Shown here: positions 1 to 64,000 of the stretch, piece after piece | Layout of the letters: each line of letters starts with the position of its first letter | Position numbering within the stretch: position 1 is the first letter of the stretch | Source: Kiritimatiellota bacterium B12222 | GTDB taxonomy: Bacteria > Verrucomicrobiota > Kiritimatiellia > SS1-B-03-39 > UBA6053 | Direction of reading: 5' to 3' | Assembly: GCA_029719485.1 (NCBI GenBank) | Contig: CP120722.1 | Location: 744,001 to 808,000 of the forward strand | Length of the DNA: 64,000 bases | The notes under the pieces: model-generated | Database searches by the model: none | What the model saw: the letters and a program-made list of their open reading frames with translations, nothing else | Told to the model about the DNA's origin: nothing | Position numbers and translations under genes: made by a program

Positions 1-119
1 CTCAGAACACGTTGCGTTTTTTTGTCGCTGAACTGCGCTTGCATGTGTTCACAGGCCTGCGTTTGTGGTTGAACAAAGCTGGGGTTCCAGGTTTCGATGG
101 TATGGAGGTAAGTGGGCAT
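1..119 (-). CDS. Partial N-terminus, probable type III polyketide synthase
   Basis: An open frame starts with ATG at 119, three bases after the stop of the UbiE-like gene, and runs off the left edge after 39 codons. The visible start has a short beta-strand-like segment, a Thr-x-x-Pro pattern (TWNP), a Val-Gln turn and a helix (ACEHMQAQF) leading into a basic RVL segment. This is the layout of the N-terminus of bacterial chalcone/stilbene-like synthases such as BcsA. Those enzymes condense acyl-CoA starters with malonyl-CoA and are often encoded with ICMT-type and UbiE-type methyltransferases, as here. The active-site Cys-His-Asn lie outside the window, so the call rests on 39 residues and context. 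Confidence 0.45.
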   Translation of the reverse strand, partial: MPTYLHTIETWNPSFVQPQTQACEHMQAQFSDKKTQRVL

Positions 120-122
120 GAG

Positions 123-827
123 TTAATCTTTTTTGAACACAATGATTTCAATCATTCCCATCATGTAGCGTCGGTGAGTGACTTCGATGAGATGGTGAGT
201 TGCAAAATGCGTACGGAGTTGTTTGTGATCAGGAAAACGAGCCAAGCTATCTGCAATATAGGTGTAAACGGAGGGTTTACCATGAAAACATGTCCCCCAT
301 ATTGCACCCCAAATCCATAACAGTCCGAAATGGAGTTTGCGAAGCCATGGGTTGACCGGTGCTGAAAAGTCGAGAAAGGCGGCGGTGCCTCCGGGACGGA
401 GCACGCGTGAAATTTCTTGGATGCAGGTCTCAAGATCGGGGGCATTTCTTAAGGCATAGCCACCGGTCACTACATCGATACTATGGTCTGCAATATCCAA
501 GTCGCACATATCGCCCTCTTGCCATGTAATCTGATGGGGTCCCTGGGCGAGGGTCAACATTTCGGGGGTGAGGTCGAGTCCGGTGACATGTGCGTGGGGA
601 TATTGGGTGGCGAGGGCACGGGTGAGATCTCCGGTGCCGCAGGCGAGGTCTAAAATTTCGTGGGGATTGTCAGAGGGGAGTTGTTTCAATAACCATTTTT
701 TCCAGGAGGCATCCTGTCCGAAGGAGAGGACACGGGTGACGCGATCGTATTGCGGGGCCACTTCTTTAAACAAGGAGCGGTTGTAGGATCTTTTGCTTTC
801 GGGGGTGCTAAATATGGCAGCTGTCAT
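123..827 (-). CDS. UbiE/COQ5-like SAM-dependent methyltransferase
   Basis: A 234-residue class I methyltransferase. SAM motif I (ILDLACGTGDLT) is at about residues 58-69, followed by an acidic loop (TGLDLTPEM) and the motif VTGGYALRNAPD, which is typical of the UbiE/MenG family. Family members C-methylate quinone or lipid-phenol rings. The ATG at 827 is chosen because it overlaps the preceding stop (ATGA) and matches family length; the frame stays open upstream without homology. Its place between an ICMT-like methyltransferase and a probable type III PKS makes a role in tailoring a polyketide lipid or quinone more likely than housekeeping menaquinone synthesis, but a true MenG cannot be excluded. 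Confidence 0.8.
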   Translation of the reverse strand: MTAAIFSTPESKRSYNRSLFKEVAPQYDRVTRVLSFGQDASWKKWLLKQLPSDNPHEILDLACGTGDLTRALATQYPHAHVTGLDLTPEMLTLAQGPHQITWQEGDMCDLDIADHSIDVVTGGYALRNAPDLETCIQEISRVLRPGGTAAFLDFSAPVNPWLRKLHFGLLWIWGAIWGTCFHGKPSVYTYIADSLARFPDHKQLRTHFATHHLIEVTHRRYMMGMIEIIVFKKD

Positions 828-1591
828 GAGGATTTTTCGGGTTTGTGTTTTAGAAAACGGGGGAGGAAGTAGGGCACATTTTTTTGGTAGCTTTGAAAGA
901 CCTGTCCGTATCTTTTCTTGTAACGTGCTTCCTTGTGAAGGGGGGCGATGATGCAGTAGAGGCTCCAGGTACTGGCGATGGCGACATGGTCCAGAGTCCA
1001 GACCGGTCCACTCCACAGCAATAGGGTGTAGGCGAGGTACATGGGATGGCGGGTATGGCGCAGGGTACCTTTGGCGGCCCAGGGACTGTAGGTGACGTTT
1101 TGGTTTTTCCAGACGGCCCACCACCCTTTGTATCCCATTTGTACACCGAGTCCGGCGTCGGCCATTGATTTCATGAGCAGTCCCCACCCGAAGATATACA
1201 CCAGGGTGGTTGCAAGGCGGGGGAGTCCATGGAGTTCGTAGAAAACGGATCCCAAAGGGGCCCAAAACAAAAAGCAGAGCAGGATTTGCAAGGAGGCGAT
1301 GATGGCAAAAGTGGTGGTGCGTAAAGGTTTGCCAAGTCCGCCGGGAATGAGCCGCGCCATCCATTGTCCACCCTTGGGGGTAAGCAACAAACTATGGAAG
1401 AGAGGGAATTGTAAAATGAGGAAGGCATCCCAGAGAATGGCGGCGGGTAAAGGGAGGGTCGGGCCTGCTTGCATACCCCCATAGAGTTTGACCATCATGC
1501 TGAGTACGGCGGCGGCAAAGGCCAGATGACACAAGACACCCCATGCTAATGCCTGCATGCGTTGGATCTTGCGGTAGGGGGGCTGACTCAT
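824..1591 (-). CDS. ICMT/NnrU-like integral membrane methyltransferase
   Basis: A 255-residue protein with about six hydrophobic segments. The conserved cytosolic motif RHTRHPMY (residues 178-185) is the SAM-binding signature of the isoprenylcysteine carboxyl methyltransferase/PEMT/NnrU superfamily. Near the C-terminus the motif HKEARYKKRYG is the usual E-x2-(L/Y)-x3-(F/Y)-G tail of the fold. It overlaps both neighbours by four bases, so translation is probably coupled. In type III PKS operons such proteins O-methylate alkylpyrones or resorcinols. MddA-like thiol methylation is an alternative; the substrate cannot be told from sequence. Confidence 0.75.
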   Translation of the reverse strand: MSQPPYRKIQRMQALAWGVLCHLAFAAAVLSMMVKLYGGMQAGPTLPLPAAILWDAFLILQFPLFHSLLLTPKGGQWMARLIPGGLGKPLRTTTFAIIASLQILLCFLFWAPLGSVFYELHGLPRLATTLVYIFGWGLLMKSMADAGLGVQMGYKGWWAVWKNQNVTYSPWAAKGTLRHTRHPMYLAYTLLLWSGPVWTLDHVAIASTWSLYCIIAPLHKEARYKKRYGQVFQSYQKNVPYFLPRFLKHKPEKSS

Positions 1592-2070
1592 GGGTGGACC
1601 TCGGGGGTGAGCAGGGTCTGTGCTTCAACTGCTGACAAATCCAAACCATCCCGGGCGATGAGCAGGAGGTTTTGTTTTAAATACTCCGGAGAAAGGTTTG
1701 TAAGGACGGGTTGTTGATCCTGATAATGGACGCTCACCCGGTCGGGATGCCACTGGATGCTCAGGACCACGGGTTGCACACCGGAGGCGAGGGCTTGGGT
1801 GCAGAGGCTGTGGAGTACTTCCAGATAGAGCAGGCTGTCGGGAGAATCCGGCCAGTTGAGGGTTTCCTTTTCGACAATTTTCTTTTCCACTTTCGAGAGA
1901 TGGCGGGTGGAAAGTTCAATGCGGATAAAGCGGGGTGCATTATCCGGGGCCACCAGTTGCATCTCGCCCTGTTTGAGCAGGCGGTTCGGTATCGCGGCGC
2001 GTGCAATGATGCTTTCCTCAGCATGAACGGAAAAGCAAAGCAGTATGAGGCTGACAAAGAGGACGCGCAT
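1588..2070 (-). CDS. Exported protein of unknown function
   Basis: A 160-residue protein with a clear Sec signal peptide (hydrophobic residues 3-16, cleavage after VHA near residue 17). The mature part is mostly beta and alternates charged and hydrophobic residues; it has no transmembrane segment and only one cysteine (CTQ). I do not recognise the family. The ATG overlaps the stop of the YceI-like gene (TGATG) and its own stop overlaps the methyltransferase start, so it belongs to the same transcription unit and probably works in the periplasm beside the YceI-like protein. Confidence 0.65.
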   Translation of the reverse strand: MRVLFVSLILLCFSVHAEESIIARAAIPNRLLKQGEMQLVAPDNAPRFIRIELSTRHLSKVEKKIVEKETLNWPDSPDSLLYLEVLHSLCTQALASGVQPVVLSIQWHPDRVSVHYQDQQPVLTNLSPEYLKQNLLLIARDGLDLSAVEAQTLLTPEVHP

Positions 2071-2609
2071 CAGGGTTTCCGTAAGAGGGCTTCAATGTTG
2101 AGCGTGACTTCATCACCCACCTTGATGAGGCCGAGGACTGAGGGGCGTTTTAAGTCGAAGGCTTTCAGGGAGAGGGTGAATTGACAGGGGATGGAAATGC
2201 CTTCGGGGGTTTCGGTATAGGCGCCGACCGTGACAGGCAGTTCGAGGGTTGTCTCCTGAATGCGTAAGGTGAAGATTTGCTCGGAGGCCTTTTGGGAGGA
2301 AAGCTGCCATGCCTCTATTTTTCCGATAATGGTGGGGTAGGTGACGGGATCGAGCATTTTGAGCATGTTCTTATCCCGCTTTTTATGGTCAGTGCTCAGG
2401 GTGGTAACATCGACGATGATTTCAGGAATGTTGAGGGTGGCTCCCTGTGCGCGGGGGATCCAGCGGGCGGGTGCCTCGGCTTCGGCTTTGCCGGTGAAGT
2501 CGTGTAGGGTGGAGGTGCCGTCAAATTGAATGTGAGCGGTGGCTGTGAGATTTTCCGCAGTTAACAGTGTGGAAAAAAGAAGGCAGGAGAGAGCGAGGAT
2601 GGTTTTCAT
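2070..2609 (-). CDS. YceI family periplasmic lipid-binding protein
   Basis: A 179-residue secreted protein starting MKTILALSCLLF with signal cleavage after LTA. The mature part has the YceI signature: an early FDGTSTLHDFTG segment (the family usually has S-x-v-x-f-x-g-x-S-x-l-h-d), followed by beta-strands with DHKKRDKNMLKML (the family 'R-d-x-hl-x-s-x-dfl' region) and PTI. YceI proteins are lipocalin-like barrels that bind polyisoprenoids or amphiphilic lipids. It is the first gene of the operon that ends in the methyltransferases and the probable type III PKS, which suggests it carries the lipid product or precursor. An upstream in-frame ATG at 2636 is rejected because it would precede the signal peptide by nine residues. 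Confidence 0.8.
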   Translation of the reverse strand: MKTILALSCLLFSTLLTAENLTATAHIQFDGTSTLHDFTGKAEAEAPARWIPRAQGATLNIPEIIVDVTTLSTDHKKRDKNMLKMLDPVTYPTIIGKIEAWQLSSQKASEQIFTLRIQETTLELPVTVGAYTETPEGISIPCQFTLSLKAFDLKRPSVLGLIKVGDEVTLNIEALLRKP

Positions 2610-2716
2610 GCTGTCACTATGACCTGCGAAAGCCATACCTGCAAAAAAGAGAACCTTAATGTTTGTTCAGTAAGCAAGGATTGTGTGAGCGGAGGAAACA
2701 GGTTAGGGTTTTAGCT

Positions 2717-3394
2717 ATGAACAAAATTCTCGTTGTTGAAGATGATCAGGGCGTCGGTGAAAGCTTGCTGGAGGGCTTGACCCAGGAAGGGTATCAAGTG
2801 GTATGGGCGCGAAGCGGTGAAGAAGCGATGGAGGCGGTGAACAAATCTACACCATCATTGGTGGTGTTGGATTTGGGGCTGCCGGATGAGGACGGGTTTA
2901 GTGTCATGGCGAAAATGCAGGCCATAGAGTACAGCATACCGATTTTGATTTTAAGTGCGCGCTCCGAGGTGGAGACCAAAGTGCGGGGGTTGAAAAGTGG
3001 CGCGGTGGATTATTTGGTTAAGCCCTTTGCGTTTCCGGAATTGCTGGCCCGCATTCACTTGCGTTTGAATGGCGCACCAGAACTTGTGTCGGGTTATGGT
3101 TGCGGCACGTTGGTTGCGAATGTGTTGAAGCGGGAAATCTTTTTAGATGGGGAGTTGTTGGAATTACCTCCACGTGAATACGATTTTTTAATTTGTTTGT
3201 TACGTGCCCATGGCAAAACGGTAAGCCGGGAAGAAATTGCGCGGGATGTTTGGAAGTCACCGAAACGCATGAGCTCGCTCGATAATCTTATCGATGTACA
3301 TGTATCCCGCTTGCGGGAACATTTGCATGGGGATGGGGCTCCGTTGCTCCGCACGTTAAGAGGTGTGGGATATCGATTGGAGGAGCCGGTATGA
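2717..3394 (+). CDS. OmpR-family response regulator
   Basis: A 225-residue DNA-binding response regulator. The receiver domain begins MNKILVVEDD; the phosphoacceptor is Asp52 in VVLDLGLP and the switch lysine is in LVKPF. The C-terminal winged helix (about residues 130-225) has the OmpR-type ending VHVSRLREHL and TLRGVGYRLE. The ATG at 2717 is chosen over an in-frame TTG at 2663 because the receiver domain starts directly at it. It overlaps the histidine kinase start by four bases. The target genes are not evident; the divergent YceI-like operon 107 bases away is a candidate. Confidence 0.93.
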   Translation: MNKILVVEDDQGVGESLLEGLTQEGYQVVWARSGEEAMEAVNKSTPSLVVLDLGLPDEDGFSVMAKMQAIEYSIPILILSARSEVETKVRGLKSGAVDYLVKPFAFPELLARIHLRLNGAPELVSGYGCGTLVANVLKREIFLDGELLELPPREYDFLICLLRAHGKTVSREEIARDVWKSPKRMSSLDNLIDVHVSRLREHLHGDGAPLLRTLRGVGYRLEEPV

Positions 3395-4446
3395 AAAAAA
3401 TGCCTTTACGTAAACGCTACTTTTGGGATGCGCTGCAATTGGGTGGATTTGTTTTGGGTTTGAGTCTGTTGGTACTTACCTTGTTTAATGCAAATGAGGT
3501 GTATGAGCATGCTGAAAATCGCCACGAGGAGGTTAAAGAAATGTTGGTGTTGGCCGGAGTGTTGCTGGCGACCTTTCCGGTGATCGTGTGGATGGCTTGG
3601 CGGACGTCAGGTCGTTTACTACGTCCCTTGCGCGATATACAAGCGGGGGTGAAGGCCATGAAAAGCGGGGACATGGCCTTGCGCTTTCAAGTGGAGAGTC
3701 AACAGGATGAATTGACTTATTTGGTTGAAAGTTTGAATGAGGCCTTTGATGCGCATCGGGATGCCCAACGGCGTTTGGAAAACTTTAGTTCCAATGTGTC
3801 GCATCAATTGCGAACGCCTTTAACATCGATGCGTTTGGCGGGTCAGGTTTGTGTATCCACGTCGCGATCGGAGGGCGAATATTTAGCCTGTATAGGCAAG
3901 CTATTGGAGGAATCGGAGCGATTGACCCGAATGGTGGATCAATTACTGCAACTGGCGCAAATTTCCTCAGCTGATGTGTCGCAGAAAGAAGGGGAGGCGA
4001 TAGATTTAGGAGCGCTTACGCAGGAGGCTTCGGTCGCTTTTGCCGAATTGGCGGAGGAGCGCGATGCAGCGTGGCAAGTGCAGTTGCCGGAGGAGGCACT
4101 GTGGGTGAAAGGAAATGCGGTATGGTTAAGAGAAGCGATGGCAAACTTGTTAAACAATGCGTTGTCGTACACGCCGGATCCGGCACGGTTTTGCCTCAGA
4201 GTATTTAAGCAAGATGCATCACTGGTGTGGCAAATTGAAGATAACGGGCCAGGTATTCCAGCAGATATCAGGCCTCAACTTTTCGAACGCTTTCATCGTG
4301 GAGAAGTTGCTTGGGATGAGGGAACAGGATTGGGTTTGGCCATTGTCTCTGAAATTATTGCTTTACATGGTGGAGAGCTGAGTTGTGCTGAAAGTAAATT
4401 TGGTGGTGCATTGTTTCAGTTTTCACTTCCGCTACTGGATTCTTGA
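3391..4446 (+). CDS. Sensor histidine kinase
   Basis: A 351-residue membrane kinase paired with the regulator before it (ATGA overlap). Two membrane helices (about 15-33 and 50-69) flank a loop of only about 16 charged residues (NEVYEHAENRHEE), too short for a normal periplasmic sensor, so sensing may be within the membrane or through another protein. A HAMP domain follows, then the H-box with His138 (SSNVSHQLRTP), an N-box (ANLLNNALSYTP), G1 (EDNGPGIP) and G2 (GTGLGLAIV). All catalytic boxes are intact. Confidence 0.93.
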   Translation: MKKMPLRKRYFWDALQLGGFVLGLSLLVLTLFNANEVYEHAENRHEEVKEMLVLAGVLLATFPVIVWMAWRTSGRLLRPLRDIQAGVKAMKSGDMALRFQVESQQDELTYLVESLNEAFDAHRDAQRRLENFSSNVSHQLRTPLTSMRLAGQVCVSTSRSEGEYLACIGKLLEESERLTRMVDQLLQLAQISSADVSQKEGEAIDLGALTQEASVAFAELAEERDAAWQVQLPEEALWVKGNAVWLREAMANLLNNALSYTPDPARFCLRVFKQDASLVWQIEDNGPGIPADIRPQLFERFHRGEVAWDEGTGLGLAIVSEIIALHGGELSCAESKFGGALFQFSLPLLDS

Positions 4447-4577
4447 GGGGAGATGTTTTGGTTCCTTTTGAGGATTGAAAGAAAGAGGCTTTTGCTTGAG
4501 CCGACCCGTGTATTTGTGCGATGTAGGACTTTTGACCGAAACGATAGCGTAATCTTTCAGTACTTTTAGGAGAACTC

Positions 4578-4952
4578 ATGAGCACAGAAGACAACAGCCG
4601 ATTGGTATGGAGTGATGAACGGGGTGGGGCGATAGGGGATAAACCTTCCAAAAATCAACGTAAACAGAAGAAAAAGAAAGCGACCTCAAACAGTGGTGGA
4701 GGCTTTCCAAAAGATGGGGTGATTCGGATTTGTCGGGAGAAAAGTGGTCGGGGAGGAAAAACCGTTACGGTGTTGTATGGGGTGCCGGGATCTCAGGGGG
4801 ACCGCAATGATTTGTTAAAAAGGTTAAAGCAATTGTGTGGATGCGGTGGGTCGTTGAAGGAATCCTTTTTGGAAATTCAGGGGGATCAACGAGATAAGAT
4901 TTTGCTCTATTTAGAGCAACAAGGGCATAAAGCCAAAGTGGCAGGGGGATGA
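4578..4952 (+). CDS. SUI1/YciH family translation factor
   Basis: A 124-residue protein. The C-terminal half (from about residue 50) matches the SUI1/eIF1 fold: REKSGRGGKTVTVLYG, then LLKRLKQLCGCGGSLKE, then IQGDQRDKILLYLEQQGH. Bacterial YciH relatives bind the small ribosomal subunit and affect start-codon discrimination under stress. The N-terminal 45 residues are a lysine-rich linker (KQKKKKA). A good Shine-Dalgarno sequence (AGGAG) lies just upstream of the ATG. It is co-directional with the two-component system, separated by about 130 bases. Confidence 0.88.
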   Translation: MSTEDNSRLVWSDERGGAIGDKPSKNQRKQKKKKATSNSGGGFPKDGVIRICREKSGRGGKTVTVLYGVPGSQGDRNDLLKRLKQLCGCGGSLKESFLEIQGDQRDKILLYLEQQGHKAKVAGG

Positions 4953-4985
4953 GGGATGGACGGGAAGATTGTCAGCTTCGCCAGG

Positions 4986-5112
<127 letters not shown>

Positions 5113-5120
5113 ACTTTCCT

Positions 5121-5381
5121 ATGGCTCGAAAATTTGACACTGAAAAAAATAAAGAACCGCTGTATTGGGCGATTGGTTTACTGGTATTGGCCATTTGGTG
5201 TGCCCATGACGGCTGGTTTCCGGCTGAAAGTAAATTGGAAAAATATCCTGAATTCCCGAGCAGTGCCTTTTCCTTGGGCTTGGAATATGAATTTTATCGT
5301 TTTAACCGGGTGACTGCAGTGATTACGGGAATTGCATCCGCAGTGATGGCTGCAGTATATGTGGTGATTAATCGTCCCTGA
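5121..5381 (+). CDS. Small two-helix membrane protein, unknown
   Basis: An 86-residue protein with one hydrophobic helix near residues 14-27 and a second near 66-83, joined by a loop rich in aromatic and acidic residues. No family was recognised. There is no clear Shine-Dalgarno site; the sequence before the ATG is the end of the AACTCCC repeat tract. It is four bases from the HAD gene and probably cotranscribed with it. Moderate confidence that it is expressed, based on the sensible membrane topology and tight spacing. Confidence 0.55.
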   Translation: MARKFDTEKNKEPLYWAIGLLVLAIWCAHDGWFPAESKLEKYPEFPSSAFSLGLEYEFYRFNRVTAVITGIASAVMAAVYVVINRP

Positions 5382-5385
5382 TCTC

Positions 5386-6072
5386 ATGCCGAGACATCTC
5401 CCCATCTGGTTTGATATCGATGGCACCCTTTTGCATACGCGTGCGGGTTTACGCGCTTTTCAGCGCGCGTTGTTGGATACCTATGGATGGCAAGACAGTT
5501 TTGAGTCGGTCGTTTTTGCCGGCAATACTGATTTGCAGGTCTTGATGGATTTATCGCGGGTACATGCGGGTGATGAACAAGCGGGATATTCTGAACGACA
5601 TCGTCTGTTTGAAAAGATGGCGCTGTATTTGGATGAGGGCTTATCAGAAAATCCACCACAAGCGGTGGCGGGAGCATCAGAACTGTTACATCGTTTGGGG
5701 GAAGAGCCTCAGGTGTTGTTGGGGCTGATTACGGGGAATGCCCGCAGTTGTGCATTTATCAAATTGAAGCATGTGGATTTAGACATCCATTTTTCTCAAG
5801 GAAGTTTTGGAGATGAGCATGCGGATCGCAATCAATTGGCGACGCTTGCAAAACAAAAACTTGGTGATCAGGGCATTGATCTTGCACCTGGATGGATCCT
5901 GGGAGATACGCCACGGGATATTGAAGCGGCCCATCATATCGGTGCGCGTTGTTTGGGCGTGACCTGTAATTTTAGTGAAGAGGAATTGCGCAAAGCCGGG
6001 GCGGATCACGTGGTAGATGATTTGTATCCCAGCGATGAGCTTATGGCGCTGTTGTTGGGAGATGTAGGCTAA
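5386..6072 (+). CDS. HAD-superfamily hydrolase, phosphoglycolate phosphatase-like
   Basis: A 228-residue HAD phosphatase with motif I WFDIDGTLLHT at the N-terminus, a helical cap (about 18-90), motif II LGLITGNA, and the C-terminal motif ILGDTPRDIEAA that holds the metal-binding acidic residues. The layout matches Gph-type enzymes, which dephosphorylate 2-phosphoglycolate or similar small phosphates. No Shine-Dalgarno site is visible, so translation may be coupled to the small gene upstream. The precise substrate is not determinable. Confidence 0.85.
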   Translation: MPRHLPIWFDIDGTLLHTRAGLRAFQRALLDTYGWQDSFESVVFAGNTDLQVLMDLSRVHAGDEQAGYSERHRLFEKMALYLDEGLSENPPQAVAGASELLHRLGEEPQVLLGLITGNARSCAFIKLKHVDLDIHFSQGSFGDEHADRNQLATLAKQKLGDQGIDLAPGWILGDTPRDIEAAHHIGARCLGVTCNFSEEELRKAGADHVVDDLYPSDELMALLLGDVG

Positions 6073-6113
6073 GAAAGCCTGTGGTCGTTTTTTTCGCCGC
6101 GAAAAGACGGGTA

Positions 6114-6163
6114 AGGATCCTGCCCCTATAGCCCCGTTGTGATGGGGGATAGGGTGAATCCTA
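6114..6163. other. Imperfect hairpin between HAD and membrane-protein genes
   Basis: CCCTAT and CCCC on the left pair with GGGG and ATAGGG on the right around the loop GTTGTGAT, with outer GGAT/ATCC pairing. No T-run follows, so it is not a standard terminator. It could be a palindromic repeat or a leader structure for the gene starting at 6269. Confidence 0.4.
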
Positions 6164-6268
6164 GAAATAGTCTCGTGTAAGTTACTTGTGGGGAATAATA
6201 TATGGATTATAACTCTCTGGTACAAAGTTTATGCTCTTTTAGCTTTGCATTAGAAAGTTAAAGGGCGT

Positions 6269-6958
6269 ATGTCGAGGAGTATGAACTCTGATCGCCCTTC
6301 TCATCTCTTTTCACCTGATCGACATGGTTTGCTCCAGTGGATCTTGATTTTGGTTTGCTGTGGAGCGGGCTATGGGTTTTCGTTGGGGCTGTGGAGGAGT
6401 CCGTTGATGGGTGTTTTCACGGCGATAAAATTTCCGTTATTGTTGCTACTGGTTCTGGTTGGAAATGCTGGGCTCAATTCGATGACGGCCGCGTTGATGG
6501 GTGTGCCTTTGGGATTTCGTCAGGCCTTGCAAATTTTGCTTTGTTGTTTTGCGGTGTTTACCATGGTGTTGGCGGCCTGTGTGCCCGTGTTTGTATTTTT
6601 CACCTTTAGTCTGGGATCTGCAGATCCTGAAAAGGTCTCAAGTTTTTATGAAGGCATGGTGTTGATGCATGTGGGGCTGATTGCCCTTGCTGGCTGTGCC
6701 TCTCATCTTCGATTGTTTTCTACGGTGGTCGTGTTGAGTGGGGATGTGTTGAAGGCACGAAAATTGATGATCTGTTGGTTGTCGGCCAATTTACTTTTCG
6801 GGGCGCAACTTTCATGGAATTTGCGTCCCTTTTTTGGCGCACCTCATGCACCCGTCGCGTTCTTACGGGAGGATCCCTTCGAACGAAATTTCTTTGAGGT
6901 CGTGTATACCATGGCCAAATCTAAAACCGAAACCCTCCTCCCCAAGGAACTGCCCTAA
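6269..6958 (+). CDS. Multi-pass membrane protein, unknown (first of a pair)
   Basis: A 229-residue protein with about five or six membrane helices (roughly 20-40, 45-65, 85-110, 130-150, 165-185) and a hydrophilic C-terminal tail. It is followed by a second membrane protein with the same plan and size; both share an LRPFFG/LRPILG motif after the last helix and a corresponding second hydrophobic block. The stop overlaps the next start by one base (TAATG), so the two are cotranslated. No function was recognised; Yip1-like or transporter-accessory roles are only guesses. Confidence 0.6.
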   Translation: MSRSMNSDRPSHLFSPDRHGLLQWILILVCCGAGYGFSLGLWRSPLMGVFTAIKFPLLLLLVLVGNAGLNSMTAALMGVPLGFRQALQILLCCFAVFTMVLAACVPVFVFFTFSLGSADPEKVSSFYEGMVLMHVGLIALAGCASHLRLFSTVVVLSGDVLKARKLMICWLSANLLFGAQLSWNLRPFFGAPHAPVAFLREDPFERNFFEVVYTMAKSKTETLLPKELP

Positions 6959-7680
6959 TGACTGATATGCCTCCTCCTCTGTTACCTGATTCTGCACCGA
7001 CACCTGCTGTGGTGGTCACGGATCCCTTTGAACCCTTTGATGAAAAACTCTCTTGTATGGGTTATGTGGATGCCTTGCTGAAAACGCCGAACCGTTTACA
7101 TACAGATATTCAAACCGGAGGGGCGGGTGCCGCTTTTCGTGCCTTCGCATTTTGGGTGAGTGTGGGGTTGTTATGTTATGGGTTGATTACGGGCATGTTT
7201 TCCGGGGGATGGCAATATCTATGGGCGCCGACAAAAATCATGCTGTGTGTGACGGGAACCTTTCTGTTGTGTCTGCCGAGTTTATACATTTTCTCTTGTT
7301 TGTCAGGAATTAATGTACGACCCTTACAATTGATGGCGCACGAAATGTCTGGTCTGGCTTTAACCTCGTTGTTGCTTTTAGGTTTGGCGCCGGTCTTGTT
7401 TCTATTTTCTGTTTCCACAGAATCGATGGTATTTATGGGCGGCTTACATTTGCTGATCTGGATGATGGCCGGAGGCGCGGGGGCGAAACGCTTATTAAAA
7501 TCCCTTCACAACTTGAGTGGGCGTTCTTCTGCCTATTTGGTTTTGTGGTTAGGTATTTTTGTGTTGGTGTTGTTGCAAATGAGTAGCACCTTGCGTCCAA
7601 TTTTAGGAAGTTCTGATCAAGTATTCACTTCAGAGAAACAATTTTTTCTCTGGCACTGGTTTGAAGGTTTTGGGATGTGA
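6958..7680 (+). CDS. Multi-pass membrane protein, unknown (second of a pair)
   Basis: A 240-residue protein with a proline-rich N-terminal segment, then about six hydrophobic helices (about 60-80, 90-118, 134-156, 160-176, 194-215) and a C-terminal STLRPILG motif followed by an aromatic tail. It resembles the preceding gene in size, topology and the LRP-x-x-G ending, suggesting an old tandem duplication and perhaps a heteromeric complex. A strong terminator follows, so the two genes probably form a complete unit. Confidence 0.6.
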   Translation: MTDMPPPLLPDSAPTPAVVVTDPFEPFDEKLSCMGYVDALLKTPNRLHTDIQTGGAGAAFRAFAFWVSVGLLCYGLITGMFSGGWQYLWAPTKIMLCVTGTFLLCLPSLYIFSCLSGINVRPLQLMAHEMSGLALTSLLLLGLAPVLFLFSVSTESMVFMGGLHLLIWMMAGGAGAKRLLKSLHNLSGRSSAYLVLWLGIFVLVLLQMSSTLRPILGSSDQVFTSEKQFFLWHWFEGFGM

Positions 7681-7720
7681 ATGAGAAGGGCTGTTGCCCT
7701 TGCTGGTTCGATCTCTCTCT

Positions 7721-7752
7721 CACCCCCGCCCTGAATGGGGTGGGGGTTTTTG
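7721..7752 (+). terminator. Rho-independent terminator
   Basis: ACCCCCGCCC (7722-7731) pairs with GGGGTGGGGGT (7737-7747) across a TGAAT loop with one wobble, followed by TTTTT. It ends the two-gene membrane protein unit and separates it from the convergent nucleosidase gene. Confidence 0.8.
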
Positions 7753-7754
7753 TT

Positions 7755-8384
7755 TTATGCAGAGGCTTTTGAGCGTTTTGTCGGAGGCAAAATGCCTTCG
7801 GGTCCGCGGGCGATGAGTTCGTGAACGGCATCGCTATAGGCGGGACCTTTTTCGCGGATGTAGTCCATGAACTGCTGGTGGGGCATGCCTTGGGGTCCGT
7901 CGGCAACATCGGAAACTTCCCGCACGGAAACCATAGGAATAGTGAGTTCACTACAAAGCAACGCCAAGGCTGCCGTTTCCATATCCACGCCCACGGCATT
8001 TTTATTTACGTGCACAGTGCTGTCCACAAATCGATCCCCGGTAATGATGCATCCCCGCACGGGGTTCGGCACAGAGTGAAGGGTGAGTTGAGGAAGGGAC
8101 ATGGGACAGTGCATGCTGTATCCGTGTCCGAGGGGGATGGCTTCGTCCAACTGTAAATCCCATTGTTGGGTTTCGGAGGCCATCACCATGGCTCCCTGGG
8201 GGGTGCCGTTGAGTCCACCGCAAAATCCAACGGAGATAAGCATCTCTGCAGGTTCTTCAAGCATGGCTTTGCACAATTGGCTGACTGCGAGAACTTTGCC
8301 GATTCCTGTTTGAATACTGCGACAGTTATCAGGGAGTTTCCCAAACGGAACTTCTTCGGGCATGGCATACGTGACATAGATCAT
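7755..8384 (-). CDS. MTA/SAH nucleosidase-like phosphorylase-superfamily protein
   Basis: A 209-residue member of the PNP/UDP phosphorylase superfamily, slightly shorter than typical MTAN (about 230). Visible features are the N-terminal TYAMPEEV with the catalytic-type Glu, the glycine-rich GFCGGLNG loop, ITGDRFV, the nucleoside-binding VDMETAALA and VREVSDVAD carrying the catalytic Asp. This set fits hydrolases that release adenine or a related base (MTAN, futalosine hydrolase MqnB). The gene stands alone, convergent with the membrane-protein pair, so context does not choose between substrates. Confidence 0.75.
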   Translation of the reverse strand: MIYVTYAMPEEVPFGKLPDNCRSIQTGIGKVLAVSQLCKAMLEEPAEMLISVGFCGGLNGTPQGAMVMASETQQWDLQLDEAIPLGHGYSMHCPMSLPQLTLHSVPNPVRGCIITGDRFVDSTVHVNKNAVGVDMETAALALLCSELTIPMVSVREVSDVADGPQGMPHQQFMDYIREKGPAYSDAVHELIARGPEGILPPTKRSKASA

Positions 8385-8452
8385 GATGTAATGGTCCTCA
8401 AGGAGGTAAAGGTGTGAAGGGCTTGCTTCCTGATTGTTAAGGAAGGGGGGAG

Positions 8453-10063
8453 TTAATTGTTGGGAACGTTGAGCAGTTGTTTAACTTTCTCGATTCCTTC
8501 ATTTCCTTCATGAATGACCGCTTTGCTACCATCGGCTTTGGAAGAGGTGTCAATAAAGAGAATGAATTCGAAAGCCTCTGGATTTTCGATTAAACCATAT
8601 TTTGCAATGCCGTCTGCATCTAAAATCCAGCGTTTCTTAAGGGGGGTGAGGGTGAAGTCAATGTCACCTTTGTCGTAAAGGGTACGATAGACGACTTCGG
8701 TACAGCATTGATATGCATCATTCAGAAAATCAAATTTAAAGTCATATCCTGTGCCGACGTATTGGAAGAGGGTGATGAGTTGTTGTTCTCTTTCGGCAGG
8801 CGAAATTTTTGGACGCAACACTAACAGGCGGTTAATGTGGGTTTTCAAAAGATAATCGAGTGAATTAATGATCACGCCTTCTGCCACAGCTTCAATCACA
8901 TTGGCGGGATCACCTTTTGCAGTTTTGGCTTGTTCTACCCGTGTAATTAATTCTTGTGCTTGATGTTCGGAAATGGCGGCTTGGGTTAATGCGTCATTGC
9001 TGAGACCAGCCGCACGGCGTTGTTCGACACTCCCAATAAAGGTGATGCCATGTTTAAATCCGCCGGGCAAAAAAACATCGCTCATATAACCCGCAGTGTA
9101 ACTCAGTAACACATCGCCGGGTTGCAGTTTAGAGAGTACTTCGTTGATCTGCTCGTCTGTAAAAGAGGCGAGTTGAAAACTACGGGTTTTGATGCGTGCC
9201 ACATCTGCAAACACGACGCCCCTGGTTTTATAGGAGCCGTGAGAGAAAGAACTCTCCATATCCGAGGTCAAATGTTCTAAATCGCTATGTCGAATTCGAT
9301 TGTTGAAATCGCGCGTACCATAGTGTTGTGCATATAAAATGTAATCCACTTGAAAGCGGGTGTCCATGGCCAAAATTTCACAACGCTTGATGAGATGGGC
9401 ATAGTCTTGATCAGACTTTTGTAGATGATTCAGTGTGCTATCCTGAGTATCGAGTGCGCTTTTGAACTTTTTCCATGCATGGGCGCGCACAGCATTACGA
9501 TTGGGATTGGTCATGTCGTGGTGAATATAATCGTAAAAACCTTGGGGGATCTCAAAGCGCGGGTGGGCGGTATTGAGTAGCGCAATTATTTCTTTCTGGC
9601 CGTAAAACAGAGCGGTGAATCGTGAATCTGCGTAACTGATATTCAACCATGCCCCCATGCCCAGGCTTTCTCCCCGTGCGTGAACATCGGGGGTGTCCCC
9701 TTGCCCATGACGATAAAAATTGAGAAAATCCACCAGGGCGGTACGGATTTGCAAATAGCGCAGGAGCATGAATTGCGCTTCAACATTTTCAGCCAAGATA
9801 TTGTCGGGATTGTCAGAAAACTGTGCCCGCAATTGAGCGGCTTCGTCGAGCAGGGCCTTCATTTCATGGGACAGAATATTTAACTGTTTGAGATCGGCCT
9901 CAGTGCGATCGAGATCAAAAGAGATGGGGGTTTGGGGCCAAGTTTCTGGAGGATTTTCGTACTGAAATCCAGACCAAGTCGTGGGACCTGATGAGGGAGG
10001 CGTGTAGCAACCTGTGAATATGAGTAGCAAAGGGAGGAGGAATAGAATGGCTGGATTTTTCAA
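8453..10063 (-). CDS. Lipoprotein with C-terminal YiiX-like permuted NlpC/P60 domain
   Basis: A 536-residue protein beginning at a TTG codon, with a lipobox (IFTGC, Cys19). The first 290 residues are helical and unrecognised. From about residue 310 there is a YiiX/YycO-type circularly permuted papain-fold domain: LQPGDVLLSY, then the His block GGFKHGITFIG, and the Cys block YQCCTEVVYRTLY near residue 455. These enzymes are amidases or acyl-hydrolases acting in the envelope. There is no in-frame ATG near the lipoprotein signal, so TTG is the best start, with a weak GGAAAC ribosome site nine bases upstream. Confidence 0.7.
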   Translation of the reverse strand: MKNPAILFLLPLLLIFTGCYTPPSSGPTTWSGFQYENPPETWPQTPISFDLDRTEADLKQLNILSHEMKALLDEAAQLRAQFSDNPDNILAENVEAQFMLLRYLQIRTALVDFLNFYRHGQGDTPDVHARGESLGMGAWLNISYADSRFTALFYGQKEIIALLNTAHPRFEIPQGFYDYIHHDMTNPNRNAVRAHAWKKFKSALDTQDSTLNHLQKSDQDYAHLIKRCEILAMDTRFQVDYILYAQHYGTRDFNNRIRHSDLEHLTSDMESSFSHGSYKTRGVVFADVARIKTRSFQLASFTDEQINEVLSKLQPGDVLLSYTAGYMSDVFLPGGFKHGITFIGSVEQRRAAGLSNDALTQAAISEHQAQELITRVEQAKTAKGDPANVIEAVAEGVIINSLDYLLKTHINRLLVLRPKISPAEREQQLITLFQYVGTGYDFKFDFLNDAYQCCTEVVYRTLYDKGDIDFTLTPLKKRWILDADGIAKYGLIENPEAFEFILFIDTSSKADGSKAVIHEGNEGIEKVKQLLNVPNN

Positions 10064-10186
10064 AATGGTTTCCGTGCGGTGAGTTCGCTAGCGAAGAGTG
10101 TAAAGGTCTAAATAGGGTACAGGAAGAGTGTGGGTAGATCAAACGACATTTTAACTTCGAGGAAGAAAAAGGTGAAAAAAATCCTG

Positions 10187-11350
10187 TTACTTATTGTATT
10201 TGTATTGAAGTCCGGAGCAAGCCGCGAGTCTATTGTTGATTTCGTTGGCGAGGGCGGAGGTTTTTTTACCGCCGAGTCCTCCGTATTCGCTCTTGAACTG
10301 TGCTTGTTGGATACCTTCGGGGAGATCCAGAGGGTTCGGACAAAAATCGGCAATTTGCACACCCTGTTGAATCAGCTGTTGAAAGGTCTGTGCCGCGCTT
10401 GGGCTATGAGTGGCGCTGGCGGTAAGCAGAGTTCCGGCACGATCAACAGTCAGATCGACAAATGAAAACCCCGAGCCGCCATCAGCATCCATCATTTCTT
10501 TTGAGATGCCGACGGTAATGGATTTTTTTTCGGAGGAAAGGACCGCGAGGCCAGCGCTTACCCAATAGTGTTGGGATAAATCATGGCGTCCGTAGAGGGT
10601 AATGCGTTTACGTAAGGCTTTGGATTGCGAAACATAGGCCGGGTTCGTGTCCCGGCGGGCGACTTTAGCCACTTTTTCTTCTCCGAGGATGACACTTAAG
10701 GCCAGAATGGCTGCTTGGTGGTGACGGATCAATTCTTGGGCTTCGGGATCTTCCTCTGTGTACTGGAAGGCTTCGGTCATGAGCATGGCCCATCCCGCAT
10801 CTCCATCTGGAATCTCATCTGCCTGGTCTAAAAGGTATGTGATGCGTTGTTGGGTCAGTTCATTGAGCTGATTTGAAATCCCTGTGGATGTACCCCAAAA
10901 GTAAAGTACTGCCAAAAAGAGGAGCAGGGCCCAAAGTGCCCAGCGGTTTCGTAACAGGACGAAGCCGAGCAAGACACCCACTATCGCGCTACAAACTCCC
11001 AGAAATACCTGCTGAGGTATGGGGAAGTTGCCATAGTGAATCCATTGGCTACTGATGACTAAAACTACGGTTCCGGCAACTAAGAGAGGGAACGATCGTG
11101 TGGATCGCCATTGTTTACAGACATAAACCAGCAGGACCCCTAAGAGGGAGAGGCCCAAGCCTTTCATGACCAGGGAGGCCAGCATATCCGCGACGGCATC
11201 CGAAACGGGTAGCCAGGAGTGAAAGAGGCTGTTGATTCGGGGAGGACCGGAGAGAGGATGGGTGGATTGGGCCGTGCTTAACAGAATCCACCACAACAAC
11301 AGTGCACTTACACGGAGGTAAAACGAAAAGAGTTTGGCGGTGGAGGACAT
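10187..11350 (-). CDS. Membrane protein with C-terminal soluble domain, unknown
   Basis: A 387-residue protein. The first 160 residues have about five hydrophobic segments (near 8-25, 60-78, 88-103, 112-130, 134-150); the C-terminal 220 residues are soluble and include an alpha-rich part (HHQAAILALSVILGEEKVAK) and a short glycine-rich segment (GGLGGKK). No family was recognised. It lies upstream of the YiiX-like lipoprotein gene on the same strand with a gap of about 120 bases, so a functional link is possible but not shown. Confidence 0.6.
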   Translation of the reverse strand: MSSTAKLFSFYLRVSALLLWWILLSTAQSTHPLSGPPRINSLFHSWLPVSDAVADMLASLVMKGLGLSLLGVLLVYVCKQWRSTRSFPLLVAGTVVLVISSQWIHYGNFPIPQQVFLGVCSAIVGVLLGFVLLRNRWALWALLLFLAVLYFWGTSTGISNQLNELTQQRITYLLDQADEIPDGDAGWAMLMTEAFQYTEEDPEAQELIRHHQAAILALSVILGEEKVAKVARRDTNPAYVSQSKALRKRITLYGRHDLSQHYWVSAGLAVLSSEKKSITVGISKEMMDADGGSGFSFVDLTVDRAGTLLTASATHSPSAAQTFQQLIQQGVQIADFCPNPLDLPEGIQQAQFKSEYGGLGGKKTSALANEINNRLAACSGLQYKYNK

Positions 11351-11394
11351 GAGCGTTGAGAAGAAAGTCTACGCTAAATCTACCTGAGAGAAGC

Positions 11395-12261
11395 TTATCC
11401 TAGTAAGTTATCAATGGCAGGTTGAAGATCATCGTTGATGTAGGCTTGAATTCCGGCAAGGGCGGCTTCATCGCCATCCAGCATTTCATAGGCTTCTTGT
11501 TTGAGGGTCTCGAGATGTGCGAGGAGTTTGTGTTCATCCAAATTCGCAGCGGAGACAATGCCTCTGGCCGCGTCGGTTCCCAAGGTTTTGCCACAGCTGG
11601 GATCTTCACGGGTGTCCAAAATATCGTCGGCCAATTGATAGACGGTTCCGAGGAGGTAGCCTGATTCTTTGAGGGAGGCTTCACGTTGATCGTCGCCTTT
11701 GCCGTTAATGAGGGCGGCAAAAGCGAAAAGGGCGCCTGTTTTGCGACGGGCAATGCTTTGGCAAATTTCTAATTTGGAGTCGTCCCCATTGAGGATCAAT
11801 TCTTGTTCGGACTCGGCTTCGCAGACTTCGCCGGTGAGTTTAACCAGATCGTGGGTGTAGCGGCCTTCTGCGACCCGACAAATCAGGTCGATGGCTTTAA
11901 ATAAGAGCAAGTCACCCAAAAGAATTGCGCCCGCAGATCCTTTTTCTACCCAAAAGGTGGGCATGCCCCGACGCAAAACACCGCCGTCAATGACATCATC
12001 GTGTAAGAGGCTGGCGGTATGAATCATTTCGACGGCCGCGGATCCATACACCATCAGTTCTGGATCGGTTTCGAGGGCTTTGCCGAGTCGAAAGACCAAA
12101 CGTGAGCGCAACATTTTGCCACCAAGACCCACCAGAGATGCGGATTCTTTCACTAGTCCACGGAGAGAGGTCTCTGCAAGTGTGCGGGTGATGAGGGCCG
12201 TCACATTCTCCAAATGAGAATCGAGGTCGGTGGTTTTGTCTATAGATGTTGAAGTGCTCAT
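11395..12261 (-). CDS. Polyprenyl diphosphate synthase (IspB/HepT-like)
   Basis: A 288-residue trans-isoprenyl diphosphate synthase. The first aspartate-rich motif is LLHDDVIDGGVLRRG (DDxxD form), the second is QLADDILDTRED, and GGKMLRSRLV supplies the substrate-binding Lys/Arg. These enzymes make the isoprenoid tail of respiratory quinones from IPP. The ATG at 12261 is preferred; an in-frame GTG at 12282 has an AGGA only two bases upstream and is the alternative. A quinone-tail role fits with the Nqr complex elsewhere in the window. Confidence 0.85.
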   Translation of the reverse strand: MSTSTSIDKTTDLDSHLENVTALITRTLAETSLRGLVKESASLVGLGGKMLRSRLVFRLGKALETDPELMVYGSAAVEMIHTASLLHDDVIDGGVLRRGMPTFWVEKGSAGAILLGDLLLFKAIDLICRVAEGRYTHDLVKLTGEVCEAESEQELILNGDDSKLEICQSIARRKTGALFAFAALINGKGDDQREASLKESGYLLGTVYQLADDILDTREDPSCGKTLGTDAARGIVSAANLDEHKLLAHLETLKQEAYEMLDGDEAALAGIQAYINDDLQPAIDNLLG

Positions 12262-12512
12262 GGGGGTTATTCGAATATGCACGATCCTGAGAAAACATCA
12301 AAGCTCAGATCTCAGTTTTTGCTGAAAAATGCCCTGCCCCTCAAAATCAGGTTTGGGCTCTTTAACGGGGACGGAAGGATTTGGCAATCCTCAAGGCGAT
12401 AAGACCGGTTTGGGAGATGGACCCTCAATATGAGGGTTTAAATGCGAAGATTTGGCATTTCTTGCCTAAATTTTAAGAAAAAGAAGAGATGGGGAATGAG
12501 GATGTATATTTT

Positions 12513-12675
12513 ATCGGGCAGGATGCCCTCGCTCCGGGTTGGGGGAGCTGGGTGGGGTTTTCTGGTTTGGTTTTAGGAATCGGGCAGGATGTCCTCGCTC
12601 CGGGTTGGGGAGTTGGGTGGGGTTTTCTGCTTTGGTTTTAGGGATCGGGCAGGATGCCCTCGCTCCGGGTTGGGG
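12513..12675. repeat. Repeat family A, three direct copies
   Basis: The 12283-12810 gap is non-coding. It contains three copies of a unit beginning ATCGGGCAGGATGCCCTCGC and ending TCCGGGTTGGG, starting at 12513, 12579 and 12644 (period about 65). Each has an internal hairpin GGGCA-GGA-TGCCC (copy 2 has GTCC). The filler between copies (TTTTCTGGTTTGGTTTTAG) is also shared. The same family occurs at 21407-21613. Beyond it, 12676-12810 is AT-rich and probably holds the promoter of the next gene. Confidence 0.9.
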
Positions 12676-12810
12676 GTATTCAAGTCTAGCTCCTTATCAA
12701 CAGAGGTAAATCACTACAAATGTATGTGTTGACATTAAAATAATAATTTTATCCCACCGTTCAGACCTACGAACATTTACAATTTCTTATGGGATGATTA
12801 GCGTGGAGGC

Positions 12811-14622
12811 ATGAATTCTCATGCTGCTTCTTTTCCTCCTTTTTCTCGTATTTTGCATGTGGTGCAATCCGGCGTGGATGATAAGGGCTCCCATGAAGCA
12901 CCATACCGCAGTATAAGTGCGGCGGCTCAGGTGGCCCAGCCCGGAGATACCATCAGGGTGCATGAGGGTATTTATCGAGAGCGGATTGATCCGCCACGTG
13001 GGGGGCGGTCGGATAGTGAGCGGATTACTTATGAAGCCGCTCCAGGTGAAAATGTAGAAATTCGGGGCTCCGAGGTCGTGAGCGGATGGGAACGGCAACC
13101 CGATGGCATTTGGCGGGTGGAGATCTCTCATCAACTTTTTGGCGAGTATAATCCTTTTGCCGAATTGATTCGTGGGGATTGGTTTTTAAATATGGGCCGT
13201 CCGCATCATACGGCTGCAGTATATATCAATGGTCAGGTGTTGCATGAGTCTGCGATGTTGGATGGCTTGCAGGGAAACTTTTGGTATGCGGAAGTGGCCT
13301 CAGAGTTTACCACGGTGTGGGTGAACGTACCCAAGCGGGATATAAATGAGCAGACAGTGGAAGTGAATGTCCGTCCGACCCTCTTTTATCCCTCGCAAAC
13401 GGGCATCCATTATATCACGGTTCAGGGATTTGTGATGCGGCATGCCGCCACGCAATGGGCTCCCCCCACAGCGGAGCAAGTTGGGTTGATCGGTACCAAT
13501 TGGAGTAAGGGATGGGTGATCAAAGAGAATACCATTAGCCATTCGCGCTGTGTGGGGGTGAGCCTGGGGAAATATGGGGATGCGTTTGACAATACCTCTG
13601 CGAATAGTGCCGAGGGCTATGATGGCACGATTGAACGCGCGCTGGAGCGTGGATGGAATCGGGAAATCGTCGGCAGCCATATCGTTCATCGCAATGTGAT
13701 CTCTCACTGTGAACAAGCGGGTATTATCGGTAGCTTGGGAGCTATTTTTTGTGAAATCACCGATAATGTGATTCACGATATTCATGTGCATCGTCTTTTT
13801 GATGGCGCAGAACAGGCCGCAATCAAGTTGCATGCGCCCATTGATACCTTGATTGCCGGCAATCATATTTTTCGGGCAACCCGGGGGATTTGGATGGATT
13901 GGATGGCGCAAGGAACCCGAATTACCCGAAACCTGTGCCATGATAATATCGAGCAGGATTTGTTTATGGAAATGAATCACGGACCTTTCGTGGTGGATCA
14001 CAATATTTTCCTGTCGGAAATGTCCCTATGGTCCATTTCCAATGGCGGGGCTTATGTGCATAATCTTTTTGGCGGACGCCTGATTCGCTTTGCTGAGCAT
14101 GGTCGCGCAACGCCGTGGCAGGAGGCCCATTCGACGCTGCTTGCGGGAGCGGAACTGGTTCGAACGGGTGATGATCGTTTTGCTAACAACCTATTTGTAC
14201 GGTCTTCTGCAATCACCGCGGCTAAAGGAAGGATAGAGGAAATTTGGTCTGAAGGGATGAATGCGGACCAAAACTTGGATCCCTATGAAAATTTTCTGAC
14301 CCATAACGTATTGCTACCCTTTGTTCCCGAATTGCAGGAAGAGGATGACGGCTTTCACTTGGAGATGGGAGCGTCCTCTCCCGCATGGCCGGTGTGTCCT
14401 GAAGTCACGACGGACAGCTTGGGTCTAACCACCCTCGCCCAATTGCCTTATCAACATGTGGACGGAAGCCCTTTGGTCTTCAGCGAAGACTACGGTGGAA
14501 ACGCTAGAACTGCTGAAAATTGCGTGGCAGGTCCTTGGGTAGCCTCAGAAAACACATCGCGAATGAAGGTATTCGAAAACCGGCAAGGCAGTGTGAAGAG
14601 CGAAAAAATTATGGTGGTGTGA
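12811..14622 (+). CDS. Right-handed parallel beta-helix protein, possible GH141/polysaccharide-lyase type
   Basis: A 603-residue protein. The start ILHVVQSG...PYRSISAA...PGDTIRV..GIYRE is the typical opening of parallel beta-helix carbohydrate-active proteins, followed by ITYEAAPGENVEIRG. The middle contains repeated N-x-(I/V)-x-(H/N) coil turns such as NTISHSRCVGVS, HRNVISHCEQAG and NHIFRATRG. GH141 fucosidases/xylanases and several lyase families share this architecture. No signal peptide is visible, so it may act inside the cell on imported oligosaccharides. The substrate is unknown. Confidence 0.75.
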   Translation: MNSHAASFPPFSRILHVVQSGVDDKGSHEAPYRSISAAAQVAQPGDTIRVHEGIYRERIDPPRGGRSDSERITYEAAPGENVEIRGSEVVSGWERQPDGIWRVEISHQLFGEYNPFAELIRGDWFLNMGRPHHTAAVYINGQVLHESAMLDGLQGNFWYAEVASEFTTVWVNVPKRDINEQTVEVNVRPTLFYPSQTGIHYITVQGFVMRHAATQWAPPTAEQVGLIGTNWSKGWVIKENTISHSRCVGVSLGKYGDAFDNTSANSAEGYDGTIERALERGWNREIVGSHIVHRNVISHCEQAGIIGSLGAIFCEITDNVIHDIHVHRLFDGAEQAAIKLHAPIDTLIAGNHIFRATRGIWMDWMAQGTRITRNLCHDNIEQDLFMEMNHGPFVVDHNIFLSEMSLWSISNGGAYVHNLFGGRLIRFAEHGRATPWQEAHSTLLAGAELVRTGDDRFANNLFVRSSAITAAKGRIEEIWSEGMNADQNLDPYENFLTHNVLLPFVPELQEEDDGFHLEMGASSPAWPVCPEVTTDSLGLTTLAQLPYQHVDGSPLVFSEDYGGNARTAENCVAGPWVASENTSRMKVFENRQGSVKSEKIMVV

Positions 14623-14639
14623 GTTAAATGAGTGGGGGG

Positions 14640-15180
14640 GGGCTGCATTGGGTAGACGCAACGCTTTCAGCGTAGGGACTCTATTTTTGTTCAAGACCTA
14701 GGGTAGCTTCGTCCCTCAGCAACCCTAGGCTGATGGACATAACACCTTTGGTGTAGCAGGGGTTAGGGGGTGGGGAGTGGGTTCGTAAAAATTTAAAGGT
14801 TTGTGTATGACCGATTTTGACAGCCGTGCTGTTGCTCGCGATGGGCAGGGATAAAGTTATGCGTTCCGTAAAATACGCCAAGGGCGTTAGGTCTATCTGA
14901 CCAGGGTTGCGCTGAGGGATTAAGGGCACCCTTGGGTTTCTGTGTAGAGGATATTCAACTCTGAAGGAGTTGTGCCTGCCCAGGTCTAATGTTTACATTA
15001 TTTATCCACAACGGAGGAGCGAGTGTTCGTACACCACACTCGCAATCTTTAGGTCAGCGGGTTGCAAATCAAAACCGGGCCAGGGGTTCTGAATTTGAAA
15101 CGTAGCTGCGAAAGTGTCCTTTTTGAAACGCTGTAAACCCGTCTTCGTGTGAGCGCTTTGCCGAGAGGCAAAGCGCTCCC
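14640..15180. repeat. Non-coding region rich in short hairpins
   Basis: No gene is seen between 14623 and 15196. The DNA is a string of small palindromes with 3-5 base loops: ACGCT-TTC-AGCGT, ACACC-TTT-GGTGT and AACTC-TGAAG-GAGTT. At 15151-15178 there is a perfect 12-bp stem, GAGCGCTTTGCC with loop GAGA. No T-run follows the last one on either strand, so it is not a normal terminator of the efflux operon. The style is the same as the 44.5-44.96 kb region. Confidence 0.65.
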
Positions 15181-15196
15181 CACTACTCCAGTGGTA

Positions 15197-18100
15197 CTAG
15201 ATTTTGGTTGTGCATCTTCCCTCAACCCAATTGTACACCGTAGGGAGGACGAAGAGGGTGAGCAGGGTGGAGGTCGCTAATCCAAAGACCACGACCGCGG
15301 CCAAAGGCCGTTGGACTTCGGCGCCACTCCCGGTGGAGAGTAGCAGGGGGGTGAGGCCCAGCAGGGTGGTCAAGGTGGTCATGATCACCGGGCGGAAACG
15401 TATGAGCGCACCGTGGATAACCGCCTCTTTGAGGGGTTGACCTTCCCGGCGTAGATCGTTGAAGTCGGTGAGCAATACCATCGCATCCTGCATGGCAATT
15501 CCGAACAGAGCGATAAAACCAATCGATGCGGGGACCGAAAGATACTGTCCCGTCACCCATAATCCGAATACCCCACCTATCAGGGCCATCGGCACGTTGA
15601 GCAAAATCATCACGGCATGACGCAGTTGACCAAAGGCCATCCACAGCAATACAAAGATGGAAAGAATCACCAGAGGCACAATGAAGGCCAGGCGTTTCAT
15701 GGCATTTTGCTGTTGTTCGAATTGTCCGCCGTATTCCACAAACACGCCCGTGGGTAACGCGACCTGTTCTTTGATGGTTTGTTGAATATCGGCCACCACA
15801 CTTCCCAGATCACGATCACGAATATTCCCTTTCACAATCCAACGGCGCTGATTATTTTCGCGGTTGATTTGCAAGGGGCCTTCGACTTGTTCAAAATCAG
15901 CGACTTCCTCTAAACGGAGGAGGGTACCCGAATCGGAACGAAGCAGAATTTTTTTCAGGGTCTCCACTCTGTCCCGTGAGCTGAGGTCGTAACGTACATG
16001 AATGCCGTAGCGTCGGGTGTTGCGATAAAGATCATCGATCACCTGACCTCCGGCTGCAATCTCAACCAAATCGAGGACAGTATCGCCTTGAACACCATAA
16101 CGCGCGAGTGCTTCTCGATTGAGAATCACTTTCACTTGTGGTTGCCCAAAGCTCTGCTCTACCGATAGATCGACCAAACCCGGAATGTCTTTAATCGCAT
16201 GCTCAATTTCGTTTGCGCTTTCACGAAGTTCATTGAGATCTTCACCAAACACTTTGATCGCGAGTTGTGCTTTGACGCCCGAAAGTAATTCATCAAATTG
16301 ATGTTGAATGGGTTGAGCGATGTTGACTTGAATCCCAGGGACCGTGGCCAGTTGAGCGCGCATGTTTTTGAGCAACATTTTTTTGTCCGCGCCTGGAAGT
16401 AATTCGACATGGATTTCGGCGGTGTTCACCGGATGCGGATGCCCGCCTGCTTCGGGTCGACCAATTCGGCTGACAATTTCCTTCACGCCATCCAGAGACT
16501 GTAACTTACGGGTAATGTCTTTGGAGACGAGGGTGGATTGTTCAAGCGAAATGGAGGGAGCCATACTCACTGATACCATCATGGATCCTTCTTCAAGCAC
16601 AGGAATGAATTCCGTTCCCAGATGTTTGAGACCCCATCCCGCACATCCAATGAGCAGGATCATAACCACCACGACTGCTGCTTTTAATTGGAGCACTTGG
16701 GTTAGCAGACGTTCATATCCATGATGGATAAGTTGCAGCAGTTTGGACTCTTTTGATTCCTTTTGTTTGAGCAGATAAATAGAGAGCACCGGTGCAATCG
16801 CCAGGGCAAAGACCAAAGATCCTGCAAGCGCCAACATCACGGTGTAGGCCAGAGGTTTAAACATTTTTCCTTCCACCGCATCGAGAGAAAGAATGGGCAA
16901 GAAGACGATGATCACAATGAAGATCGCAAAGGCGATGGGGCGACCGACTTCATGGGTTGCTGAGAGAATAAGCTGCTGAAGGGGTTTGTTCTCAGGGTTG
17001 GGTAATCCCAACATGCGATGAATATTTTCGGTCACCACAATGGAGCCATCCACCAACATGCCCATGGCAATGGCGATACCGCCTAAAGACATGAGGTTTG
17101 CCGAAATGCCCAAAAGCGGCATGCCGATAAAGGCAATCAATGCGGAGAAAGGCATGGACATGGCTACGATAAGAGCTGTTCTGAAACTCCCGAGAAACGC
17201 AAACAGAATCAGGAGGACCAAGATAATTCCTTGAAGGAGCGCGAGGTTCACCGTTCGGGTGGCATTGCCCACCAAATCGGCTTGCTCGTAATAGGGTTTA
17301 AGATGAACTCCTGCTGGTAAACCGGCCTGAAGTTCGTCCACTTTTTCATAAAGGTCTTCGATCACATTCGAGGCATTGGCGCCGTAAAGTTTCATCACGA
17401 TACCGGAAACAACTTCATCTCCATTGCCCAAAGTGACCACACCCCGACGCAATTCTTGTCCGAGCGAAACCTCCGCCACATCTTTAATGCGCAGAGGTGA
17501 CCCTTGCATACTTTTGAGGGGAAGCTGTTCAATTTCTTCGATGGTTCCCAACAGACCAATTCCTCTCAAGAGGTATTCTTCTTGGCCGAGGGTTAAATAA
17601 TTCCCCCCGACGTTTCGATTGTTTTGTTGGACGGTGCTTATCACATCTTCGATACTCAAATCGTATTGTAAAAGACGATCGGGGAGCAGGCGAATTTGGT
17701 ACTGCAAGACATGTCCACCTGCACTCAAAATTTCGGTAACGCCTTGAACGGTCTGTAGCTGACGTTTGACCACCCAGTCGTTTATATCCCGGAGGTAGGT
17801 GAGGGCATCTAACCCGTCGGTATCCGCGCCTTCTTCCAATTCCAAGTAATAGAGGAAGATTTGACCCAAGCCTGTGGAGATGGGACCCAAGGCAGGAGGC
17901 TCGTGTAATTCAGGCAGATCGGCCATAGAGGCTGAGAGCCGTTCGGCGACCAATTGTCGGGCGAAGTAGATATCCGTATCATCGGTGAAGTAGACATAAA
18001 TCACTGACATGCCGAAGGCCGAGGTCGATTGGATTCGGGTGACGCTGGGTAACCCGTTCATGCTCGTTTCGATAGGGTAAGTGATGAAGCGCTCGACTTC

Positions 18101-18277
18101 TTCGGGTGCCATACCATCGGCTTCCGTAAAGATCGGAACCATGATGGGGGATATGTCGGGAAAGGCTTCTACATCCAGATCGCGGTATTGCATAATACCG
18201 AATCCGACGACGGTGGCCAGGAGAAGAAGCACCAAGCCTCTAAATTTTAGGGCGTGTTGAGTAAGTTGATCCATCAT
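15197..18277 (-). CDS. Heavy-metal RND efflux transporter (CzcA/CusA type)
   Basis: A 1026-residue inner-membrane pump with the two-fold RND repeat and 12 predicted helices. Typical marks are the N-terminal DVEAFPDISP, the periplasmic porter GLGQIFLYYLE, and GMLVDGSIVVTENIHR in TM4, where HME-RND pumps carry the proton-relay Asp/Glu. The protein captures metal ions and exports them through the MFP and outer-membrane channel encoded just upstream. AGGAG precedes the ATG by eight bases. Whether Co/Zn/Cd or Cu/Ag is exported is not settled; the His-rich partner suggests Zn, Co, Ni or Cu. Confidence 0.93.
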   Translation of the reverse strand: MMDQLTQHALKFRGLVLLLLATVVGFGIMQYRDLDVEAFPDISPIMVPIFTEADGMAPEEVERFITYPIETSMNGLPSVTRIQSTSAFGMSVIYVYFTDDTDIYFARQLVAERLSASMADLPELHEPPALGPISTGLGQIFLYYLELEEGADTDGLDALTYLRDINDWVVKRQLQTVQGVTEILSAGGHVLQYQIRLLPDRLLQYDLSIEDVISTVQQNNRNVGGNYLTLGQEEYLLRGIGLLGTIEEIEQLPLKSMQGSPLRIKDVAEVSLGQELRRGVVTLGNGDEVVSGIVMKLYGANASNVIEDLYEKVDELQAGLPAGVHLKPYYEQADLVGNATRTVNLALLQGIILVLLILFAFLGSFRTALIVAMSMPFSALIAFIGMPLLGISANLMSLGGIAIAMGMLVDGSIVVTENIHRMLGLPNPENKPLQQLILSATHEVGRPIAFAIFIVIIVFLPILSLDAVEGKMFKPLAYTVMLALAGSLVFALAIAPVLSIYLLKQKESKESKLLQLIHHGYERLLTQVLQLKAAVVVVMILLIGCAGWGLKHLGTEFIPVLEEGSMMVSVSMAPSISLEQSTLVSKDITRKLQSLDGVKEIVSRIGRPEAGGHPHPVNTAEIHVELLPGADKKMLLKNMRAQLATVPGIQVNIAQPIQHQFDELLSGVKAQLAIKVFGEDLNELRESANEIEHAIKDIPGLVDLSVEQSFGQPQVKVILNREALARYGVQGDTVLDLVEIAAGGQVIDDLYRNTRRYGIHVRYDLSSRDRVETLKKILLRSDSGTLLRLEEVADFEQVEGPLQINRENNQRRWIVKGNIRDRDLGSVVADIQQTIKEQVALPTGVFVEYGGQFEQQQNAMKRLAFIVPLVILSIFVLLWMAFGQLRHAVMILLNVPMALIGGVFGLWVTGQYLSVPASIGFIALFGIAMQDAMVLLTDFNDLRREGQPLKEAVIHGALIRFRPVIMTTLTTLLGLTPLLLSTGSGAEVQRPLAAVVVFGLATSTLLTLFVLPTVYNWVEGRCTTKI

Positions 18278-18292
18278 AAGTATTCTCCTGAA

Positions 18293-19531
18293 TTAATGAC
18301 CGTGGCCAGCATGAGGATCCATATCTTGGGTCATCATGATCGCTTTTAAAGTGAATGCGCCTTCTCGAACATAGGGGTCGCCTGAGTTGAGTCCGTGCAG
18401 AATTTGAACCTGGGTGTCGTCGGATGCTCCAAGGGTCACTTCGGTGGTTATGAATTCAGAGCCGGAAGGGATGAATACCACATTTTCATTTCCGATGCGT
18501 TGCACGGCAGAACGGGGAATCACTACGTCAAGTTCCTCTTCACTACTGCGGGGATGTACGGTGGCAAACAAACCCGGAATCCAGTCCCCAGAACTGTTGT
18601 CCACTTCTAAGCGAGCGGTCAGGGTGCGACGTTCGGGATCTGCGAAAGGGGTAAACAAGATGACTTCGCCACTGCTGTGCAGATTTCGTCGCGTATCCAT
18701 AAGTTCCATTCGTTCTCCCAGCTTCACTTTCACATTGCTGCTTGGCGGGACAGAAGCGTCAACCCAAACTGATGTTAGATCGGCCAAGGTGAGTACACTG
18801 GTATCGGCATCCACGTGTTCGCCATTGGTTAAATGTCGTTCAATGATGGTGCCAGCCATGGGGGCGCGCAAGGGATAGGAGGTGAGGGCTGATTCCGAAT
18901 TATTTTTTAAGTCGGTGATCGCTTGGGCATCTAACCCAAGGGCGAGAAGTTTCTGCGTGGCGCTTTGGAGATTGATGTGAGCTTCGACCGCGGCCTGATC
19001 TGCGGTTAACACATCTTCGATGGAATTCACCTGTTCTTCACGCAAACGTTGTTCGCGAATGCGGCGGGTGTTGGTGAGTTCATAACGTGCAGAAGCGGCT
19101 AAGAAATTTGATTTGATATCTGCCAATTCCCGACTTTCAATCAGAGCCAAGGTCTGACCTTTTTTGACCAGATCGCCTACCCGAACATTTACCTTTGCGA
19201 CCACTCCTGAAACCTTAGGTACCAGGTGTACTAAACGGTCTTGATTAAATCCGACTTCGGCCGGAAAGGATTCTGTGGCGGCGAGAAAACCAGGGCCGGC
19301 GTGGGCGATAATTGCGCCCGAAGCTGCTTGAGTGTTTTCATGTTCGCCATGGTCATGGCCTTCGTGATCGTCGTGGTCGTGACCTGCATGGTCGTCGTGA
19401 TTATGAGGGACGTCCACTTCAGTAGTTGCATGATCATGGCCTGCATGGTCGTCGTGATCGTGTGGTTCTTGGGCGAACAGCGAAAGTGAAAACAAGATGG
19501 TGAAAAGTGAAATGAATCGATTAGGGTGCAT
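18293..19531 (-). CDS. Periplasmic adaptor of metal RND pump (CzcB type), His-rich N-terminus
   Basis: A 412-residue membrane fusion protein. After a signal peptide (cleavage after LFA near residue 20) comes a stretch of about 45 residues with repeated DDHAGHDH-type blocks, then a lipoyl-like/hairpin core (VVAKVNVRVGDLVKKGQTL), a beta-barrel (PLRAPMAGTIIERHL) and a membrane-proximal domain. The protein ends with another HAGHGH. The His/Asp repeats probably bind metal ions in the periplasm and pass them to the pump. Its ATG lies within the last codons of the outer-membrane gene (11-base overlap). Confidence 0.92.
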   Translation of the reverse strand: MHPNRFISLFTILFSLSLFAQEPHDHDDHAGHDHATTEVDVPHNHDDHAGHDHDDHEGHDHGEHENTQAASGAIIAHAGPGFLAATESFPAEVGFNQDRLVHLVPKVSGVVAKVNVRVGDLVKKGQTLALIESRELADIKSNFLAASARYELTNTRRIREQRLREEQVNSIEDVLTADQAAVEAHINLQSATQKLLALGLDAQAITDLKNNSESALTSYPLRAPMAGTIIERHLTNGEHVDADTSVLTLADLTSVWVDASVPPSSNVKVKLGERMELMDTRRNLHSSGEVILFTPFADPERRTLTARLEVDNSSGDWIPGLFATVHPRSSEEELDVVIPRSAVQRIGNENVVFIPSGSEFITTEVTLGASDDTQVQILHGLNSGDPYVREGAFTLKAIMMTQDMDPHAGHGH

Positions 19532-20795
19532 GGGGAAACTCCTCAGGTTGAAAAGGGGGAAAAGATAAGGGGCTTAAATAGTGAAGGTCTGCGAGGGCGA
19601 GGTAGAGGACTTTACGCGCATCCACTTGTTCGCAACGCATGTCGAGTACGAGTTGGTTCGCATCCAGAAAGTCGAGTAAACCACTGCGGCCTTCTTTATA
19701 AGAAATGGATACGGCACGTTGATGATTCTCGGTGGTCGGAATTATTTTTGAGGACAGGGTTTGCACCCGATTCAAGGCATTCTCGAAAGCGCCCAGTGCT
19801 TCAGCGAGTTCGGCATCAAGTTCCAACTGTTTGGCTTTAAGATCCTCGGTGAGTGCTTGAGCTTCTAGTTGTGTGGCTTTTTGTTCCGCACGATTTCGAT
19901 TCCATATCGGTAAGGGAAGTTGAAGGCCCAGGACATAGGACTGGGTATCGTCTTCCTCAAACTGTTGCCATCCGGCGAACAGTTCGAGTTCGGGCCAAAC
20001 CGCAGCTTTAGATAATTGAATCTGGGCATTGGCATGTTGAATGGATGCATCGAGTGCGGTGATCTCTGGATGAGTTTCGAGGAGCTCATTGGACTCGGTA
20101 CGGATATGGGCTTCGATGGAAAGCGCATCTGCGGGCAGATGAAATTCCTCTGGAGCCAGGCCCCACATGGACATCAACCGATTATGCGTAAGGGCCGCAT
20201 GCCGTTGCGCCGTTTTTAATGCCAAGCTGGCTTGGGCTTGGGCAATTTGCACCCGATTCAATTGGGGAGGAGCCCCTTTCCCCGCGTCGATCCGTTTTTG
20301 AACCGCATCAAGGGTTTGGGTTGCAAGCTCTAGAAAATCTTCAGCGACCGAAACTTCAGCCGCCGCTGCTGCGGCATCTACATACTGAACGATGGTTTGA
20401 TGTAGCAGTTGTCTTTCGCGCACTTGATGTTCGCGTTCGAGTTGGGTGAGTGCCGTTTCGGATTCCAAGCGAAGGCTTTTGCGAAAGCCGGGGAGGGCAA
20501 TGGGTTGGGCTATGAGCACTTCATAGCTGGCTTGATCCATTCCTTGATTGTCACGGTCGATTTCCTCGGCAGAGATTTCAAGGCTGGGATTAAGGGTGGC
20601 GGTGGATTGTTCACCTTGGGCTGCCGAAGCGCCTAAGCGATGTTGACTCGCCTGCAAACTGGGATGATAACGAAGGGTATTCGCCAACGCCGTCGATAGC
20701 AGTAAGGGGCTGGAACCGGGGGATTCTGAAAATCCAACGGGTAAAAAGAAAGAGAGAGAAAGGGCAAGATACGCTGCCCGGGGGCGATAAATCAT
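19521..20795 (-). CDS. Outer-membrane efflux channel (CzcC/TolC type)
   Basis: A 424-residue outer-membrane factor with signal peptide (MIYRPRAAYLALS..., cleavage after GFS) and two OEP repeats rich in long alpha-helices (ALANTLRYHPSLQASQHR; ETHPEITALDASIQHANAQI). The PLPIWNRNRAEQKAT segment is characteristic of CzcC-like channels. ATG 20795 is chosen because AGGAG lies ten bases upstream; the longer frame would put 15 extra residues before the signal peptide. First structural gene of the efflux operon. Confidence 0.9.
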   Translation of the reverse strand: MIYRPRAAYLALSLSFFLPVGFSESPGSSPLLLSTALANTLRYHPSLQASQHRLGASAAQGEQSTATLNPSLEISAEEIDRDNQGMDQASYEVLIAQPIALPGFRKSLRLESETALTQLEREHQVRERQLLHQTIVQYVDAAAAAAEVSVAEDFLELATQTLDAVQKRIDAGKGAPPQLNRVQIAQAQASLALKTAQRHAALTHNRLMSMWGLAPEEFHLPADALSIEAHIRTESNELLETHPEITALDASIQHANAQIQLSKAAVWPELELFAGWQQFEEDDTQSYVLGLQLPLPIWNRNRAEQKATQLEAQALTEDLKAKQLELDAELAEALGAFENALNRVQTLSSKIIPTTENHQRAVSISYKEGRSGLLDFLDANQLVLDMRCEQVDARKVLYLALADLHYLSPLSFPPFQPEEFPHAP

Positions 20796-20876
20796 AAGAG
20801 GTCTCCTGAAAGAGAGAAAAATAAAAACAGAGATCATCACAGCTAGCTGTGATGGGGGGGATTCAGGAGAGGCGTA

Positions 20877-21314
20877 TCAAATACGCAAACAAATCATGCT
20901 ACGCAAAGCGGGTAGCGATTTGTTGGGAGCATCGAAGGATGCATAGGTCGGCATTTCGCGAATCGGTAGATCCGTGAGTATATCTTGGTAGCTCAAAACC
21001 ATGTGGAGAGCAGGTTCGCAGATCAGTTTCTGCGATGAGAACGAAACCAGAGGATAGCCGTCTAAAAATAAAGGAATGTCTACGCAACTCGCTGCTCTAA
21101 AACAGGGGGAGTCCGTCGCTTCACTACAATGGATGTGTTCCACCGTATCCGAGGTCAGGTGGACGGGCACTGACGTATGCTTCGATGAAATTTCAACGCC
21201 AGCAGAGCCTGAATCTCCAATACACAAGGATAGTCCAGCCAAACCGGAGGTGGAGAAAAGGAGGCTTAAGCCCAATGCAAGGGCAAGCTTTAGGCTGGAA
21301 CACAAGGAATGCAT
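20877..21314 (-). CDS. Small exported Cys/His protein at head of efflux operon
   Basis: A 145-residue protein with a signal peptide (residues 7-26) and a short mature part with conserved-looking metal ligands: CIGD, HIHCSEA, SPCFRAASCVDIPLFLDG. It lies 81 bases upstream of the channel gene on the same strand. Small cysteine-containing exported proteins of this sort (compare CzcI/CzcE-like positions) often begin metal efflux operons and may sense or buffer the metal. The family is not formally recognised, so the role is inferred from position. Confidence 0.6.
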   Translation of the reverse strand: MHSLCSSLKLALALGLSLLFSTSGLAGLSLCIGDSGSAGVEISSKHTSVPVHLTSDTVEHIHCSEATDSPCFRAASCVDIPLFLDGYPLVSFSSQKLICEPALHMVLSYQDILTDLPIREMPTYASFDAPNKSLPALRSMICLRI

Positions 21315-21406
21315 ATTTGAGACCTAACCGATAAGCTGAATTATTGCAACCCAACGATTCACGGCTTTGATAAGTGTCGCGAACTTTTTTTAGGCAAAAA
21401 TGTTTT

Positions 21407-21613
21407 ATCGGGCAGGATGCCCTCGCTCCGGGTTGGGCGGTGGTGGGTGTTTTGGTTTGGTTTTAGGAATCGGGCAGGGATGCCCTCGTTCCGGGTTGGA
21501 GAGTCTTTTTTTTTGTTTTGGTTTTGGGAATCGGGCAGGGATGCCCTCGCTCCGGGTTGGGCGGGGGCGGGTGTTTTGGTTTGGGGAAACTGGAGCGAGG
21601 GCATCCTGCCCGA
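21407..21613. repeat. Repeat family A, three direct copies and one inverted copy
   Basis: The 21315-21617 gap contains the same ATCGGGCAGG(G)ATGCCCTCGC unit as at 12.5 kb, three times in direct orientation (from 21407) and once inverted at 21590-21613. The last direct and the inverted copy can pair over more than 20 bp, and the inverted copy is followed by six Ts just before the helicase stop codon. Filler sequence (GTTTTGGTTTGG) is shared with the 12.5-kb locus. Confidence 0.9.
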
Positions 21614-21617
21614 TTTT

Positions 21618-24600
21618 TTAGAGTTCCAGCAGACCTTTTACATCGTCCCAACTGAGACTGTTCATGACGGCTTCGTCGCCTTCGAGGGCGGCTTCGATGA
21701 TTTCCCGTTTTTGGTCCTGCATGCGGGCGACTTGGGCTTCGACGGTATTTCTGGAAATCAGTTTCATGGCGTAGACGGTCTTTTCTTGACCGATACGGTG
21801 AGCGCGGTCGGTAGCTTGATCTTCGACCGCTGGATTCCACCAAGGATCAAAATGGATCACCACATCCGCGCCCGTGAGATTGAGTCCGGTGCCGCCCGCT
21901 TTGAGACTGATGAGGAATACGGGAATTTCGGGAGTGTCGTTAAATTTGTGCACCAACTCCTGGCGATTTTTGGTGCCACCATCGAGATACAGGTAGTCGA
22001 TTTCCTTTTCGGATAACACGGTTTTCAGAATGCCGAGCATGGAGGTGAATTGACTGAACACGAGCACGCGATGTCCGCCGTCGATGACTTCGTTGAGTAG
22101 TTCTAAGAAACTCTCCAGTTTGCCACTGTGGGCAATTTCCGCGGGTTCACCCGTGAGCAAGGCGGGGTGACCACAAATCTGACGCAACTTCATAAGCCCT
22201 TGCAAAACGGCCAATTTGGATTTCCCACTTTCGGCATCGGCTTGAACCGCGGCTTTCACGTCGTCGTATAGCTTCTGTTGTACTGGAGAGAGGTCGCAGT
22301 AGACGCGACGTTCCAAACGGGGTGGCAAATCTTTGGCCACATCTTGTTTGAGTCGACGCAGGAGAAAGGGTTTCAATTTCTTACGCAGTACGTTCATGGC
22401 GGTGGCGGCTCCGGGTCCACCGGAACCAATCAGCGTGCCAAAGCGTTTTTTGAAATCGCTTTCGGATCCCAAATATCCGGGCATCAGGAAATCCATGAGC
22501 GACCACAAATCGCGCACCTGATTTTCTACGGGAGTACCCGTAAGCACCACTTTGGCTCCCGCTTGTAATTTTTTGGCCGCCAAGGCATTTTTGGTGCCGG
22601 GATTTTTGATGTGTTGGGCTTCGTCCAAGACCAACGCGGCCCATTGTACAGGCTCTGCATACTTGAGGTCGCGACGCAACATGCCGTAGGACAGGATTAC
22701 CAAGTCAACCTCTTCAATGCGTTTCCATAAAGGAGCCCGTTTGGAGCCCATGATGGGTAGCACCCGAATGCCGGGTAAAAATTTCTGGGCTTCTTCTGAC
22801 CAGTTTTCCACCAGCGAAGAGGGGCAAACTACGAGAGCGGGCATGCCTTGAGATTCGGGTTTGATGCGTTCCAAGGAAAGCCATGCCAGGGTTTGTAAGG
22901 TTTTTCCCAGACCCATGTCGTCGCCCAAAATACCGCCATATCCGCCTTTTTCGAGCAAACGCAACCAACGAATGCCACTATCCTGATAAGGACGTAAGAT
23001 TTTTGCGAGTTCGGGGCGCAAATCGACTGGTTCGAGGGTGACTTCCTGATTTTGGGAGGCGGCTTCGGCCATCCAAGCATCATCTTGCGACACGGGAATT
23101 CCGCTGTCTTTTTCGAGCAAGGATTGAATATATCCGCAGGCGCGTTTGGGCACTTGCAAAGAGCCATCGGCTGCCGGTTTGGCTTCGCGCACTGCATCCA
23201 CAATGGCTTCGGTTTGTTTGCGGGGCAACAGCACAAAGCGGTCACCTACTTTGAGATAATCCTCTCCCTTATCTAGGGCTTTGCGCAGGGCACCTTCGGT
23301 AATGGAGTCACCTAAATGATCGCGGAGGGTGAGTTCCATGCGGAACCATTCGGGGGTGTCAGATTCTTTGAAGTCCATGCGGGCAAGCAACATGCCGGCG
23401 CGATTGGCGACTTCTTCGAGGTTTCCGGTGAGCTCAATTTCCCAGCCTTGGGGTTCCAAGTCATAACGAACGGTGGAGAGTAAGTTGAGAATGGGGGTTT
23501 GACCTTCTACCGTTCCCAGTCGATCGCCGGAACTGGCTTCAAAGCCCAGGTTGCGCAATTTAGTCAATGCGATTTCTTCTGCCTGCAGATTTCGTCCGCC
23601 GTATCCCAAGGGATTTTCGGGATCGGGGAGGGCACAAATCCGGTCTGAATCGGGTCCGCAGGCCAAAACTTCGACCTCACCATAGCGGGCATGGAGTACG
23701 CCACTGACAAATTGCAGGCCGCCTTTGAGTCGGAGATGAAAAGGAGGCGTGATCTGACTTTCGCTGAAGCTATCGAGTCCCACGCGATTATCGACCAACA
23801 TTTTTTGTTCTAATTCGGGCAATTGTTCCTTCAGAAAACTCATGACCTTTTCGCGGGGGATGCGAATGGGGCCGGAGCAGAGCCCTTGGAGTTCAGCAGG
23901 GGGAACGGCTTCCAGGGGCCAGGCGTTTTCGCCCGAAATCACCCAGCCAAAGGTAGGGGCCAGCGCCAGCAAAGGCGAGCTGCCGGCGGGAGGCGGTTTA
24001 GGCAGGTCCATTTGCAGGTTGAGCATCAATTCGCCACTTTTCCGGTCCAAATCAACGGTGAGCATAGGCAGTACGGCCTTTTCATGCAGAGAAAGCGGAG
24101 TGGGCCAGTCCATGATTTTAAAACCTTCAGGACTGCGAAACTGGAAAATTTGGGCCAAGTCGGCTCCTTTGACGGGGAAAACGGGTGGCAATTTTTGTCC
24201 ACAAACATCTTCTAAGAGCGCCAACATGCGTTGATCGGCCTTGGACAATTTCAAGACTTGGCCGGGATGTAGTTGGTCTGGCCGACGGATACGGCCCTCG
24301 ACTTCGATGGCGGGAACCACGAAAACTTCATCTTTCATCAATTCTTGTAGCCAGTTGCGTCTCAAATTGAGGTGAAGTTTGGCGTCAACCCCACCTGCAC
24401 CCAATTTACGAAAATGGCGTCGTCGTTCCGGCTCTATTTCCTGACTTTTATCGATGCGTTCGGCCCGTTCGGCCATGGGATCCGCATTTTCAGCCCGCCA
24501 AGCCAGCATGACGGCAATGATATGACCACAAATCATGCCTTCCTGACGGTTGATGCGACAGGGGCAATTGGAGTCGGGACGTCCTTGGGCATCGACTTTA

Positions 24601-24761
24601 AAGCGCGTGATTTGCGAGCGGTCACGAATAGAGATCCGGCCTTCGAATTGGCCTTCTTTTTCGGTGAAATGTTCGACTTTATCGGCTTCAAACCATGATT
24701 TACCCTCCTGGTAGTAGGTGGGCGTGGTCCATTTTTGTAAAGCATCGAGAGAAATTTGCAT
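21618..24761 (-). CDS. SNF2-family helicase with SWIM zinc finger
   Basis: A 1047-residue protein. Near residues 60-80 is a SWIM-type zinc site (CPCRIN...MICGHIIA). A middle region of about 450 residues is poorly conserved. The C-terminal 450 residues form a complete Swi2/Snf2 ATPase: ILGDDMGLGKTLQTLAWL (motif I), DEAQHIKNP (motif II), LTGTPVEN (motif III), SLKAGGTGLNLT (motif V), and AHRIGQ (motif VI). Bacterial proteins of this plan (HepA/RapA-like SWIM-SNF2) move along DNA or displace bound proteins, perhaps RNA polymerase. It stands alone. Confidence 0.9.
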   Translation of the reverse strand: MQISLDALQKWTTPTYYQEGKSWFEADKVEHFTEKEGQFEGRISIRDRSQITRFKVDAQGRPDSNCPCRINRQEGMICGHIIAVMLAWRAENADPMAERAERIDKSQEIEPERRRHFRKLGAGGVDAKLHLNLRRNWLQELMKDEVFVVPAIEVEGRIRRPDQLHPGQVLKLSKADQRMLALLEDVCGQKLPPVFPVKGADLAQIFQFRSPEGFKIMDWPTPLSLHEKAVLPMLTVDLDRKSGELMLNLQMDLPKPPPAGSSPLLALAPTFGWVISGENAWPLEAVPPAELQGLCSGPIRIPREKVMSFLKEQLPELEQKMLVDNRVGLDSFSESQITPPFHLRLKGGLQFVSGVLHARYGEVEVLACGPDSDRICALPDPENPLGYGGRNLQAEEIALTKLRNLGFEASSGDRLGTVEGQTPILNLLSTVRYDLEPQGWEIELTGNLEEVANRAGMLLARMDFKESDTPEWFRMELTLRDHLGDSITEGALRKALDKGEDYLKVGDRFVLLPRKQTEAIVDAVREAKPAADGSLQVPKRACGYIQSLLEKDSGIPVSQDDAWMAEAASQNQEVTLEPVDLRPELAKILRPYQDSGIRWLRLLEKGGYGGILGDDMGLGKTLQTLAWLSLERIKPESQGMPALVVCPSSLVENWSEEAQKFLPGIRVLPIMGSKRAPLWKRIEEVDLVILSYGMLRRDLKYAEPVQWAALVLDEAQHIKNPGTKNALAAKKLQAGAKVVLTGTPVENQVRDLWSLMDFLMPGYLGSESDFKKRFGTLIGSGGPGAATAMNVLRKKLKPFLLRRLKQDVAKDLPPRLERRVYCDLSPVQQKLYDDVKAAVQADAESGKSKLAVLQGLMKLRQICGHPALLTGEPAEIAHSGKLESFLELLNEVIDGGHRVLVFSQFTSMLGILKTVLSEKEIDYLYLDGGTKNRQELVHKFNDTPEIPVFLISLKAGGTGLNLTGADVVIHFDPWWNPAVEDQATDRAHRIGQEKTVYAMKLISRNTVEAQVARMQDQKREIIEAALEGDEAVMNSLSWDDVKGLLEL

Positions 24762-25066
24762 TCGGGGCGGTTATCCATAAATTCACATGATTACCATGAA
24801 GATCATGAAGAAATTGAAGCTACAGATTCGGTTTCAGCACGGCCTTATGGCAAAAGGTTTACAAAAGGGGCATAAATGCGCATATCGGGACTTATTGGGT
24901 GAAATAAACCAATTTCCTTTAGCTGAGATGCTCTTTTGGAAAGCAAGGGGCTATTAAAGGTCTTTGCCGAACAAGCCCGTAGGAAGCTGAACTCGTCAAA
25001 GGTAGAGCTGAGGCTGGGAGAAATGGTTTTAAACGTGCTGAGGGGTGATACACGGCATATTGAATC

Positions 25067-25081
25067 TTCCGATGATCGGAA
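25067..25081. promoter_or_regulatory. Dyad TTCCGA-N3-TCGGAA, copy 1, upstream of nqrA
   Basis: TTCCGATGATCGGAA is a perfect six-base inverted repeat with a three-base spacer. An identical-arm copy lies 32 bases downstream, about three helical turns away, and a CCCTATAGGG palindrome sits between them. The arrangement suggests cooperative binding of a dimeric regulator ahead of the nqr operon. The rest of the 24762-25195 gap shows no gene. Confidence 0.55.
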
Positions 25082-25098
25082 ATGAACCCTATAGGGAT

Positions 25099-25113
25099 TT
25101 CCGAAGCTCGGAA
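25099..25113. promoter_or_regulatory. Dyad TTCCGA-N3-TCGGAA, copy 2, upstream of nqrA
   Basis: TTCCGAAGCTCGGAA repeats the arms of the copy at 25067. It ends four bases before TTGACA (25118-25123), a candidate -35 box; the -10 region is not clear. The nqrA start follows about 80 bases later behind an AGGA ribosome site. Confidence 0.55.
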
Positions 25114-25195
25114 GTGTTTGACAAACGAATTCCTCCTATTATTGTGTGCTCGTTTTAATTCGTTAAAAGCTTAACAATTTTCATAGGACGGGCTA

Positions 25196-26569
25196 ATGAG
25201 CGCCGATTTTACCATTTCTAAAGGACTGAATCTTCCCATGCTGGGTGCACCTGGCACGGAGATCAGGAAAGTATCCAGTAAGGGAACGATCTCCGTTTTT
25301 CCCTCTGAATTTCAGAAAGTGAAGTTCAAGAGCCTCGTAGAAGAAGGCGCAAAAGTTGCACGGGGGACTAAACTCGCCCGTCGGAAGGACCTCGAAGGTT
25401 TCTTTGTATGTTCTCCGGTTTCAGGGACCGTAAAAGCAGTCAATTTGGGTGAACGCCGTTCGCTGAAAGAGATCGTTATTGAGTCTGATGGTTCTGATGC
25501 GGCTGAAAACTTCCATAGTTTTACGGTCGATGGCATTTTGCGGGCGAAAGCTGAAAACGTGATGTCGGTGTTATTGGAGTCCGGATTGTTGGGGTTGATT
25601 CGTCAACGTCCCTTTAATCGTATTGCCAATCCGGCAGACAAACCCAAGTCTATTTTTGTCAACGGCATGGCCACTGCGCCTTTCCGTCCTGATGCCCACA
25701 TTTTGGCGCAAGGCAAAGCAGATGCAGTACAAATTGCCTTAAATGCGCTGACCTTATTCACCGATGGTCCGGTTCACTTGAACTTGGATGCGGCTGCGAA
25801 AGACAGCAAAGATTGCTTAACGGAAGCGGCTCATGTGCAGGTAAACTACTTTAATGGTCCCCATCCCTCGGGCAACACCAGTACTCACATTCATAACCTC
25901 GACCCGATTCTGCCCGGAGACACGGTGTGGACCTTGCGGGTTTCTGATTTGGTTCGCATAGGCGAACTGCTGTTGACCGGATTGATTCCGAATGAGCAAC
26001 GGATTGTATTGTCGGGTGAAGGATTCAAAGAATCCCATCGTGGCTATGTAGATGTACCTACGGGAATTGCGTTGGCAGATGTGTTGGAAGGTGCCTTGGC
26101 AGAAGGTGAGTCCCGCATTATTCGCGGGGACACTCTTGCAGGTGAAGCGGTCAACGTTGCTGACACCGGAATTTTCTATTACGACCAAGGTTTCGTGGCA
26201 TTGCCTGAAGATCGTGAGCGTTATTTGATGGGTTGGTACGCACCGGCCTTAGATCAGTACTCCGCTCATAAAGTGGCCCCGAGTCATTGGTTGAAAAATA
26301 AATTGTTCCATTTTGGTACCAACCTGCGCGGTGGACATCGTGCCATGGTGATGACCGGAATTTACGACGCATACGTCACATTAGACATCATGGTGGATCC
26401 TTTGATTCGCGCCTGTATTGCCAATGAAACGGAAGATGCGATTGCGATGGGGATTTTAGAAAGTGATCCTGAAGATTTCGCCCTCTGTACCTTTGTCTGT
26501 CCCTCCAAAACTGATTTCGGGAAAATTATTTCCGAGACCCTCGACCTGATTGAACAGGAAGGATTCTAA
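25196..26569 (+). CDS. nqrA: Na+-translocating NADH:quinone reductase subunit A
   Basis: A 457-residue subunit, normal length. It begins with the barrel-sandwich-like FTISKGLNLPMLG and has the family sequence RPFNRIANPADKPKSIFVN and FFGTNLRGGHRAMV-like C-terminal block (FHFGTNLRGGHRA). NqrA is the peripheral cytoplasmic subunit next to the quinone site. It is the first gene of an uninterrupted nqrABCDEF operon; nqrB starts directly at the next base. An AGGACG ribosome site precedes the ATG. Confidence 0.97.
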   Translation: MSADFTISKGLNLPMLGAPGTEIRKVSSKGTISVFPSEFQKVKFKSLVEEGAKVARGTKLARRKDLEGFFVCSPVSGTVKAVNLGERRSLKEIVIESDGSDAAENFHSFTVDGILRAKAENVMSVLLESGLLGLIRQRPFNRIANPADKPKSIFVNGMATAPFRPDAHILAQGKADAVQIALNALTLFTDGPVHLNLDAAAKDSKDCLTEAAHVQVNYFNGPHPSGNTSTHIHNLDPILPGDTVWTLRVSDLVRIGELLLTGLIPNEQRIVLSGEGFKESHRGYVDVPTGIALADVLEGALAEGESRIIRGDTLAGEAVNVADTGIFYYDQGFVALPEDRERYLMGWYAPALDQYSAHKVAPSHWLKNKLFHFGTNLRGGHRAMVMTGIYDAYVTLDIMVDPLIRACIANETEDAIAMGILESDPEDFALCTFVCPSKTDFGKIISETLDLIEQEGF

Positions 26570-27793
26570 ATGAAAGACTTTAAAAAAATCATTGAAGAGA
26601 AACACGATTCGATCCGTTCCCTATTTGAAGAGGGCGGAAAGTTCGAAAAATGGTATCCGCTGTTTGAAGCGCAAGATACTTTCGCCCTGACCCCCCCCGA
26701 CACTACCAAAGGAATGACGCACGTTCGTGACGGCGTTGATCTGAAACGAGTGATGTTTACGGTTGTGGTTGCCTTGATCCCTTGTTTGCTCTGGGGAATG
26801 TTTAATGCCGGGTATCAATATTATGATGCCAGTGGCATTGAAGCCAATTTGTTTACCATGATGATTCGTGGTTCATGGATTGTGATGCCCATCATCCTGA
26901 CCTCCTATATATTTGGAGGAATTTGGGAAGTCGCCTTTGCGGTGATTCGAAAACATGAAATCAACGAAGGATTTTTGGTCACGGGGCTCCTGTTTCCCTT
27001 AACCTTACCTCCCAGTATTGCCTTATGGCAGGTGGCTGTAGGGATTAGTTTCGGAGTTGTGGTGGGTAAAGAAGTCTTCGGTGGTACCGGATTTAACATT
27101 TTGAACCCCGCGTTGACGGCCCGGGCTTACCTGTTCTTTGCACATGCAAAAGATATGACCGGTGAAGTTTGGACCTTGGCAAAAGACGGCGCCACCGGCG
27201 CGACGCCATTGGGCTTAGGTGCATCGTTTGGTGGTGAAGGCTTGGACGTGAAAGCGGCTTTGGCTGATCGTGGATTTACCTTTGGACGCATGTTCAGTGG
27301 ACTCGAGCCCGGAAGTATTGGTGAAACCGCCGTTATTCCTATTTTAATTGGTGCAGCCATTTTGATTGTCACCGGAGTGGGATCATGGCGGATTATGGCC
27401 GGAGCCTGCGCAGGACTGGGGGCAACTGCAATTCTCATGAATTTGATGCCCATCGAAGGACAGGAAGCGGGTGAAATTGTACAGTTCACCACCTGGACAC
27501 AAATTCCATTCCTTTATCATTTTGTCATGGGCTCCTTCCTGTTTGGAACGGTGTTTATGGCGACCGACCCGGTATCCGCCGCCTCTACCAATATCGGTAA
27601 GTGGATTTACGGTGCGCTGATTGGGGTCGTCACTGTTTTGGTACGGGTAACCAACCCTGGTTTCCCCGAAGGAGTAATGCTCGCGATTCTGTTTATGAAC
27701 GTCATGGCTCCAATGATCGATTATTACGTGGTGCAAGCGCACATCAAAAACCGCAACGCCAAGCTTCGGAAGTTCTCTTATGCAAAAGGATGA
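26570..27793 (+). CDS. nqrB: Na+-translocating NADH:quinone reductase subunit B
   Basis: A 407-residue integral membrane subunit with about ten helices. The flavinylation motif DGATGATPLG near residue 208 carries the Thr that accepts covalent FMN from ApbE. NqrB holds riboflavin/FMN and forms the main sodium path and the ubiquinone pocket together with NqrA. The stop overlaps the nqrC start by 14 bases. Confidence 0.97.
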   Translation: MKDFKKIIEEKHDSIRSLFEEGGKFEKWYPLFEAQDTFALTPPDTTKGMTHVRDGVDLKRVMFTVVVALIPCLLWGMFNAGYQYYDASGIEANLFTMMIRGSWIVMPIILTSYIFGGIWEVAFAVIRKHEINEGFLVTGLLFPLTLPPSIALWQVAVGISFGVVVGKEVFGGTGFNILNPALTARAYLFFAHAKDMTGEVWTLAKDGATGATPLGLGASFGGEGLDVKAALADRGFTFGRMFSGLEPGSIGETAVIPILIGAAILIVTGVGSWRIMAGACAGLGATAILMNLMPIEGQEAGEIVQFTTWTQIPFLYHFVMGSFLFGTVFMATDPVSAASTNIGKWIYGALIGVVTVLVRVTNPGFPEGVMLAILFMNVMAPMIDYYVVQAHIKNRNAKLRKFSYAKG

Positions 27794-28478
27794 TTTAAAC
27801 ACAATCCGCTTCGCCGCGATTATCTGCGTGGTCTGCAGCATGGCCTTGGCCGGTGTGCAGGGCAGTCTGCGTGGTATTCAGGAGCGTAATAAAGAAATTG
27901 ATCAACAGGTCAATGTACTCAAAGCGTTGTCTCCGGATTTTGCTGTAGACGGCACTCCCCTGACAGAGGAACAAATTACCGAATATTTCATTGAGGGCAA
28001 AGTGCCTAAAGAAGATATTCCCGGTTACTTTGAAAACTACGTCAGTATGGAGACCGTGGAATTAAAGAAAGGTGGACCTGCTGATTTGTACGTCTTGAAA
28101 AAAGATGGCCAAGTCGTTTCATACGCCTTCCCTGCGGAAGGAAAAGGACTTTGGTCAACCGTTCACAGTTATGTGGGATTGAATGCGGACATGGCCACCA
28201 TTCGTGGCATCACCTTTTTTGATCATGGGGAAACCCCCGGATTGGGTGGTGAGTGTTCCAAACCATGGTTCCAAGCCAACTTCCGCGGCAAAGTCCTGTG
28301 GCAAGATGGAGAAGCTGAAAAGCTGACCATTGCCAAAGGGAACGCCGACCCTGAAACCATTCACAATGTGGATGGCATGAGTGGAGCCACGATTACCGGT
28401 AACGGTATTCAAAAATTTGTGAACAAAACTTTCCAAGCATACAACGATGCGTTTTTCCAAGAAAACCGCGCGATGTAG
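27780..28478 (+). CDS. nqrC: Na+-translocating NADH:quinone reductase subunit C
   Basis: A 232-residue subunit with one N-terminal membrane anchor (residues 10-26) and a periplasmic FMN-binding domain. VDGMSGATITGNG contains the covalent FMN threonine motif (SGAT). It relays electrons between the NqrD/E iron-sulfur centre and NqrB. The overlap with nqrB indicates coupled translation. An ApbE flavin transferase needed for maturation is not in this window. Confidence 0.97.
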   Translation: MQKDDLNTIRFAAIICVVCSMALAGVQGSLRGIQERNKEIDQQVNVLKALSPDFAVDGTPLTEEQITEYFIEGKVPKEDIPGYFENYVSMETVELKKGGPADLYVLKKDGQVVSYAFPAEGKGLWSTVHSYVGLNADMATIRGITFFDHGETPGLGGECSKPWFQANFRGKVLWQDGEAEKLTIAKGNADPETIHNVDGMSGATITGNGIQKFVNKTFQAYNDAFFQENRAM

Positions 28479-28487
28479 GAGAAATAA

Positions 28488-29090
28488 ATGCCAGCTATAA
28501 ATAAAATTGTTTTAGACCCCTTATCGGATAACAATCCGGTTACCGTTCAGATGCTGGGTATCTGTTCCGCTTTGGCGGTGACGGCCCAGTTGCCGACCGC
28601 GTTTACCATGTCCTTGGCTGTGACTTTGGTTTTGTGCGGATCCAACACCATTATCTCCATGCTTCGAAATGTGATTCCTCCCAAAATCCGGATGATTGTC
28701 CAGATGGTGGTGATCGCTTCTCTGGTAATTTTGGTTGACCAATGTTTGAAAGCCTTTGCCTACGAAATCAGTAAAGAGCTGAGTGTATTTGTGGGATTGA
28801 TTATCACCAACTGTATTGTGATGGGACGCGCTGAAGCCTTTGCGATGGCCAACCCTCCTAAAGAATCTTTCCTCGATGGTTTAGGAAATGGATTAGGATA
28901 CTCTGCAGTATTGATCATTGTGGCAACCATTCGCGAAATCTTAGGTGCGGGTACCTTGGCAGGCATACAAGTGCTGCCATCCTCTTATCCTGGAAACGGA
29001 TTGATGGTAATTGCTCCGGGTGCATTCGTGATCATCGGTCTTTTGATTTGGCTGCAACGCAGCATCACTAAAAAATATGAGGAGGCCTAA
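28488..29090 (+). CDS. nqrD: Na+-translocating NADH:quinone reductase subunit D
   Basis: A 200-residue membrane protein with six helices. It shares with NqrE the antiparallel RnfA/E-NqrD/E fold, including the conserved cysteine segments (LVDQCLKAF and [14 protein letters not shown]) that ligate the intramembrane [2Fe-2S] cluster. GGAG-like ribosome site (AGGAG) directly upstream. Co-operonic with nqrE two bases downstream. Confidence 0.97.
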
Positions 29091-29092
29091 TC

Positions 29093-29698
29093 ATGGGACA
29101 TCTGATTGATATTTTTGTACGTTCGATTTTCGTCAACAACATGATTCTGGCCTATTTCTTAGGTATGTGTTCTTTCTTGGCCTTGTCCAAGAAAGTAGAC
29201 ACCGCTTTTGGATTAGGAATGGCGGTGGTGTTTGTCTTAGGCATTACCACTCCCTTGAACTACTTGATTTACAACTATCTGTTGAAACCCAATGCCTTGG
29301 TTGAGGGTGTCGACTTAAGTTTCCTGAACTTCATCTGCTTCATTGCAGTGATTGCATCAACGGTACAGTTGGTTGAAATGCTACTGGATCGGTTTTTCCC
29401 ACCCTTGTACAACAGCTTGGGAATTTTCCTGCCGCTGATTACAGTGAACTGTTCCATTTTGGGTGGTTCATTGTTTATGGTGGAACGGAATTACAACTTC
29501 CTCGAATCTACCGCTTTCGGTTTTGGTTCAGGGGTTGGATTCTTCCTCGCGATTGTCGCATTGGCTGGTATTCGTAATAAACTGCGCTACTCCAATATTC
29601 CTGCGGGCCTTCGTGGTTTGGGGATTACTTTTATTCTGACCGGTTTGATGGCATTGGGCTTCCAGTGCTTCTCCAGTGTCTCTCTGCTCGTCCCTTAA
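29093..29698 (+). CDS. nqrE: Na+-translocating NADH:quinone reductase subunit E
   Basis: A 201-residue membrane protein, inverted-topology partner of NqrD. Conserved segments are [18 protein letters not shown] at the N-terminus and [14 protein letters not shown], which bring the cluster-ligating cysteines. Length and spacing are normal for the family. Confidence 0.97.
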
Positions 29699-29720
29699 TT
29701 TTTGAGATCGAAGGTAACTT

Positions 29721-30935
29721 ATGGTATTTTTTATTCTCGCAATCCTCGTATTCACCGGCGTTATTTGTCTGCTGGTTTTCGGACTGATGTCCGCATCCAA
29801 AGCGCTGTCTCCCGGTGGAACGGTCACCATTGATATTAACAACGGTGCCAAGGTGTTGGAAGTTGCTCCCGGTAGCAGCTTGTTAACCAGTCTCGCCTCC
29901 AACAACATTTTCCTTCCCTCCGCTTGTGGCGGTGGGGGTACTTGCGCCATGTGCAAATGCCAAGTGAAAGAAGGTGGCGGACAGATTCTGGCTACTGAAA
30001 AAAGTCAGATTTCGAAACCTGAACAAAAAGAAGGCACTCGTCTGAGTTGTCAGCTGAAAGTGAAAGAAGACATGAAGATTCACGTGCACGATGAAGTGCT
30101 CGAGATCAAAAAGTTTGAAGGCACTGTACGCTCCAACAACAACGTCGCAACCTTCATCAAAGAGTTGATTGTCGACTTGCCTGAAGGAGTGGATCTTAAC
30201 TTCCAAGCCGGTGGTTATATTCAGATCGACGTACCTACCTACGACATCAAATTCAAAGACTTCGATATTCAGGAAGAATACCGCAGCGATTGGGATCAAT
30301 TTAAATTGTGGGATTTGGAACACTGTAACGAAGAAGAGTGCTTCCGTGCGTATTCAATGGCCAACCATCCTGCTGAAGGTAATTGTGTGATGTTGAATAT
30401 TCGTATCGCCACGCCTCCCCGTGGTATGGACGTACCTCCCGGTGTTTGTTCCACCTACGTGTTTAACTTGAAGCCTGGTGACAAAATCACTTTGTCTGGT
30501 CCTTACGGTGAGTTCTTCATCCGAGATACCGAACGTGAAATGTGCTACATTGGTGGTGGTGCTGGTATGGCACCGATGCGTTCGCATCTCTTCCATCTCT
30601 TCCAAACCTTGGAAACCGGTCGTAAAGTTACCTTCTGGTACGGCGGACGCTCCAAGAAAGAATTGTTCTACTTGGAAGATTTTGAAGACATCAAAGCCCG
30701 CTTCCCGAACTTCGATTATACCATTGCGTTGAGTGATCCTCAGCCCGAAGATCATTGGGATGGTCCGGTTGGATTTATTCACCAGGTTTGTCAGGACGAG
30801 TACTTGCTCAAACATGAAGACCCTGCTGAAATCGAATATTATATGTGCGGTCCCCCGCCCATGATTTCCGCGGTGAACAACATGTTGTATAACCTCGGTG
30901 TTGAAAAGGAAATGATTTCATACGACGCATTCTAA
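29721..30935 (+). CDS. nqrF: Na+-translocating NADH:quinone reductase subunit F
   Basis: A 404-residue subunit: an N-terminal membrane anchor (2-25), a [2Fe-2S] ferredoxin domain (SACGGGGTCAMCKC, with the fourth Cys in RLSCQL), then a ferredoxin-NADP reductase-like part with FAD-binding RAYSMANHP, GGGAGMAPMRSH and the NADH-binding CGPPPM. It takes electrons from NADH into the complex. The operon ends at the terminator just downstream. Confidence 0.97.
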   Translation: MVFFILAILVFTGVICLLVFGLMSASKALSPGGTVTIDINNGAKVLEVAPGSSLLTSLASNNIFLPSACGGGGTCAMCKCQVKEGGGQILATEKSQISKPEQKEGTRLSCQLKVKEDMKIHVHDEVLEIKKFEGTVRSNNNVATFIKELIVDLPEGVDLNFQAGGYIQIDVPTYDIKFKDFDIQEEYRSDWDQFKLWDLEHCNEEECFRAYSMANHPAEGNCVMLNIRIATPPRGMDVPPGVCSTYVFNLKPGDKITLSGPYGEFFIRDTEREMCYIGGGAGMAPMRSHLFHLFQTLETGRKVTFWYGGRSKKELFYLEDFEDIKARFPNFDYTIALSDPQPEDHWDGPVGFIHQVCQDEYLLKHEDPAEIEYYMCGPPPMISAVNNMLYNLGVEKEMISYDAF

Positions 30936-30956
30936 GTCGGGAAATCTATCCTCAAC

Positions 30957-30992
30957 AAAAAAACCTTCGGTCAAAACCGAAGGTTTTTTTTG
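30957..30992 (+). terminator. Rho-independent terminator of the nqr operon
   Basis: AAACCTTCGGT (30961-30971) and ACCGAAGGTTT (30976-30986) form a perfect 11-bp stem with a CAAA loop, followed by a run of Ts and preceded by a run of As, so it may work in both directions. The first copy of repeat family B starts four bases after it. Confidence 0.92.
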
Positions 30993-30995
30993 TGC

Positions 30996-32035
30996 GTAGC
31001 TGTCGGCGTTTACGCCACGGGCCAGAGCTGAGGGATGGGTTGTGGTCTGTGGCCTCAAGGCCGACAGCTACCGTGAGAAGAGGCATGCAACTGGCGGCTT
31101 TATTGAAAGTGACGATAAAGGCGGCGCCGCGTAATTTTTGATAGGTCAAGGTTTGTGTGAAGCTGTCGGCGTTTACGCCACAGGCCCGTGCTGAGGGAAG
31201 GGTTGTGGTCTGTGGCCTCAAGGCCGACAGCTACGCTGAGAAGAGGTATGTAACTGGCGGCTTTATTGAAAGTGACGATAAAGGCGGCGACGCGTAATTT
31301 TTGATAGACCAAGGTTTGTGTGTAGCTGTCGGCGTTTACGCCACTGAGGGATGGGTTGTGGTCTGTGGCCTTAAGGCCGACAGCTACGCTGAGAAGAGGC
31401 ATGCAACTGGCGGCTTTATTGAAAGTGACGATAAAGGCGGCGAAGCGTAATTTTTGATAGACCAAGGTTTGTGTGTAGCTGTCGGCATTTACGCCACAGT
31501 CCAGAGCTGAGGGATGAGTTGTGGTCTGTGGCCTCAAGGCCGACAGCTACGCTGAGAAGAGGTATGTAACTGGCGGCTTTATTGAAAGTGACGATAAAGG
31601 CGGCGACGCGTAATTTTTGATAGGCCAAGGTTTGTGTAGCTGTCGGCGTTTACGCCACAGGCCCGTGCTGAGGGATGGGTTGTGGTCTGTGGCCTTAAGG
31701 CCGACAGCTACGCTGAGAAGAGGCATCAAAATGGGGGCTTTATTGAAAATGACGATAAAGGCGGCGACGCGTAATTTTTGATAGACCAAGGTTTGTGTAG
31801 CTGTCGGCGTTTACGCCACAGGCCCGTGCTGAGGGATGGGTTGTGGTCTGTGGCCTCAAGGCCGACAGCTACGCTGAGAAGAGGCATCAAAATGGGGGCT
31901 TTATTGAAAGTGACGATAAAGGCGGCGACGCGTAATTTTTGATAGACCAAGGTTTGTGTGTAGCTGTCGGCGTTTACGCCACAGGCCCGTGCTGAGGGAT
32001 GGGTTGTGGTCTGTGGCCTCAAGGCCGACAGCTAC
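30996..32035. repeat. Tandem array 1 of palindromic element family B with FNT-like spacers
   Basis: Seven copies of a 76-bp-class element (first copy 30996-31071, last copy 31960-32035) alternate with six nearly identical spacers of about 80 bp. The element starts GTAGCTGTCGGCGTTTACGCC and ends GGCCTCAAGGCCGACAGCTAC; the ends are imperfect inverted repeats and each arm contains its own small hairpin (GGCG-TTTA-CGCC and GGCC-TCAA-GGCC). One element copy (31322) has a shortened centre. Read on the minus strand, each spacer codes for YQKLRVAAFIVTFNKAA, resembling YQKLGFAAFIVIFIKAA of the FNT gene next door. Open frames through the array are by-products, not genes. Confidence 0.93.
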
Positions 32036-32810
32036 GGTGCATTTTGAGGAGGAACCAGCCGGTGAGATACATAGCGCCGAGGGCGTTTCCAAGAATGACG
32101 GGAATTTGATTCCAGAAGAGCCATTGGAAAATATTGATTTCGGCTCCCAACATCATGCCTGCGGGTATGACGAACATGTTGACCACGCAATGCTCCAAGC
32201 CGAGGGCGAAGAAGGTGAAGATAGGCATCCATATGGCTAAAATTTTTGCAGAAATGCTTTTGGATACAAAGGCCATGACCACGCCCATGGATACCATCCA
32301 ATTACACAGGGCCGCTTTGATGAAAATGACGATAAAGGCTGCGAATCCTAATTTTTGATAGGCTAAGGTTTTGGCTTCCGCTACTGCGATGACTTTTTCG
32401 ATCAGAGGGGAGCTTTCCACATGTCCGAGTTTACTGATGTAGATGGAGAAGAGGAGGGCATAGAGGATACTTCCAATGAAATTTCCCAGAATGACCCACT
32501 TCCAGTTTTTAAGCATATCCTGCTGTTTGATTTGGCCTCGAAAAAAAGCCATGGGAATGATGGCGAAATTTCCGGTGACCAATTCGGTACCCAGTAGAAT
32601 GATCATTACAAATCCAACAGGAAATGCGAGTGCACCCAGAAAGGGCATGCCGCTTTCGACAGTCACCGTGAGGGCGAGCGTGGTGGAGATGCCTAAAAGC
32701 AGTCCGGAATAGATGCCCCGCCATAACATGAGCTCATGGGGGAGCAGGGCTTTTTTCTTACCCAATGCGGTTAAGGTATCAACGAGTTCGATCGGGGTCG
32801 GTGGGATCAT
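32019..32810 (-). CDS. Formate/nitrite transporter (FNT) family channel
   Basis: A 263-residue membrane protein with six helices. LLGTELVTGNF and CVVNMFVIPAGMMLG are the two FNT half-repeat loops, and HCVVN supplies the central pore histidine. It is the last gene of the minus-strand nirK cluster, so nitrite (NirC-like) is the likeliest substrate. ATG 32810 is chosen as the start of the conserved part; the frame continues upstream without homology. The last five residues and the stop codon are encoded by the final copy of the palindromic repeat, so the natural C-terminus has been replaced. Confidence 0.85.
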   Translation of the reverse strand: MIPPTPIELVDTLTALGKKKALLPHELMLWRGIYSGLLLGISTTLALTVTVESGMPFLGALAFPVGFVMIILLGTELVTGNFAIIPMAFFRGQIKQQDMLKNWKWVILGNFIGSILYALLFSIYISKLGHVESSPLIEKVIAVAEAKTLAYQKLGFAAFIVIFIKAALCNWMVSMGVVMAFVSKSISAKILAIWMPIFTFFALGLEHCVVNMFVIPAGMMLGAEINIFQWLFWNQIPVILGNALGAMYLTGWFLLKMHRSCRP

Positions 32811-32830
32811 AGCATTGTCCGGGCTGGGGG

Positions 32831-33904
32831 TTAGGAGACTGAAGCTGCCAACGCAGGTTCGTAAACGCAGGCAGGGTCGGGCTGGGTGACATCTCCCGTG
32901 AGGGCATAGGCACGGGCGCGTGATCCACCGCCACAGGTGTCGAGAAAGTCGCAGTGTGCACATTTGCCTTGTAGTAAATCGGGGGTGCGGAGCTGTTGGA
33001 AGAAAGGATGGTTCCTATAAATATCAATCACGGAATGGTTGCGTAAATTCCCGCAATCAACTGGAAGAAACCCGCTGGGATTGACGTTTCCCTGATGATC
33101 CACAAAACAAAAACCGTTGCCGGCATGTACGGGGCGCGGTGGTTGACGTAAGGGCGTGTTTCCCTGATGTTGCGTGGCGTAGCGTCGGTAGTGTTGACCC
33201 TCCGTGATTTTGATACGGAAGGGGACATGGGGTTGCAACTGATGAATTCGGGCAAAGAGTTCTTCCATTTCTGCGGGGGAACAGCCTTCCAAATCTGCGC
33301 CACGTCCGGTGGGGACCAACATGAAGATTTCCCAAAATACGGGTTTAAGCGAGATGACTTTGGTTGCCAGCGCATCAAAACGGTGATGGTTCCACTTTCC
33401 AAAGACGGTATTGATTTGAAGGGGGATTTCCAGTTCGTGTACCCAATCGGCTCCTTGCATGGCTTTGGCATAGGAACCGGGGACGCGTCGGAAGTCGTCG
33501 TGTTCAGATTCGGTAGCGCCGTCGAGGCTGATGGCCAATTGATCGACCCCCGCGTTTTTGACGGATTGGAGACGTTCACGGGTCAGGCGTTCGGTGGTGG
33601 CGGGAATGGTGCCGACACGAAGTCCTTGCGCTTTGCCATGGGCGATAAGTTGTTCCAGGTCTTCACGTTGAAAAGGGTCCCCGCCAGTAAAAACGATCAG
33701 TGGGGTGCCCATGGCTGCGGTATCTTCGATGAGCTTAAAGCCTTCTTCCGTGCTTAATTCTAAGGGATCACGTCGATGAATCGCGGAGGCACGGCAATGT
33801 TTACATGCGAGTTCACAGGAGCGGGTCACTTCCCAGATCAGGAGAAAAGGGGCTTGATGAAAATCAATCGCGCGAACAGGGCAACCTTTGGATGACTTTT
33901 TCAT
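32831..33904 (-). CDS. Radical SAM/SPASM protein (NirJ/AhbD-related)
   Basis: A 357-residue radical SAM enzyme. The 4Fe-4S-SAM motif C-x3-C-x2-C is Cys30-Cys34-Cys37 (SCELACKHCRAS), followed by VFTGGDPFQREDL. The C-terminal SPASM region has further cysteines (VDCGNLRNH, GKCAHCDFLDTCGGG). The opening DFHQAPFLLIWEVTR is typical of the NirJ/AhbD/TIGR04053-like branch, whose known members act on heme precursors or ribosomal peptides. Five bases separate it from the SCO gene. Copper NirK does not need heme d1, so a role in maturing the fused cytochrome or an unknown product is open. Confidence 0.82.
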   Translation of the reverse strand: MKKSSKGCPVRAIDFHQAPFLLIWEVTRSCELACKHCRASAIHRRDPLELSTEEGFKLIEDTAAMGTPLIVFTGGDPFQREDLEQLIAHGKAQGLRVGTIPATTERLTRERLQSVKNAGVDQLAISLDGATESEHDDFRRVPGSYAKAMQGADWVHELEIPLQINTVFGKWNHHRFDALATKVISLKPVFWEIFMLVPTGRGADLEGCSPAEMEELFARIHQLQPHVPFRIKITEGQHYRRYATQHQGNTPLRQPPRPVHAGNGFCFVDHQGNVNPSGFLPVDCGNLRNHSVIDIYRNHPFFQQLRTPDLLQGKCAHCDFLDTCGGGSRARAYALTGDVTQPDPACVYEPALAASVS

Positions 33905-33909
33905 GGGAG

Positions 33910-34518
33910 TTATTTTGCCCCCGCGGCCAACTGGGTTTTGATTTGTTGCATAAGGGCTGTGTTGTCGACGCCGGGTCCGGCCAGTTGCAACGCAATTTCA
34001 CCTTGGGCGTTGATTAAGGTAATGGGAGCCGAGTGACTAATTTCGCCATCTGGAGTTTTGCGATACCGGATACCCAGTCCTGCGGCCAAGGTGCGTGCGT
34101 CTTTGGCATTGCCACTCCATAACTGCCAACGGGGCGTGTCCATCTCCCATGATTTTGCAAAGGCGGTGAGTTTTTCAGGGCTGTCGGTTTCGGGGTCAAA
34201 ACTAACCAGAATTACAGGGAGTTGAGCCTGTTCTGATGCTGTAAGTAAGTCTTCCATTTTTAATACATCCTGAATAAGCCGCGGGCAAACCGTGGGGCAG
34301 GTGGCGTAAAACATGGCGAGAATAAAGGGTTTACCTTGATAATCAGAGAGCGTTACTTTTTCACCATCCGTGTTGAGAAAGCTGGCTTGCAGGTGGAAAA
34401 GACTGGTGTCGGAATAAATGGGGGCCGCGGTTGTGGCGGGCGTCACTGCGCAGCAACTATCAGCGCTGTGGAGTTGAACGGTGCTTAATGCGAAGATCAA
34501 GGTGAGGATGTATTTCAT
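33910..34518 (-). CDS. SCO1/SenC family copper chaperone
   Basis: A 202-residue exported thioredoxin-fold protein with signal peptide (residues 1-18). The copper site is Cys74 and Cys78 (YATCPTVCPR) with His in GEISHSAPI. An extra SCCA motif follows the signal peptide. SCO proteins deliver copper or reduce cysteines in copper enzymes; the neighbour nirK is the obvious client. The ATG at 34518 overlaps the nirV-like stop (ATGA). Confidence 0.9.
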   Translation of the reverse strand: MKYILTLIFALSTVQLHSADSCCAVTPATTAAPIYSDTSLFHLQASFLNTDGEKVTLSDYQGKPFILAMFYATCPTVCPRLIQDVLKMEDLLTASEQAQLPVILVSFDPETDSPEKLTAFAKSWEMDTPRWQLWSGNAKDARTLAAGLGIRYRKTPDGEISHSAPITLINAQGEIALQLAGPGVDNTALMQQIKTQLAAGAK

Positions 34519-35270
34519 AAGGGAGGTTCTGGTAGGGTTGATGCACAACGAAAGCCCAGACCGGCGACGGTATGGGAGGCGGAAAGGCTGCCGCGAAAGG
34601 CGTAGCGTAAAAATGCGGCATAATCAGAAGGGTCAGCAGCACCGGCCGCTGCGCCCCCGCAAAATAAGGCAGATAAGCTTTCATCACTTCCTGCACGTGA
34701 GAGCAGGGCCAGACTGTCATAGTCTTCGCACCACTCCCAAATGAGACCATGCAGGTCCCAGATACCACTTGTATTTTGTTGAGTGCTTTGTACTGCGGGG
34801 AGGGGATGGGCCAAAGGTTTCGCGTACCAGGATAAGATTTGTTGTCGGGTGGTGGATTCGGGTAACAGTGCGGCAGCCACTTCCCATTCTGCAAGGGTAG
34901 GTAAACGCAAACCTTTCCATTCGGCGTAGGCCCTTGCGGCATGCCAGGAAACAGAAGTTACGGGTGCTTGCGGTGGGGCTGCGTCTCCAGGGAGGAGAGG
35001 GGAAGTCCAATTTCGTAGGTAACCTGCATCGGCGAGGATACGCGGAACCTTCCCTTTTTGCCATTGCGGGTTGGCGGTGACAAAAGCCAGATAATCCGCA
35101 TTGGTGACTGCGTGGACATCCAGACGGAATGCTTCAACAGGTACTGGATCCATGTCTTTCATAAGCGGGATAAAGGTTCCCGCAGGAATCAAAAGTTGAG
35201 GGGTGTCCTTTTGGGCTGAGGCGACGAGAGCCATCAAACCCAGACAGACTGTAAGGGCGTATTTCATCAT
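34515..35270 (-). CDS. nirV: NirV-like SUMF1/FGE-fold protein
   Basis: A 251-residue exported protein (signal peptide residues 1-19) with the formylglycine-generating enzyme fold: PVTSVSWHAARAYAEWKGLRLPTLAEWE, then GLIWEWCEDY, and the ending LGFRCAS. The positions that hold the two catalytic copper-binding cysteines in true FGE read Ala and Tyr here (AAFLRYAFRG), so it is not expected to make formylglycine. SUMF1-fold genes called nirV lie next to nirK in several denitrifiers; their role is unresolved. It sits two bases from nirK. Confidence 0.72.
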   Translation of the reverse strand: MMKYALTVCLGLMALVASAQKDTPQLLIPAGTFIPLMKDMDPVPVEAFRLDVHAVTNADYLAFVTANPQWQKGKVPRILADAGYLRNWTSPLLPGDAAPPQAPVTSVSWHAARAYAEWKGLRLPTLAEWEVAAALLPESTTRQQILSWYAKPLAHPLPAVQSTQQNTSGIWDLHGLIWEWCEDYDSLALLSRAGSDESLSALFCGGAAAGAADPSDYAAFLRYAFRGSLSASHTVAGLGFRCASTLPEPPL

Positions 35271-35272
35271 GC

Positions 35273-36685
35273 TTACTTGGATGAGGGGTTACGATGTTTT
35301 TGAACCCGCGCAGGATCAATTTGGCCGGGTGCTTCATTTCCCCAAGAGTTGAGAATGAAATTCATGACATTACTGATTTCCTCATCATTGAGGTTTTGAG
35401 GGGTCATGACTTGATTATAAGATTTTCCATTGACGGTGATGGGACCTTTCTTTCCGTGAACTACGATTTCGATCGCCCGATCGATATCTTCGAGCAAGAA
35501 ATCAGATTTGGCCAAAGGGGGAAATACACCCGGAATGCCTTGTCCATTGGATTGGTGGCAGGCCATACAGGTGGCCTGATAGGTGGTTTTGCCGGCCTTG
35601 ATACTTTCATCTAAGGTTAACGCTTTTTGTGGGGCCTCTGTTTTGGGTAACAGCAAAGGTTTGTCCGGGGTATTGACCATGGTTTTGTATTGGGAGTCCA
35701 AAATCTTTCCGCTGTAAATTTCATGGTCCTCTTCGCCAGTGACTTTGATCATACCGAGGGCCCCTTTGTTGAAGGCACGAAAGATGGCATGATCTACAAT
35801 GATAAAGGTTCCGGGGACTTCGGTGGTGAATTCAACCATGGCAGCGCCACCGGGCGGTACGGTGGTGGTTTGCACATTGCGATTGGCCATGCTACCGGCT
35901 TCGGGGTAGACCCAATCGAAAATTTCACCGATCACATGGAAAGAGGAGGCTAAGTTGGGTCCACCATTTCCTACAAAAAGTCTGACGGTTTCCCCTTTGT
36001 TTACGGGAAGGGCGTTCTCACCGGTAAGCGCGCCAACTGATCCGTTGAATACCACATAATCAGCTTGTTCTTTAATGGCTTTGTCCATGGAAAAAGGTTG
36101 TAAACCTTCTTCACCATGTTCGCCTTCGGTGTAGAATTCACTTTGAAAGACATAGTACTCTTTGTCTACCTTACTTAAGCCGTTTAGGGGTTCGACCAAG
36201 ATAAGGCCGTACATGCCGTTGGCGATGTGCATACCCACGGGTTGGGTGGCGCAGTGGTAAACAAACAAACCTGGATTGAGGGCTTTAAAACTAAATTTTG
36301 AACTGTGACCGGGAGCGGTGAATGACCCTTCTGCGCCTCCACCTTGTCCGGTGACGGCATGCAAATCGATATTGTGGGGGAGTTTGTTGTCGGGGTGATT
36401 ATGCAGATTAAACTCCACCTGATCGCCTTCGCGAATACGAATAAAGGAGCCGGGGACAGTGCCACCGAAGGTCCAAAACATATATTCGACGCCGTCGGCG
36501 AGCCGCATAACTTTTTCGACCACTTCCATATCCACAATCACTTTGGCGGCATGGTTTCGTTCGATCGGCGGGGGAACCATGGGTGGGGAGGTCATGCGTG
36601 CCTTTTCCACCGGGAGCCCTGCGGCAGTCAGGCGAAAAGCTGTTGAAAAGATGAGTAAGCTACTGAGGGTTGATATTCTTTTCAT
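35273..36685 (-). CDS. nirK: Copper nitrite reductase fused to cytochrome c
   Basis: A 470-residue periplasmic enzyme: signal peptide (to about residue 22), two cupredoxin domains (about 45-165 and 175-320), then a class I cytochrome c (about 360-450). All type 1 copper ligands are visible (His104, Cys145, His153, Met158), as are the type 2 ligands (His109, His144, His299) and catalytic Asp107 and His250. Heme binding is CMACH (373-377) with probable axial Met428. This matches the three-domain NirK known from Ralstonia pickettii, in which the tethered heme feeds electrons to copper. It reduces nitrite to NO. GGAG lies eight bases before the ATG. Confidence 0.96.
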
Positions 36686-36705
36686 AACGCGCTCCTTTTT
36701 AATTA

Positions 36706-36719
36706 AGACAAAATGGTCT
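36706..36719. promoter_or_regulatory. Candidate NO-responsive operator upstream of nirK
   Basis: AGACAAAATGGTCT is a dyad (AGAC/GTCT, six-base centre) between the Rrf2-like gene and nirK. Its GACAA half and spacing match dyads ahead of the regulator/CopD pair and the P450/nnrS pair; one inner position of the second half deviates. Confidence 0.45.
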
Positions 36720-36743
36720 GATTTAAGATTAAATTTTTTGGCT

Positions 36744-37181
36744 TTAGATTTCGAGTAACCGAAGCCCTTGGGTTTTGATGCGATCTGCGAGGCTTTCGAG
36801 ATGTTCTTCACCCAACATCATTTGGATTTCGGCTTTAATGGCTACCCAGCGATCATGTAAGGCGCAGGGGTTGTCGTTGTCACATTTGGAAAACCCTAAA
36901 ATGCATCCGGAAAAATAATCTTCCCCTTCGATACTCTCAATTATTTCTTTGACGTTAAGTTCGGATGTGGGTTTGGCCAATTGGATGCCTCCGGCGGCCC
37001 CCCGGGATGAAATGATGAATCCTTGATCTGCAAGCTCTTTGAGAATTTTGGTGAGAAAGTGAAAAGGGATGTCTAGCTTTTGGGAGATTTCTCGGATGGG
37101 TACGAACTCGCGTTCAGGGGGTTGAACCCCTAAGTAAAGGACGGCGCGTAAAGCGTGAAGACAACGTTTGGAAAATATCAT
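36744..37181 (-). CDS. Rrf2-family regulator, NsrR-like
   Basis: A 145-residue regulator with an N-terminal winged helix (residues 5-75; [19 protein letters not shown] and [13 protein letters not shown]). Three cysteines, Cys93, Cys100 and Cys106 (C-x6-C-x5-C), are placed as in Rrf2 proteins that bind an iron-sulfur cluster, such as NsrR and IscR. Position directly upstream of nirK makes NO sensing by cluster nitrosylation the best guess. ATG 37181 begins the conserved domain; the 27 codons before it have no homology. Confidence 0.85.
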
Positions 37182-37207
37182 AGGAAAATAGAGGTGTAAG
37201 TAATTAC

Positions 37208-37219
37208 GACAACTTTGTC
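37208..37219. promoter_or_regulatory. Candidate operator between Rrf2 gene and CopD-like gene
   Basis: GACAACTTTGTC is a perfect dyad GACAA-CT-TTGTC in the 101-base divergent intergenic region. It would allow the regulator to control itself and the CopD-like gene. It shares half-sites with the dyads at 36706 and 41533. Confidence 0.5.
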
Positions 37220-37282
37220 CGCAATTAAGGTTGCAGTCAATGTAAAAGTTTTGTTTATTCACTCAACTTTAGGAGACGTACA

Positions 37283-37789
37283 ATGCAACATCATGTTTAT
37301 ATCTGTTTGGTTTTGATTCATATTTTATGCGCCATGCTGTGGGTCGGAGGCATGTTATTCATGACCTTGATGTTGATCCCGGCCTTGCGGGGTTTGAAGG
37401 ATCCGCAGTTAATGCGCACGCTGATGCAGTCGGTGGGCAAGCTATATCATCGGTGGGGTTGGGGATCATTGATCGTGTTATTGATCACTGGATTTCTGCT
37501 ACTTGATTATAGAGGGATTTCGCATACCCAATTGGCCTCAGCAGCATTTTGGCACTCTCCCTTTGGTACCACCTTGGCATGGAAATTGAGTTTTTTCCTG
37601 CTGGTGGTCGTCTTTTCGGTCGTACATGATGTTTCTGCTATTCGCTCAGCGAAGCGGGAGAACCCGACGCCTGAGCAACGGGCAACAGACCGCAAAGTGG
37701 CATCCTGGTTAGGGCGGGTGACCTTGTTGTTGTCACTGGGCATTGTGGTACTGGGGATTATGTTGGTGCGGGGGAATCCCTGGCTCTAA
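37283..37789 (+). CDS. CopD-like four-helix membrane protein
   Basis: A 168-residue protein with four hydrophobic helices. The opening HILCAMLWVGGMLFMTLMLIP and the later HD and W residues match the CopD/DUF4149-like group of copper-associated membrane proteins. It diverges from the Rrf2-type regulator and shares its promoter region. A copper-uptake or heme-linked role connected with NirK maturation fits, but is inferred from position. AGGAG lies seven bases before the ATG. Confidence 0.7.
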   Translation: MQHHVYICLVLIHILCAMLWVGGMLFMTLMLIPALRGLKDPQLMRTLMQSVGKLYHRWGWGSLIVLLITGFLLLDYRGISHTQLASAAFWHSPFGTTLAWKLSFFLLVVVFSVVHDVSAIRSAKRENPTPEQRATDRKVASWLGRVTLLLSLGIVVLGIMLVRGNPWL

Positions 37790-37842
37790 GGGGCAGGATA
37801 ACTTTTTGGGGAATGCTTGGGTGATTTTTAGGTTGAGGTTAT

Positions 37843-37878
37843 GGGCAAGATGATTTTTGGCAGGATTATTTTTGTGGA
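37843..37878. repeat. Repeat family D, left copy
   Basis: GGGCAAGATGATTTTTGGCA followed by GGATTATTTTTGTGGA. The first 28 bases are identical to the copy at 40296, and a shorter copy is at 40220-40233. The pair flanks the GC-rich island and the RHS/partner genes. Confidence 0.85.
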
Positions 37879-37884
37879 AGTGGG

Positions 37885-38460
37885 ATGAATGACGCGATGC
37901 GGCAGAGGGGACCGGGGCGGAAGCATCCGACGCCGGGCATGTCTGCCGAAGGCATGGATCGGGTGCTGTGGCGGGTGCTGGAGGGGCGGTCCTCTGAATG
38001 GGGGCTGAGCGCCGGGGGTCTTGGGAGCGATACCGAAGTGCATGTTATGCGATGTCGCCGCCCGCCCGGAAGGAGCCTGCGACTGAGGACGGATCAGCGG
38101 CTACGTGTGAGGAGCCCGCGACGAACGAACGCATAACATCTCTTCGGTATCCGCTCCGGGGTACGGAAGCAGGCGGCGTGACAGCGCGCTGAAGCTGGCG
38201 GGGTCTTCCGGAGGTCAGCTTGAGCCGCTGGCGCGACACCTGCGCGGTGCGATGGGGGAATAAATGCGTGAGCAAAGCGAACACCGTCTCGGGGTATGGA
38301 CTGCCTGGAAGTCGATAGGGTCTTTCGGGGGGATCGACTTGCGGGCAGGCCGGGGTCTTATGGGGAGGAGCAGGATACCTGACAGGTTGAGCGAGGGACG
38401 AGCGGCCTGGCGGGGAGCCTGCGGGGTTCAGGGGAGAAGAAGAAGACGCAACTATTCAAA
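37885..38460. other. GC-rich non-coding island with a long imperfect inverted repeat
   Basis: No credible gene is seen between 37790 and 38571. The island is much richer in GC than the AT-rich module beside it. Bases 38024-38051 pair with 38130-38157: ten pairs (ATGTTATGCG/CGCATAACAT), a small internal loop, ten pairs (GATACCGAAG/CTTCGGTATC), a bulge, five pairs (GGAGC/GCTCC). The 78-base loop holds repeated GAGCC(T/C)GCGAC motifs. A second hairpin is at 38303-38350 (AAGTCGAT/ATCGACTT inside GCCTG/CAGGC). It could be a structured RNA, a degraded element or a long palindromic repeat. Confidence 0.6.
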
Positions 38461-38571
38461 GGAAAAGAAGAAAGTGTCAGTTGTTAATATTAGCAAAATG
38501 TTACAATGTACGGGCAGACCCCTTTCCCCACCTTCAGCCTCTCGGCCCCTCATTCTGACCGGCTACACCTA

Positions 38572-38952
38572 TCACCAACTCACCATTTCGCCTTCCAAAG
38601 AAAGACAAATACGATCTTCAACTACCCAGTGACGCAAATAAATATCAGTCCCTGATATTTTTACTAAATAACAGACCGAGTCATCCGTAATTTCAACTTC
38701 AAGTATATCAATACTATGGTCATTTAATTTAGTTTCGATATATTGTTCAGTTAGTGCGCCACTATCAGAATCTTCTAAGTGTTCAGCTATTAATTCCGAA
38801 ATCGCACCATGAGCAGAAAAAACAGCTCTTCTTTTTAGTGTGATAGATAGCCATGGTAACACTAAGAAAAATAAAAAAATAAATACTAATAAGACAGCAC
38901 CAATTTTTGCCGTATTGCAAGAAAACTTCTTAAGAAAATAAAATTTAATCAA
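38572..38952 (-). CDS. Single-pass membrane protein, probable partner/immunity of the RHS tip
   Basis: A 126-residue protein with a lysine-rich start, one membrane helix ([17 protein letters not shown], about residues 18-36) and an acidic soluble domain. A TTG at 38952 overlaps the RHS stop by four bases (TTGA); a TTG at 38973 is the alternative. The gene is AT-rich like the 3' half of the RHS gene and unlike the surroundings. Position and coupling are those of an immunity protein behind a polymorphic toxin, and a membrane location would fit a toxin that attacks from the periplasm. The family is not recognised. Confidence 0.55.
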
Positions 38953-40190
38953 AACACTAAGTCTTCGGTACAATCTAACAGTTTTCGTTTTTCTCCAGAG
39001 GAAGAAGCAGTAACTTCAAAAGAAGACCCTTGAGGATTACATGCCCTGACTAGCTGATCGGTTATCTCATATGGTGCTGCTCCAAAAGAAACTCCTGAAT
39101 CCCAAAAATTAACTTTGTCATGCGCATTAAAATCACATTTAACTTCCGCCTCAATATAATCGCAACAACCTTTGTTTAAACCTCTTTTTGAGCAATTTTT
39201 GGTATATGTAACTGAACAAGTATACCAAAATCTAAACCCAAATATCATCTGGTTAGCAAAATTCCAGTGATTACTTCTTTGTGGTTCATTAACTGAATAA
39301 GTATGAGTTTCACTCTGCCCACATCCCAATTTCAATCCATTTTGATATGCATGAAGATATCCTTTTCCGTATGCAGATTCTCTTATGAATCCTCCTGTAT
39401 CAAACTTTGAAATTTTAAGTTCCATATCATCTCCACTTCCTGCGCGCCAATGATTAAGTAATTTTTGATTAAGTCCGAAAGCCCAACGGTTTAATGCCTT
39501 ATTGACTTTCTTACATTTTTTAGGTGTCGCAGGAAGATCTAATTTTTTCCAAGGGAAATTTCCGAGATAATCAAATTGGTTTAAGCCATCATTACCCACG
39601 AAGGCGTAGAGGTTATATCCCCCTTGTTCTTGCATGGGATCACGATTTGGCCATCTACCTGTTTCGGGGTCATAGTATCTGAAGCCGTAGTAGTAATAGC
39701 CGGTTTCAGCGTCTTGGTATTTGGTTGAGAACTGGTTGTTTTGAATCGCGGGGGATTGTTGGTAGGGCTCCGGGTGCGGTGATGTCTGGGAGTAGTCGTG
39801 AAGGGAGGTAGAGCTGTGTCGTAGTCGTTTTCTTTGGGGTAGGACGATGAGGGGTAGGAGGGCCCAAGTGTAGGGGAGGGCTTTGTTTATGGGCCTGGGA
39901 GAGGTGTCGAAGCGTTGATGATGGGGCTTGTCTGCTGAAGGCATGGTTTGCGTCGTACCCGTTGTTTTGACGTTATCGTGACGTGTTTCCCAGGTTGTGC
40001 ATCGTAGGGCTGATTGAGGTTGTTGATGTAAATGCGGCGTAGACGTAGGTGGCGACGGCTGATGGCGTACTGGCTGTGAATTCGGGGTCGTAGCTATAGA
40101 TGTCTGACCATATAGGGCATAACATATCAGGCGTCCCATCAGGAATAATCCGATGATCCCTGTCTTTTGCAAAAGGGCTGAAATGCGCAT
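38949..40190 (-). CDS. Orphan RHS core-domain protein with variable C-terminal tip
   Basis: A 413-residue protein. A signal-like hydrophobic N-terminus (residues 5-28) and a low-complexity Pro/Ser/Thr/His region precede the RHS-associated core at about 153-210 ([20 protein letters not shown], then [19 protein letters not shown]). The last 200 residues are cysteine-rich and unrelated to the core, as in polymorphic toxins. It lacks the thousand-residue YD-repeat shell of full-length Rhs proteins, so it is either a silent tip cassette or a small secreted effector. The 5' third has different base composition from the AT-rich tip. Confidence 0.75.
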
Positions 40191-40219
40191 GTTTAAAAGT
40201 TAGCAAGGGATCATTTAAT

Positions 40220-40331
40220 GGGCAAGATGATTTCTAGGTGGGATGTCTTGAATGGATGAGCGTCAAATGAGCGTGGATGAGCGGTAGGTTTTATGGGGCA
40301 AGATGATTTTTGGCAGGATTATTGTTGTGGG
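40220..40331. repeat. Repeat family D, right copies
   Basis: A full copy at 40296-40331 (GGGCAAGATGATTTTTGGCA then GGATTATTGTTGTGGG) and a partial copy at 40220-40233 (GGGCAAGATGATTT), in the same orientation as the copy at 37843. They mark the right side of the RHS module, next to the P450 stop codon. Confidence 0.8.
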
Positions 40332-40375
40332 ATTGAGCTTGGGGAGTGGTTTTCGGCTTTTCGATGAAATGAGAG

Positions 40376-41500
40376 TTAAGTGAGTTGCAGAAATAATGCT
40401 TCGAATCCGGTTTCGGGAAAACTGGCGGGTTGGTAAATTTTTCCGGGGTGGATGGATTGGATTTGTGTGAACAATTCTTCCATAAACATGCGCAGTTGTA
40501 GTTTGGCCAAGGGAGCGCCGGGGCAGACATGGATTCCTTTTCCCCACAGAAGATTTTGGTCGGGGTCTCGGTCCCATTTAAATGCGTGCGGACAGGGGAA
40601 CGTTTCCGGGTCCCGGTTGGCCGCTTGCCATACCAAGGTGAGTTTGGTGTTTTCAGGCAGGGTTGTTCCTGCATGTTCTACGGGGCAGCGGGTGACGCGT
40701 CGGTTGGTTAACAATGGCGCGTGCAGGCGCAGAATTTCATCGATGGCTGTTTCTAGTTGTGCTGGATGTTGTCTGATTTCGTTTTGGATATCAGGATGCT
40801 CGGCACAGAAATGAAGGATGATGGCCACGGAGGCAGATAGGGTTCCCACTTCTCCTGCGGTCCAGTTGCGGAGAATGCTGATGATTTCGTCATCACTGAG
40901 GGGCTTTCCATTTACCTGTTCTTTCATCAATTCTGTCGTGAGATCCTGTGGCGCATTTTCCCCTAGTTGACGTCGTTCATCAATTTGAGTCTGCACCATG
41001 GCGGTGAAATGATCGGCCTGTTGTTTGATGCGGTTGCGGTCACCCGTTTTCATGGCTTTGCGGGATTCTTGCCACCACTGCCAGAGATCGTCATGAATTT
41101 CTTGAGGCCATCCCATCCAGGCGCATTGAATTTGTAATACGTAGGGGGTGGCAAGTTCGCGCATGATGTCGGTATCGCCCTGTTTTGCACAGGAGGCGAT
41201 GAGGCGCTTGGCGATGTCGCGGCATGCGGGTTCAAAGTCTTGCATACGCGAGGCTGAGAAATAGGGTTCGATCAATTTTCGAAAGGGGCCATGCTCAGGA
41301 GGATCCATGCCGTTGGGCACAGAGAGGTGTTGGGAAACGGCATTGCTGTAGCGTTCATGATCCGCTAAAATGGCGACCATTTCTTTATGGTTGAGGATGG
41401 GGACGGTGCCGGGAAAGAGGTCGGGCGCTGGCGTCTGCGCATGGATAAAGGGATCGAAGGCCTCCGGCGTGGTGTGGGTAATGTGTGTTGAGTGACTCAT
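40376..41500 (-). CDS. Cytochrome P450 with atypical I-helix
   Basis: A 374-residue soluble P450. The ExxR motif is Glu255-Arg258 (DEILRLHAP); the heme loop LLWGKGIHVCPGAPLAK places the thiolate at Cys326, with Trp in place of the usual Phe. The I-helix reads WTAGEVGTLSAS (213-224) where monooxygenases have AGx(D/E)TT, so the acid-alcohol pair for O2 activation is missing. It diverges from nnrS across a 91-base region with a dyad like that before nirK. Reduction of NO, as by fungal P450nor, is an attractive idea; peroxygenase activity or an unusual oxidation are alternatives. ATG 41500 begins the conserved sequence. Confidence 0.88.
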   Translation of the reverse strand: MSHSTHITHTTPEAFDPFIHAQTPAPDLFPGTVPILNHKEMVAILADHERYSNAVSQHLSVPNGMDPPEHGPFRKLIEPYFSASRMQDFEPACRDIAKRLIASCAKQGDTDIMRELATPYVLQIQCAWMGWPQEIHDDLWQWWQESRKAMKTGDRNRIKQQADHFTAMVQTQIDERRQLGENAPQDLTTELMKEQVNGKPLSDDEIISILRNWTAGEVGTLSASVAIILHFCAEHPDIQNEIRQHPAQLETAIDEILRLHAPLLTNRRVTRCPVEHAGTTLPENTKLTLVWQAANRDPETFPCPHAFKWDRDPDQNLLWGKGIHVCPGAPLAKLQLRMFMEELFTQIQSIHPGKIYQPASFPETGFEALFLQLT

Positions 41501-41532
41501 GAGGGCTCTATAATTCATCTGATATTTTAATC

Positions 41533-41548
41533 CAGATAAAATTATCTG
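41533..41548. promoter_or_regulatory. Candidate operator between P450 and nnrS
   Basis: CAGATAAAATTATCTG has perfect seven-base arms CAGATAA/TTATCTG. A further ATCTGATA half lies at 41517. The core GATAA-AA-TTATC matches GACAA-CT-TTGTC at 37208 with C/T exchange, and its position would serve both divergent genes. Confidence 0.5.
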
Positions 41549-41591
41549 AATTATATTGTCGCAGTTGAAAATGTATGACAACGGGGGGCAC

Positions 41592-42797
41592 ATGAGCTTC
41601 ATCGACATTCAAGGATTGCCCGAATCACCATCTGTTCCTCTCAAACCTGAAGGGATACCCTTATTCCGTTTGGGTTTTCGATTTTTCTTTTTTGCGGCCA
41701 CGCTTTGGTCGGTGCTCAGCTTGGGGCTGTGGGGGCTGATGTACAGTGGGGTGATCCATTTCCCCCATCATTTTATGCCCATGCAATGGCATGGACGTGA
41801 AATGGTGTTTGGGTTTACGGGGGCGGTGATTGCGGGATTTTTACTGACGGCTGCGGGTAATTGGACGGGGTTGGCTATGCCGTCTGGGAAATCGTTAATG
41901 GGCTTGGCATTGTTGTGGACGGCAGGGCGGGTTTGTCCTTTGATTCCGACACTTCCTTTGGTGCTGGTTGGGATGGTTGATGTGAGTTTTTATGTGGTGC
42001 TGGCAATCACGTTGGCGATTCCGTTGTGTAAAGCGAAGCAAGTGCGCAACTTTCCATTTCCGATAATTTTGTTAGGAATCGCGTTGGCGGATGCCTTGAG
42101 TTATGGGCAGTTTCGAAATGGACAGGGGATTGCTGTGGGCACAGAGTTGGGGATTACCTTGTGTCTTACCATGGTGATGCTGATGGGGGGGCGGGTGATT
42201 CCCGGATTTACGAAAGGGCGGATTCAGAAGGCACAAACCCGATCATTTTCCTGGGTGGAAAAGTCTGGCGTGGCTTGTTTTTTGGCTGCCGCGCTGGCGG
42301 AAATCTGTGCATTGCCCGCTTGGGTATGGGGCAGTTTATTTTTGCTGGCCGGGCTGATTCAAGGGTTGCGGTTGTTCGGGTGGTTTACGCCTGAAATTGT
42401 GCATCAGCCCTTGTTGTGGATTTTGCATGTGGCCTATTTTTGGTTGGTGTTTGGAGTGTGGTTGAAAGGACTGGCGGCCTTTGGTTGGGGAAATCCGTTG
42501 TTGGCACGTCATGCCTTAACTGCGGGGGTGTTGGGTAGTATTTGTTTAGGCATGATGACCCGGGTGACTTTGGGGCATACGGGAAGGGCCATGCAAATAC
42601 CGCCCATTACGGTGATGTCCTTTCTCTTCATGCAGCTGGCGGTGATCTGTCGGGTGATATGGCCTTTGTTACAGCCGAGCGGATATTTGTTTGCAATTCA
42701 GTTGTCGGTGATTTTTTGGATTGCGGCTTTCGGGATTTATCTGGCCTTTTATGGACCGATGTTATTTAAACCCAGAATGGATGGTCAACGGGGCTAG
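41592..42797 (+). CDS. nnrS: NnrS family heme-copper membrane protein
   Basis: A 401-residue protein with about 12 helices. The family signature QWHGREMVFGFTGAVIAGFL is followed by LLTAAGNWTG; later conserved histidines occur in PEIVHQPLLWILHVAYFW, LLARHALTAG and VTLGHTGRAM. NnrS lowers nitrosative stress during nitrite/NO metabolism and is usually under NO-responsive control. ATG 41592 is chosen, with a purine-rich GGGGGG upstream; earlier in-frame starts are at 41571 (ATG) and 41556 (TTG). Confidence 0.93.
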   Translation: MSFIDIQGLPESPSVPLKPEGIPLFRLGFRFFFFAATLWSVLSLGLWGLMYSGVIHFPHHFMPMQWHGREMVFGFTGAVIAGFLLTAAGNWTGLAMPSGKSLMGLALLWTAGRVCPLIPTLPLVLVGMVDVSFYVVLAITLAIPLCKAKQVRNFPFPIILLGIALADALSYGQFRNGQGIAVGTELGITLCLTMVMLMGGRVIPGFTKGRIQKAQTRSFSWVEKSGVACFLAAALAEICALPAWVWGSLFLLAGLIQGLRLFGWFTPEIVHQPLLWILHVAYFWLVFGVWLKGLAAFGWGNPLLARHALTAGVLGSICLGMMTRVTLGHTGRAMQIPPITVMSFLFMQLAVICRVIWPLLQPSGYLFAIQLSVIFWIAAFGIYLAFYGPMLFKPRMDGQRG

Positions 42798-42841
42798 GGG
42801 GTGCCTGCTCTGTTTTCCCCATTGTGTAAACTGGAAATGAT

Positions 42842-43222
42842 ATGACACGTGCGGTAGCCTTTATTTTGGCCTATTTGTTCCTCGCCTTGGCGATTATGGG
42901 GGTGTTGTTGCCGCTGGTACCTACGACACCCTTTTTATTGTTAGCGGCTTGGTTTTCGGCCAAAGGTTCGGAAAAATTACACCGGTGGCTGCATCAACAT
43001 CCGCAATTTAGTCAACTTCTGCGGGATTGGGAAAAAGAGAAGGCGGTTTCGCGCAAAAGTAAGGTGGTGGCCGTGCTGATGTTGACTCTTAGCTGGATCG
43101 GCTCGGCTTATCGCATGGATCAACCCTGGGGGCCCGTGGTGATCGGAGTAATCTTGCTCGGAGTTGCCTGTTTTTTGATTACGAGACCTGAACCTCGTAG
43201 CCAAGAAATTGTTGAAAAATAG
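42842..43222 (+). CDS. DUF454 (YbaN family) membrane protein
   Basis: A 126-residue protein with N-terminal helix pair and the family motif LPLVPTTPFLLLAAWFSAKGSEKLHRWL, then a C-terminal helix pair. Members are frequently next to nitrogen-oxide and heme genes, but the biochemical role is unknown. It follows nnrS by 44 bases on the same strand and is probably cotranscribed with it. Confidence 0.85.
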   Translation: MTRAVAFILAYLFLALAIMGVLLPLVPTTPFLLLAAWFSAKGSEKLHRWLHQHPQFSQLLRDWEKEKAVSRKSKVVAVLMLTLSWIGSAYRMDQPWGPVVIGVILLGVACFLITRPEPRSQEIVEK

Positions 43223-43268
43223 CTTTATCAGTGGTTAAAAAGCCAAAACTGGTATAGGAACGGGACAT

Positions 43269-43604
43269 ATGAAAAAAAACTTCTCACTTACTGATGCTGG
43301 AAAACATAAAAACATTGAGCGGCATTTAGATGCGGTTAAAAATGAATTGCGTAAATATTTACGACGGGAAAACAAACGTGCGCTCGCAGATGAGTTTGAT
43401 TACTGGGATTTCGACTGCCGTTTCGGTGAGACCGATGCCAGTGCCGAAGCTATTGTGCCGGGTGATGTGATCAAATGCGTGGATAAAGCCAAGGTGGCAG
43501 GCTGGGATAGTTTTTATATGGAAATTTTGTCGCGTCCCGCGAAACGTCCGAATTATGTCATTCCTAAAACGGATCCTGAATCAAAACCCGAGGAAGATGC
43601 CTGA
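43269..43604 (+). CDS. DUF6172-like small protein
   Basis: A 111-residue soluble protein: a basic helical half (HLDAVKNELRKYLRRENKRAL) followed by DEFDYWDFDCRFG and a beta-rich end. The run of WDFDC after a basic helix agrees with the small DUF6172 family. Its function is unknown. Its stop overlaps the start of the aldo/keto reductase by one base (TGATG). Confidence 0.7.
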   Translation: MKKNFSLTDAGKHKNIERHLDAVKNELRKYLRRENKRALADEFDYWDFDCRFGETDASAEAIVPGDVIKCVDKAKVAGWDSFYMEILSRPAKRPNYVIPKTDPESKPEEDA

Positions 43605-44449
43605 TGAGCGCGATCACTGCCCAAACTACGGTAGAATTGAATGATGGAAACCGTATGCCGCAAATCGGTTTCGGGGTGTATCAGTTAACGGATGCGGCCG
43701 AATGCGCTGCTGCGTTGGGAGCGGCCTTGGATGCCGGATACACACATTTTGATACCGCGGCGGCTTATGATAATGAGTCGATGTTGGGAGATTTTTTTGC
43801 GGGGTCTACGGTTGCGCGTGACGAGCTTTTTATCACCACTAAATGTTGGATCAGTGAATTTGGCAAAGCGCAGACGCGTGCATCCTTGGAGCAAAGTTTG
43901 AAAAAACTGCAAATGGAGTATGTGGATCTGTATCTGCTTCATTGGCCGGTGGATGAAACCATGATGGATGCATGGGAAGCGTTGATTGCCATGCAGGCGG
44001 AAGGAAAAATTAAATCGATTGGGGTGAGTAATTTTTCGGTCGCTCGATTTGAAGACTTCTTTTTTAAACAGAGTGATGTGATTCCTACTGTGAATCAAAT
44101 TGAATCTCATCCACTGCGTCCGCAAGCCGATGTGCAGAGCTATTGCGAAGGCAAAGGGATAGTCACCGAAGCGTATTCACCCTTGGCGCGGGCAGATGTG
44201 TTAGGCAGCGAAGGATTAAAATCTTTGGCTGAAGAAACCGGTAAGTCTCCGGCTCAAGTTGTATTGCGTTGGCATTTGCAACAGGGGCGGGTGATTATTC
44301 CTAAATCTGCAAAACCGGCCCGGGTGCGGGAAAATATTGCGTTGTATGATTTTGCATTGAGTGATGCGCAAATGGCGGTTGTGGATGGATTGAATCAGGA
44401 CCAAACGGTTATTAGTTGGCGTCCGAATGATGGTATTGGTTGGTATTAG
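43604..44449 (+). CDS. Aldo/keto reductase
   Basis: A 281-residue NADPH-dependent oxidoreductase of the AKR superfamily (DkgA/2,5-diketo-gluconate reductase-like). Visible marks: GFGVYQ, FDTAAAYDNE with catalytic Asp and Tyr, ITTKCW with catalytic Lys, LLHWPVD with catalytic His, SIGVSNF and the coenzyme-binding IIPKSAKPARVREN. Typical substrates are reactive aldehydes and ketones. It ends the co-directional nnrS-DUF454-DUF6172 run. Confidence 0.93.
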   Translation: MSAITAQTTVELNDGNRMPQIGFGVYQLTDAAECAAALGAALDAGYTHFDTAAAYDNESMLGDFFAGSTVARDELFITTKCWISEFGKAQTRASLEQSLKKLQMEYVDLYLLHWPVDETMMDAWEALIAMQAEGKIKSIGVSNFSVARFEDFFFKQSDVIPTVNQIESHPLRPQADVQSYCEGKGIVTEAYSPLARADVLGSEGLKSLAEETGKSPAQVVLRWHLQQGRVIIPKSAKPARVRENIALYDFALSDAQMAVVDGLNQDQTVISWRPNDGIGWY

Positions 44450-44509
44450 AATTTGGTTGGCGTTAAAGCGCTGACATGCTTGTCCAAAATTTTGATTTAA
44501 TAGGCATGA

Positions 44510-44960
44510 TCTCTTTTTCGGATGGATGTGGGGATGAGTTGGCCGGGACCTACGGCCCGCAAGATTATGGGTGTCGCTATGCCCAGCCTGAGAAGCCGTT
44601 GAAACGTCTTCACCGACTGGGCTAGGTGGGTCAGGGCTTTCAGCCCTCAGGGATGAGGTGTGGCCGCAGGTTCCGAGTTTAAGATACCCGCTCGCCCCGC
44701 AAGCGGGACTCACGAGGTTGGGGGGGGGTGGCCGCTGCTTTCGAGTTCTAGATACCCGCTCGCCCCGCAAGCGGGACTCACGAGGTTGGGGGTGGGATTT
44801 ACCCGGCCCTTGCGGACCGGGCTTTGGGGAGTCGTCCGTACCGGACTGAAGACCGGGCGAAGGGGCGGCGTATGTACCGGCTTTTGTGGATCGGGCTATG
44901 GGGAGGCGTTGGTCTGGGAGGCGTGGGTTGCGGAGGAGTAATGTCATCAGCAGGGGCGTA
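44510..44960. repeat. Non-coding region with a 68-bp duplication and many short hairpins
   Basis: No gene is seen from 44450 to 44973. Two 68-bp direct copies (about 44661-44728 and 44729-44796) share AGATACCCGCTCGCCCCGCA and contain the hairpin CCCGCT/AGCGGG. Other small palindromes are GGGCT-TTC-AGCCC (44634) and CCCGG-N10-CCGGG (near 44803). The region resembles the hairpin-rich spacer at 14.64-15.18 kb. Confidence 0.8.
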
Positions 44961-44973
44961 GACCCCTCCCGAA

Positions 44974-45504
44974 CTATTTTTCAGAATCGCCGCATAAAAA
45001 ACACTTCAAGGCAAAGCGCATGGAATCGAAGGCCAGGTCTTGGGGGACGACGCTCTCCGGGGACTGCCAAAAGCAGGCTTGTACTTCTCCCTCCAGTGGA
45101 CGTACAGATTTATCGTCACTGTAGGCGATGAAAAAAGCGTCGCAAACGGGGCGAGGATGTCCGTTATAAATATAGGCGTTGGGAAAGGAGCAGAGGTAAC
45201 GTAGATTTGTGATCTGGAGTCCGGTTTCTTCTTGGACTTCACGGATGGCCGCTTGTTCGAGGCTTTCGCCTGCATCTACAAATCCGCCGGGCATGCCGAG
45301 TTTACCTTTGCCGGGGTTGCGACCACGTCGGATCCAGCACATCTCTCCGTCATCGGCGAGAACCAACACTGCGACGCCAGTGATGGGATTGTTAAAATCA
45401 CGGTGTCCGCAGTCTTTGCAGGCACGTTGATGTTGTGGCAAGTGTGTGAAGTCGGTTGATCCACAGGAGGGGCAATGTGTATAACTATCTGCAAGTTCCT
45501 GCAT
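44974..45504 (-). CDS. Nudix hydrolase with N-terminal zinc ribbon
   Basis: A 176-residue protein. Two zinc knuckles (CPSCGS, residues 11-16, and CKDCGH) precede a Nudix domain with the full box GGFVDAGESLEQAAIREVQEE. Zinc-ribbon Nudix proteins related to NudC/NADH pyrophosphatases cleave dinucleotides or nucleoside diphosphate derivatives. The ATG at 45504 overlaps the stop of the kinase-like gene by one base (TAATG), so it is the last gene of a kinase-Nudix pair. Confidence 0.88.
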   Translation of the reverse strand: MQELADSYTHCPSCGSTDFTHLPQHQRACKDCGHRDFNNPITGVAVLVLADDGEMCWIRRGRNPGKGKLGMPGGFVDAGESLEQAAIREVQEETGLQITNLRYLCSFPNAYIYNGHPRPVCDAFFIAYSDDKSVRPLEGEVQACFWQSPESVVPQDLAFDSMRFALKCFLCGDSEK

Positions 45505-46703
45505 TAGGCTCCTTGAATGCGATTGATTTCGTCTTGCAATCGTTTGGCGGTTTTGCGTTGTACAAAGGTGAGTAACCATGGGGAGGTTGAGAAAGGGAAG
45601 TTACGCCGGAATCCGGCGACAAAGGCTTTTCGCTGTTCCAGAGGGACTTCTCGGGGAATGGAACCATTTAATTGAAAAAGATTCCGGATGAAGGTACGTC
45701 GTGAACTGTAGTCAGGTTTTAAGTCTTCTAAATCGATCCAATAGTAAGAGAGTTCTTCTCTACGGGGGCCTTGTACCAGTAGGTTTGAACACTTTAAGTC
45801 GGTGTGGGCGAGTCCATGTCGATGGAGGTGTTGAATTTCGTTCCGTAGCTGATGTCGAAATTGAGTTTTTTCAGAGGGCGTCATCTTGGAAAACTCACGG
45901 CGTAGCCACACCCGAAGGGTTTCCATGGGGGGGAGTTGATTACTAATAAAATAGGATTCTTTGAGCAATCCGTTTTCATAATGCTCGAGCCAACCGAGTC
46001 CCCGTATGGATGGAATGTTTAATTCTTCGAGCAGGGTCGATGAGGCCCAGGCCCGGCGGGCGCGAGAGACTTCCCATTTTTGTTTCCACTGTTTGGGGTT
46101 GGGGGCATAGCGTTTGATGACCACGGCCTGGCCGAGTAAATCGGCGCTGACCACGACGGCTCTGCGACTGTGACTGATGGAGGGGTTGCTTGCCTCACAG
46201 GCTTCTGAAAGCATGGCGTGTAAAACGCTGGCATCAATGGAGGGATGTGGTTTCCAAAACGAGCAGTATCCATTGTTCTGCTGTGCCCGTGGACCGAGGA
46301 GTGTGTTATACCGATAGCGAATGTCTTGTTGGTGTTGGCTTTGTAAGTGTTGGATCCACACACGCGCCCAGGGAGTCCATCCATTATGGTGACGTTCCAT
46401 TTCCCGGCAAAAAGCAAAGAGGAAACGAAGCGCTTGACGGATGTGGGCGCCGTGATTTTGTTGCCATCGGGTCCACAGATTTTCTAAATCTCCTTCCACA
46501 TCTTCGCGACAGGGGTAAGGTTCGCGGGGACCGGTGGGAGGAGGGTTGATTTGGATGGGATCTGCAAGCAGCAATTGCGAATGTATTTCAATATTTCGAA
46601 TGCGTCCCCCGTTTTGAACGTAATGTGCGCAAGCTTTTCCCGCCCGACTGTAAAATCCGCAATTTAGACGGGTCGAGGGCAGTATGGGAGAGGGGGTGGT
46701 CAT
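45504..46703 (-). CDS. WaaP/Kdo-kinase-like lipopolysaccharide kinase family protein
   Basis: A 399-residue protein. The C-terminal 220 residues have a protein-kinase-like fold of the InaA/WaaP type: VVIKRYAPN (ATP lysine), HRHGLAHTDLKCSNLLV (catalytic loop Asp) and YYWIDLEDLK (metal-binding Asp). Family members phosphorylate heptose or Kdo of LPS. The N-terminal 170 residues are unrecognised and not part of typical WaaP. It overlaps trhO by four bases. Core-sugar phosphorylation is inferred from the family. Confidence 0.75.
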   Translation of the reverse strand: MTTPSPILPSTRLNCGFYSRAGKACAHYVQNGGRIRNIEIHSQLLLADPIQINPPPTGPREPYPCREDVEGDLENLWTRWQQNHGAHIRQALRFLFAFCREMERHHNGWTPWARVWIQHLQSQHQQDIRYRYNTLLGPRAQQNNGYCSFWKPHPSIDASVLHAMLSEACEASNPSISHSRRAVVVSADLLGQAVVIKRYAPNPKQWKQKWEVSRARRAWASSTLLEELNIPSIRGLGWLEHYENGLLKESYFISNQLPPMETLRVWLRREFSKMTPSEKTQFRHQLRNEIQHLHRHGLAHTDLKCSNLLVQGPRREELSYYWIDLEDLKPDYSSRRTFIRNLFQLNGSIPREVPLEQRKAFVAGFRRNFPFSTSPWLLTFVQRKTAKRLQDEINRIQGA

Positions 46704-47623
46704 GAACGCCGTTCAGGGGAGGCTTTCCCCTTTTGGATACGTTCGGCTTCCAAAAGACGTTGGCGTTCACGTTCACGGGCACCGGCCAATTGTTTTTCAG
46801 TTTTGTGTTTAAAACAATTGGGGCAACTGACGCCCTCTTCGTAGCCTGGGGTTTCTTTGTCTCTGGGTAAAATCGGATTCCAGCAGCCTCTGCAACATTC
46901 GGTTTCACCGGGTTGAAGATTTTCATCGACGGTTACCCGGTCGTCAAAAACAAAGCACTCGCCTTTCCACAGGCTTTCGCTTTGGGGGATCTCTTCAAAA
47001 TATTTAAGAATTCCGCCCTTGAGGTGGTACACTTCTTCAAAACCCTGTTCGAGCATGTAGGCGGTTGCTTTTTCGCAGCGAATGCCGCCGGTGCAAAACA
47101 TGGCCACTTTTTTATCTTTTTCCGGGTTCAGTTCTTTTGACACGTAGTCGGGGAATTCGGTGAATTTTTCGGTGTGGGGATTTTCGGCCCGTTCGAAGGT
47201 GCCCACTTCGCATTCAAAATCATTTCGGGTATCGATCACGCGCACGTTGGGATCCGAGATGAGGTCATTCCAGTCTTTGGGCTCCACATAGTGGCCAATG
47301 TTATGTTTATGGGGCAGAATGTCGGGACGACCGAGATGCACAATTTCGGTTTTCAATTTCACTTTGAGTTTGCGAAAGGGCTTGGAGTCGGCGTAAGAAA
47401 ATTTGTGATCGATAGGGCCTAATTCGCAGGTTTCCTGGAGAAAGCGTAACCAAGCCTGAATGGCGTCATCTGAACCGGCGACGGTACCGTTGATGCCTTC
47501 GGGGGCCAATAAGGTGCTGCCACAGATTTTCTGCTGATCGCAAAACTCAAAGAGGCGAGGTTGTAGATCCTTAAAATTGGGGAGGTCTAAAAATTTGTAA
47601 AAAGCAACAATTGTCCATTTCAT
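46700..47623 (-). CDS. trhO: tRNA uridine(34) hydroxylase TrhO (YceA)
   Basis: A 307-residue rhodanese-related protein. The N-terminal acylphosphatase-like part has LLAPEGINGTVAG; the rhodanese loop MFCTGGIRCEKA holds the active cysteine; the C-terminal part has the zinc-like cysteines ETECCRGCWNP and VSCPNCF. TrhO makes 5-hydroxyuridine at the tRNA wobble position with oxygen. It overlaps the kinase-like gene by four bases. Confidence 0.93.
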   Translation of the reverse strand: MKWTIVAFYKFLDLPNFKDLQPRLFEFCDQQKICGSTLLAPEGINGTVAGSDDAIQAWLRFLQETCELGPIDHKFSYADSKPFRKLKVKLKTEIVHLGRPDILPHKHNIGHYVEPKDWNDLISDPNVRVIDTRNDFECEVGTFERAENPHTEKFTEFPDYVSKELNPEKDKKVAMFCTGGIRCEKATAYMLEQGFEEVYHLKGGILKYFEEIPQSESLWKGECFVFDDRVTVDENLQPGETECCRGCWNPILPRDKETPGYEEGVSCPNCFKHKTEKQLAGARERERQRLLEAERIQKGKASPERRS

Positions 47624-47632
47624 GAGACCTCT

Positions 47633-48946
47633 TTACAGACGAAGTCCCTTAGGCTCCAGCGAAAAGAGCGATTGGGTGATGGTGAATGCTTGGTCCATGG
47701 GCATGGATTTTTTTTCATGCCCTCTGCCCCAACTGTCGCTGTAGATGATTTCGTTGGTTTTGCTGTTGTAGCCAATGATCATGCGCAAATGTCCGCCAGC
47801 TCCGGTGGGGGTGGATTCTTCAAACATGCCCAATTGAACGCTCCAGGACAAGGGACAGCCGCCATTGATGTAACTTTTGACTTTGTCCTGGAATTTCTTG
47901 TAGTCCGATTTTCGATTCATGCGAACTTCTTTGAACAGGGTGGGATCAAGAGAGTTGTAGACGTCGCCGATCATGATGACGCGGGAGCGATCGAGATAGA
48001 CGCCTCCCTGATTCTTTTTTTGGGCGGCGCGGTTATAGCGTTCGATCATTTTCTGGAAATCATCAAATTCCCATTCGATATGGGTAGACATTTTAAAATC
48101 GTATTGGCGTCCGACGGCGTGGAGGGCTTTTTGCAAGTCGTCTGAGCTCGTGCCTCCTTGCGACGTGGTATTGGCGATTTGGGCAATTTGGTGTTGGTCG
48201 ACTTCTTGACCAAAGAAACGCAAGATACGTTCTGAGGTTGCGGCGGCGCAGTAGCCTTTGGGTCCTTGGTCGACCATGGGGATATTGGCAATCCAGACAT
48301 CCCCTGTTTGCAGGTCGCGGGTGATGTTATTTTTGATTTCGTAGGGATTTACGCTGGTATTTGCATGAGTGGGCATGTCTCCCGCTTTGAATTTTTTAGC
48401 GGTGAGTCGAATGTATTCTGCGAGAAAGGGTTTCCCTCCCGAAGGAGGGGAGAAGGAGTAGGAGAGTTCAAACTGAATTTTGTTTCGTTGCCAAATACGG
48501 CTGTCATCCCGGACGGTGCTTCGGGAAGACTGGTGGTTGCCGGGGCGAGGTTGTACGCGGAGGGTAGCGGTAATTTTACTCATTAATCCGCGTACCAAGG
48601 CTTGGAAGTCGGCCTCTGAGAGCGGTTGTTGCGCGTCGCCCCGGTTGTAATAGGAAATCATGACGTTTTCCGGGGCCTCATCTTCAAAGCGGATGACGCA
48701 TTCGTATACGGGATGATCGAAGAAGGGTCTGGCCAATGGTGCGGCTCTGACAGCGCTTTTGCTTTCGTCCATCCATCGAAAGCCCAGATCTGTAGCTTCT
48801 TGGGCGAAATTTTGTGGGGTCCAGCTCCAAAAGGGGGCGTTATCGGCGAGCCAATATTCGAGTGGTTGCTCAGGTGTTTGCGCGCGACCTTGCAGGGCGA
48901 AAAGGAGGGCCATGCAACAGATATAAAATGACGTCAGGGTTCTCAT
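47633..48946 (-). CDS. Exported C39-like cysteine peptidase
   Basis: A 437-residue secreted protein (signal peptide residues 1-22, cleavage after RAQ region). The first 200 residues are a beta-rich domain of unknown role. From about residue 220 there is a papain-like C39-type domain: VDQGPKGYCAAATSERIL with nucleophile Cys, GAGGHLRMIIGYN with His, and YSDSWGRG with the third catalytic residue. No ABC exporter is nearby, so it is more likely an extracytoplasmic peptidase than a bacteriocin-processing unit. Confidence 0.8.
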   Translation of the reverse strand: MRTLTSFYICCMALLFALQGRAQTPEQPLEYWLADNAPFWSWTPQNFAQEATDLGFRWMDESKSAVRAAPLARPFFDHPVYECVIRFEDEAPENVMISYYNRGDAQQPLSEADFQALVRGLMSKITATLRVQPRPGNHQSSRSTVRDDSRIWQRNKIQFELSYSFSPPSGGKPFLAEYIRLTAKKFKAGDMPTHANTSVNPYEIKNNITRDLQTGDVWIANIPMVDQGPKGYCAAATSERILRFFGQEVDQHQIAQIANTTSQGGTSSDDLQKALHAVGRQYDFKMSTHIEWEFDDFQKMIERYNRAAQKKNQGGVYLDRSRVIMIGDVYNSLDPTLFKEVRMNRKSDYKKFQDKVKSYINGGCPLSWSVQLGMFEESTPTGAGGHLRMIIGYNSKTNEIIYSDSWGRGHEKKSMPMDQAFTITQSLFSLEPKGLRL

Positions 48947-49108
48947 AAGTTTGCCTCTAAGGCTTTACTACCATGAAAGAAGGGGTTTCAGAAGGGTATT
49001 GTACTGCATTTGCAGTCTTCATGGGGGGGGAAGGGAGAGGGGGATGCCGGGGCTGGGTGGTAGTAGCCTATCCTATTTTAACCTTTATTTTAATAGGAAA
49101 TGCCATAG

Positions 49109-50554
49109 ATGAGCTGGATGATGAAAGTACGTAAATACAATATCTGGACCATTGGTTGTCAAATGAACGAGGCGGATTCCCGCCATTTAGGCAGTCAGTT
49201 GGAAGCTTTAGGCTATGCCATGACTGAAAAGGCGGATGATGCTGATTTGGTGGTGTTGAACACCTGTGTGGTGCGTCAGCAGGCGGAAGACCGGGCGATT
49301 GGGCGTCTCCAGTTTGCCAAAGAACTTAAAATGCGTAACCCTGAGCTTACGATCGGTCTTATGGGCTGTATGGTGGGCATGCGGGAAGCGCCTCGCTTGA
49401 AAAAGCAGTTTCCTTTTGTGGATGTGTTTATGCCGCCCTCTGATCCGGGACCTTTGATGGATTTTCTGCGGGAACAGCAGGATGGAACAGAAGAAGATGA
49501 TGCACGTATCGAAGAAATTCGCTCCAAAAACATTCAGAATGCGATCCAGGATGAAGAGTATATTTTGCCTGCATTGCAACGGAGCAATACGGTGCAAGCC
49601 AATGTTCCGATCGTGTTGGGATGCTCTCACGCCTGTACTTTTTGTGTGATTCCTTACCGTCGTGGACCGGAGCGCAGCCGTCCGGCGGCCGATATTTTGG
49701 CTGAAGTACGCAAATTGGTGGCGCAAGGGGTGCGTGAAGTGATGTTGCTGGGTCAGATTGTGGATCGATATGGAACCGATTTTGAAGAAGACTATGGCTT
49801 GGCCGAGTTGTTGAAAGATGTTGCGGCAATTCCGGGTATATTGCGTGTGCGCTACTTGACGGGGCATCCAAACTATATGACGGACAAAATTATCGAAGTC
49901 ACCCGGGATGAACCGAAAGTGATGCCTCATTTTGAGTTACCGGTGCAAGCGGGGAATGATAAAGTGTTGGAAGACATGAAACGGGGCTACACCTGTGATG
50001 ATTTCCGGGCCTTGATCGAAAGGGTACGTCGTATTTGTCCTGATAACACTATTAATACAGATGTCATTGTTGGATTTCCGGGGGAAACAGACGAAGAATT
50101 CCAAGGCAGCTACGATTTGCTCAAAGAATTGGAATTGGACAAAGTTCACTTGGCAAAATATTCTGAACGTCCCAAAACCATTGCGGCGCGGAAAATGGAA
50201 GATGATGTCAGCGATGAAGAAAAAGAACGTCGTCGCTTACTGATTGATGAATTGGTCGATGACATTTTGGCCCGTAAAAACAAACAGTGGATGGGTCAAG
50301 AGGTAGAAGTTTTGGTGGAATCCCGTCACAAAGGGAAATGGCGGGGTCGTACGCCTCATAACCGTTTGGTTTTCTTTGAATCAGATGAAAACATGCGGGG
50401 TGCATTGGTGGATATTAAAATCGATTTCACCAGTCCTTACAGCATGCGGGGCGATTTGGTACGGGTGAAGGTTCCTGCAATTCCACAAACACCGGATTTG
50501 AGTACGATCCCCATGTTTCACCGTCCGTTGAAAGACAGTTTAAATATGGTGTAA
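49109..50554 (+). CDS. miaB: tRNA-2-methylthio-N6-dimethylallyladenosine synthase
   Basis: A 481-residue methylthiotransferase. The N-terminal cluster cysteines are Cys17 (TIGCQMNEADS), Cys53 (NTCVVR) and Cys87 (GLMGCMVG); the radical SAM motif is CSHACTFC followed by IPYRRGPERSRP, and a TRAM domain closes the protein (GQEVEVLVE, NRLVFF). MiaB adds the methylthio group to i6A37 of tRNAs reading UNN codons. The start at 49109 has AGGAAA upstream; ATGs at 49118 and 49121 are possible. Confidence 0.93.
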   Translation: MSWMMKVRKYNIWTIGCQMNEADSRHLGSQLEALGYAMTEKADDADLVVLNTCVVRQQAEDRAIGRLQFAKELKMRNPELTIGLMGCMVGMREAPRLKKQFPFVDVFMPPSDPGPLMDFLREQQDGTEEDDARIEEIRSKNIQNAIQDEEYILPALQRSNTVQANVPIVLGCSHACTFCVIPYRRGPERSRPAADILAEVRKLVAQGVREVMLLGQIVDRYGTDFEEDYGLAELLKDVAAIPGILRVRYLTGHPNYMTDKIIEVTRDEPKVMPHFELPVQAGNDKVLEDMKRGYTCDDFRALIERVRRICPDNTINTDVIVGFPGETDEEFQGSYDLLKELELDKVHLAKYSERPKTIAARKMEDDVSDEEKERRRLLIDELVDDILARKNKQWMGQEVEVLVESRHKGKWRGRTPHNRLVFFESDENMRGALVDIKIDFTSPYSMRGDLVRVKVPAIPQTPDLSTIPMFHRPLKDSLNMV

Positions 50555-50560
50555 GGGACG

Positions 50561-51553
50561 ATGGAACATTGGAAAGCAGATAGTGAAGGGATTGCGGTGG
50601 CTTCCGAAGCCTTGCGTCAAGGTAAATTGGTGGGCATGCCGACAGAAACGGTATATGGCTTGGCCGGAAATGCCTTAGATGCGCAGGCGGTGGCTTCGAT
50701 TTTTGATGTGAAGCAACGTCCGACCTTTGATCCCTTGATTGTGCATGCGGATTCGATGGATGCGGCCTTGGCACTGGCGTCTAGTGTGCCTGCGATTGCG
50801 CGTCACTTGGCTGAAGTTTTTTGGCCGGGCCCGTTAACTTTGGTGCTGCCGCGTCGTGCGGATTTACCTGATTTACTGTCGGCGGGTTTGGAAACGGTGG
50901 CCTTACGGGTGCCTTCTCATCCGGTGGCGCATCAGCTTTTGAAGGAGTGTGGAGTTCCTTTGGCTGCACCCAGTGCCAATCGCTTTGGACGGATTAGTCC
51001 CACTACAGCCGACCACGTGTTAGAAGAGTTCACGGATGCACCTGAGGTGGCTGGGGTCTTAGATGCGGGCGCTTGTGAAATGGGCTTGGAATCCACAGTG
51101 GTCGGCTTTCCCGGAGGAGATCGGGTGGTGGTGTATCGTCTGGGAGCTACGCCCTTGGAAGAGTTGAATGATCACGTGGACCACTTGGAGTGGGTACGGG
51201 TTGCTGATGCCGAGGACAACCCAGAATTGGCGAAGCGGGGAGAGCAGTCACCGGGCATGTTGGCCCGTCATTATGCACCACGAACACCTTTGTTGCTTTT
51301 AGAGCAGGACGCCGAGATTCCCGATAGTGATGCCGGGACAGGCTGGTTGAGTTTTCAGGGGCATCCGGGTCTGGAAGGACCTCAGGAAGTCTTAAGTGTG
51401 AAAGGGGATTTGCGTGAAGCGGCCAATCGCTTATTTGGATGCTTACGTCATTTAGACGCCTTGGGGCTGGACCAACTTATTGCGTGGAAAGTGCCTGATC
51501 AAGGCTTAGGGGCTGCGATCAACGATCGCTTGACCCGAGCTTCGCTAAGGTAA
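50561..51553 (+). CDS. Threonylcarbamoyl-AMP synthase (Sua5/TsaC)
   Basis: A 330-residue protein with the YrdC domain (MPTETVYGLAGNALD, KQRPTFDPLIVH, RVPSHPVAHQLL, PLAAPSANRFGRISPT) and the C-terminal Sua5 extension (SPGMLARHYAPRTP). It makes the intermediate for t6A37 in tRNAs reading ANN codons. It lies six bases after miaB, so two enzymes acting on tRNA position 37 are cotranscribed. Confidence 0.93.
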   Translation: MEHWKADSEGIAVASEALRQGKLVGMPTETVYGLAGNALDAQAVASIFDVKQRPTFDPLIVHADSMDAALALASSVPAIARHLAEVFWPGPLTLVLPRRADLPDLLSAGLETVALRVPSHPVAHQLLKECGVPLAAPSANRFGRISPTTADHVLEEFTDAPEVAGVLDAGACEMGLESTVVGFPGGDRVVVYRLGATPLEELNDHVDHLEWVRVADAEDNPELAKRGEQSPGMLARHYAPRTPLLLLEQDAEIPDSDAGTGWLSFQGHPGLEGPQEVLSVKGDLREAANRLFGCLRHLDALGLDQLIAWKVPDQGLGAAINDRLTRASLR

Positions 51554-51560
51554 ATAGCAT

Positions 51561-51776
51561 TTAGGCGTCAGCTGGTTTTGAACATTCGCCCTTTTTCTGA
51601 TTGGGGCATTCGGTGTTGGAGCAGAGGGGGCAGTCAATTTTTTGTCCTTTGTATTTCAGAGAGGAGCTGCCGCAGTGTTGAATGGGTTTGCGACCATTGA
51701 GTACACCCACAGACATGCCGATGACGCAGATCAGTAAAACGGCTAAAATGATACCTAACAAAATTAAAAAGCTCAT
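51561..51776 (-). CDS. nqrM: NqrM-like Nqr maturation factor
   Basis: A 71-residue protein with one N-terminal membrane helix, then GMSVGVLNGRKPI, which is the hallmark of NqrM (DUF539), and a cysteine tail HCG, CPLC, CPNQ, C. NqrM is needed to place the iron in the NqrD/NqrE membrane cluster. It is usually right after nqrF; here it is about 20.6 kb from the nqr operon and convergent with tsaC. The tail is longer and richer in cysteine than the common form. Confidence 0.72.
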   Translation of the reverse strand: MSFLILLGIILAVLLICVIGMSVGVLNGRKPIQHCGSSSLKYKGQKIDCPLCSNTECPNQKKGECSKPADA

Positions 51777-51941
51777 GGTGGGTATATAAGGCGGATTGTT
51801 TAAATGTCAATCACGGGTCATTTGCACAATGTGGGTGTGAGGTGTTGGTAGTGGAATGCCTGCACCCCCTTCGGGGCGCCATTGTTTTTTATGTATTCCC
51901 AAGGCTTCGTCGCAAGCTCTTTGCATCCGAGCCCATACGCC

Positions 51942-51972
51942 AAAAAAAAGCCGTCCCCGTAAGGGACAGCTT
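51942..51972 (-). terminator. Rho-independent terminator of the DUF5684-like gene
   Basis: On the minus strand AAGCTGTCCC pairs with GGGACGGCTT-type sequence (one wobble, loop TTACG) followed by eight Ts. It lies 25 bases after the stop at 51997. Confidence 0.8.
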
Positions 51973-51996
51973 GGGTATGCAAAATCTCGAGGGAGA

Positions 51997-52416
51997 TTAG
52001 GCCACAGGTATTGCAGGTGCAGCAGGGGTGTCCTGATAAACCGCATCGCCAAATCCGAGGATAGGCCAGAAGATAATGGGCAATAAGATAAGGCCGGCAG
52101 CGAATCCGCCACCTTTTCCGAACTTTTTAGCCAGCTCGACGTAAATCAGAATGATCACCACAAAGTTTGCAATGGGTACGAAAAACAAAACGATCCACCA
52201 AAGTGGTTTTTTGACGATTTCTAGTAAAACGACCATGTTATAAATGGGAACGATACAGGCCCAGCCGGGTTTTCCCGCTTTGGTAAAAACTTTCCACATG
52301 GATGCGATCATTAAAATAACGATGGCAAAATAAATGAGCATGCCGACCATTCCAATTCCAGCGGCAGCTGCACCACTTGTGTTTGCGGACTGTTGTCCTA
52401 AAAATAATGTATTCAT
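51997..52416 (-). CDS. DUF5684-like membrane protein
   Basis: A 139-residue protein with four hydrophobic segments. The motif FTKAGKPGWACIVPIYNMVVLLEI matches the DUF5684/signal-peptidase-I-associated small membrane family, followed by WWIVLFFVPIANFVV and ELAKKFGKGGGFAAG. ATG 52416 is chosen because GGAGAAGAG lies ten bases upstream; the longer frame adds 23 residues without homology. Function unknown. Confidence 0.75.
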   Translation of the reverse strand: MNTLFLGQQSANTSGAAAAGIGMVGMLIYFAIVILMIASMWKVFTKAGKPGWACIVPIYNMVVLLEIVKKPLWWIVLFFVPIANFVVIILIYVELAKKFGKGGGFAAGLILLPIIFWPILGFGDAVYQDTPAAPAIPVA

Positions 52417-52591
52417 AAATCTCTTCTCCAAATTTAAGGGTTGAGGGGATATGTTACAGAGATCGTTGAAAAAGTAAATACTCAACTTCAGAGCTACAGG
52501 CCTGTATTTTAGTCATAACCTCTTGAGTTTCTTTCTCTTACTAAAATGACAAACTGTGAAATTGGTAGGAGGTTCAGCTTCTATACGGGCA

Positions 52592-52640
52592 CAAAAAAGC
52601 CCTGTGTTGCCTTCAGGTAGACCTGAAAGATTCACAGGGC
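52592..52640 (-). terminator. Terminator of the pyruvate kinase gene, nested stem
   Basis: On the minus strand GCCCTGTG pairs with CACAGGGC and the loop contains a second hairpin TTCAGGT-CT-ACCTGAA. Six Ts follow. It begins about 28 bases after the pyk stop. Confidence 0.85.
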
Positions 52641-52667
52641 GAGGCGACTGAATCGCGGAAAAAAGAC

Positions 52668-54089
52668 TTAGCTTTCTACGGTCGACATCAAAATGGTGTC
52701 TACCAAGCGGTCATTGATTTTCACTTCGGTTACCGCAACCACGGTATTTCCGATTTTTAAGAGGCCACGGTCACGCAATTTGGCGACTGCGCGACTCACG
52801 TTGTCCTCGGGATCATCACTGGTTTCCAGGAAGGAAGGATGGATTCCCCAGTACAAGGGCAATTGATTCAACAGGTTGTTGTCGTTCGAAAAGGCATAGA
52901 TGGGGGTCCCGACCAAGCGCAGGCGGGCTGCGTTTCGGGCGATGATGCCACTTTCTGTAAATACAATCAGGGCGTTGGCATTGCATTCTTCCGCAAGCAC
53001 GGCGGCTGATTTCACCAATTTAGCAAATTTACTCTGCATTTTTACGTTTTCATAAAAACCAGCGCCACCACTTCGTTCAATACGACAGGCGATACGGTCC
53101 ATAATTTCTACGCATTTCAGAGGATAGTTACCAATACTGGTTTCACCACTGAGCATGATCGCGTCGGCTTGTTCGTAAACCGCGTTGGCGGTATCGGTGA
53201 TTTCAGCTCGGGTAGGTGAGGGGCTGGAGATCATGGATTCAAGCATGTGGGTGGCCACAATCACGGGTTTGCCTTGTTGGGCGCATTGTTTGATCATGCG
53301 ACGCTGAATGATGGGCAATTCTTCATAAGGGCATTCGATGCCCAGGTCACCACGGGCCACCATGATACCGTCTGCGGCTTCGATGATGCCATCTAAATTG
53401 CGAATCCCTTCTTGGTCTTCGAGTTTCGCGATCACTTTCTGTGGTGCATTGTGATAATTGAGGATGGCTTTGAGTTCGTGCACATCTTTAGGTTCACGCA
53501 CAAAAGACATGGCGAACCAGTCGATACCAATTTCGATACCGAGTTTGATGTCTTCTTTGTCCTGTTGGGTGAGGGAGGGCATATTTACGCGCACACCGGG
53601 AAGATTCACGTGACGACGACTTTTCAGGGTGCCGGGGGTGAGCACTTTACAAACCAATTGGTTGCGTTTCTTTTCATCGACTTTCAGTTCGATGCTTCCA
53701 CTATCAATGAGGACCACATCGCCTACGCGAATATCTTCAACCAATTGGTCGTAGTTGACATCCACACTGTATTCTTCGGCAGATTTTTCGCCGCGAACGG
53801 TAATGCCAATGGTTTGACCGGCTTCGAGGTTTAGATCATTTGGAATATCGCCAGTGCGAATTTCAGGGCCTCGTGAATCCATCATGATTCCGACGCGGGT
53901 AATTTGTTTTTGACTTACTTCACGGATAATTCTCACACTTTCACGCACCTGATCGTGTTGAGCGTGGGACATGTTGATTCGGAAAATGTTGACGCCTGCT
54001 TCGATCATCTTTTTGATCATTTCAGGTGATTCGGTCGCAGGACCGAGGGTAGCGATGATCCGCGTACGGCGGCTGTTTTGTGCACTCAT
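52668..54089 (-). CDS. pyk: Pyruvate kinase
   Basis: A 473-residue glycolytic enzyme converting phosphoenolpyruvate and ADP to pyruvate and ATP. Visible marks: RIIATLGPATESPE, FRINMSHA, MMDSRGPEIRTG, MVARGDLGIECPYEELP, and MLSGETSIGNYPLKCVEIM. The length is typical of type I bacterial enzymes. It is monocistronic, with its own terminator. Confidence 0.97.
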   Translation of the reverse strand: MSAQNSRRTRIIATLGPATESPEMIKKMIEAGVNIFRINMSHAQHDQVRESVRIIREVSQKQITRVGIMMDSRGPEIRTGDIPNDLNLEAGQTIGITVRGEKSAEEYSVDVNYDQLVEDIRVGDVVLIDSGSIELKVDEKKRNQLVCKVLTPGTLKSRRHVNLPGVRVNMPSLTQQDKEDIKLGIEIGIDWFAMSFVREPKDVHELKAILNYHNAPQKVIAKLEDQEGIRNLDGIIEAADGIMVARGDLGIECPYEELPIIQRRMIKQCAQQGKPVIVATHMLESMISSPSPTRAEITDTANAVYEQADAIMLSGETSIGNYPLKCVEIMDRIACRIERSGGAGFYENVKMQSKFAKLVKSAAVLAEECNANALIVFTESGIIARNAARLRLVGTPIYAFSNDNNLLNQLPLYWGIHPSFLETSDDPEDNVSRAVAKLRDRGLLKIGNTVVAVTEVKINDRLVDTILMSTVES

Positions 54090-54156
54090 GGTTTCAAATA
54101 TTTTTATTGTTGGATTTCACTTGTAACTGAAAAGCGAGGATCACAAATTCCTGTTT

Positions 54157-54669
54157 ATGAAAATTACACAAACTCATCCGGATTTTGAGATCATACAATG
54201 GGAGGCTTGGCGCCCGAAGGATCAGGCCACACTTTGCTTTGTTCTTCAGAATCAGCAGGTGCTGTTGATAGAGAAGAAACGTGGACTAGGCAAAGGAAAA
54301 GTCAATGGGCCGGGTGGAAAGTTTGAATGTGGAGAGACGGCGATGGACTGTGCCATCAGGGAAACACGTGAAGAATTGGGTATAATTCCCTTAAATTTAG
54401 TGGAAAGAGGTTTATTACGTTTTCAATTCACCAATGGCTACAGTTTGGTAGCTCACATATTTCTAGCATTCGATTTCGAAGGTGTAGCGGTTGAAACCGA
54501 AGAAGCGATCCCTTTGTGGACGGATTTGGACCTGATTCCTTATCGTAAAATGTGGGCAGATGACGTGTTGTGGCTTCCGCATGTGTTGGACGGAAAGACG
54601 GCAACGGGGGACTTTTTGTTTGATGATGATCACATGTTGGGCCTGAATTTGGATATTTTAAGCCCGTAA
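54157..54669 (+). CDS. MTH1/NUDT1-like Nudix hydrolase
   Basis: A 170-residue Nudix protein. KKRGLGKGKVNGPGGKFE precedes the Nudix box (GGKFECGETAMDCAIRETREELGI), and MWADDVLWLPHVL occurs later. The K-R-G-x-G-x-G-x-x-N-x-x-GGK pattern and the WxDD helix are the marks of mammalian-type MTH1, which clears oxidised purine nucleotides. It is divergent from pyk across 67 bases. Confidence 0.88.
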   Translation: MKITQTHPDFEIIQWEAWRPKDQATLCFVLQNQQVLLIEKKRGLGKGKVNGPGGKFECGETAMDCAIRETREELGIIPLNLVERGLLRFQFTNGYSLVAHIFLAFDFEGVAVETEEAIPLWTDLDLIPYRKMWADDVLWLPHVLDGKTATGDFLFDDDHMLGLNLDILSP

Positions 54670-54745
54670 ATCACCTGTACCAGATGAGAAAGACTTGTAG
54701 AGTGCTGTATTTCTAGATCTCAGCTTCACCGAAAAAGGAATGATA

Positions 54746-55870
54746 ATGAATATTTTACTCTGTATGGATTCGTGGAAAGGCTCTTTGTCTGCGGTGGAGG
54801 CTTGTGAAGCCGTGGCTGCGGGCATTCACTCTGTTTTTGCTGACTGTGTCGTGAATTTTGTTCCGTTGGCCGATGGAGGGGAAGGTACATTGGCGTTGGT
54901 GGCGTTGGCGCATCCGGGGGAGATGCAGTCGTTGCAGGTGCAAGGGCCCTTGTCAGGGCAGCAGATCGACGCAGGCTATTTATGGTGGCCGGATCGGCAG
55001 GCGGCGTTGATGGAAATGGCTTTGTGTGCGGGTTTACCTTTATTAACCGAATCGCAACGCAATCCGTTGCTGACCACAACTTTTGGCGTGGGGCAGTGGA
55101 TGAAAGATGCGGTCGAGAAAGGGGCGAAGGAAATTATATTAACTTTAGGCGGATCGGCCACGGTTGATGGTGGTGTGGGCATGGCACAGGCGATGGGATG
55201 GCAGTTTTTGGATGATCAGGGGAATGAATTGGAATGGGGCGGAGGGGCCTTGATTCATTTGGCGAAGATACTTCCGCCAGTGAAGCGTTCTGAGGTAAAG
55301 GTGAGGGCGATGTGTGATGTGACCAATCCTTTATTGGGTGAAAAGGGGGCGGCGACGGTGTTTGGTCCGCAAAAAGGGGCCAGTCCTGAACAGGTTGCGC
55401 AGTTGGAGCGTGGATTAACGCGATTGGCCGAAGTGGTGGCGCGCGATTTGGGGGTAGAGCTGCGTGAGTTTCCCGGTGGTGGCGCTGCGGGGGGAATGGC
55501 GGCAGGAGCGGTGGCTTTTTTTGATGCGGAGCTGGTGAGCGGGGTGGAGGAAGTGATGCGGATTTCGGAATTGGAAGAGCGGATTCAGGAGGCGGATTGG
55601 GTACTTACAGGGGAGGGCCGGGTGGATAGTCAAAGCTTGGATGGGAAAGTGCTATCAGGCGTATTGCAGGCTGCGAAATCGAGTGGTGCCCAAGTGGCGG
55701 TGATTGCGGGGGCCTGTCAGTTAAGTGATCAAGATATAAAATCTGCAGGATTAAAAGTGGCTTTGGCGGCGAATGAACAAAATTTACCCTTGGATGAGGC
55801 CATGGCCAGAGCGGCTGAACTGGCAGAGGCTGCGGGCGCGCGCTTTGCCAGAGAACAGTTGATGGCGTAG
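54746..55870 (+). CDS. Glycerate kinase (GarK/GlxK family)
   Basis: A 374-residue kinase phosphorylating glycerate, usually to 2-phosphoglycerate. Marks: DSWKGSLSAVEACEA, PLADGGEGTL, ILTLGGSATVDGGVGMAQAMG, GEGRVDSQSLDGKVLSGV. ATG 54746 is preferred over 54740 because AGGA then lies at a normal distance. It is near a phosphoglycolate phosphatase-like gene only in the wider window (5.4 kb), not in the same operon. Confidence 0.93.
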   Translation: MNILLCMDSWKGSLSAVEACEAVAAGIHSVFADCVVNFVPLADGGEGTLALVALAHPGEMQSLQVQGPLSGQQIDAGYLWWPDRQAALMEMALCAGLPLLTESQRNPLLTTTFGVGQWMKDAVEKGAKEIILTLGGSATVDGGVGMAQAMGWQFLDDQGNELEWGGGALIHLAKILPPVKRSEVKVRAMCDVTNPLLGEKGAATVFGPQKGASPEQVAQLERGLTRLAEVVARDLGVELREFPGGGAAGGMAAGAVAFFDAELVSGVEEVMRISELEERIQEADWVLTGEGRVDSQSLDGKVLSGVLQAAKSSGAQVAVIAGACQLSDQDIKSAGLKVALAANEQNLPLDEAMARAAELAEAAGARFAREQLMA

Positions 55871-56002
55871 GTCGTTTGGGAGGAGGAGGGGGCTGTTTGA
55901 GGTTTTAGAGTACAGGTGGTATTCAGGGCTGTGGATGTGCCCACATATTCTGCGTCCGTTTTAGTCTTTTGTCTGTGTGAATTTTCGGATAGGCGGAAGC
56001 TT

Positions 56003-57541
56003 ATGAAACTCCCGACTTCTATGGATAAGCTCTTACCGTCAATTGAACGCTCTCAACCGGAATCCGAATGGATTCACACGGGTAGTGTGACGGGAATGTA
56101 TGGCATCACGGCCTCCGTCAAAGATTTTGACGAGGTCTTGGACTGGCAGGAGCATCGACGCGAGTTAACGCAGGGGTATTATCGACTGATTCATCCGCCT
56201 CAAGTTCAAGCGTTTAAAGCGCGTTTAGAGGCGAAGTACCCCGGATTTACAGCGGTACTTTTTTGTTCAGGTGCATGGGCGCTAAAGGAGTTGCGTGAGC
56301 TGTTACTCGTCACCCAAAGGGAACTGCCGATTTGTGAAGCGGAGACCTTTTTGGATCAGTTGACCGCAGGGTCGGCCTATATTTACGCCTTGGAAGAACA
56401 GGGAATTGAAGTGGGGATCGCCTTCCTGGAAGATGAGACGTTGGCGAAAGAACTGCATGAACGCAATCGGCGGCGGGGAGGGGCGATCTCTACACGCAAT
56501 GTAGATGTGCTGATGGGGACGGTGTCGACGGTATTGCCTTCGGCAGAGCTCATTGCTGAAACCGCCGATCAGTTGAAAGGTATGGAAGAAGCGGAATTTG
56601 TTTCCTTTTATCCCTCCGGAATGGCTGCGGTGACTGCGGTTTTGGACATTGCGCTGACCCCTGAACATTCGCATATGTTGGTAATGGGCAATGTGTACCG
56701 GGACACGCATTTGCTACTTGAAGAGCAGGTTTGGGCAGGTCGTGAGGTGAGTTGTGACTTTTTAGACACGCATGATTTACAGGGCTTGGCCGAGCGGGTT
56801 TACGAGGATGCTGTGGCAGGGGTGTTGATTGAGACCATTACCAATCCGCTGATTGAAATTCCCAACTTACCGGCGATTGCGGCGCTTTGTCGTGATGCAG
56901 GCAAACCTTTATTGGTGGACAGTACCATGGCGGGGCCTTTGAATGCCTGTCCGTTGGCATTGGGGGCTACGGTGGTGGTGCACAGTACCAGTAAATATAT
57001 AAGTGGGAGTAATACACATGGAGGCGGAATTGCCTTAAGTTCTGACCCGGAATGGATGAAGAAGCTTGAGGCGTATCAGCGTCGTTTTGGTCTTCAGCTT
57101 TCTCCTTTGGATTTGCCTACGTTGGCGGCGGGTATCGAGACTTATCCTGAGCGCATGCTTCGTTTTAATCGCAATGGTGAAGCCCTCGCGGAGATGCTTC
57201 GTCAGCATCCTGCAGTTGAAACGGTCTATTATGGAAATCAAGGGCGCCCTGAATGGTTAAAAGGATTGGCGTCGGTGGTGAGTTGTGACTTAAAGGAACC
57301 GTCCCTTGATAAAGTCGCGACCTTTTTTGATGCGCCATTGCCTGGCGTGATTAAAGCGCCTTCTTTGGGAAGTGATCAAACTCTCTTTTGCCCTTACGTC
57401 TTGCTGGCTTATTATGACAAAAGTGATGAGTACTTGGCTGAATGCAATTTGTCCAAAACCTTGCTGCGATTTGCGGCGGGCTGTGAAGAAGACTTTTCAA
57501 CGGTGCTCCGGGGGATTAGTGAAGGCTTAGATTTGGTCTAA
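56003..57541 (+). CDS. Cys/Met-metabolism PLP enzyme with N-terminal extension
   Basis: A 512-residue protein, longer than the about 390 residues of MetB/MetC. The C-terminal 370 residues are a trans-sulfuration PLP enzyme: FYPSGMAAVTAVLDIAL, IETITNPLIEIPNL, LLVDSTMAGPLN, and VVHSTSKYISGSNTHGGG with the PLP-binding Lys. The first 150 residues include FKARLEAKYPGFTAVLFCSG, which itself echoes the start of the catalytic domain and may be a degenerate duplicate. Reaction (gamma-synthase or lyase) not assignable. ATG 56003 has GGCGGAAG upstream. Confidence 0.82.
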   Translation: MKLPTSMDKLLPSIERSQPESEWIHTGSVTGMYGITASVKDFDEVLDWQEHRRELTQGYYRLIHPPQVQAFKARLEAKYPGFTAVLFCSGAWALKELRELLLVTQRELPICEAETFLDQLTAGSAYIYALEEQGIEVGIAFLEDETLAKELHERNRRRGGAISTRNVDVLMGTVSTVLPSAELIAETADQLKGMEEAEFVSFYPSGMAAVTAVLDIALTPEHSHMLVMGNVYRDTHLLLEEQVWAGREVSCDFLDTHDLQGLAERVYEDAVAGVLIETITNPLIEIPNLPAIAALCRDAGKPLLVDSTMAGPLNACPLALGATVVVHSTSKYISGSNTHGGGIALSSDPEWMKKLEAYQRRFGLQLSPLDLPTLAAGIETYPERMLRFNRNGEALAEMLRQHPAVETVYYGNQGRPEWLKGLASVVSCDLKEPSLDKVATFFDAPLPGVIKAPSLGSDQTLFCPYVLLAYYDKSDEYLAECNLSKTLLRFAAGCEEDFSTVLRGISEGLDLV

Positions 57542-57547
57542 GCCTTT

Positions 57548-57952
57548 TTAGGGCTGAAAGGGTTCTTTATGCCATTTTTTACGAATGGCATTGATGGGTT
57601 TTCGGATAGCCGCCACTGAAATACATTTTTGCTTTAGCGCAAATTTTCCGGGGAAATCGAGCAGGATAATGGCGACGAGCAGGGTGAGCAGTCCTTGTCC
57701 GGGCAGGACCAACATGGCAAATCCTGCAAGGCCTAAGATCACACCAAATGCATTTTTGATGAGCAAAAAGCTGATTCGTAAAACCGGACGGTGACGCAGG
57801 CTTTCCAGGGGGAGATGATGGGGATTATGAAAGTAGTCACGCGGGAGTCGATTGATCATCCAAGGAATGAGTAGGATGGATGCGATGAGAAAGAAAAATG
57901 AAACCAGAGCTAAGGTTCCGATGATATTCGCGTGTGTTTCTAAAAAAGTCAT
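57548..57952 (-). CDS. PGPGW-type small membrane protein
   Basis: A 134-residue protein with two N-terminal and two central hydrophobic segments and the motif VLPGQGLLTLLVAIILLDFPGK, close to the PGPGW transmembrane family. A basic C-terminus (KPINAIRKKWHKEP) is probably cytoplasmic. Convergent with the PLP enzyme. Function unknown. Confidence 0.7.
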   Translation of the reverse strand: MTFLETHANIIGTLALVSFFFLIASILLIPWMINRLPRDYFHNPHHLPLESLRHRPVLRISFLLIKNAFGVILGLAGFAMLVLPGQGLLTLLVAIILLDFPGKFALKQKCISVAAIRKPINAIRKKWHKEPFQP

Positions 57953-58168
57953 GACATGAGCTCAGCTTCGTTTACGCTAAGCTGATGGGGACGTGTATGA
58001 GATGAAAAGGTGATGGAACGTCCTTTATTGATCTTAGCTACTGTCTTGGAAAAGTGCTACAAGATAAATTCGACTCCCTCATCTCAAATATTTTTCAAGG
58101 TTTTGGGCACGTCAACGTGGAGAGTACTGCTGAGAAGTATGAGAGAGTAGGATGGGTAATACAAAATA

Positions 58169-58181
58169 GTACAGGGTGTAC
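58169..58181. promoter_or_regulatory. Palindrome GTACA-GGG-TGTAC in the transglutaminase promoter region
   Basis: A perfect 13-bp inverted repeat lies 15 bases before TATAAT (58196-58201), a likely -10 box, so a bound protein would cover the -35 area. The 57953-58263 gap otherwise holds one hairpin (57963-57985, TCAGCTT/AAGCTGA) and no gene. Confidence 0.4.
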
Positions 58182-58263
58182 AAAAACGTATATTATATAA
58201 TATTGATTTCCGTTTGGGTTTTATTTCGGTGGACAATTTGGGTGAAAGAGAGAGTTTAGGGGT

Positions 58264-61200
58264 ATGTCTATTCACGTCTGTATCAAGCATCAAACGACTT
58301 ATCACTACGAACGAGCTATTGCGTTATCGCCGCATGTGATTCGACTTCGTCCCGCGCCACATAGCCGTACACCGATTTTGGCGTATTCCTTAAAAATTGA
58401 ACCTGCGGATCATTTTATTAATTGGCAACAGGATCCCTTCGGCAATTATTTGGCCCGGTTGGTTTTTCCTAAACCGGTGCGCACCTTTGATGTGTCCGTG
58501 GAAGTGATTGCGGACATGACCGTGATCAATCCCTTTGATTTCTTTTTAGAGGAATTTGCAGAGGAGGTTCCTTTTAAATATCCGGAGCATACGCATCAGG
58601 ATTTGATGCCCTACTTAACTATGGGGAGAGATAAAGAGGGAGAGGCGTTTGCGGCATTTATTGAATCATTACCTGAGCAGGTTGAAGGCATGCGAACCAT
58701 TGATTGGTTGGTGCAAATGAATCAAAAGGTCAATCAAGCGGTGGGGTATACGATTCGTATGGAGCACGGGGTGCAAAGTTGTGAAGAGACGTTGACGAAA
58801 GGGACGGGTTCCTGTCGGGACTCGGCTTGGTTGTTGGTGAAAAGTTTGCGCAGTTGTGGATATGCTGCCCGCTTTGTGAGTGGATATTTGGTGCAGTTGA
58901 CTGCGGATGAAAAATCGTTGGATGGACCGAGTGGACCTGAGGCCGACTTTACAGATTTGCATGCCTGGACGGAAGTGTACTTACCCGGTGCTGGGTGGGT
59001 GGGGCTTGATCCTACTTCTGGATTGTTTGCAGGGGAGGGTCATATTCCTTTGGCCTGCAGTCCCGATCCTCAGTCGGCGGCGCCCATTGAAGGGGCTGCT
59101 GAGCCCTGTAAGGTCGACTTTTCATTTGTGAATACGGTGAGTCGCCTGCATGAAGATCCTCGAGTGACCAAGCCTTATACCGAAAGTGACTGGGAGCAAA
59201 TTTGTGCAATTGGTGAAAAGGTGGATGAACAACTGCATGCCGATGATGTGCGATTAACCATGGGCGGAGAGCCGACGTTTGTATCGATTGATGACATGGA
59301 GGGCGAGGAGTGGAATGTCACTGCCGACAGCGAGCAGAAACGCAAGTTAGCCTATCAATTATTGGAACGGTTGGAAGATCGTTTTGGCAAAGGCGGGATT
59401 CGGCATTTGGGAGAAGGGAAATGGTATCCGGGTGAACCCTTACCTCGTTGGGCTTACGGTGTTTTTTGGCGTAAAGATGGTGAGCCGATTTGGAGAGATC
59501 CGCAATGGTTTTCCAAACCCAAGCAGGATGATGGATTTGATCAGAGTGATGCCAAAAAATTGGCCTTAAAAATCGCCACGGGTTTAGGAGTTTTTCCTGA
59601 GCACGTGCTGACGGCTTATGAAGATGTTGCCTACTACTTGTGGAAAGAGGCGACCTTGCCGGTGAATCTGGATCCCAGTGATCCCCGCTTGCAGTCTGAT
59701 CAAGAGCGTAAGCATTTAGCGAAGCTTTTGGATGGAGGATTAGGTAAACCAGCGGGCTACACCTTGCCACTTCAGTGGCATCCGGTGCACAAACGTTGGG
59801 TGAGTTCGCTCTGGGAATTTAAACGTGAACATCTTTTTCTGACTCCGGGAAATTCTCCAATAGGATTGCGTTTGCCCTTGGAGTCCATTCCGTGGACGAC
59901 GGAAGAAGAGAAGCATCCGATTACAGAAGTGTCCCCCATGGAGGCGCAACCGTCATTACCGGTGGCGCAGCCTGCACGGTTCAGTTCGGAAAAACCTCTC
60001 AAGACAAAGGAAGTTTGCCACACCGCGATCTGCGTGGAGGCTCGGGAAGGTCAGGTGTATATCTTTTTGCCGCCACTGTCGGAAGTGGAGGAATTTTTGG
60101 ATTTGATGCGTGTAATTGAAGACAGTGTGGCCGCATTGAAGATGCCGATTATCTTGGAGGGGTATCCTCCACCTTATGACCCTCGTTTAGATGTGATAAA
60201 AGTAACACCTGACCCCGGCGTGATTGAAGTCAATGTCCACCCCAGTGAGTATTGGTCAGAATTGGTTGAGAAAACGGTAGGCTTGTATGAAGATGCACGC
60301 CAAAGTCGTTTGGGCGCAGAGAAATTTTTGGTGGATGGACGTCATACGGGTACTGGAGGGGGGAATCATATTACCTTGGGCGGGAAAACACCTGCAGACA
60401 GTCCGTTCTTGCGTCGACCCGACTTGTTGAGAAGTTTGATTACGTATTGGCAACACCATCCGGGCTTGAGTTATTTATTCTCCGGTTTGTTTATTGGCCC
60501 TTCCTCTCAGGCACCCCGGGCGGATGAGGGACGGGATGACCGACTGCATGAAATGGAGATTGCTTTTAGTCAACTGCCCAAAGGTGATGAGCCGCCGCCA
60601 CCGTGGTTGGTGGATCGCATTTTGCGCAATCAATTAACTGATCTTACGGGCAATACGCATCGAGCAGAATTCTGTATTGATAAACTTTATTCTCCCGACA
60701 GTTCCACAGGGCGATTGGGGATCTTGGAATTACGGGCGTTTGAAATGCCGCCGCATGCGCGGATGAGTTTGTTGCAACAGCTTTTGTTGCGGGCCTTGAT
60801 CGCCAAATTTTGGAAAGAACCTTACCATCATAAATTGAGTCATTGGGGCACGGCCCTGCATGACCGCTTTTTGCTTCCGCATTTTGTGAAAGAAGATTTG
60901 GCTGAGGTGACTGAAGACTTGCAGGCGGCTGGATTTCCATTTCAGGCGCATTGGTTTGATCCTTTCCTCGAATTCCGTTTTCCGCGTTATGGCAATCAAC
61001 AGATCGGGCATATCCGTATGGAATTGCGGTTTGCCATTGAGCCCTGGCATGTGCTGGGCGAAGAGGCTACGGGAAGTGGTACTGCGCGTTATGTGGATTC
61101 TTCGGCGGAACGCCTACAATTGAAAGTGTCGGGTTTAACCGATGAGCGTCATGCCGTGACCTGTAATGGACGACGTGTTCCCTTGACACCTACGGGCGTG

Positions 61201-61593
61201 AGTGGTGAATTTGTGTCGGGGATTCGTTATCAGGCTTGGGCACCATGGTCGGCCATGCATCCCACCTTAAAACCACAAACGCCTTTGGTCTTTGATGTGA
61301 TCGATCTTTGGAATGGACGAAGTTTGGGTGGTTGCACTTATCATGTCGCGCATCCGGGTGGCCGGAGCTATGATACTTTTCCGGTGAATGCCTTTGAGGC
61401 GGAGTCGCGTCGGGTAAGTCGGTTCTGGCAAGATGGACATACGCAGGACAGCATTGAAAAGCCGGCGGCTTTTGAAACGATTGGACGGTATTTTGCCCCG
61501 GCTGCTGCGGGAACAGCTCCGGTGAGTTTACCGGAAGAGCCGATTGATCCTGAATTCCCGTGCACCTTTGACTTGCGCATGGGCCTTCGGTAG
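58264..61593 (+). CDS. Transglutaminase-like protein with DUF2126 domain
   Basis: A 1109-residue two-part protein. Residues 1-260 form a bacterial transglutaminase domain with N-terminal extension; the catalytic triad is Cys184 (KGTGSCRDSAWLL), His233 (DLHAWTEVYL) and Asp249 (GLDPTSG). Residues from about 330 to the end are DUF2126, starting LTMGGEPTFVSIDD. Proteins of this layout are often encoded with circularly permuted ATP-grasp and alpha-E genes, a set proposed to build or modify a peptide, but those partners are not in this window. Ends nine bases before the convergent SelW-like gene. Confidence 0.9.
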   Translation: MSIHVCIKHQTTYHYERAIALSPHVIRLRPAPHSRTPILAYSLKIEPADHFINWQQDPFGNYLARLVFPKPVRTFDVSVEVIADMTVINPFDFFLEEFAEEVPFKYPEHTHQDLMPYLTMGRDKEGEAFAAFIESLPEQVEGMRTIDWLVQMNQKVNQAVGYTIRMEHGVQSCEETLTKGTGSCRDSAWLLVKSLRSCGYAARFVSGYLVQLTADEKSLDGPSGPEADFTDLHAWTEVYLPGAGWVGLDPTSGLFAGEGHIPLACSPDPQSAAPIEGAAEPCKVDFSFVNTVSRLHEDPRVTKPYTESDWEQICAIGEKVDEQLHADDVRLTMGGEPTFVSIDDMEGEEWNVTADSEQKRKLAYQLLERLEDRFGKGGIRHLGEGKWYPGEPLPRWAYGVFWRKDGEPIWRDPQWFSKPKQDDGFDQSDAKKLALKIATGLGVFPEHVLTAYEDVAYYLWKEATLPVNLDPSDPRLQSDQERKHLAKLLDGGLGKPAGYTLPLQWHPVHKRWVSSLWEFKREHLFLTPGNSPIGLRLPLESIPWTTEEEKHPITEVSPMEAQPSLPVAQPARFSSEKPLKTKEVCHTAICVEAREGQVYIFLPPLSEVEEFLDLMRVIEDSVAALKMPIILEGYPPPYDPRLDVIKVTPDPGVIEVNVHPSEYWSELVEKTVGLYEDARQSRLGAEKFLVDGRHTGTGGGNHITLGGKTPADSPFLRRPDLLRSLITYWQHHPGLSYLFSGLFIGPSSQAPRADEGRDDRLHEMEIAFSQLPKGDEPPPPWLVDRILRNQLTDLTGNTHRAEFCIDKLYSPDSSTGRLGILELRAFEMPPHARMSLLQQLLLRALIAKFWKEPYHHKLSHWGTALHDRFLLPHFVKEDLAEVTEDLQAAGFPFQAHWFDPFLEFRFPRYGNQQIGHIRMELRFAIEPWHVLGEEATGSGTARYVDSSAERLQLKVSGLTDERHAVTCNGRRVPLTPTGVSGEFVSGIRYQAWAPWSAMHPTLKPQTPLVFDVIDLWNGRSLGGCTYHVAHPGGRSYDTFPVNAFEAESRRVSRFWQDGHTQDSIEKPAAFETIGRYFAPAAAGTAPVSLPEEPIDPEFPCTFDLRMGLR

Positions 61594-61601
61594 AAATCTG
61601 T

Positions 61602-61883
61602 TTAGCCCTTGCCTGAATGTCCGATATCTGTCTCGGGGAGAAGTTGATCTCTGATGCGTTGTTTCAGTACTTTTAATTCGATAAAGCCGCCATCTGTTTT
61701 TCGATCGTGGAGAATGAGGTCGCCGCAGCGTACGGTGAACTGACCACCGAGCTCGGAAGGTTTCAGGGTGATACCTGCCAAATCCTGCTCGAAGGTGGTG
61801 AGCAATTCCTGGGCGGTCCAGGCTGCCCGCATCATCCAGCGGCAACCCGTGCAATACGAAATTTCTAAGAGAGGTTTTTCCAT
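61602..61883 (-). CDS. SelW/Rdx family redox protein
   Basis: A 93-residue thioredoxin-like protein with the CxxC-type motif YCTGCRW near residue 11 and GGQFTVRCGDLILHDRKTDGGF. The family in bacteria uses Cys at the position that is selenocysteine in animal SelW. It is thought to have a redox role. Convergent with the transglutaminase gene. Confidence 0.85.
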   Translation of the reverse strand: MEKPLLEISYCTGCRWMMRAAWTAQELLTTFEQDLAGITLKPSELGGQFTVRCGDLILHDRKTDGGFIELKVLKQRIRDQLLPETDIGHSGKG

Positions 61884-62015
61884 GATGCTTATGTGGTGAA
61901 TCTATTTGAAAACGCAAGTCTGGGTCGTTGTTGTGATGGGGGGTAAGGGGCGGGCTCTGGTGAGAGCTAAATATGAATTAGAGCATCAAGAACATACGTT
62001 TCGAGATAGGCTCTG

Positions 62016-62676
62016 GTCTGTGGCGTAAACGCCGACAGCTACAAAAACCGCATGTATTCAGGTGTAGCTGGCGCCGTTTACGGCCTAGGCCAGAGAATGC
62101 GGAAGCGAAGTTTAGGCTCCGGTCTGTGGCGTAAACGCCGACAGCTGCAAAAACCGCATGTATTCAGGTGTAGCTGGCGCCGTTTACGGCCCGGGGCAGA
62201 GAATGCGGAAGCGAAGTTTAGGCTCTGGTCTGTGGCGTAAACGCCGACAGCTACAAAAACCGCATGTGTTCAGGTGTAACTGGTGCCGTTTACGGCCCGG
62301 GCCAGAGAATGCGGAAGCGAAGTTTAGGCTCCGGTCTGTGGCGTAAACGCCGACAGCTACAAAAACCGCATGTGTTCAGGTGTAACTGGTGCCGTTTACG
62401 GCCCGGGCCAGAGAATGCGGAAGCGAAGTTTAGGCTCCGGTCTGTGGCGTAAACGCCGACAGCTACAAAGCCGCATGTATTCAGGTGTAGCTGGCGCCGT
62501 TTACGGCCCGGGGCAGAGAATGCTGAAGCGAAGTTTAGGCTCCGGTCTGTGGCGTAAACGCCGACAGCTACAAAAACCGCATGTGTTCAGGTGTAGCTGG
62601 CGCCGTTCACGGCCCGGGGCAGAGAATGCGGAAGCGAAGTTTAGGCTCCGGTCTGTGGCGTAAACGCCTACAGCTA
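62016..62676. repeat. Tandem array 2 of element family B with mscS-terminator spacers
   Basis: A 106-bp unit repeats through this stretch: an 85-bp element (for example 62064-62148) and a 21-base spacer AAAAACCGCATGTATTCAGG. The right arm CTGTGGCGTAAACGCCGACA occurs seven times and the left arm GTAGCTGGCGCCGTTTACGG six times; both are close to the arms of array 1. The spacer copies the first half of the mscS terminator hairpin just beside the array. Open frames across it are periodic artefacts. The first element is truncated on the left. Confidence 0.93.
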
Positions 62677-62708
62677 CAAAAAAACCGCATGTGTTGCCAC
62701 ATGCGGTT
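62677..62708 (-). terminator. Rho-independent terminator of mscS
   Basis: AACCGCATGTG (62683-62693), loop TTGC, and CACATGCGGTT (62698-62708) form a perfect 11-bp stem; on the minus strand it is followed by seven Ts. It lies 20 bases after the mscS stop. Its left half is repeated as the spacer of array 2. Confidence 0.93.
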
Positions 62709-62728
62709 GAGGTTTAAGCTGACGGAGC

Positions 62729-63538
62729 TTAGCTGATTTGATGCATATGCACGTCTTGTTGCGGGAAGGGGATAGAGATGCCTTCTTTGTCGAAACGTTT
62801 TTTGATTTCTTCGGTCAGCGCAAACAGCACGGGCCAGTAATCGGCAGTGTTCACCCAAGGGCGCACGACCAAATTGACAGAGCTGTCGGCCAATTCTGAA
62901 ACGCCGATGGTGGGTGCGGGTTCAGGTAAGATGCGGCTTTCACCAGCCAAAATGTCTTGGAGGGTGGTTTTGACTTTGTCCAAATCATCTCCGTAGCCTA
63001 CGCCGACCACCAGATCAACCCGACGGGTGTCATTGGCGGAGTAATTAATGATATTGCCACCGGTTACAGAGGCGTTGGGGATGATGACTTTCTTATTATC
63101 GCCCGTTTTCAGTTCGGTATTGAAAATGCCAATTTCCTCAATTACTCCGGCTACACCAGCGGCATCGACGAAATCACCTACTTTAAACGGTTTGAAAATA
63201 ATCATCAATACGCCGGAAGCGAAGTTGGCCAGAGAACCTTGCAAAGCCAAACCTACAGCCAAACCTGCAGCACCCAATATGGCAATGAAAGAACCGGTTT
63301 GGACATTCAGTTGGCCCAGTGCAGATACCACGACAAAAGCCATTATCGCTACATACGAGACGCTGGCAGTAAATTTAACTAAGGTTTCATCTACTTTTGC
63401 ACGTTGCATGGTTTTGACAATCACCTTTTTAAGGATGCCAGCGACGATACGACCAATAATTAAAATGGCCAGTGCGCCTAAAACTTTTGGTCCGAATTCG
63501 ATACCCAGTTCTTTGGCTTTAATGATCAGTTCTTCCAT
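62729..63538 (-). CDS. mscS: Small-conductance mechanosensitive channel
   Basis: A 269-residue channel with three N-terminal helices (TM3 pore: GAAGLAVGLALQGSLANFASG) and the cytoplasmic vestibule (FKVGDFVDAAGVAGVIEEIGIF, IIPNASVTGGNIINYS). Protects the cell from hypo-osmotic shock. Length and gene organisation are normal. Confidence 0.95.
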   Translation of the reverse strand: MEELIIKAKELGIEFGPKVLGALAILIIGRIVAGILKKVIVKTMQRAKVDETLVKFTASVSYVAIMAFVVVSALGQLNVQTGSFIAILGAAGLAVGLALQGSLANFASGVLMIIFKPFKVGDFVDAAGVAGVIEEIGIFNTELKTGDNKKVIIPNASVTGGNIINYSANDTRRVDLVVGVGYGDDLDKVKTTLQDILAGESRILPEPAPTIGVSELADSSVNLVVRPWVNTADYWPVLFALTEEIKKRFDKEGISIPFPQQDVHMHQIS

Positions 63539-63715
63539 AGTTTTTCTCCAGTTTGTTTGAAATTTTATATAGGCAAATATCCATCCTTTTCGCTTCTTTT
63601 AAGCAAAATGAAAGCGGGAAAAGATAAAATATTCATTTGCCTCGGTTGAAAATCTAAAAGGAGGGGTATTGACTCCCTGCATTTTTTGCGTATTCATGCC
63701 TCTCTGCTTACACGT

Positions 63716-63802
63716 GCACCCGTGGTGGAACTGGCAGACACGCTAGATTCAGGTTCTAGTGCCCTCGCGGGCGTGGAGGTTCGAATCCTCTCGGGTGTAC
63801 CA
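63716..63802 (+). tRNA. tRNA-Leu (anticodon CAG)
   Basis: An 87-base tRNA. Acceptor arms GCACCCG and CGGGTGT (first pair G-U) end in discriminator A and encoded CCA. The anticodon stem-loop CTAGA-TTCAGGT-TCTAG gives anticodon CAG, and a long variable arm (TGCCCTCGCGGGCG region) and T-loop GGTTCGAATCC follow, as expected for class II leucine tRNA. Confidence 0.95.
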
Positions 63803-63805
63803 TTT

Positions 63806-63829
63806 AAACCTCGCTTCGGCGGGGTTTTT
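63806..63829 (+). terminator. Terminator after tRNA-Leu
   Basis: AACCTCGC-TTCG-GCGGGGTT with a UUCG-type loop and one wobble, followed by TTTT. The 170 bases to the right edge show no gene. Confidence 0.88.
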
Positions 63830-64000
63830 ATTTGTCTGGGTAGGATGGGTTTGGTCCAAGTCATCATTGATTGCCGGTCTGGTTCCTTTTTTTCATTTCT
63901 TTGCTGCGGCGGGGCTGGTACCTATATTTTATGTAGGTAGACTGGCATGAAAGCTAGAGATTCTGGATCTAAACGAGTTATATCAAAATGAAATACGCCT

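Follow-up and report, generated by a model that had tools for sequence, protein, structure and literature searches.

A tandem REPIN array that repeats flanking DNA beside a formate/nitrite transporter gene in Kiritimatiellota bacterium B12222

Background

REPs are thought to act as hairpins at the 3' ends of transcripts, and the BIMEs of enterobacteria consist of alternating inverted REPs in tandem at gene 3' ends, joined by linkers that are standard motifs common to many loci. The array that we describe here shares with BIME tandem arrays the alternating inverted REPs and the position at gene 3' ends, but its spacer is unique to one locus. CRISPR arrays also set a palindromic repeat and a spacer in regular alternation; here, however, the repeat is 76 nt long and dispersed over the genome, and in place of distinct, foreign-derived spacers there are six near-identical ones, all copied from a single stretch of the adjacent chromosomal gene, so that we rejected a CRISPR assignment.

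Tandem REPINs that include flanking sequences have already been described (Bertels and Rainey 2011, PMC3116915), and the reiteration of REPs along with stretches of adjacent DNA is likewise on record (PMC3733652), the latter source also naming the Verrucomicrobia (O. terrae) as rich in GTAG REPs. The statement in the initial annotation that no described bacterial repeat class behaves in this way is therefore wrong; the array exemplifies, in good preservation, a process already known, and is not a repeat class of its own. With the ordered REPIN clusters of PMC3116915 it shares doublets of inverted REPs folding as a single hairpin and REPINs in tandem with a locus-specific flank, a trait present here and at other loci of the genome; their association with RAYT genes has a suggestive counterpart here in RAYT-like genes that score below the NCBIfam cut-off. 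It differs from those Pseudomonas clusters in belonging to a relative of the Verrucomicrobia, in a different phylum, in having seven copies, and in that the repeated flank is a recognisable gene-internal piece that would have undergone deletions.

Results

Architecture of the array

We analysed a window of 64,000 nucleotides (positions 744001-808000 of a 4.43-Mb single-contig genome). TRF reported a repeat at 30989-32036 with a period of 163, 6.5 copies and 92% matches, and the element coordinates resolve this into seven palindromic elements of ~76 nt alternating with six near-identical spacers of 85-87 nt (Table 1), which bears out the layout given in the initial annotation. Element starts are spaced 163, 163, 153, 161, 161 and 163 nt along the array. 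The C-terminal codons and stop of the transporter gene FNT1 (RSCRP-TGA) are located within the seventh element. A cluster of changes within ~9 nt, denser than elsewhere in the unit, sets spacers 5 and 6 (CCCATTTTGATG) against spacers 1-4 (GCCAGTTGCATG).

Table 1. Features of the array and its neighbours (window positions)
Feature	Position	Strand	Basis
Tandem array, seven REPIN elements and six spacers	30996..32035	none	
Element 1, REP doublet GTAG...CTAC	30996..31071	none	
Spacer 1, FNT-derived	31072..31158	minus (sense)	
Element 2	31159..31234	none	
Spacer 2, FNT-derived	31235..31321	minus	
Element 3, 66 nt, 10 bp shorter than the other elements	31322..31387	none	
Spacer 3, FNT-derived	31388..31474	minus	
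Element 4	31475..31550	none	
Spacer 4, FNT-derived	31551..31635	minus	
Element 5	31636..31711	none	
Spacer 5, FNT-derived; end KAPILMPLLS still like FNT ...AIWMPIFT	31712..31796	minus	
Element 6	31797..31872	none	
Spacer 6, FNT-derived	31873..31959	minus	
Element 7; gives FNT1 its last codons and TGA stop	31960..32035	none	fold
FNT1, formate/nitrite transporter gene (PF01226), spacer source	32019..32810	minus	
FNT1 segment matched by spacers	32310..32371	minus	
nqrF-like gene (Fer2, FAD-binding and NAD-binding domains), convergent with FNT1	29721..30935	plus	
AAGGTTT in nqrF terminator, proposed left duplication breakpoint	30980..30986	plus	
AAGGTTT inside FNT1, proposed right duplication breakpoint	32365..32371	plus	

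The element is a dispersed GTAG-type REP doublet

The 76-nt element starts with GTAG, ends with CTAC and is made up of a pair of REPs inverted to each other; each half folds as ....((((.((((....)))))))), a short hairpin with a 4-bp stem, preceded by a GTAG that stays unpaired. The doublet GTAG...CTAC folds at -24.7 kcal/mol (z -6.0), and none of the shuffles was as stable. These traits are the ones described for GTAG REPs and for REPINs (PMC3733652, PMC3116915), and judged by such class features the element is of a known dispersed bacterial repeat kind, a GTAG-type REP doublet or REPIN. Its likeness to the GTAG-tagged REP families of PMC3733652 is one of features, not of sequence comparison with the listed families, and the stop of FNT1 is a TGA inside the element rather than the TAG of GTAG.

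Searching the genome with the element gave 95 matches, corresponding to about 63 copies spread over about 22 places, and the copies that we read in detail lie mainly outside genes. Several of the places are other tandem arrays, with periods of 175, 137, 106, 97, 256, 97 and 105 bp. Two Y1_Tnp genes above the Pfam cut-off, at 2148678 and at 3628865, have elements next to them: the former is preceded by a REP doublet at 2148426-2148509, and an array directly follows the latter, its GTAG supplying the TAG stop of the gene. For both proteins the sole NCBIfam match is NF047646 (RAYT), with scores of 52 and 46 bits where the cut-off is 80, so that the link of the element family to RAYT-like genes is suggestive only; the family was probably moved by a RAYT-like Y1 transposase of the same genome. 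At L136:12652-13630 (G000 3628150-3629912), a stretch that takes in position 3628865, the RAYT-like Y1 gene has REPs on both sides and ends in the GTAG of an eight-unit REPIN array.

The spacers match an internal segment of FNT1

Within each spacer, 60 nt match FNT codons 148-167, and comparison of the spacer consensus with the gene gave the same 50/60 identity that had been counted by eye in the initial annotation. The best score in 500 dinucleotide shuffles of the FNT gene was 32/60, and the best in the rest of the window 31/60. The spacers agree with one another (57-62/63) better than with the gene (49-51/63), again as first noted. A second block is less secure: spotted by eye before testing, it pairs the last 23 nt of spacers 5 and 6 with FNT codons 192-199 at 17/23 (reached by 6 of 5000 shuffles and by none of 430 other window segments), while spacer 2 matches weakly at 14/23 (345 of 5000 shuffles). 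The 3' end of the spacer in gene sense is thus probably also gene-derived, from about codons 192-199. We also considered an origin of this end from the C-terminal FNT codons (WFLLK) by a single deletion, which is the less likely course, codons 192-199 being its best ungapped placement.

The spacer consensus is closer to FNT1 (50/60) than to the paralogue FNT2, which lies 46 kb away with 73% identity to FNT1 (40/60), or to the FNT genes of the congeners G003 (41/60) and G004 (38/60), and the spacer residues AAFIV and KAA are common to FNT1 and absent from all three of the others. On these comparisons the spacer is derived from the adjacent FNT1, and FNT2 and the congener genes are ruled out as its source. 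The FNT gene of G004 (L039, L043) carries stop codons and a frame break; FNT1, FNT2 and the G003 gene are intact.

With FNT2 and the G003 and G004 genes as outgroups, 12 of the 13 differences between spacer and FNT1 could be polarised. FNT1 accounts for four of them, of which three are silent and one replaces a residue, and the spacer for eight, of which two are silent and six replace a residue; these are small numbers, but they fit a selected gene and a copy released from selection. The polarised changes give the direction of transfer as from gene to spacer.

Outside the array and FNT1, the spacer was not found in the genome itself or in 38 relatives (39 genomes), and it accompanies the element at no FNT-free site among them; the relatives G002 and G005 carry the element without the spacer. 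Since the spacer is present only in the array and the FNT gene, it is not part of the dispersed repeat. The proposal in the initial annotation that an element had captured a piece of this gene, or of a lost paralogue, with joint amplification of the pair, accordingly stands as to an FNT piece joined to the element and amplified with it; its lost paralogue is unsupported, because AAFIV and KAA occur in FNT1 and are missing from FNT2 and the FNT genes of the two congeners.

The locus in a congener

Synteny is kept at locus L045 of G003, with copper oxidase/cytochrome (NirK-like), SCO-like, radical SAM, FNT, nqrF and other nqr genes, and neither the REPIN element nor the spacer was found in its FNT-nqrF interval. 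The FNT C-terminal ends read KMHGVAKQPVAAPAN in G003 and KMHGSPKSTSAASAEA in FNT2, and KMH-RSCRP in FNT1, where the last residues are read from the element. The simplest reading is that the REPIN came to the 3' end of FNT1 after the split from the congener and that the array grew later. The G003 interval (L045:4830-5240) holds an unrelated short repeat (AGCCCTGTAGGGGCGGCTCTC with GGCCGGGGCGAAAGCCCCGG), itself repeated with its flank; the FNT-nqrF interval has apparently gained repeats twice independently.

Neighbouring DNA in other arrays of the genome

We compared the arrays with their own flanks by blastn; PEP-CTERM and LacI gene ends lie within the array bounds used and are therefore unlisted in that comparison. 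In the array at 4053419-4053968, every unit includes a 69-bp piece from the 3' end of an adjacent GDSL/SGNH hydrolase gene; its 87% identity is almost equal to that in the FNT case. Each unit of the array at 132238-132943 contains the terminal codons of both a PEP-CTERM gene and a convergent LacI gene, and a 9-bp word, CCTTCCACC, stands at both of its outer edges. The window contains one more array of this REP family, at 62007-62695 (genome 806007-806695; period 106, ~6.5 units), with a spacer that, read by eye, repeats half of a terminator-like hairpin standing whole at the right edge. Neighbour DNA is thus common in these REPIN arrays, and the FNT case differs only in that its piece is internal to the gene. 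Two arrays of another repeat (ATCGGGCAGGATGCCCTCGCTCCGGGTTGG...) lie in the window at 12513-12675 (period 65) and 21407-21584 (period 61).

Junctions and a proposed origin

Within 30900-32500, the word AAGGTTT is confined to 30980, to 32365 and to a single site in every spacer, immediately ahead of the element. Read on the plus strand, the spacers follow FNT up to AAGGTTT and then follow the nqrF flank (GTG[CT]-GTAG). This junction is what would be left by a duplication between the outer AAGGTTT copies, a 7-bp word being short evidence for a breakpoint. Such a duplication would be expected to leave the complete FNT tail at the opposite end of the spacer, whereas the observed spacer is short.

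We consider the array to have arisen when a REPIN and the DNA beside it were amplified in tandem at this locus (probability roughly 0.8), through four steps whose order we infer. A GTAG-type REP doublet would have arrived at the 3' end of FNT1, replacing the last codons and supplying a stop. A segment of ~420 bp, running from the AAGGTTT of the nqrF terminator through the REPIN to the AAGGTTT of FNT1, would then have undergone tandem duplication, through replication slippage from one 7-bp word to the other, for instance, leaving FNT1 whole and a spare, non-coding FNT tail of ~330 bp between two REPINs. The FNT piece comes from ~270 bp inside the gene, unlike that of the GDSL/SGNH array, the best-matching sister array, where the piece adjoins the array, so that one or two deletions must be assumed; these would have taken ~250 bp from the spare tail to give the ~85-nt spacer, the part lost probably being ~25 codons beyond codon 167 plus the whole stretch between about codon 200 and the element. 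Finally, the 163-bp unit would have been multiplied, by slippage or unequal exchange among identical units, to seven elements and six spacers, with the units kept homogeneous thereafter.

Discussion

The existence of FNT2 shows that FNT genes have duplicated in this lineage, and a tandem duplicate of FNT1 would likewise bear FNT1-specific residues; the spacers could on this account be what is left of a third, once complete FNT gene that lay between FNT1 and nqrF, was invaded by REPINs and eroded. We regard this as unlikely, given that the spacer is nearest to FNT1 and far from FNT2, that the syntenic congener has one FNT gene, and that no further part of an FNT gene is left between the array and nqrF. 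About equally unlikely is an active capture, in which a RAYT-type transposase would have moved a REPIN with attached FNT DNA, inserted the composite beside the gene and multiplied it there. RAYT-like genes exist, two of them adjoin elements and the element family is dispersed over the genome, but the spacer never travels, being found at no other element copy in the genome or its relatives, every other array has its own local spacer, and ordinary local duplication explains the junction words. Nor is active capture needed, as tandem duplication of an element and the DNA flanking it accords with both the junction word and the sister arrays. Chance similarity, or uptake of repeat sequence by the gene, has practically nothing to recommend it: the match far exceeds the shuffle maximum, both FNT2 and congener FNT genes with no such repeat adjacent conserve the FNT segment, the polarised comparison runs from gene to spacer, and we found nothing in favour of either idea.

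If the array acts at all, it most likely does so by providing 3'-terminal hairpins for two convergent transcripts, and no function is indicated for the gene scrap in the spacer. That the six spacers retain sufficient complementarity for nqr read-through transcripts across the array to serve as repeated antisense RNA against the FNT mRNA is very improbable; were it true, REPIN amplification would have turned a gene fragment into a local regulator.

The array is a new and unusually legible case of tandem REPINs with flanking DNA, a readable record of REPIN array growth in which one can see the gene of origin, where the breakpoints likely lie and how coding constraint was lost, and its sister arrays show that the carrying off of adjacent gene ends recurs within the same genome. 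Arrays of this type can be of use in polarising and dating local amplification, and they caution annotators against taking short open reading frames within them, which are gene scraps, for genes.

Follow-up and report, generated by a model that had tools for sequence, protein, structure and literature searches.

A bacterial cytochrome P450 clade with a displaced I-helix acid as a candidate member of a nitric oxide regulon

The only cytochrome P450 of Kiritimatiellota bacterium B12222 falls in a bacterial clade with sharp limits, and the genetic context of this clade makes a role linked to nitric oxide (NO) highly likely. The gene lies in the window (the whole stretch of 64,000 nucleotides that was analysed) and is a good candidate for NO handling because it has an operator in common with nirK, an Rrf2-family regulator gene and nnrS, and because no NO reductase was found in the genome. 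The enzyme may act directly on NO or another nitrogen oxide.

The P450 gene, its clade and its active site

An open frame on the minus strand (40376-41608) holds the gene and gives a Pfam p450 match of 3e-23. A start at 41500, which yields a protein of 374 amino acids (40376-41500, minus strand), agrees with the starts of the congeneric genes, and the gene is real; a scan of the genome, a single contig of 4.43 Mb, returned this P450 and no other. The initial annotation, made from the letters of the window, had described an intact ExxR motif and heme-Cys loop, and alignment locates both, the former as E255-x-x-R258 (40727-40738, minus strand) and the latter as G320-G328 (40517-40543, minus strand) with Cys326 in H-V-C-P-G. 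Both motifs lie inside a P450 fold, which places the protein in the cytochrome P450 superfamily. A frame that adjoins the gene (38949-40190) has no Pfam match and is RHS-like by look; frames resembling it occur about 5 kb upstream of the clade P450 in genome G424 (L076, 2946-4701).

A tblastn search of 72,556 plasmid records returned nine records at 33-46% identity, the 31 other matches listed being at or below 29.4% and a further 1033 matches lying beyond those listed; the same nine records came back when two relatives served as queries. A profile built from 12 clade members gives members 487-603 bits and no other P450 more than 170. With it the clade was found in at least 5 of the 387 genomes sampled from the phylum and at least 6 of 345 genomes of the class; some members may be missing from these counts, since scoring was limited to five first-look candidates per genome. 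One protein searched against genome contigs gave a single weak match, and the clade profile found nothing in the genome concerned. In a tree of 47 P450s (14 members, 28 other P450 frames, four CYP55-like bacterial sequences and CYP55A1, with duplicates and some further frames left out) the 14 members form one clade with a support of 100/100. The P450 of Ensifer canadensis (L016, 5881-7025), which has an NnrS gene downstream, is frameshifted and was excluded from the alignments and the tree.

The I helix of the protein reads R211-N-W-T-A-G-E-V-G-T220 (40841-40870, minus strand), so that the A-G-E-V-G-T noted at the outset is indeed present, with Gly219 at the acid position, Thr220 retained and Glu217 where a Gly is usual. 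In an alignment of the 14 intact members with 28 other P450s, the four CYP55-like bacterial P450s and CYP55A1, the residues L-R-N-W, G216 and G219 are invariant in 14/14 members, which argues against a chance change of the helix motif, and ExxR and Cys326 are equally invariant. The acid position is Gly in all 14 members, so the clade departs from the canonical Asp/Glu before the I-helix Thr; elsewhere it is Asp or Glu in 25/28 other P450s and Ala in CYP55A1. The alcohol position is Thr in 11 members and Ser in three. The Glu217 position, which is Gly in 28/28 other P450s, in the four CYP55-like bacterial P450s and in CYP55A1, is Glu in ten members, Asp in three and His in one. Taken together, Thr/Ser in 14/14, Gly in 14/14 and Asp/Glu in 13/14 indicate that the alcohol is kept and that the acid has moved two residues earlier. 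The original description of a P450 without an acid-alcohol pair thus stands for the acid and fails for the alcohol.

The register of the helix is supported by the spacing from Thr to ExxR, which is 35 residues in 11/14 clade members, 26/28 other P450s and CYP55A1. A one-residue insertion in the helix is only one of two possible registers, the other having no insertion and a Glu in place of the Gly that precedes the acid. The P450 of Sphaerospermopsis is one residue shorter at the helix motif. Further features of the clade are a B-C loop of 14-15 residues (17-37 in the 28 other P450s), Tyr or Trp in 14/14 members at the usual Phe of the heme loop (Phe in 25/28 other P450s), and Pro after the heme Cys in 13/14. 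In the searches made, no known function was found for an active-site variant with its acid moved two residues. Many of the remaining P450s in the phylum sample (L008, L009, L010, L027-L032 and others) belong to a separate family whose I helix reads A-G-G-R-D-T.

An AlphaFold2 model built from seven alignment rows (pLDDT 80.4, pTM 0.82) places the motif inside one continuous helix, 203-234, and a fold comparison returned an ordinary P450 fold, with CYP124 at Z 37.5 and 2.6 A over 360 residues. This comparison does not discriminate, since all 1000 aligned chains have Z of at least 8, and the position of CYP55 outside the best 50 of the 1000 is evidence neither way; the predicted structure does not tell the function.

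Relation to P450nor and other known P450 systems

The initial annotation had likened the protein to the fungal NO reductase CYP55/P450nor, a comparison that did not hold up either as kinship or at the level of residues. In the tree, CYP55A1 shares a branch with the four CYP105-like sequences from bacteria (100/100) and the clade stands apart (100/100); the closest solved relatives are CYP105 types for CYP55A1 and CYP125 and CYP113 for the clade. Equivalents of Lys62, Arg64, Glu71, Asp88, Arg174, Ser286 and Asp393 of P450nor are not conserved in the clade: the Ser286 position is Leu or Phe in 14/14 members, position 174 is Lys or Arg in none of the 14, and positions 62 and 64 have one Arg each among the 14. 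We take Lys62, Arg64, Glu71, Asp88, Arg174 and Asp393 to be NADH-site or proton-site positions of P450nor, and Lys62, Arg64 and Arg174 to be the basic residues of its NADH channel. The B' helix, which has a role in the NADH channel of P450nor, lies in a region that is 14 residues shorter in the clade. Ser286, Thr243 and Ala239 of P450nor contact the NADH amide (PMC4030948). Since the NADH-site residues are not conserved, a hydride transfer of the P450nor kind lacks sequence support, and an NADH-direct chemistry of this type is not supported for the window P450.

What the clade does have in common with CYP55A1 is a heme-thiolate P450, a retained Thr next to an I-helix acid position occupied by a small residue (Ala242 there, Gly219 here), and a nitrogen-oxide context (for P450nor, PMC4030948). 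The differences are the separate branch, the missing NADH-site and proton-relay residues, a B-C loop of 29 residues in CYP55A1 as compared with 14-15, and the Glu/Asp of the clade at the helix Gly position. Membership in P450nor is therefore ruled out by the tree and the residues, despite the common pattern of an acid changed to a small residue with Thr kept.

By sequence and fold the nearest solved proteins are class I monooxygenases of the CYP125, CYP124 and CYP113 types (211.9 profile bits for CYP125MRCA; CYP124 as given above), although their identity to the window P450 is about 24-27% and CYP125MRCA retains the acid (A-G-N-E-T-T). The nitrating P450 TxtE was ruled out, its model TIGR04458 giving 59 bits where the cut-off is 500. 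A further prokaryotic P450, that of the archaeon Nitrosocosmicus oleophilus, resembles the present one by description, as a putative NO reductase put forward on physiological and expression grounds (PMC6775971). That proposal comes from pH-dependent expression, and the authors term their candidates polyphyletic and unproven. No title or abstract in the literature searched, which left subscription journals mostly outside, reports a bacterial P450nor or a link of a P450 to nnrS, nar, nirK or NsrR, and neither is described in the available parts of PMC6710368, PMC12423496 and PMC5015936.

Operator, gene neighbourhoods and NO sinks

The P450 is divergent from nnrS (41593-42797, plus strand; PF05940 9.4e-103; ATG at 41593 set by homologues), as had been recognised from the start, and a palindromic operator lies between the two genes (41528-41553), matching with no mismatch on both strands. 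A second copy, also without mismatch, precedes the gene of the Rrf2-family regulator (operator 37201-37221, plus strand; gene 36744-37181, minus strand), and a third, with one mismatch, lies 15-35 bp before nirK (36700-36720, plus strand). The pattern was built from the P450-nnrS and Rrf2 sites and the whole genome was scanned with one mismatch allowed; within 4.43 Mb it occurs at these three places only, the nirK site being new to the pattern. The shared control with nnrS and nirK that had been proposed is thereby supported, the operator being confined genome-wide to these promoters and that of the Rrf2 gene. About one match is expected by chance at this stringency, as estimated from base counts, and a reversed control pattern gave one match in the genome, so that the weight of the operator lies in the position of the third site and in its conservation. 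Shuffled sequence never equalled the operator counts (0/100, 0/200 and 0/200), with the pattern fitted to two of the sites. Among the congeners, G003 keeps all three operators, and so does G004, with two mismatches in its P450-nnrS site; in genome G023 the best match carries four mismatches.

The Rrf2 protein is NsrR-like and has three Cys (C-x6-C-x5-C), which together with the common palindromic operator corresponds to an NsrR-type regulon, and it would be expected to bind the three putative operators. Its orthology to NsrR is not established, as the NsrR model gives 42 bits, far under the cut-off of 182. In NsrR regulons, nnrS and, in some bacteria, nirK are under an Rrf2-type NO-responsive repressor (Rodionov 2005, PMC1274295, available in part); the term P450 is absent from the main text of that paper, so the present gene would be an added member of the regulon. 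A TTG-N8-CAA motif, which is FNR/NnrR-like, occurs less than about 120 bp from the P450 start in 3/3 rhizobial loci, 0/2 Burkholderiaceae loci and 0/5 others, a post hoc count that hints, weakly, at a possible CRP/FNR-type control in the three rhizobial loci (L016, L017 and L018).

The nirK gene itself (35273-36685, minus strand; TIGR02376 6.8e-107) encodes a copper nitrite reductase with a C-terminal cytochrome c domain. Its operon also comprises, on the same strand, a SUMF1/EgtB-like gene (34515-35270), conserved in G003, G004 and G023 and presumably NirV-like, a TlpA-like thioredoxin-fold gene (33910-34548) and a TIGR04053 radical SAM/SPASM gene (32831-33904; 3.7e-122), conserved in G003 and G004. 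A formate/nitrite transporter-family gene (32019-32963, minus strand; TIGR00790 2.9e-47) is found nearby, and a CopD-like membrane protein (37283-37789, plus strand) is encoded divergently from the Rrf2 gene. A TIGR04053 gene is also found directly beside the clade P450 of Deinococcus ficus (L020, 7005-8174).

Of 11 lineages, five have nnrS, nirK or nar no more than about 6 kb from the P450, as compared with none of seven loci in a small set of control P450s; Caballeronia SBC2, whose P450 is identical, was left out of this reading. All three genomes of the window genus have nnrS divergent from the P450 and the nirK operon near, and in G023 the P450 is divergent from rrf2-nirK. The Burkholderiaceae have the order narGHJI, narK, P450 and a PAS gene, with NnrS, hemerythrin and Rrf2 also near in Paraburkholderia, and in Ensifer and Shinella NnrS is downstream of the P450. 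Between narK and the P450 of the Burkholderiaceae lies a small gene named 'ribonucleotide reductase subunit alpha' (L014, 5358-5768; L015, 5277-5687), a name that looks wrong because the product has only about 136 amino acids. The stretches read in G047, G424, G060 (a 7 kb contig), Ciceribacter, Sphaerospermopsis and Deinococcus contain no gene for nitrogen-oxide respiration or NO, D. ficus having nothing closer to one than a nitrite/sulfite reductase, which stands with genes of sulfate assimilation, and the TIGR04053 gene.

Co-occurrence with nirK, a check suggested in the initial annotation, gave 4 of the 5 P450 carriers against 22 of 387 genomes overall with nirK above cut-off in the same sample (hypergeometric 3.8e-5, a value that ignores that two carriers are one genus). 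A clade P450 is absent from 18 of the 22 nirK genomes, and G001, a congener in the 387-genome sample that has no P450, has no nirK. Genome G060, which also carries a clade P450, has no nirK above cut-off; it does have Hcp, along with a PF00115 gene that is weak and unclassified.

The absence of norB from the window, as first reported, extends to the genome as far as tested. G000 (the window genome), G003, G004 and G023 have two PF00115 genes each, among which no NorB was seen. In the window genome one is CtaD-like, its 659 bits falling slightly short of the model cut-off of 671, and the other is a fused cbb3 CcoNO, both of them oxidases. In G003, G004 and G023 the second gene is likewise a fused cbb3, and the first scores like that of the window genome, on PF00115 only. 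G047 and G060 have two and one further, weaker PF00115 genes, respectively; among such weaker genes, L071 and L069 have no NCBIfam match at the threshold used and L070 lay outside the scan. Hcp was found in one of the seven P450 carriers (G060) and not in the window genome, and neither a globin nor a flavodiiron ODP (above cut-off) was found in any of the seven, the window genome included; the built-in controls of these searches were positive in known genomes. As far as NorB, Hcp, globin and flavodiiron ODP are concerned, the window genome thus offers no dedicated sink for the NO made by NirK. The cbb3 oxidase that is present could reduce some NO.

Proposed function and alternative explanations

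The P450 can tentatively be regarded, from its sequence and context, as a dedicated member of an NO regulon that would remove NO at its heme, likeliest by reduction. The preferred interpretation is that the enzyme would act directly on NO, with reduction as a plausible and likeliest single reaction, and the narrower assignment of the protein as an NO reductase is somewhat doubtful. We infer NO as the substrate, its removal as the reaction and the Rrf2 protein as the factor that binds the operator. Once NirK converts nitrite to NO, the NsrR-like repressor of the Rrf2 family would release the three operators, and nirK, the Rrf2 gene, nnrS and the P450 would be expressed together. The P450 would then remove NO at its thiolate-ligated heme, most probably by 2 NO + 2 e- + 2 H+ -> N2O + H2O, in which the ferric heme would bind NO and accept electrons and a second NO would couple; the helix with Gly219 and Glu217 would give a pocket not tuned for O2 splitting. 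As the B' NADH pocket is missing, electrons would probably arrive via a separate ferredoxin or reductase and not from NADH bound there.

The regulon and linkage evidence would also fit an NO dioxygenase, in which a ferrous-oxy heme and NO would give nitrate, as in Hmp, and protect the cell at the oxic edge with no need for NO reduction. Such an activity would agree with the lack of globins in the carriers searched and with the presence of both respiratory oxidases, which indicates that the cells meet O2, and the altered acid position could stabilise Fe-O2; however, in the Burkholderiaceae the P450 comes after a set of nar respiratory genes, which should operate at low O2, and neither a reductase domain nor a neighbouring reductase was seen. 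We consider a dioxygenase quite unlikely. A monooxygenase of NO stress, which would oxidise or nitrate a small organic molecule by a TxtE-like nitration or in the repair or detoxification of nitrosated metabolites, is unlikely too, although the canonical fold, the hydroxylases (e.g. CYP125 and CYP113) among the nearest solved relatives and the retained Thr/Ser speak for it. Beside the P450, the lineages read show no recognised biosynthetic gene set, and the annotated neighbours include no ferredoxin gene; the TxtE score is far below its cut-off, and the invariant polar R-N-W and Glu217 would suit a hydrophobic substrate pocket poorly.

It is improbable that the protein is a heme sink or sensor without turnover, which would bind NO tightly for buffering or signal relay. 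The altered proton-relay helix and the adjoining PAS-domain gene of the Burkholderiaceae point in that direction, but ExxR and Thr/Ser are conserved in 14/14 members, which suits an enzyme, and NsrR senses NO, a task that the Rrf2 regulator probably performs already. Least credible of all is a coincidence, an ordinary P450 that happens to adjoin nnrS: 6 of the 11 lineages do lack a nitrogen-oxide gene nearby, yet the operator in common with nirK is confined to this cluster genome-wide and kept in congeners, and linkage has arisen independently in other bacterial groups and in other layouts.

Many bacteria have a nitrite reductase without a recognised NO reductase, which raises the question of where their NO goes; the modularity of denitrification is reportedly the topic of a published study. 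A P450 clade co-regulated with nirK in a genome of this kind makes the question of NO fate directly testable. The clade also offers a P450 active-site variant in which the acid has moved two residues up the helix. It could, though this is doubtful, represent a second, independently evolved P450 NO reductase, bacterial and reductase-fed and not NADH-direct, that would close the NO step in nirK bacteria without norB. If so, P450s of this clade would make N2O unseen by norB surveys, and an NO-handling P450 would add an enzyme to gene surveys of greenhouse gases.
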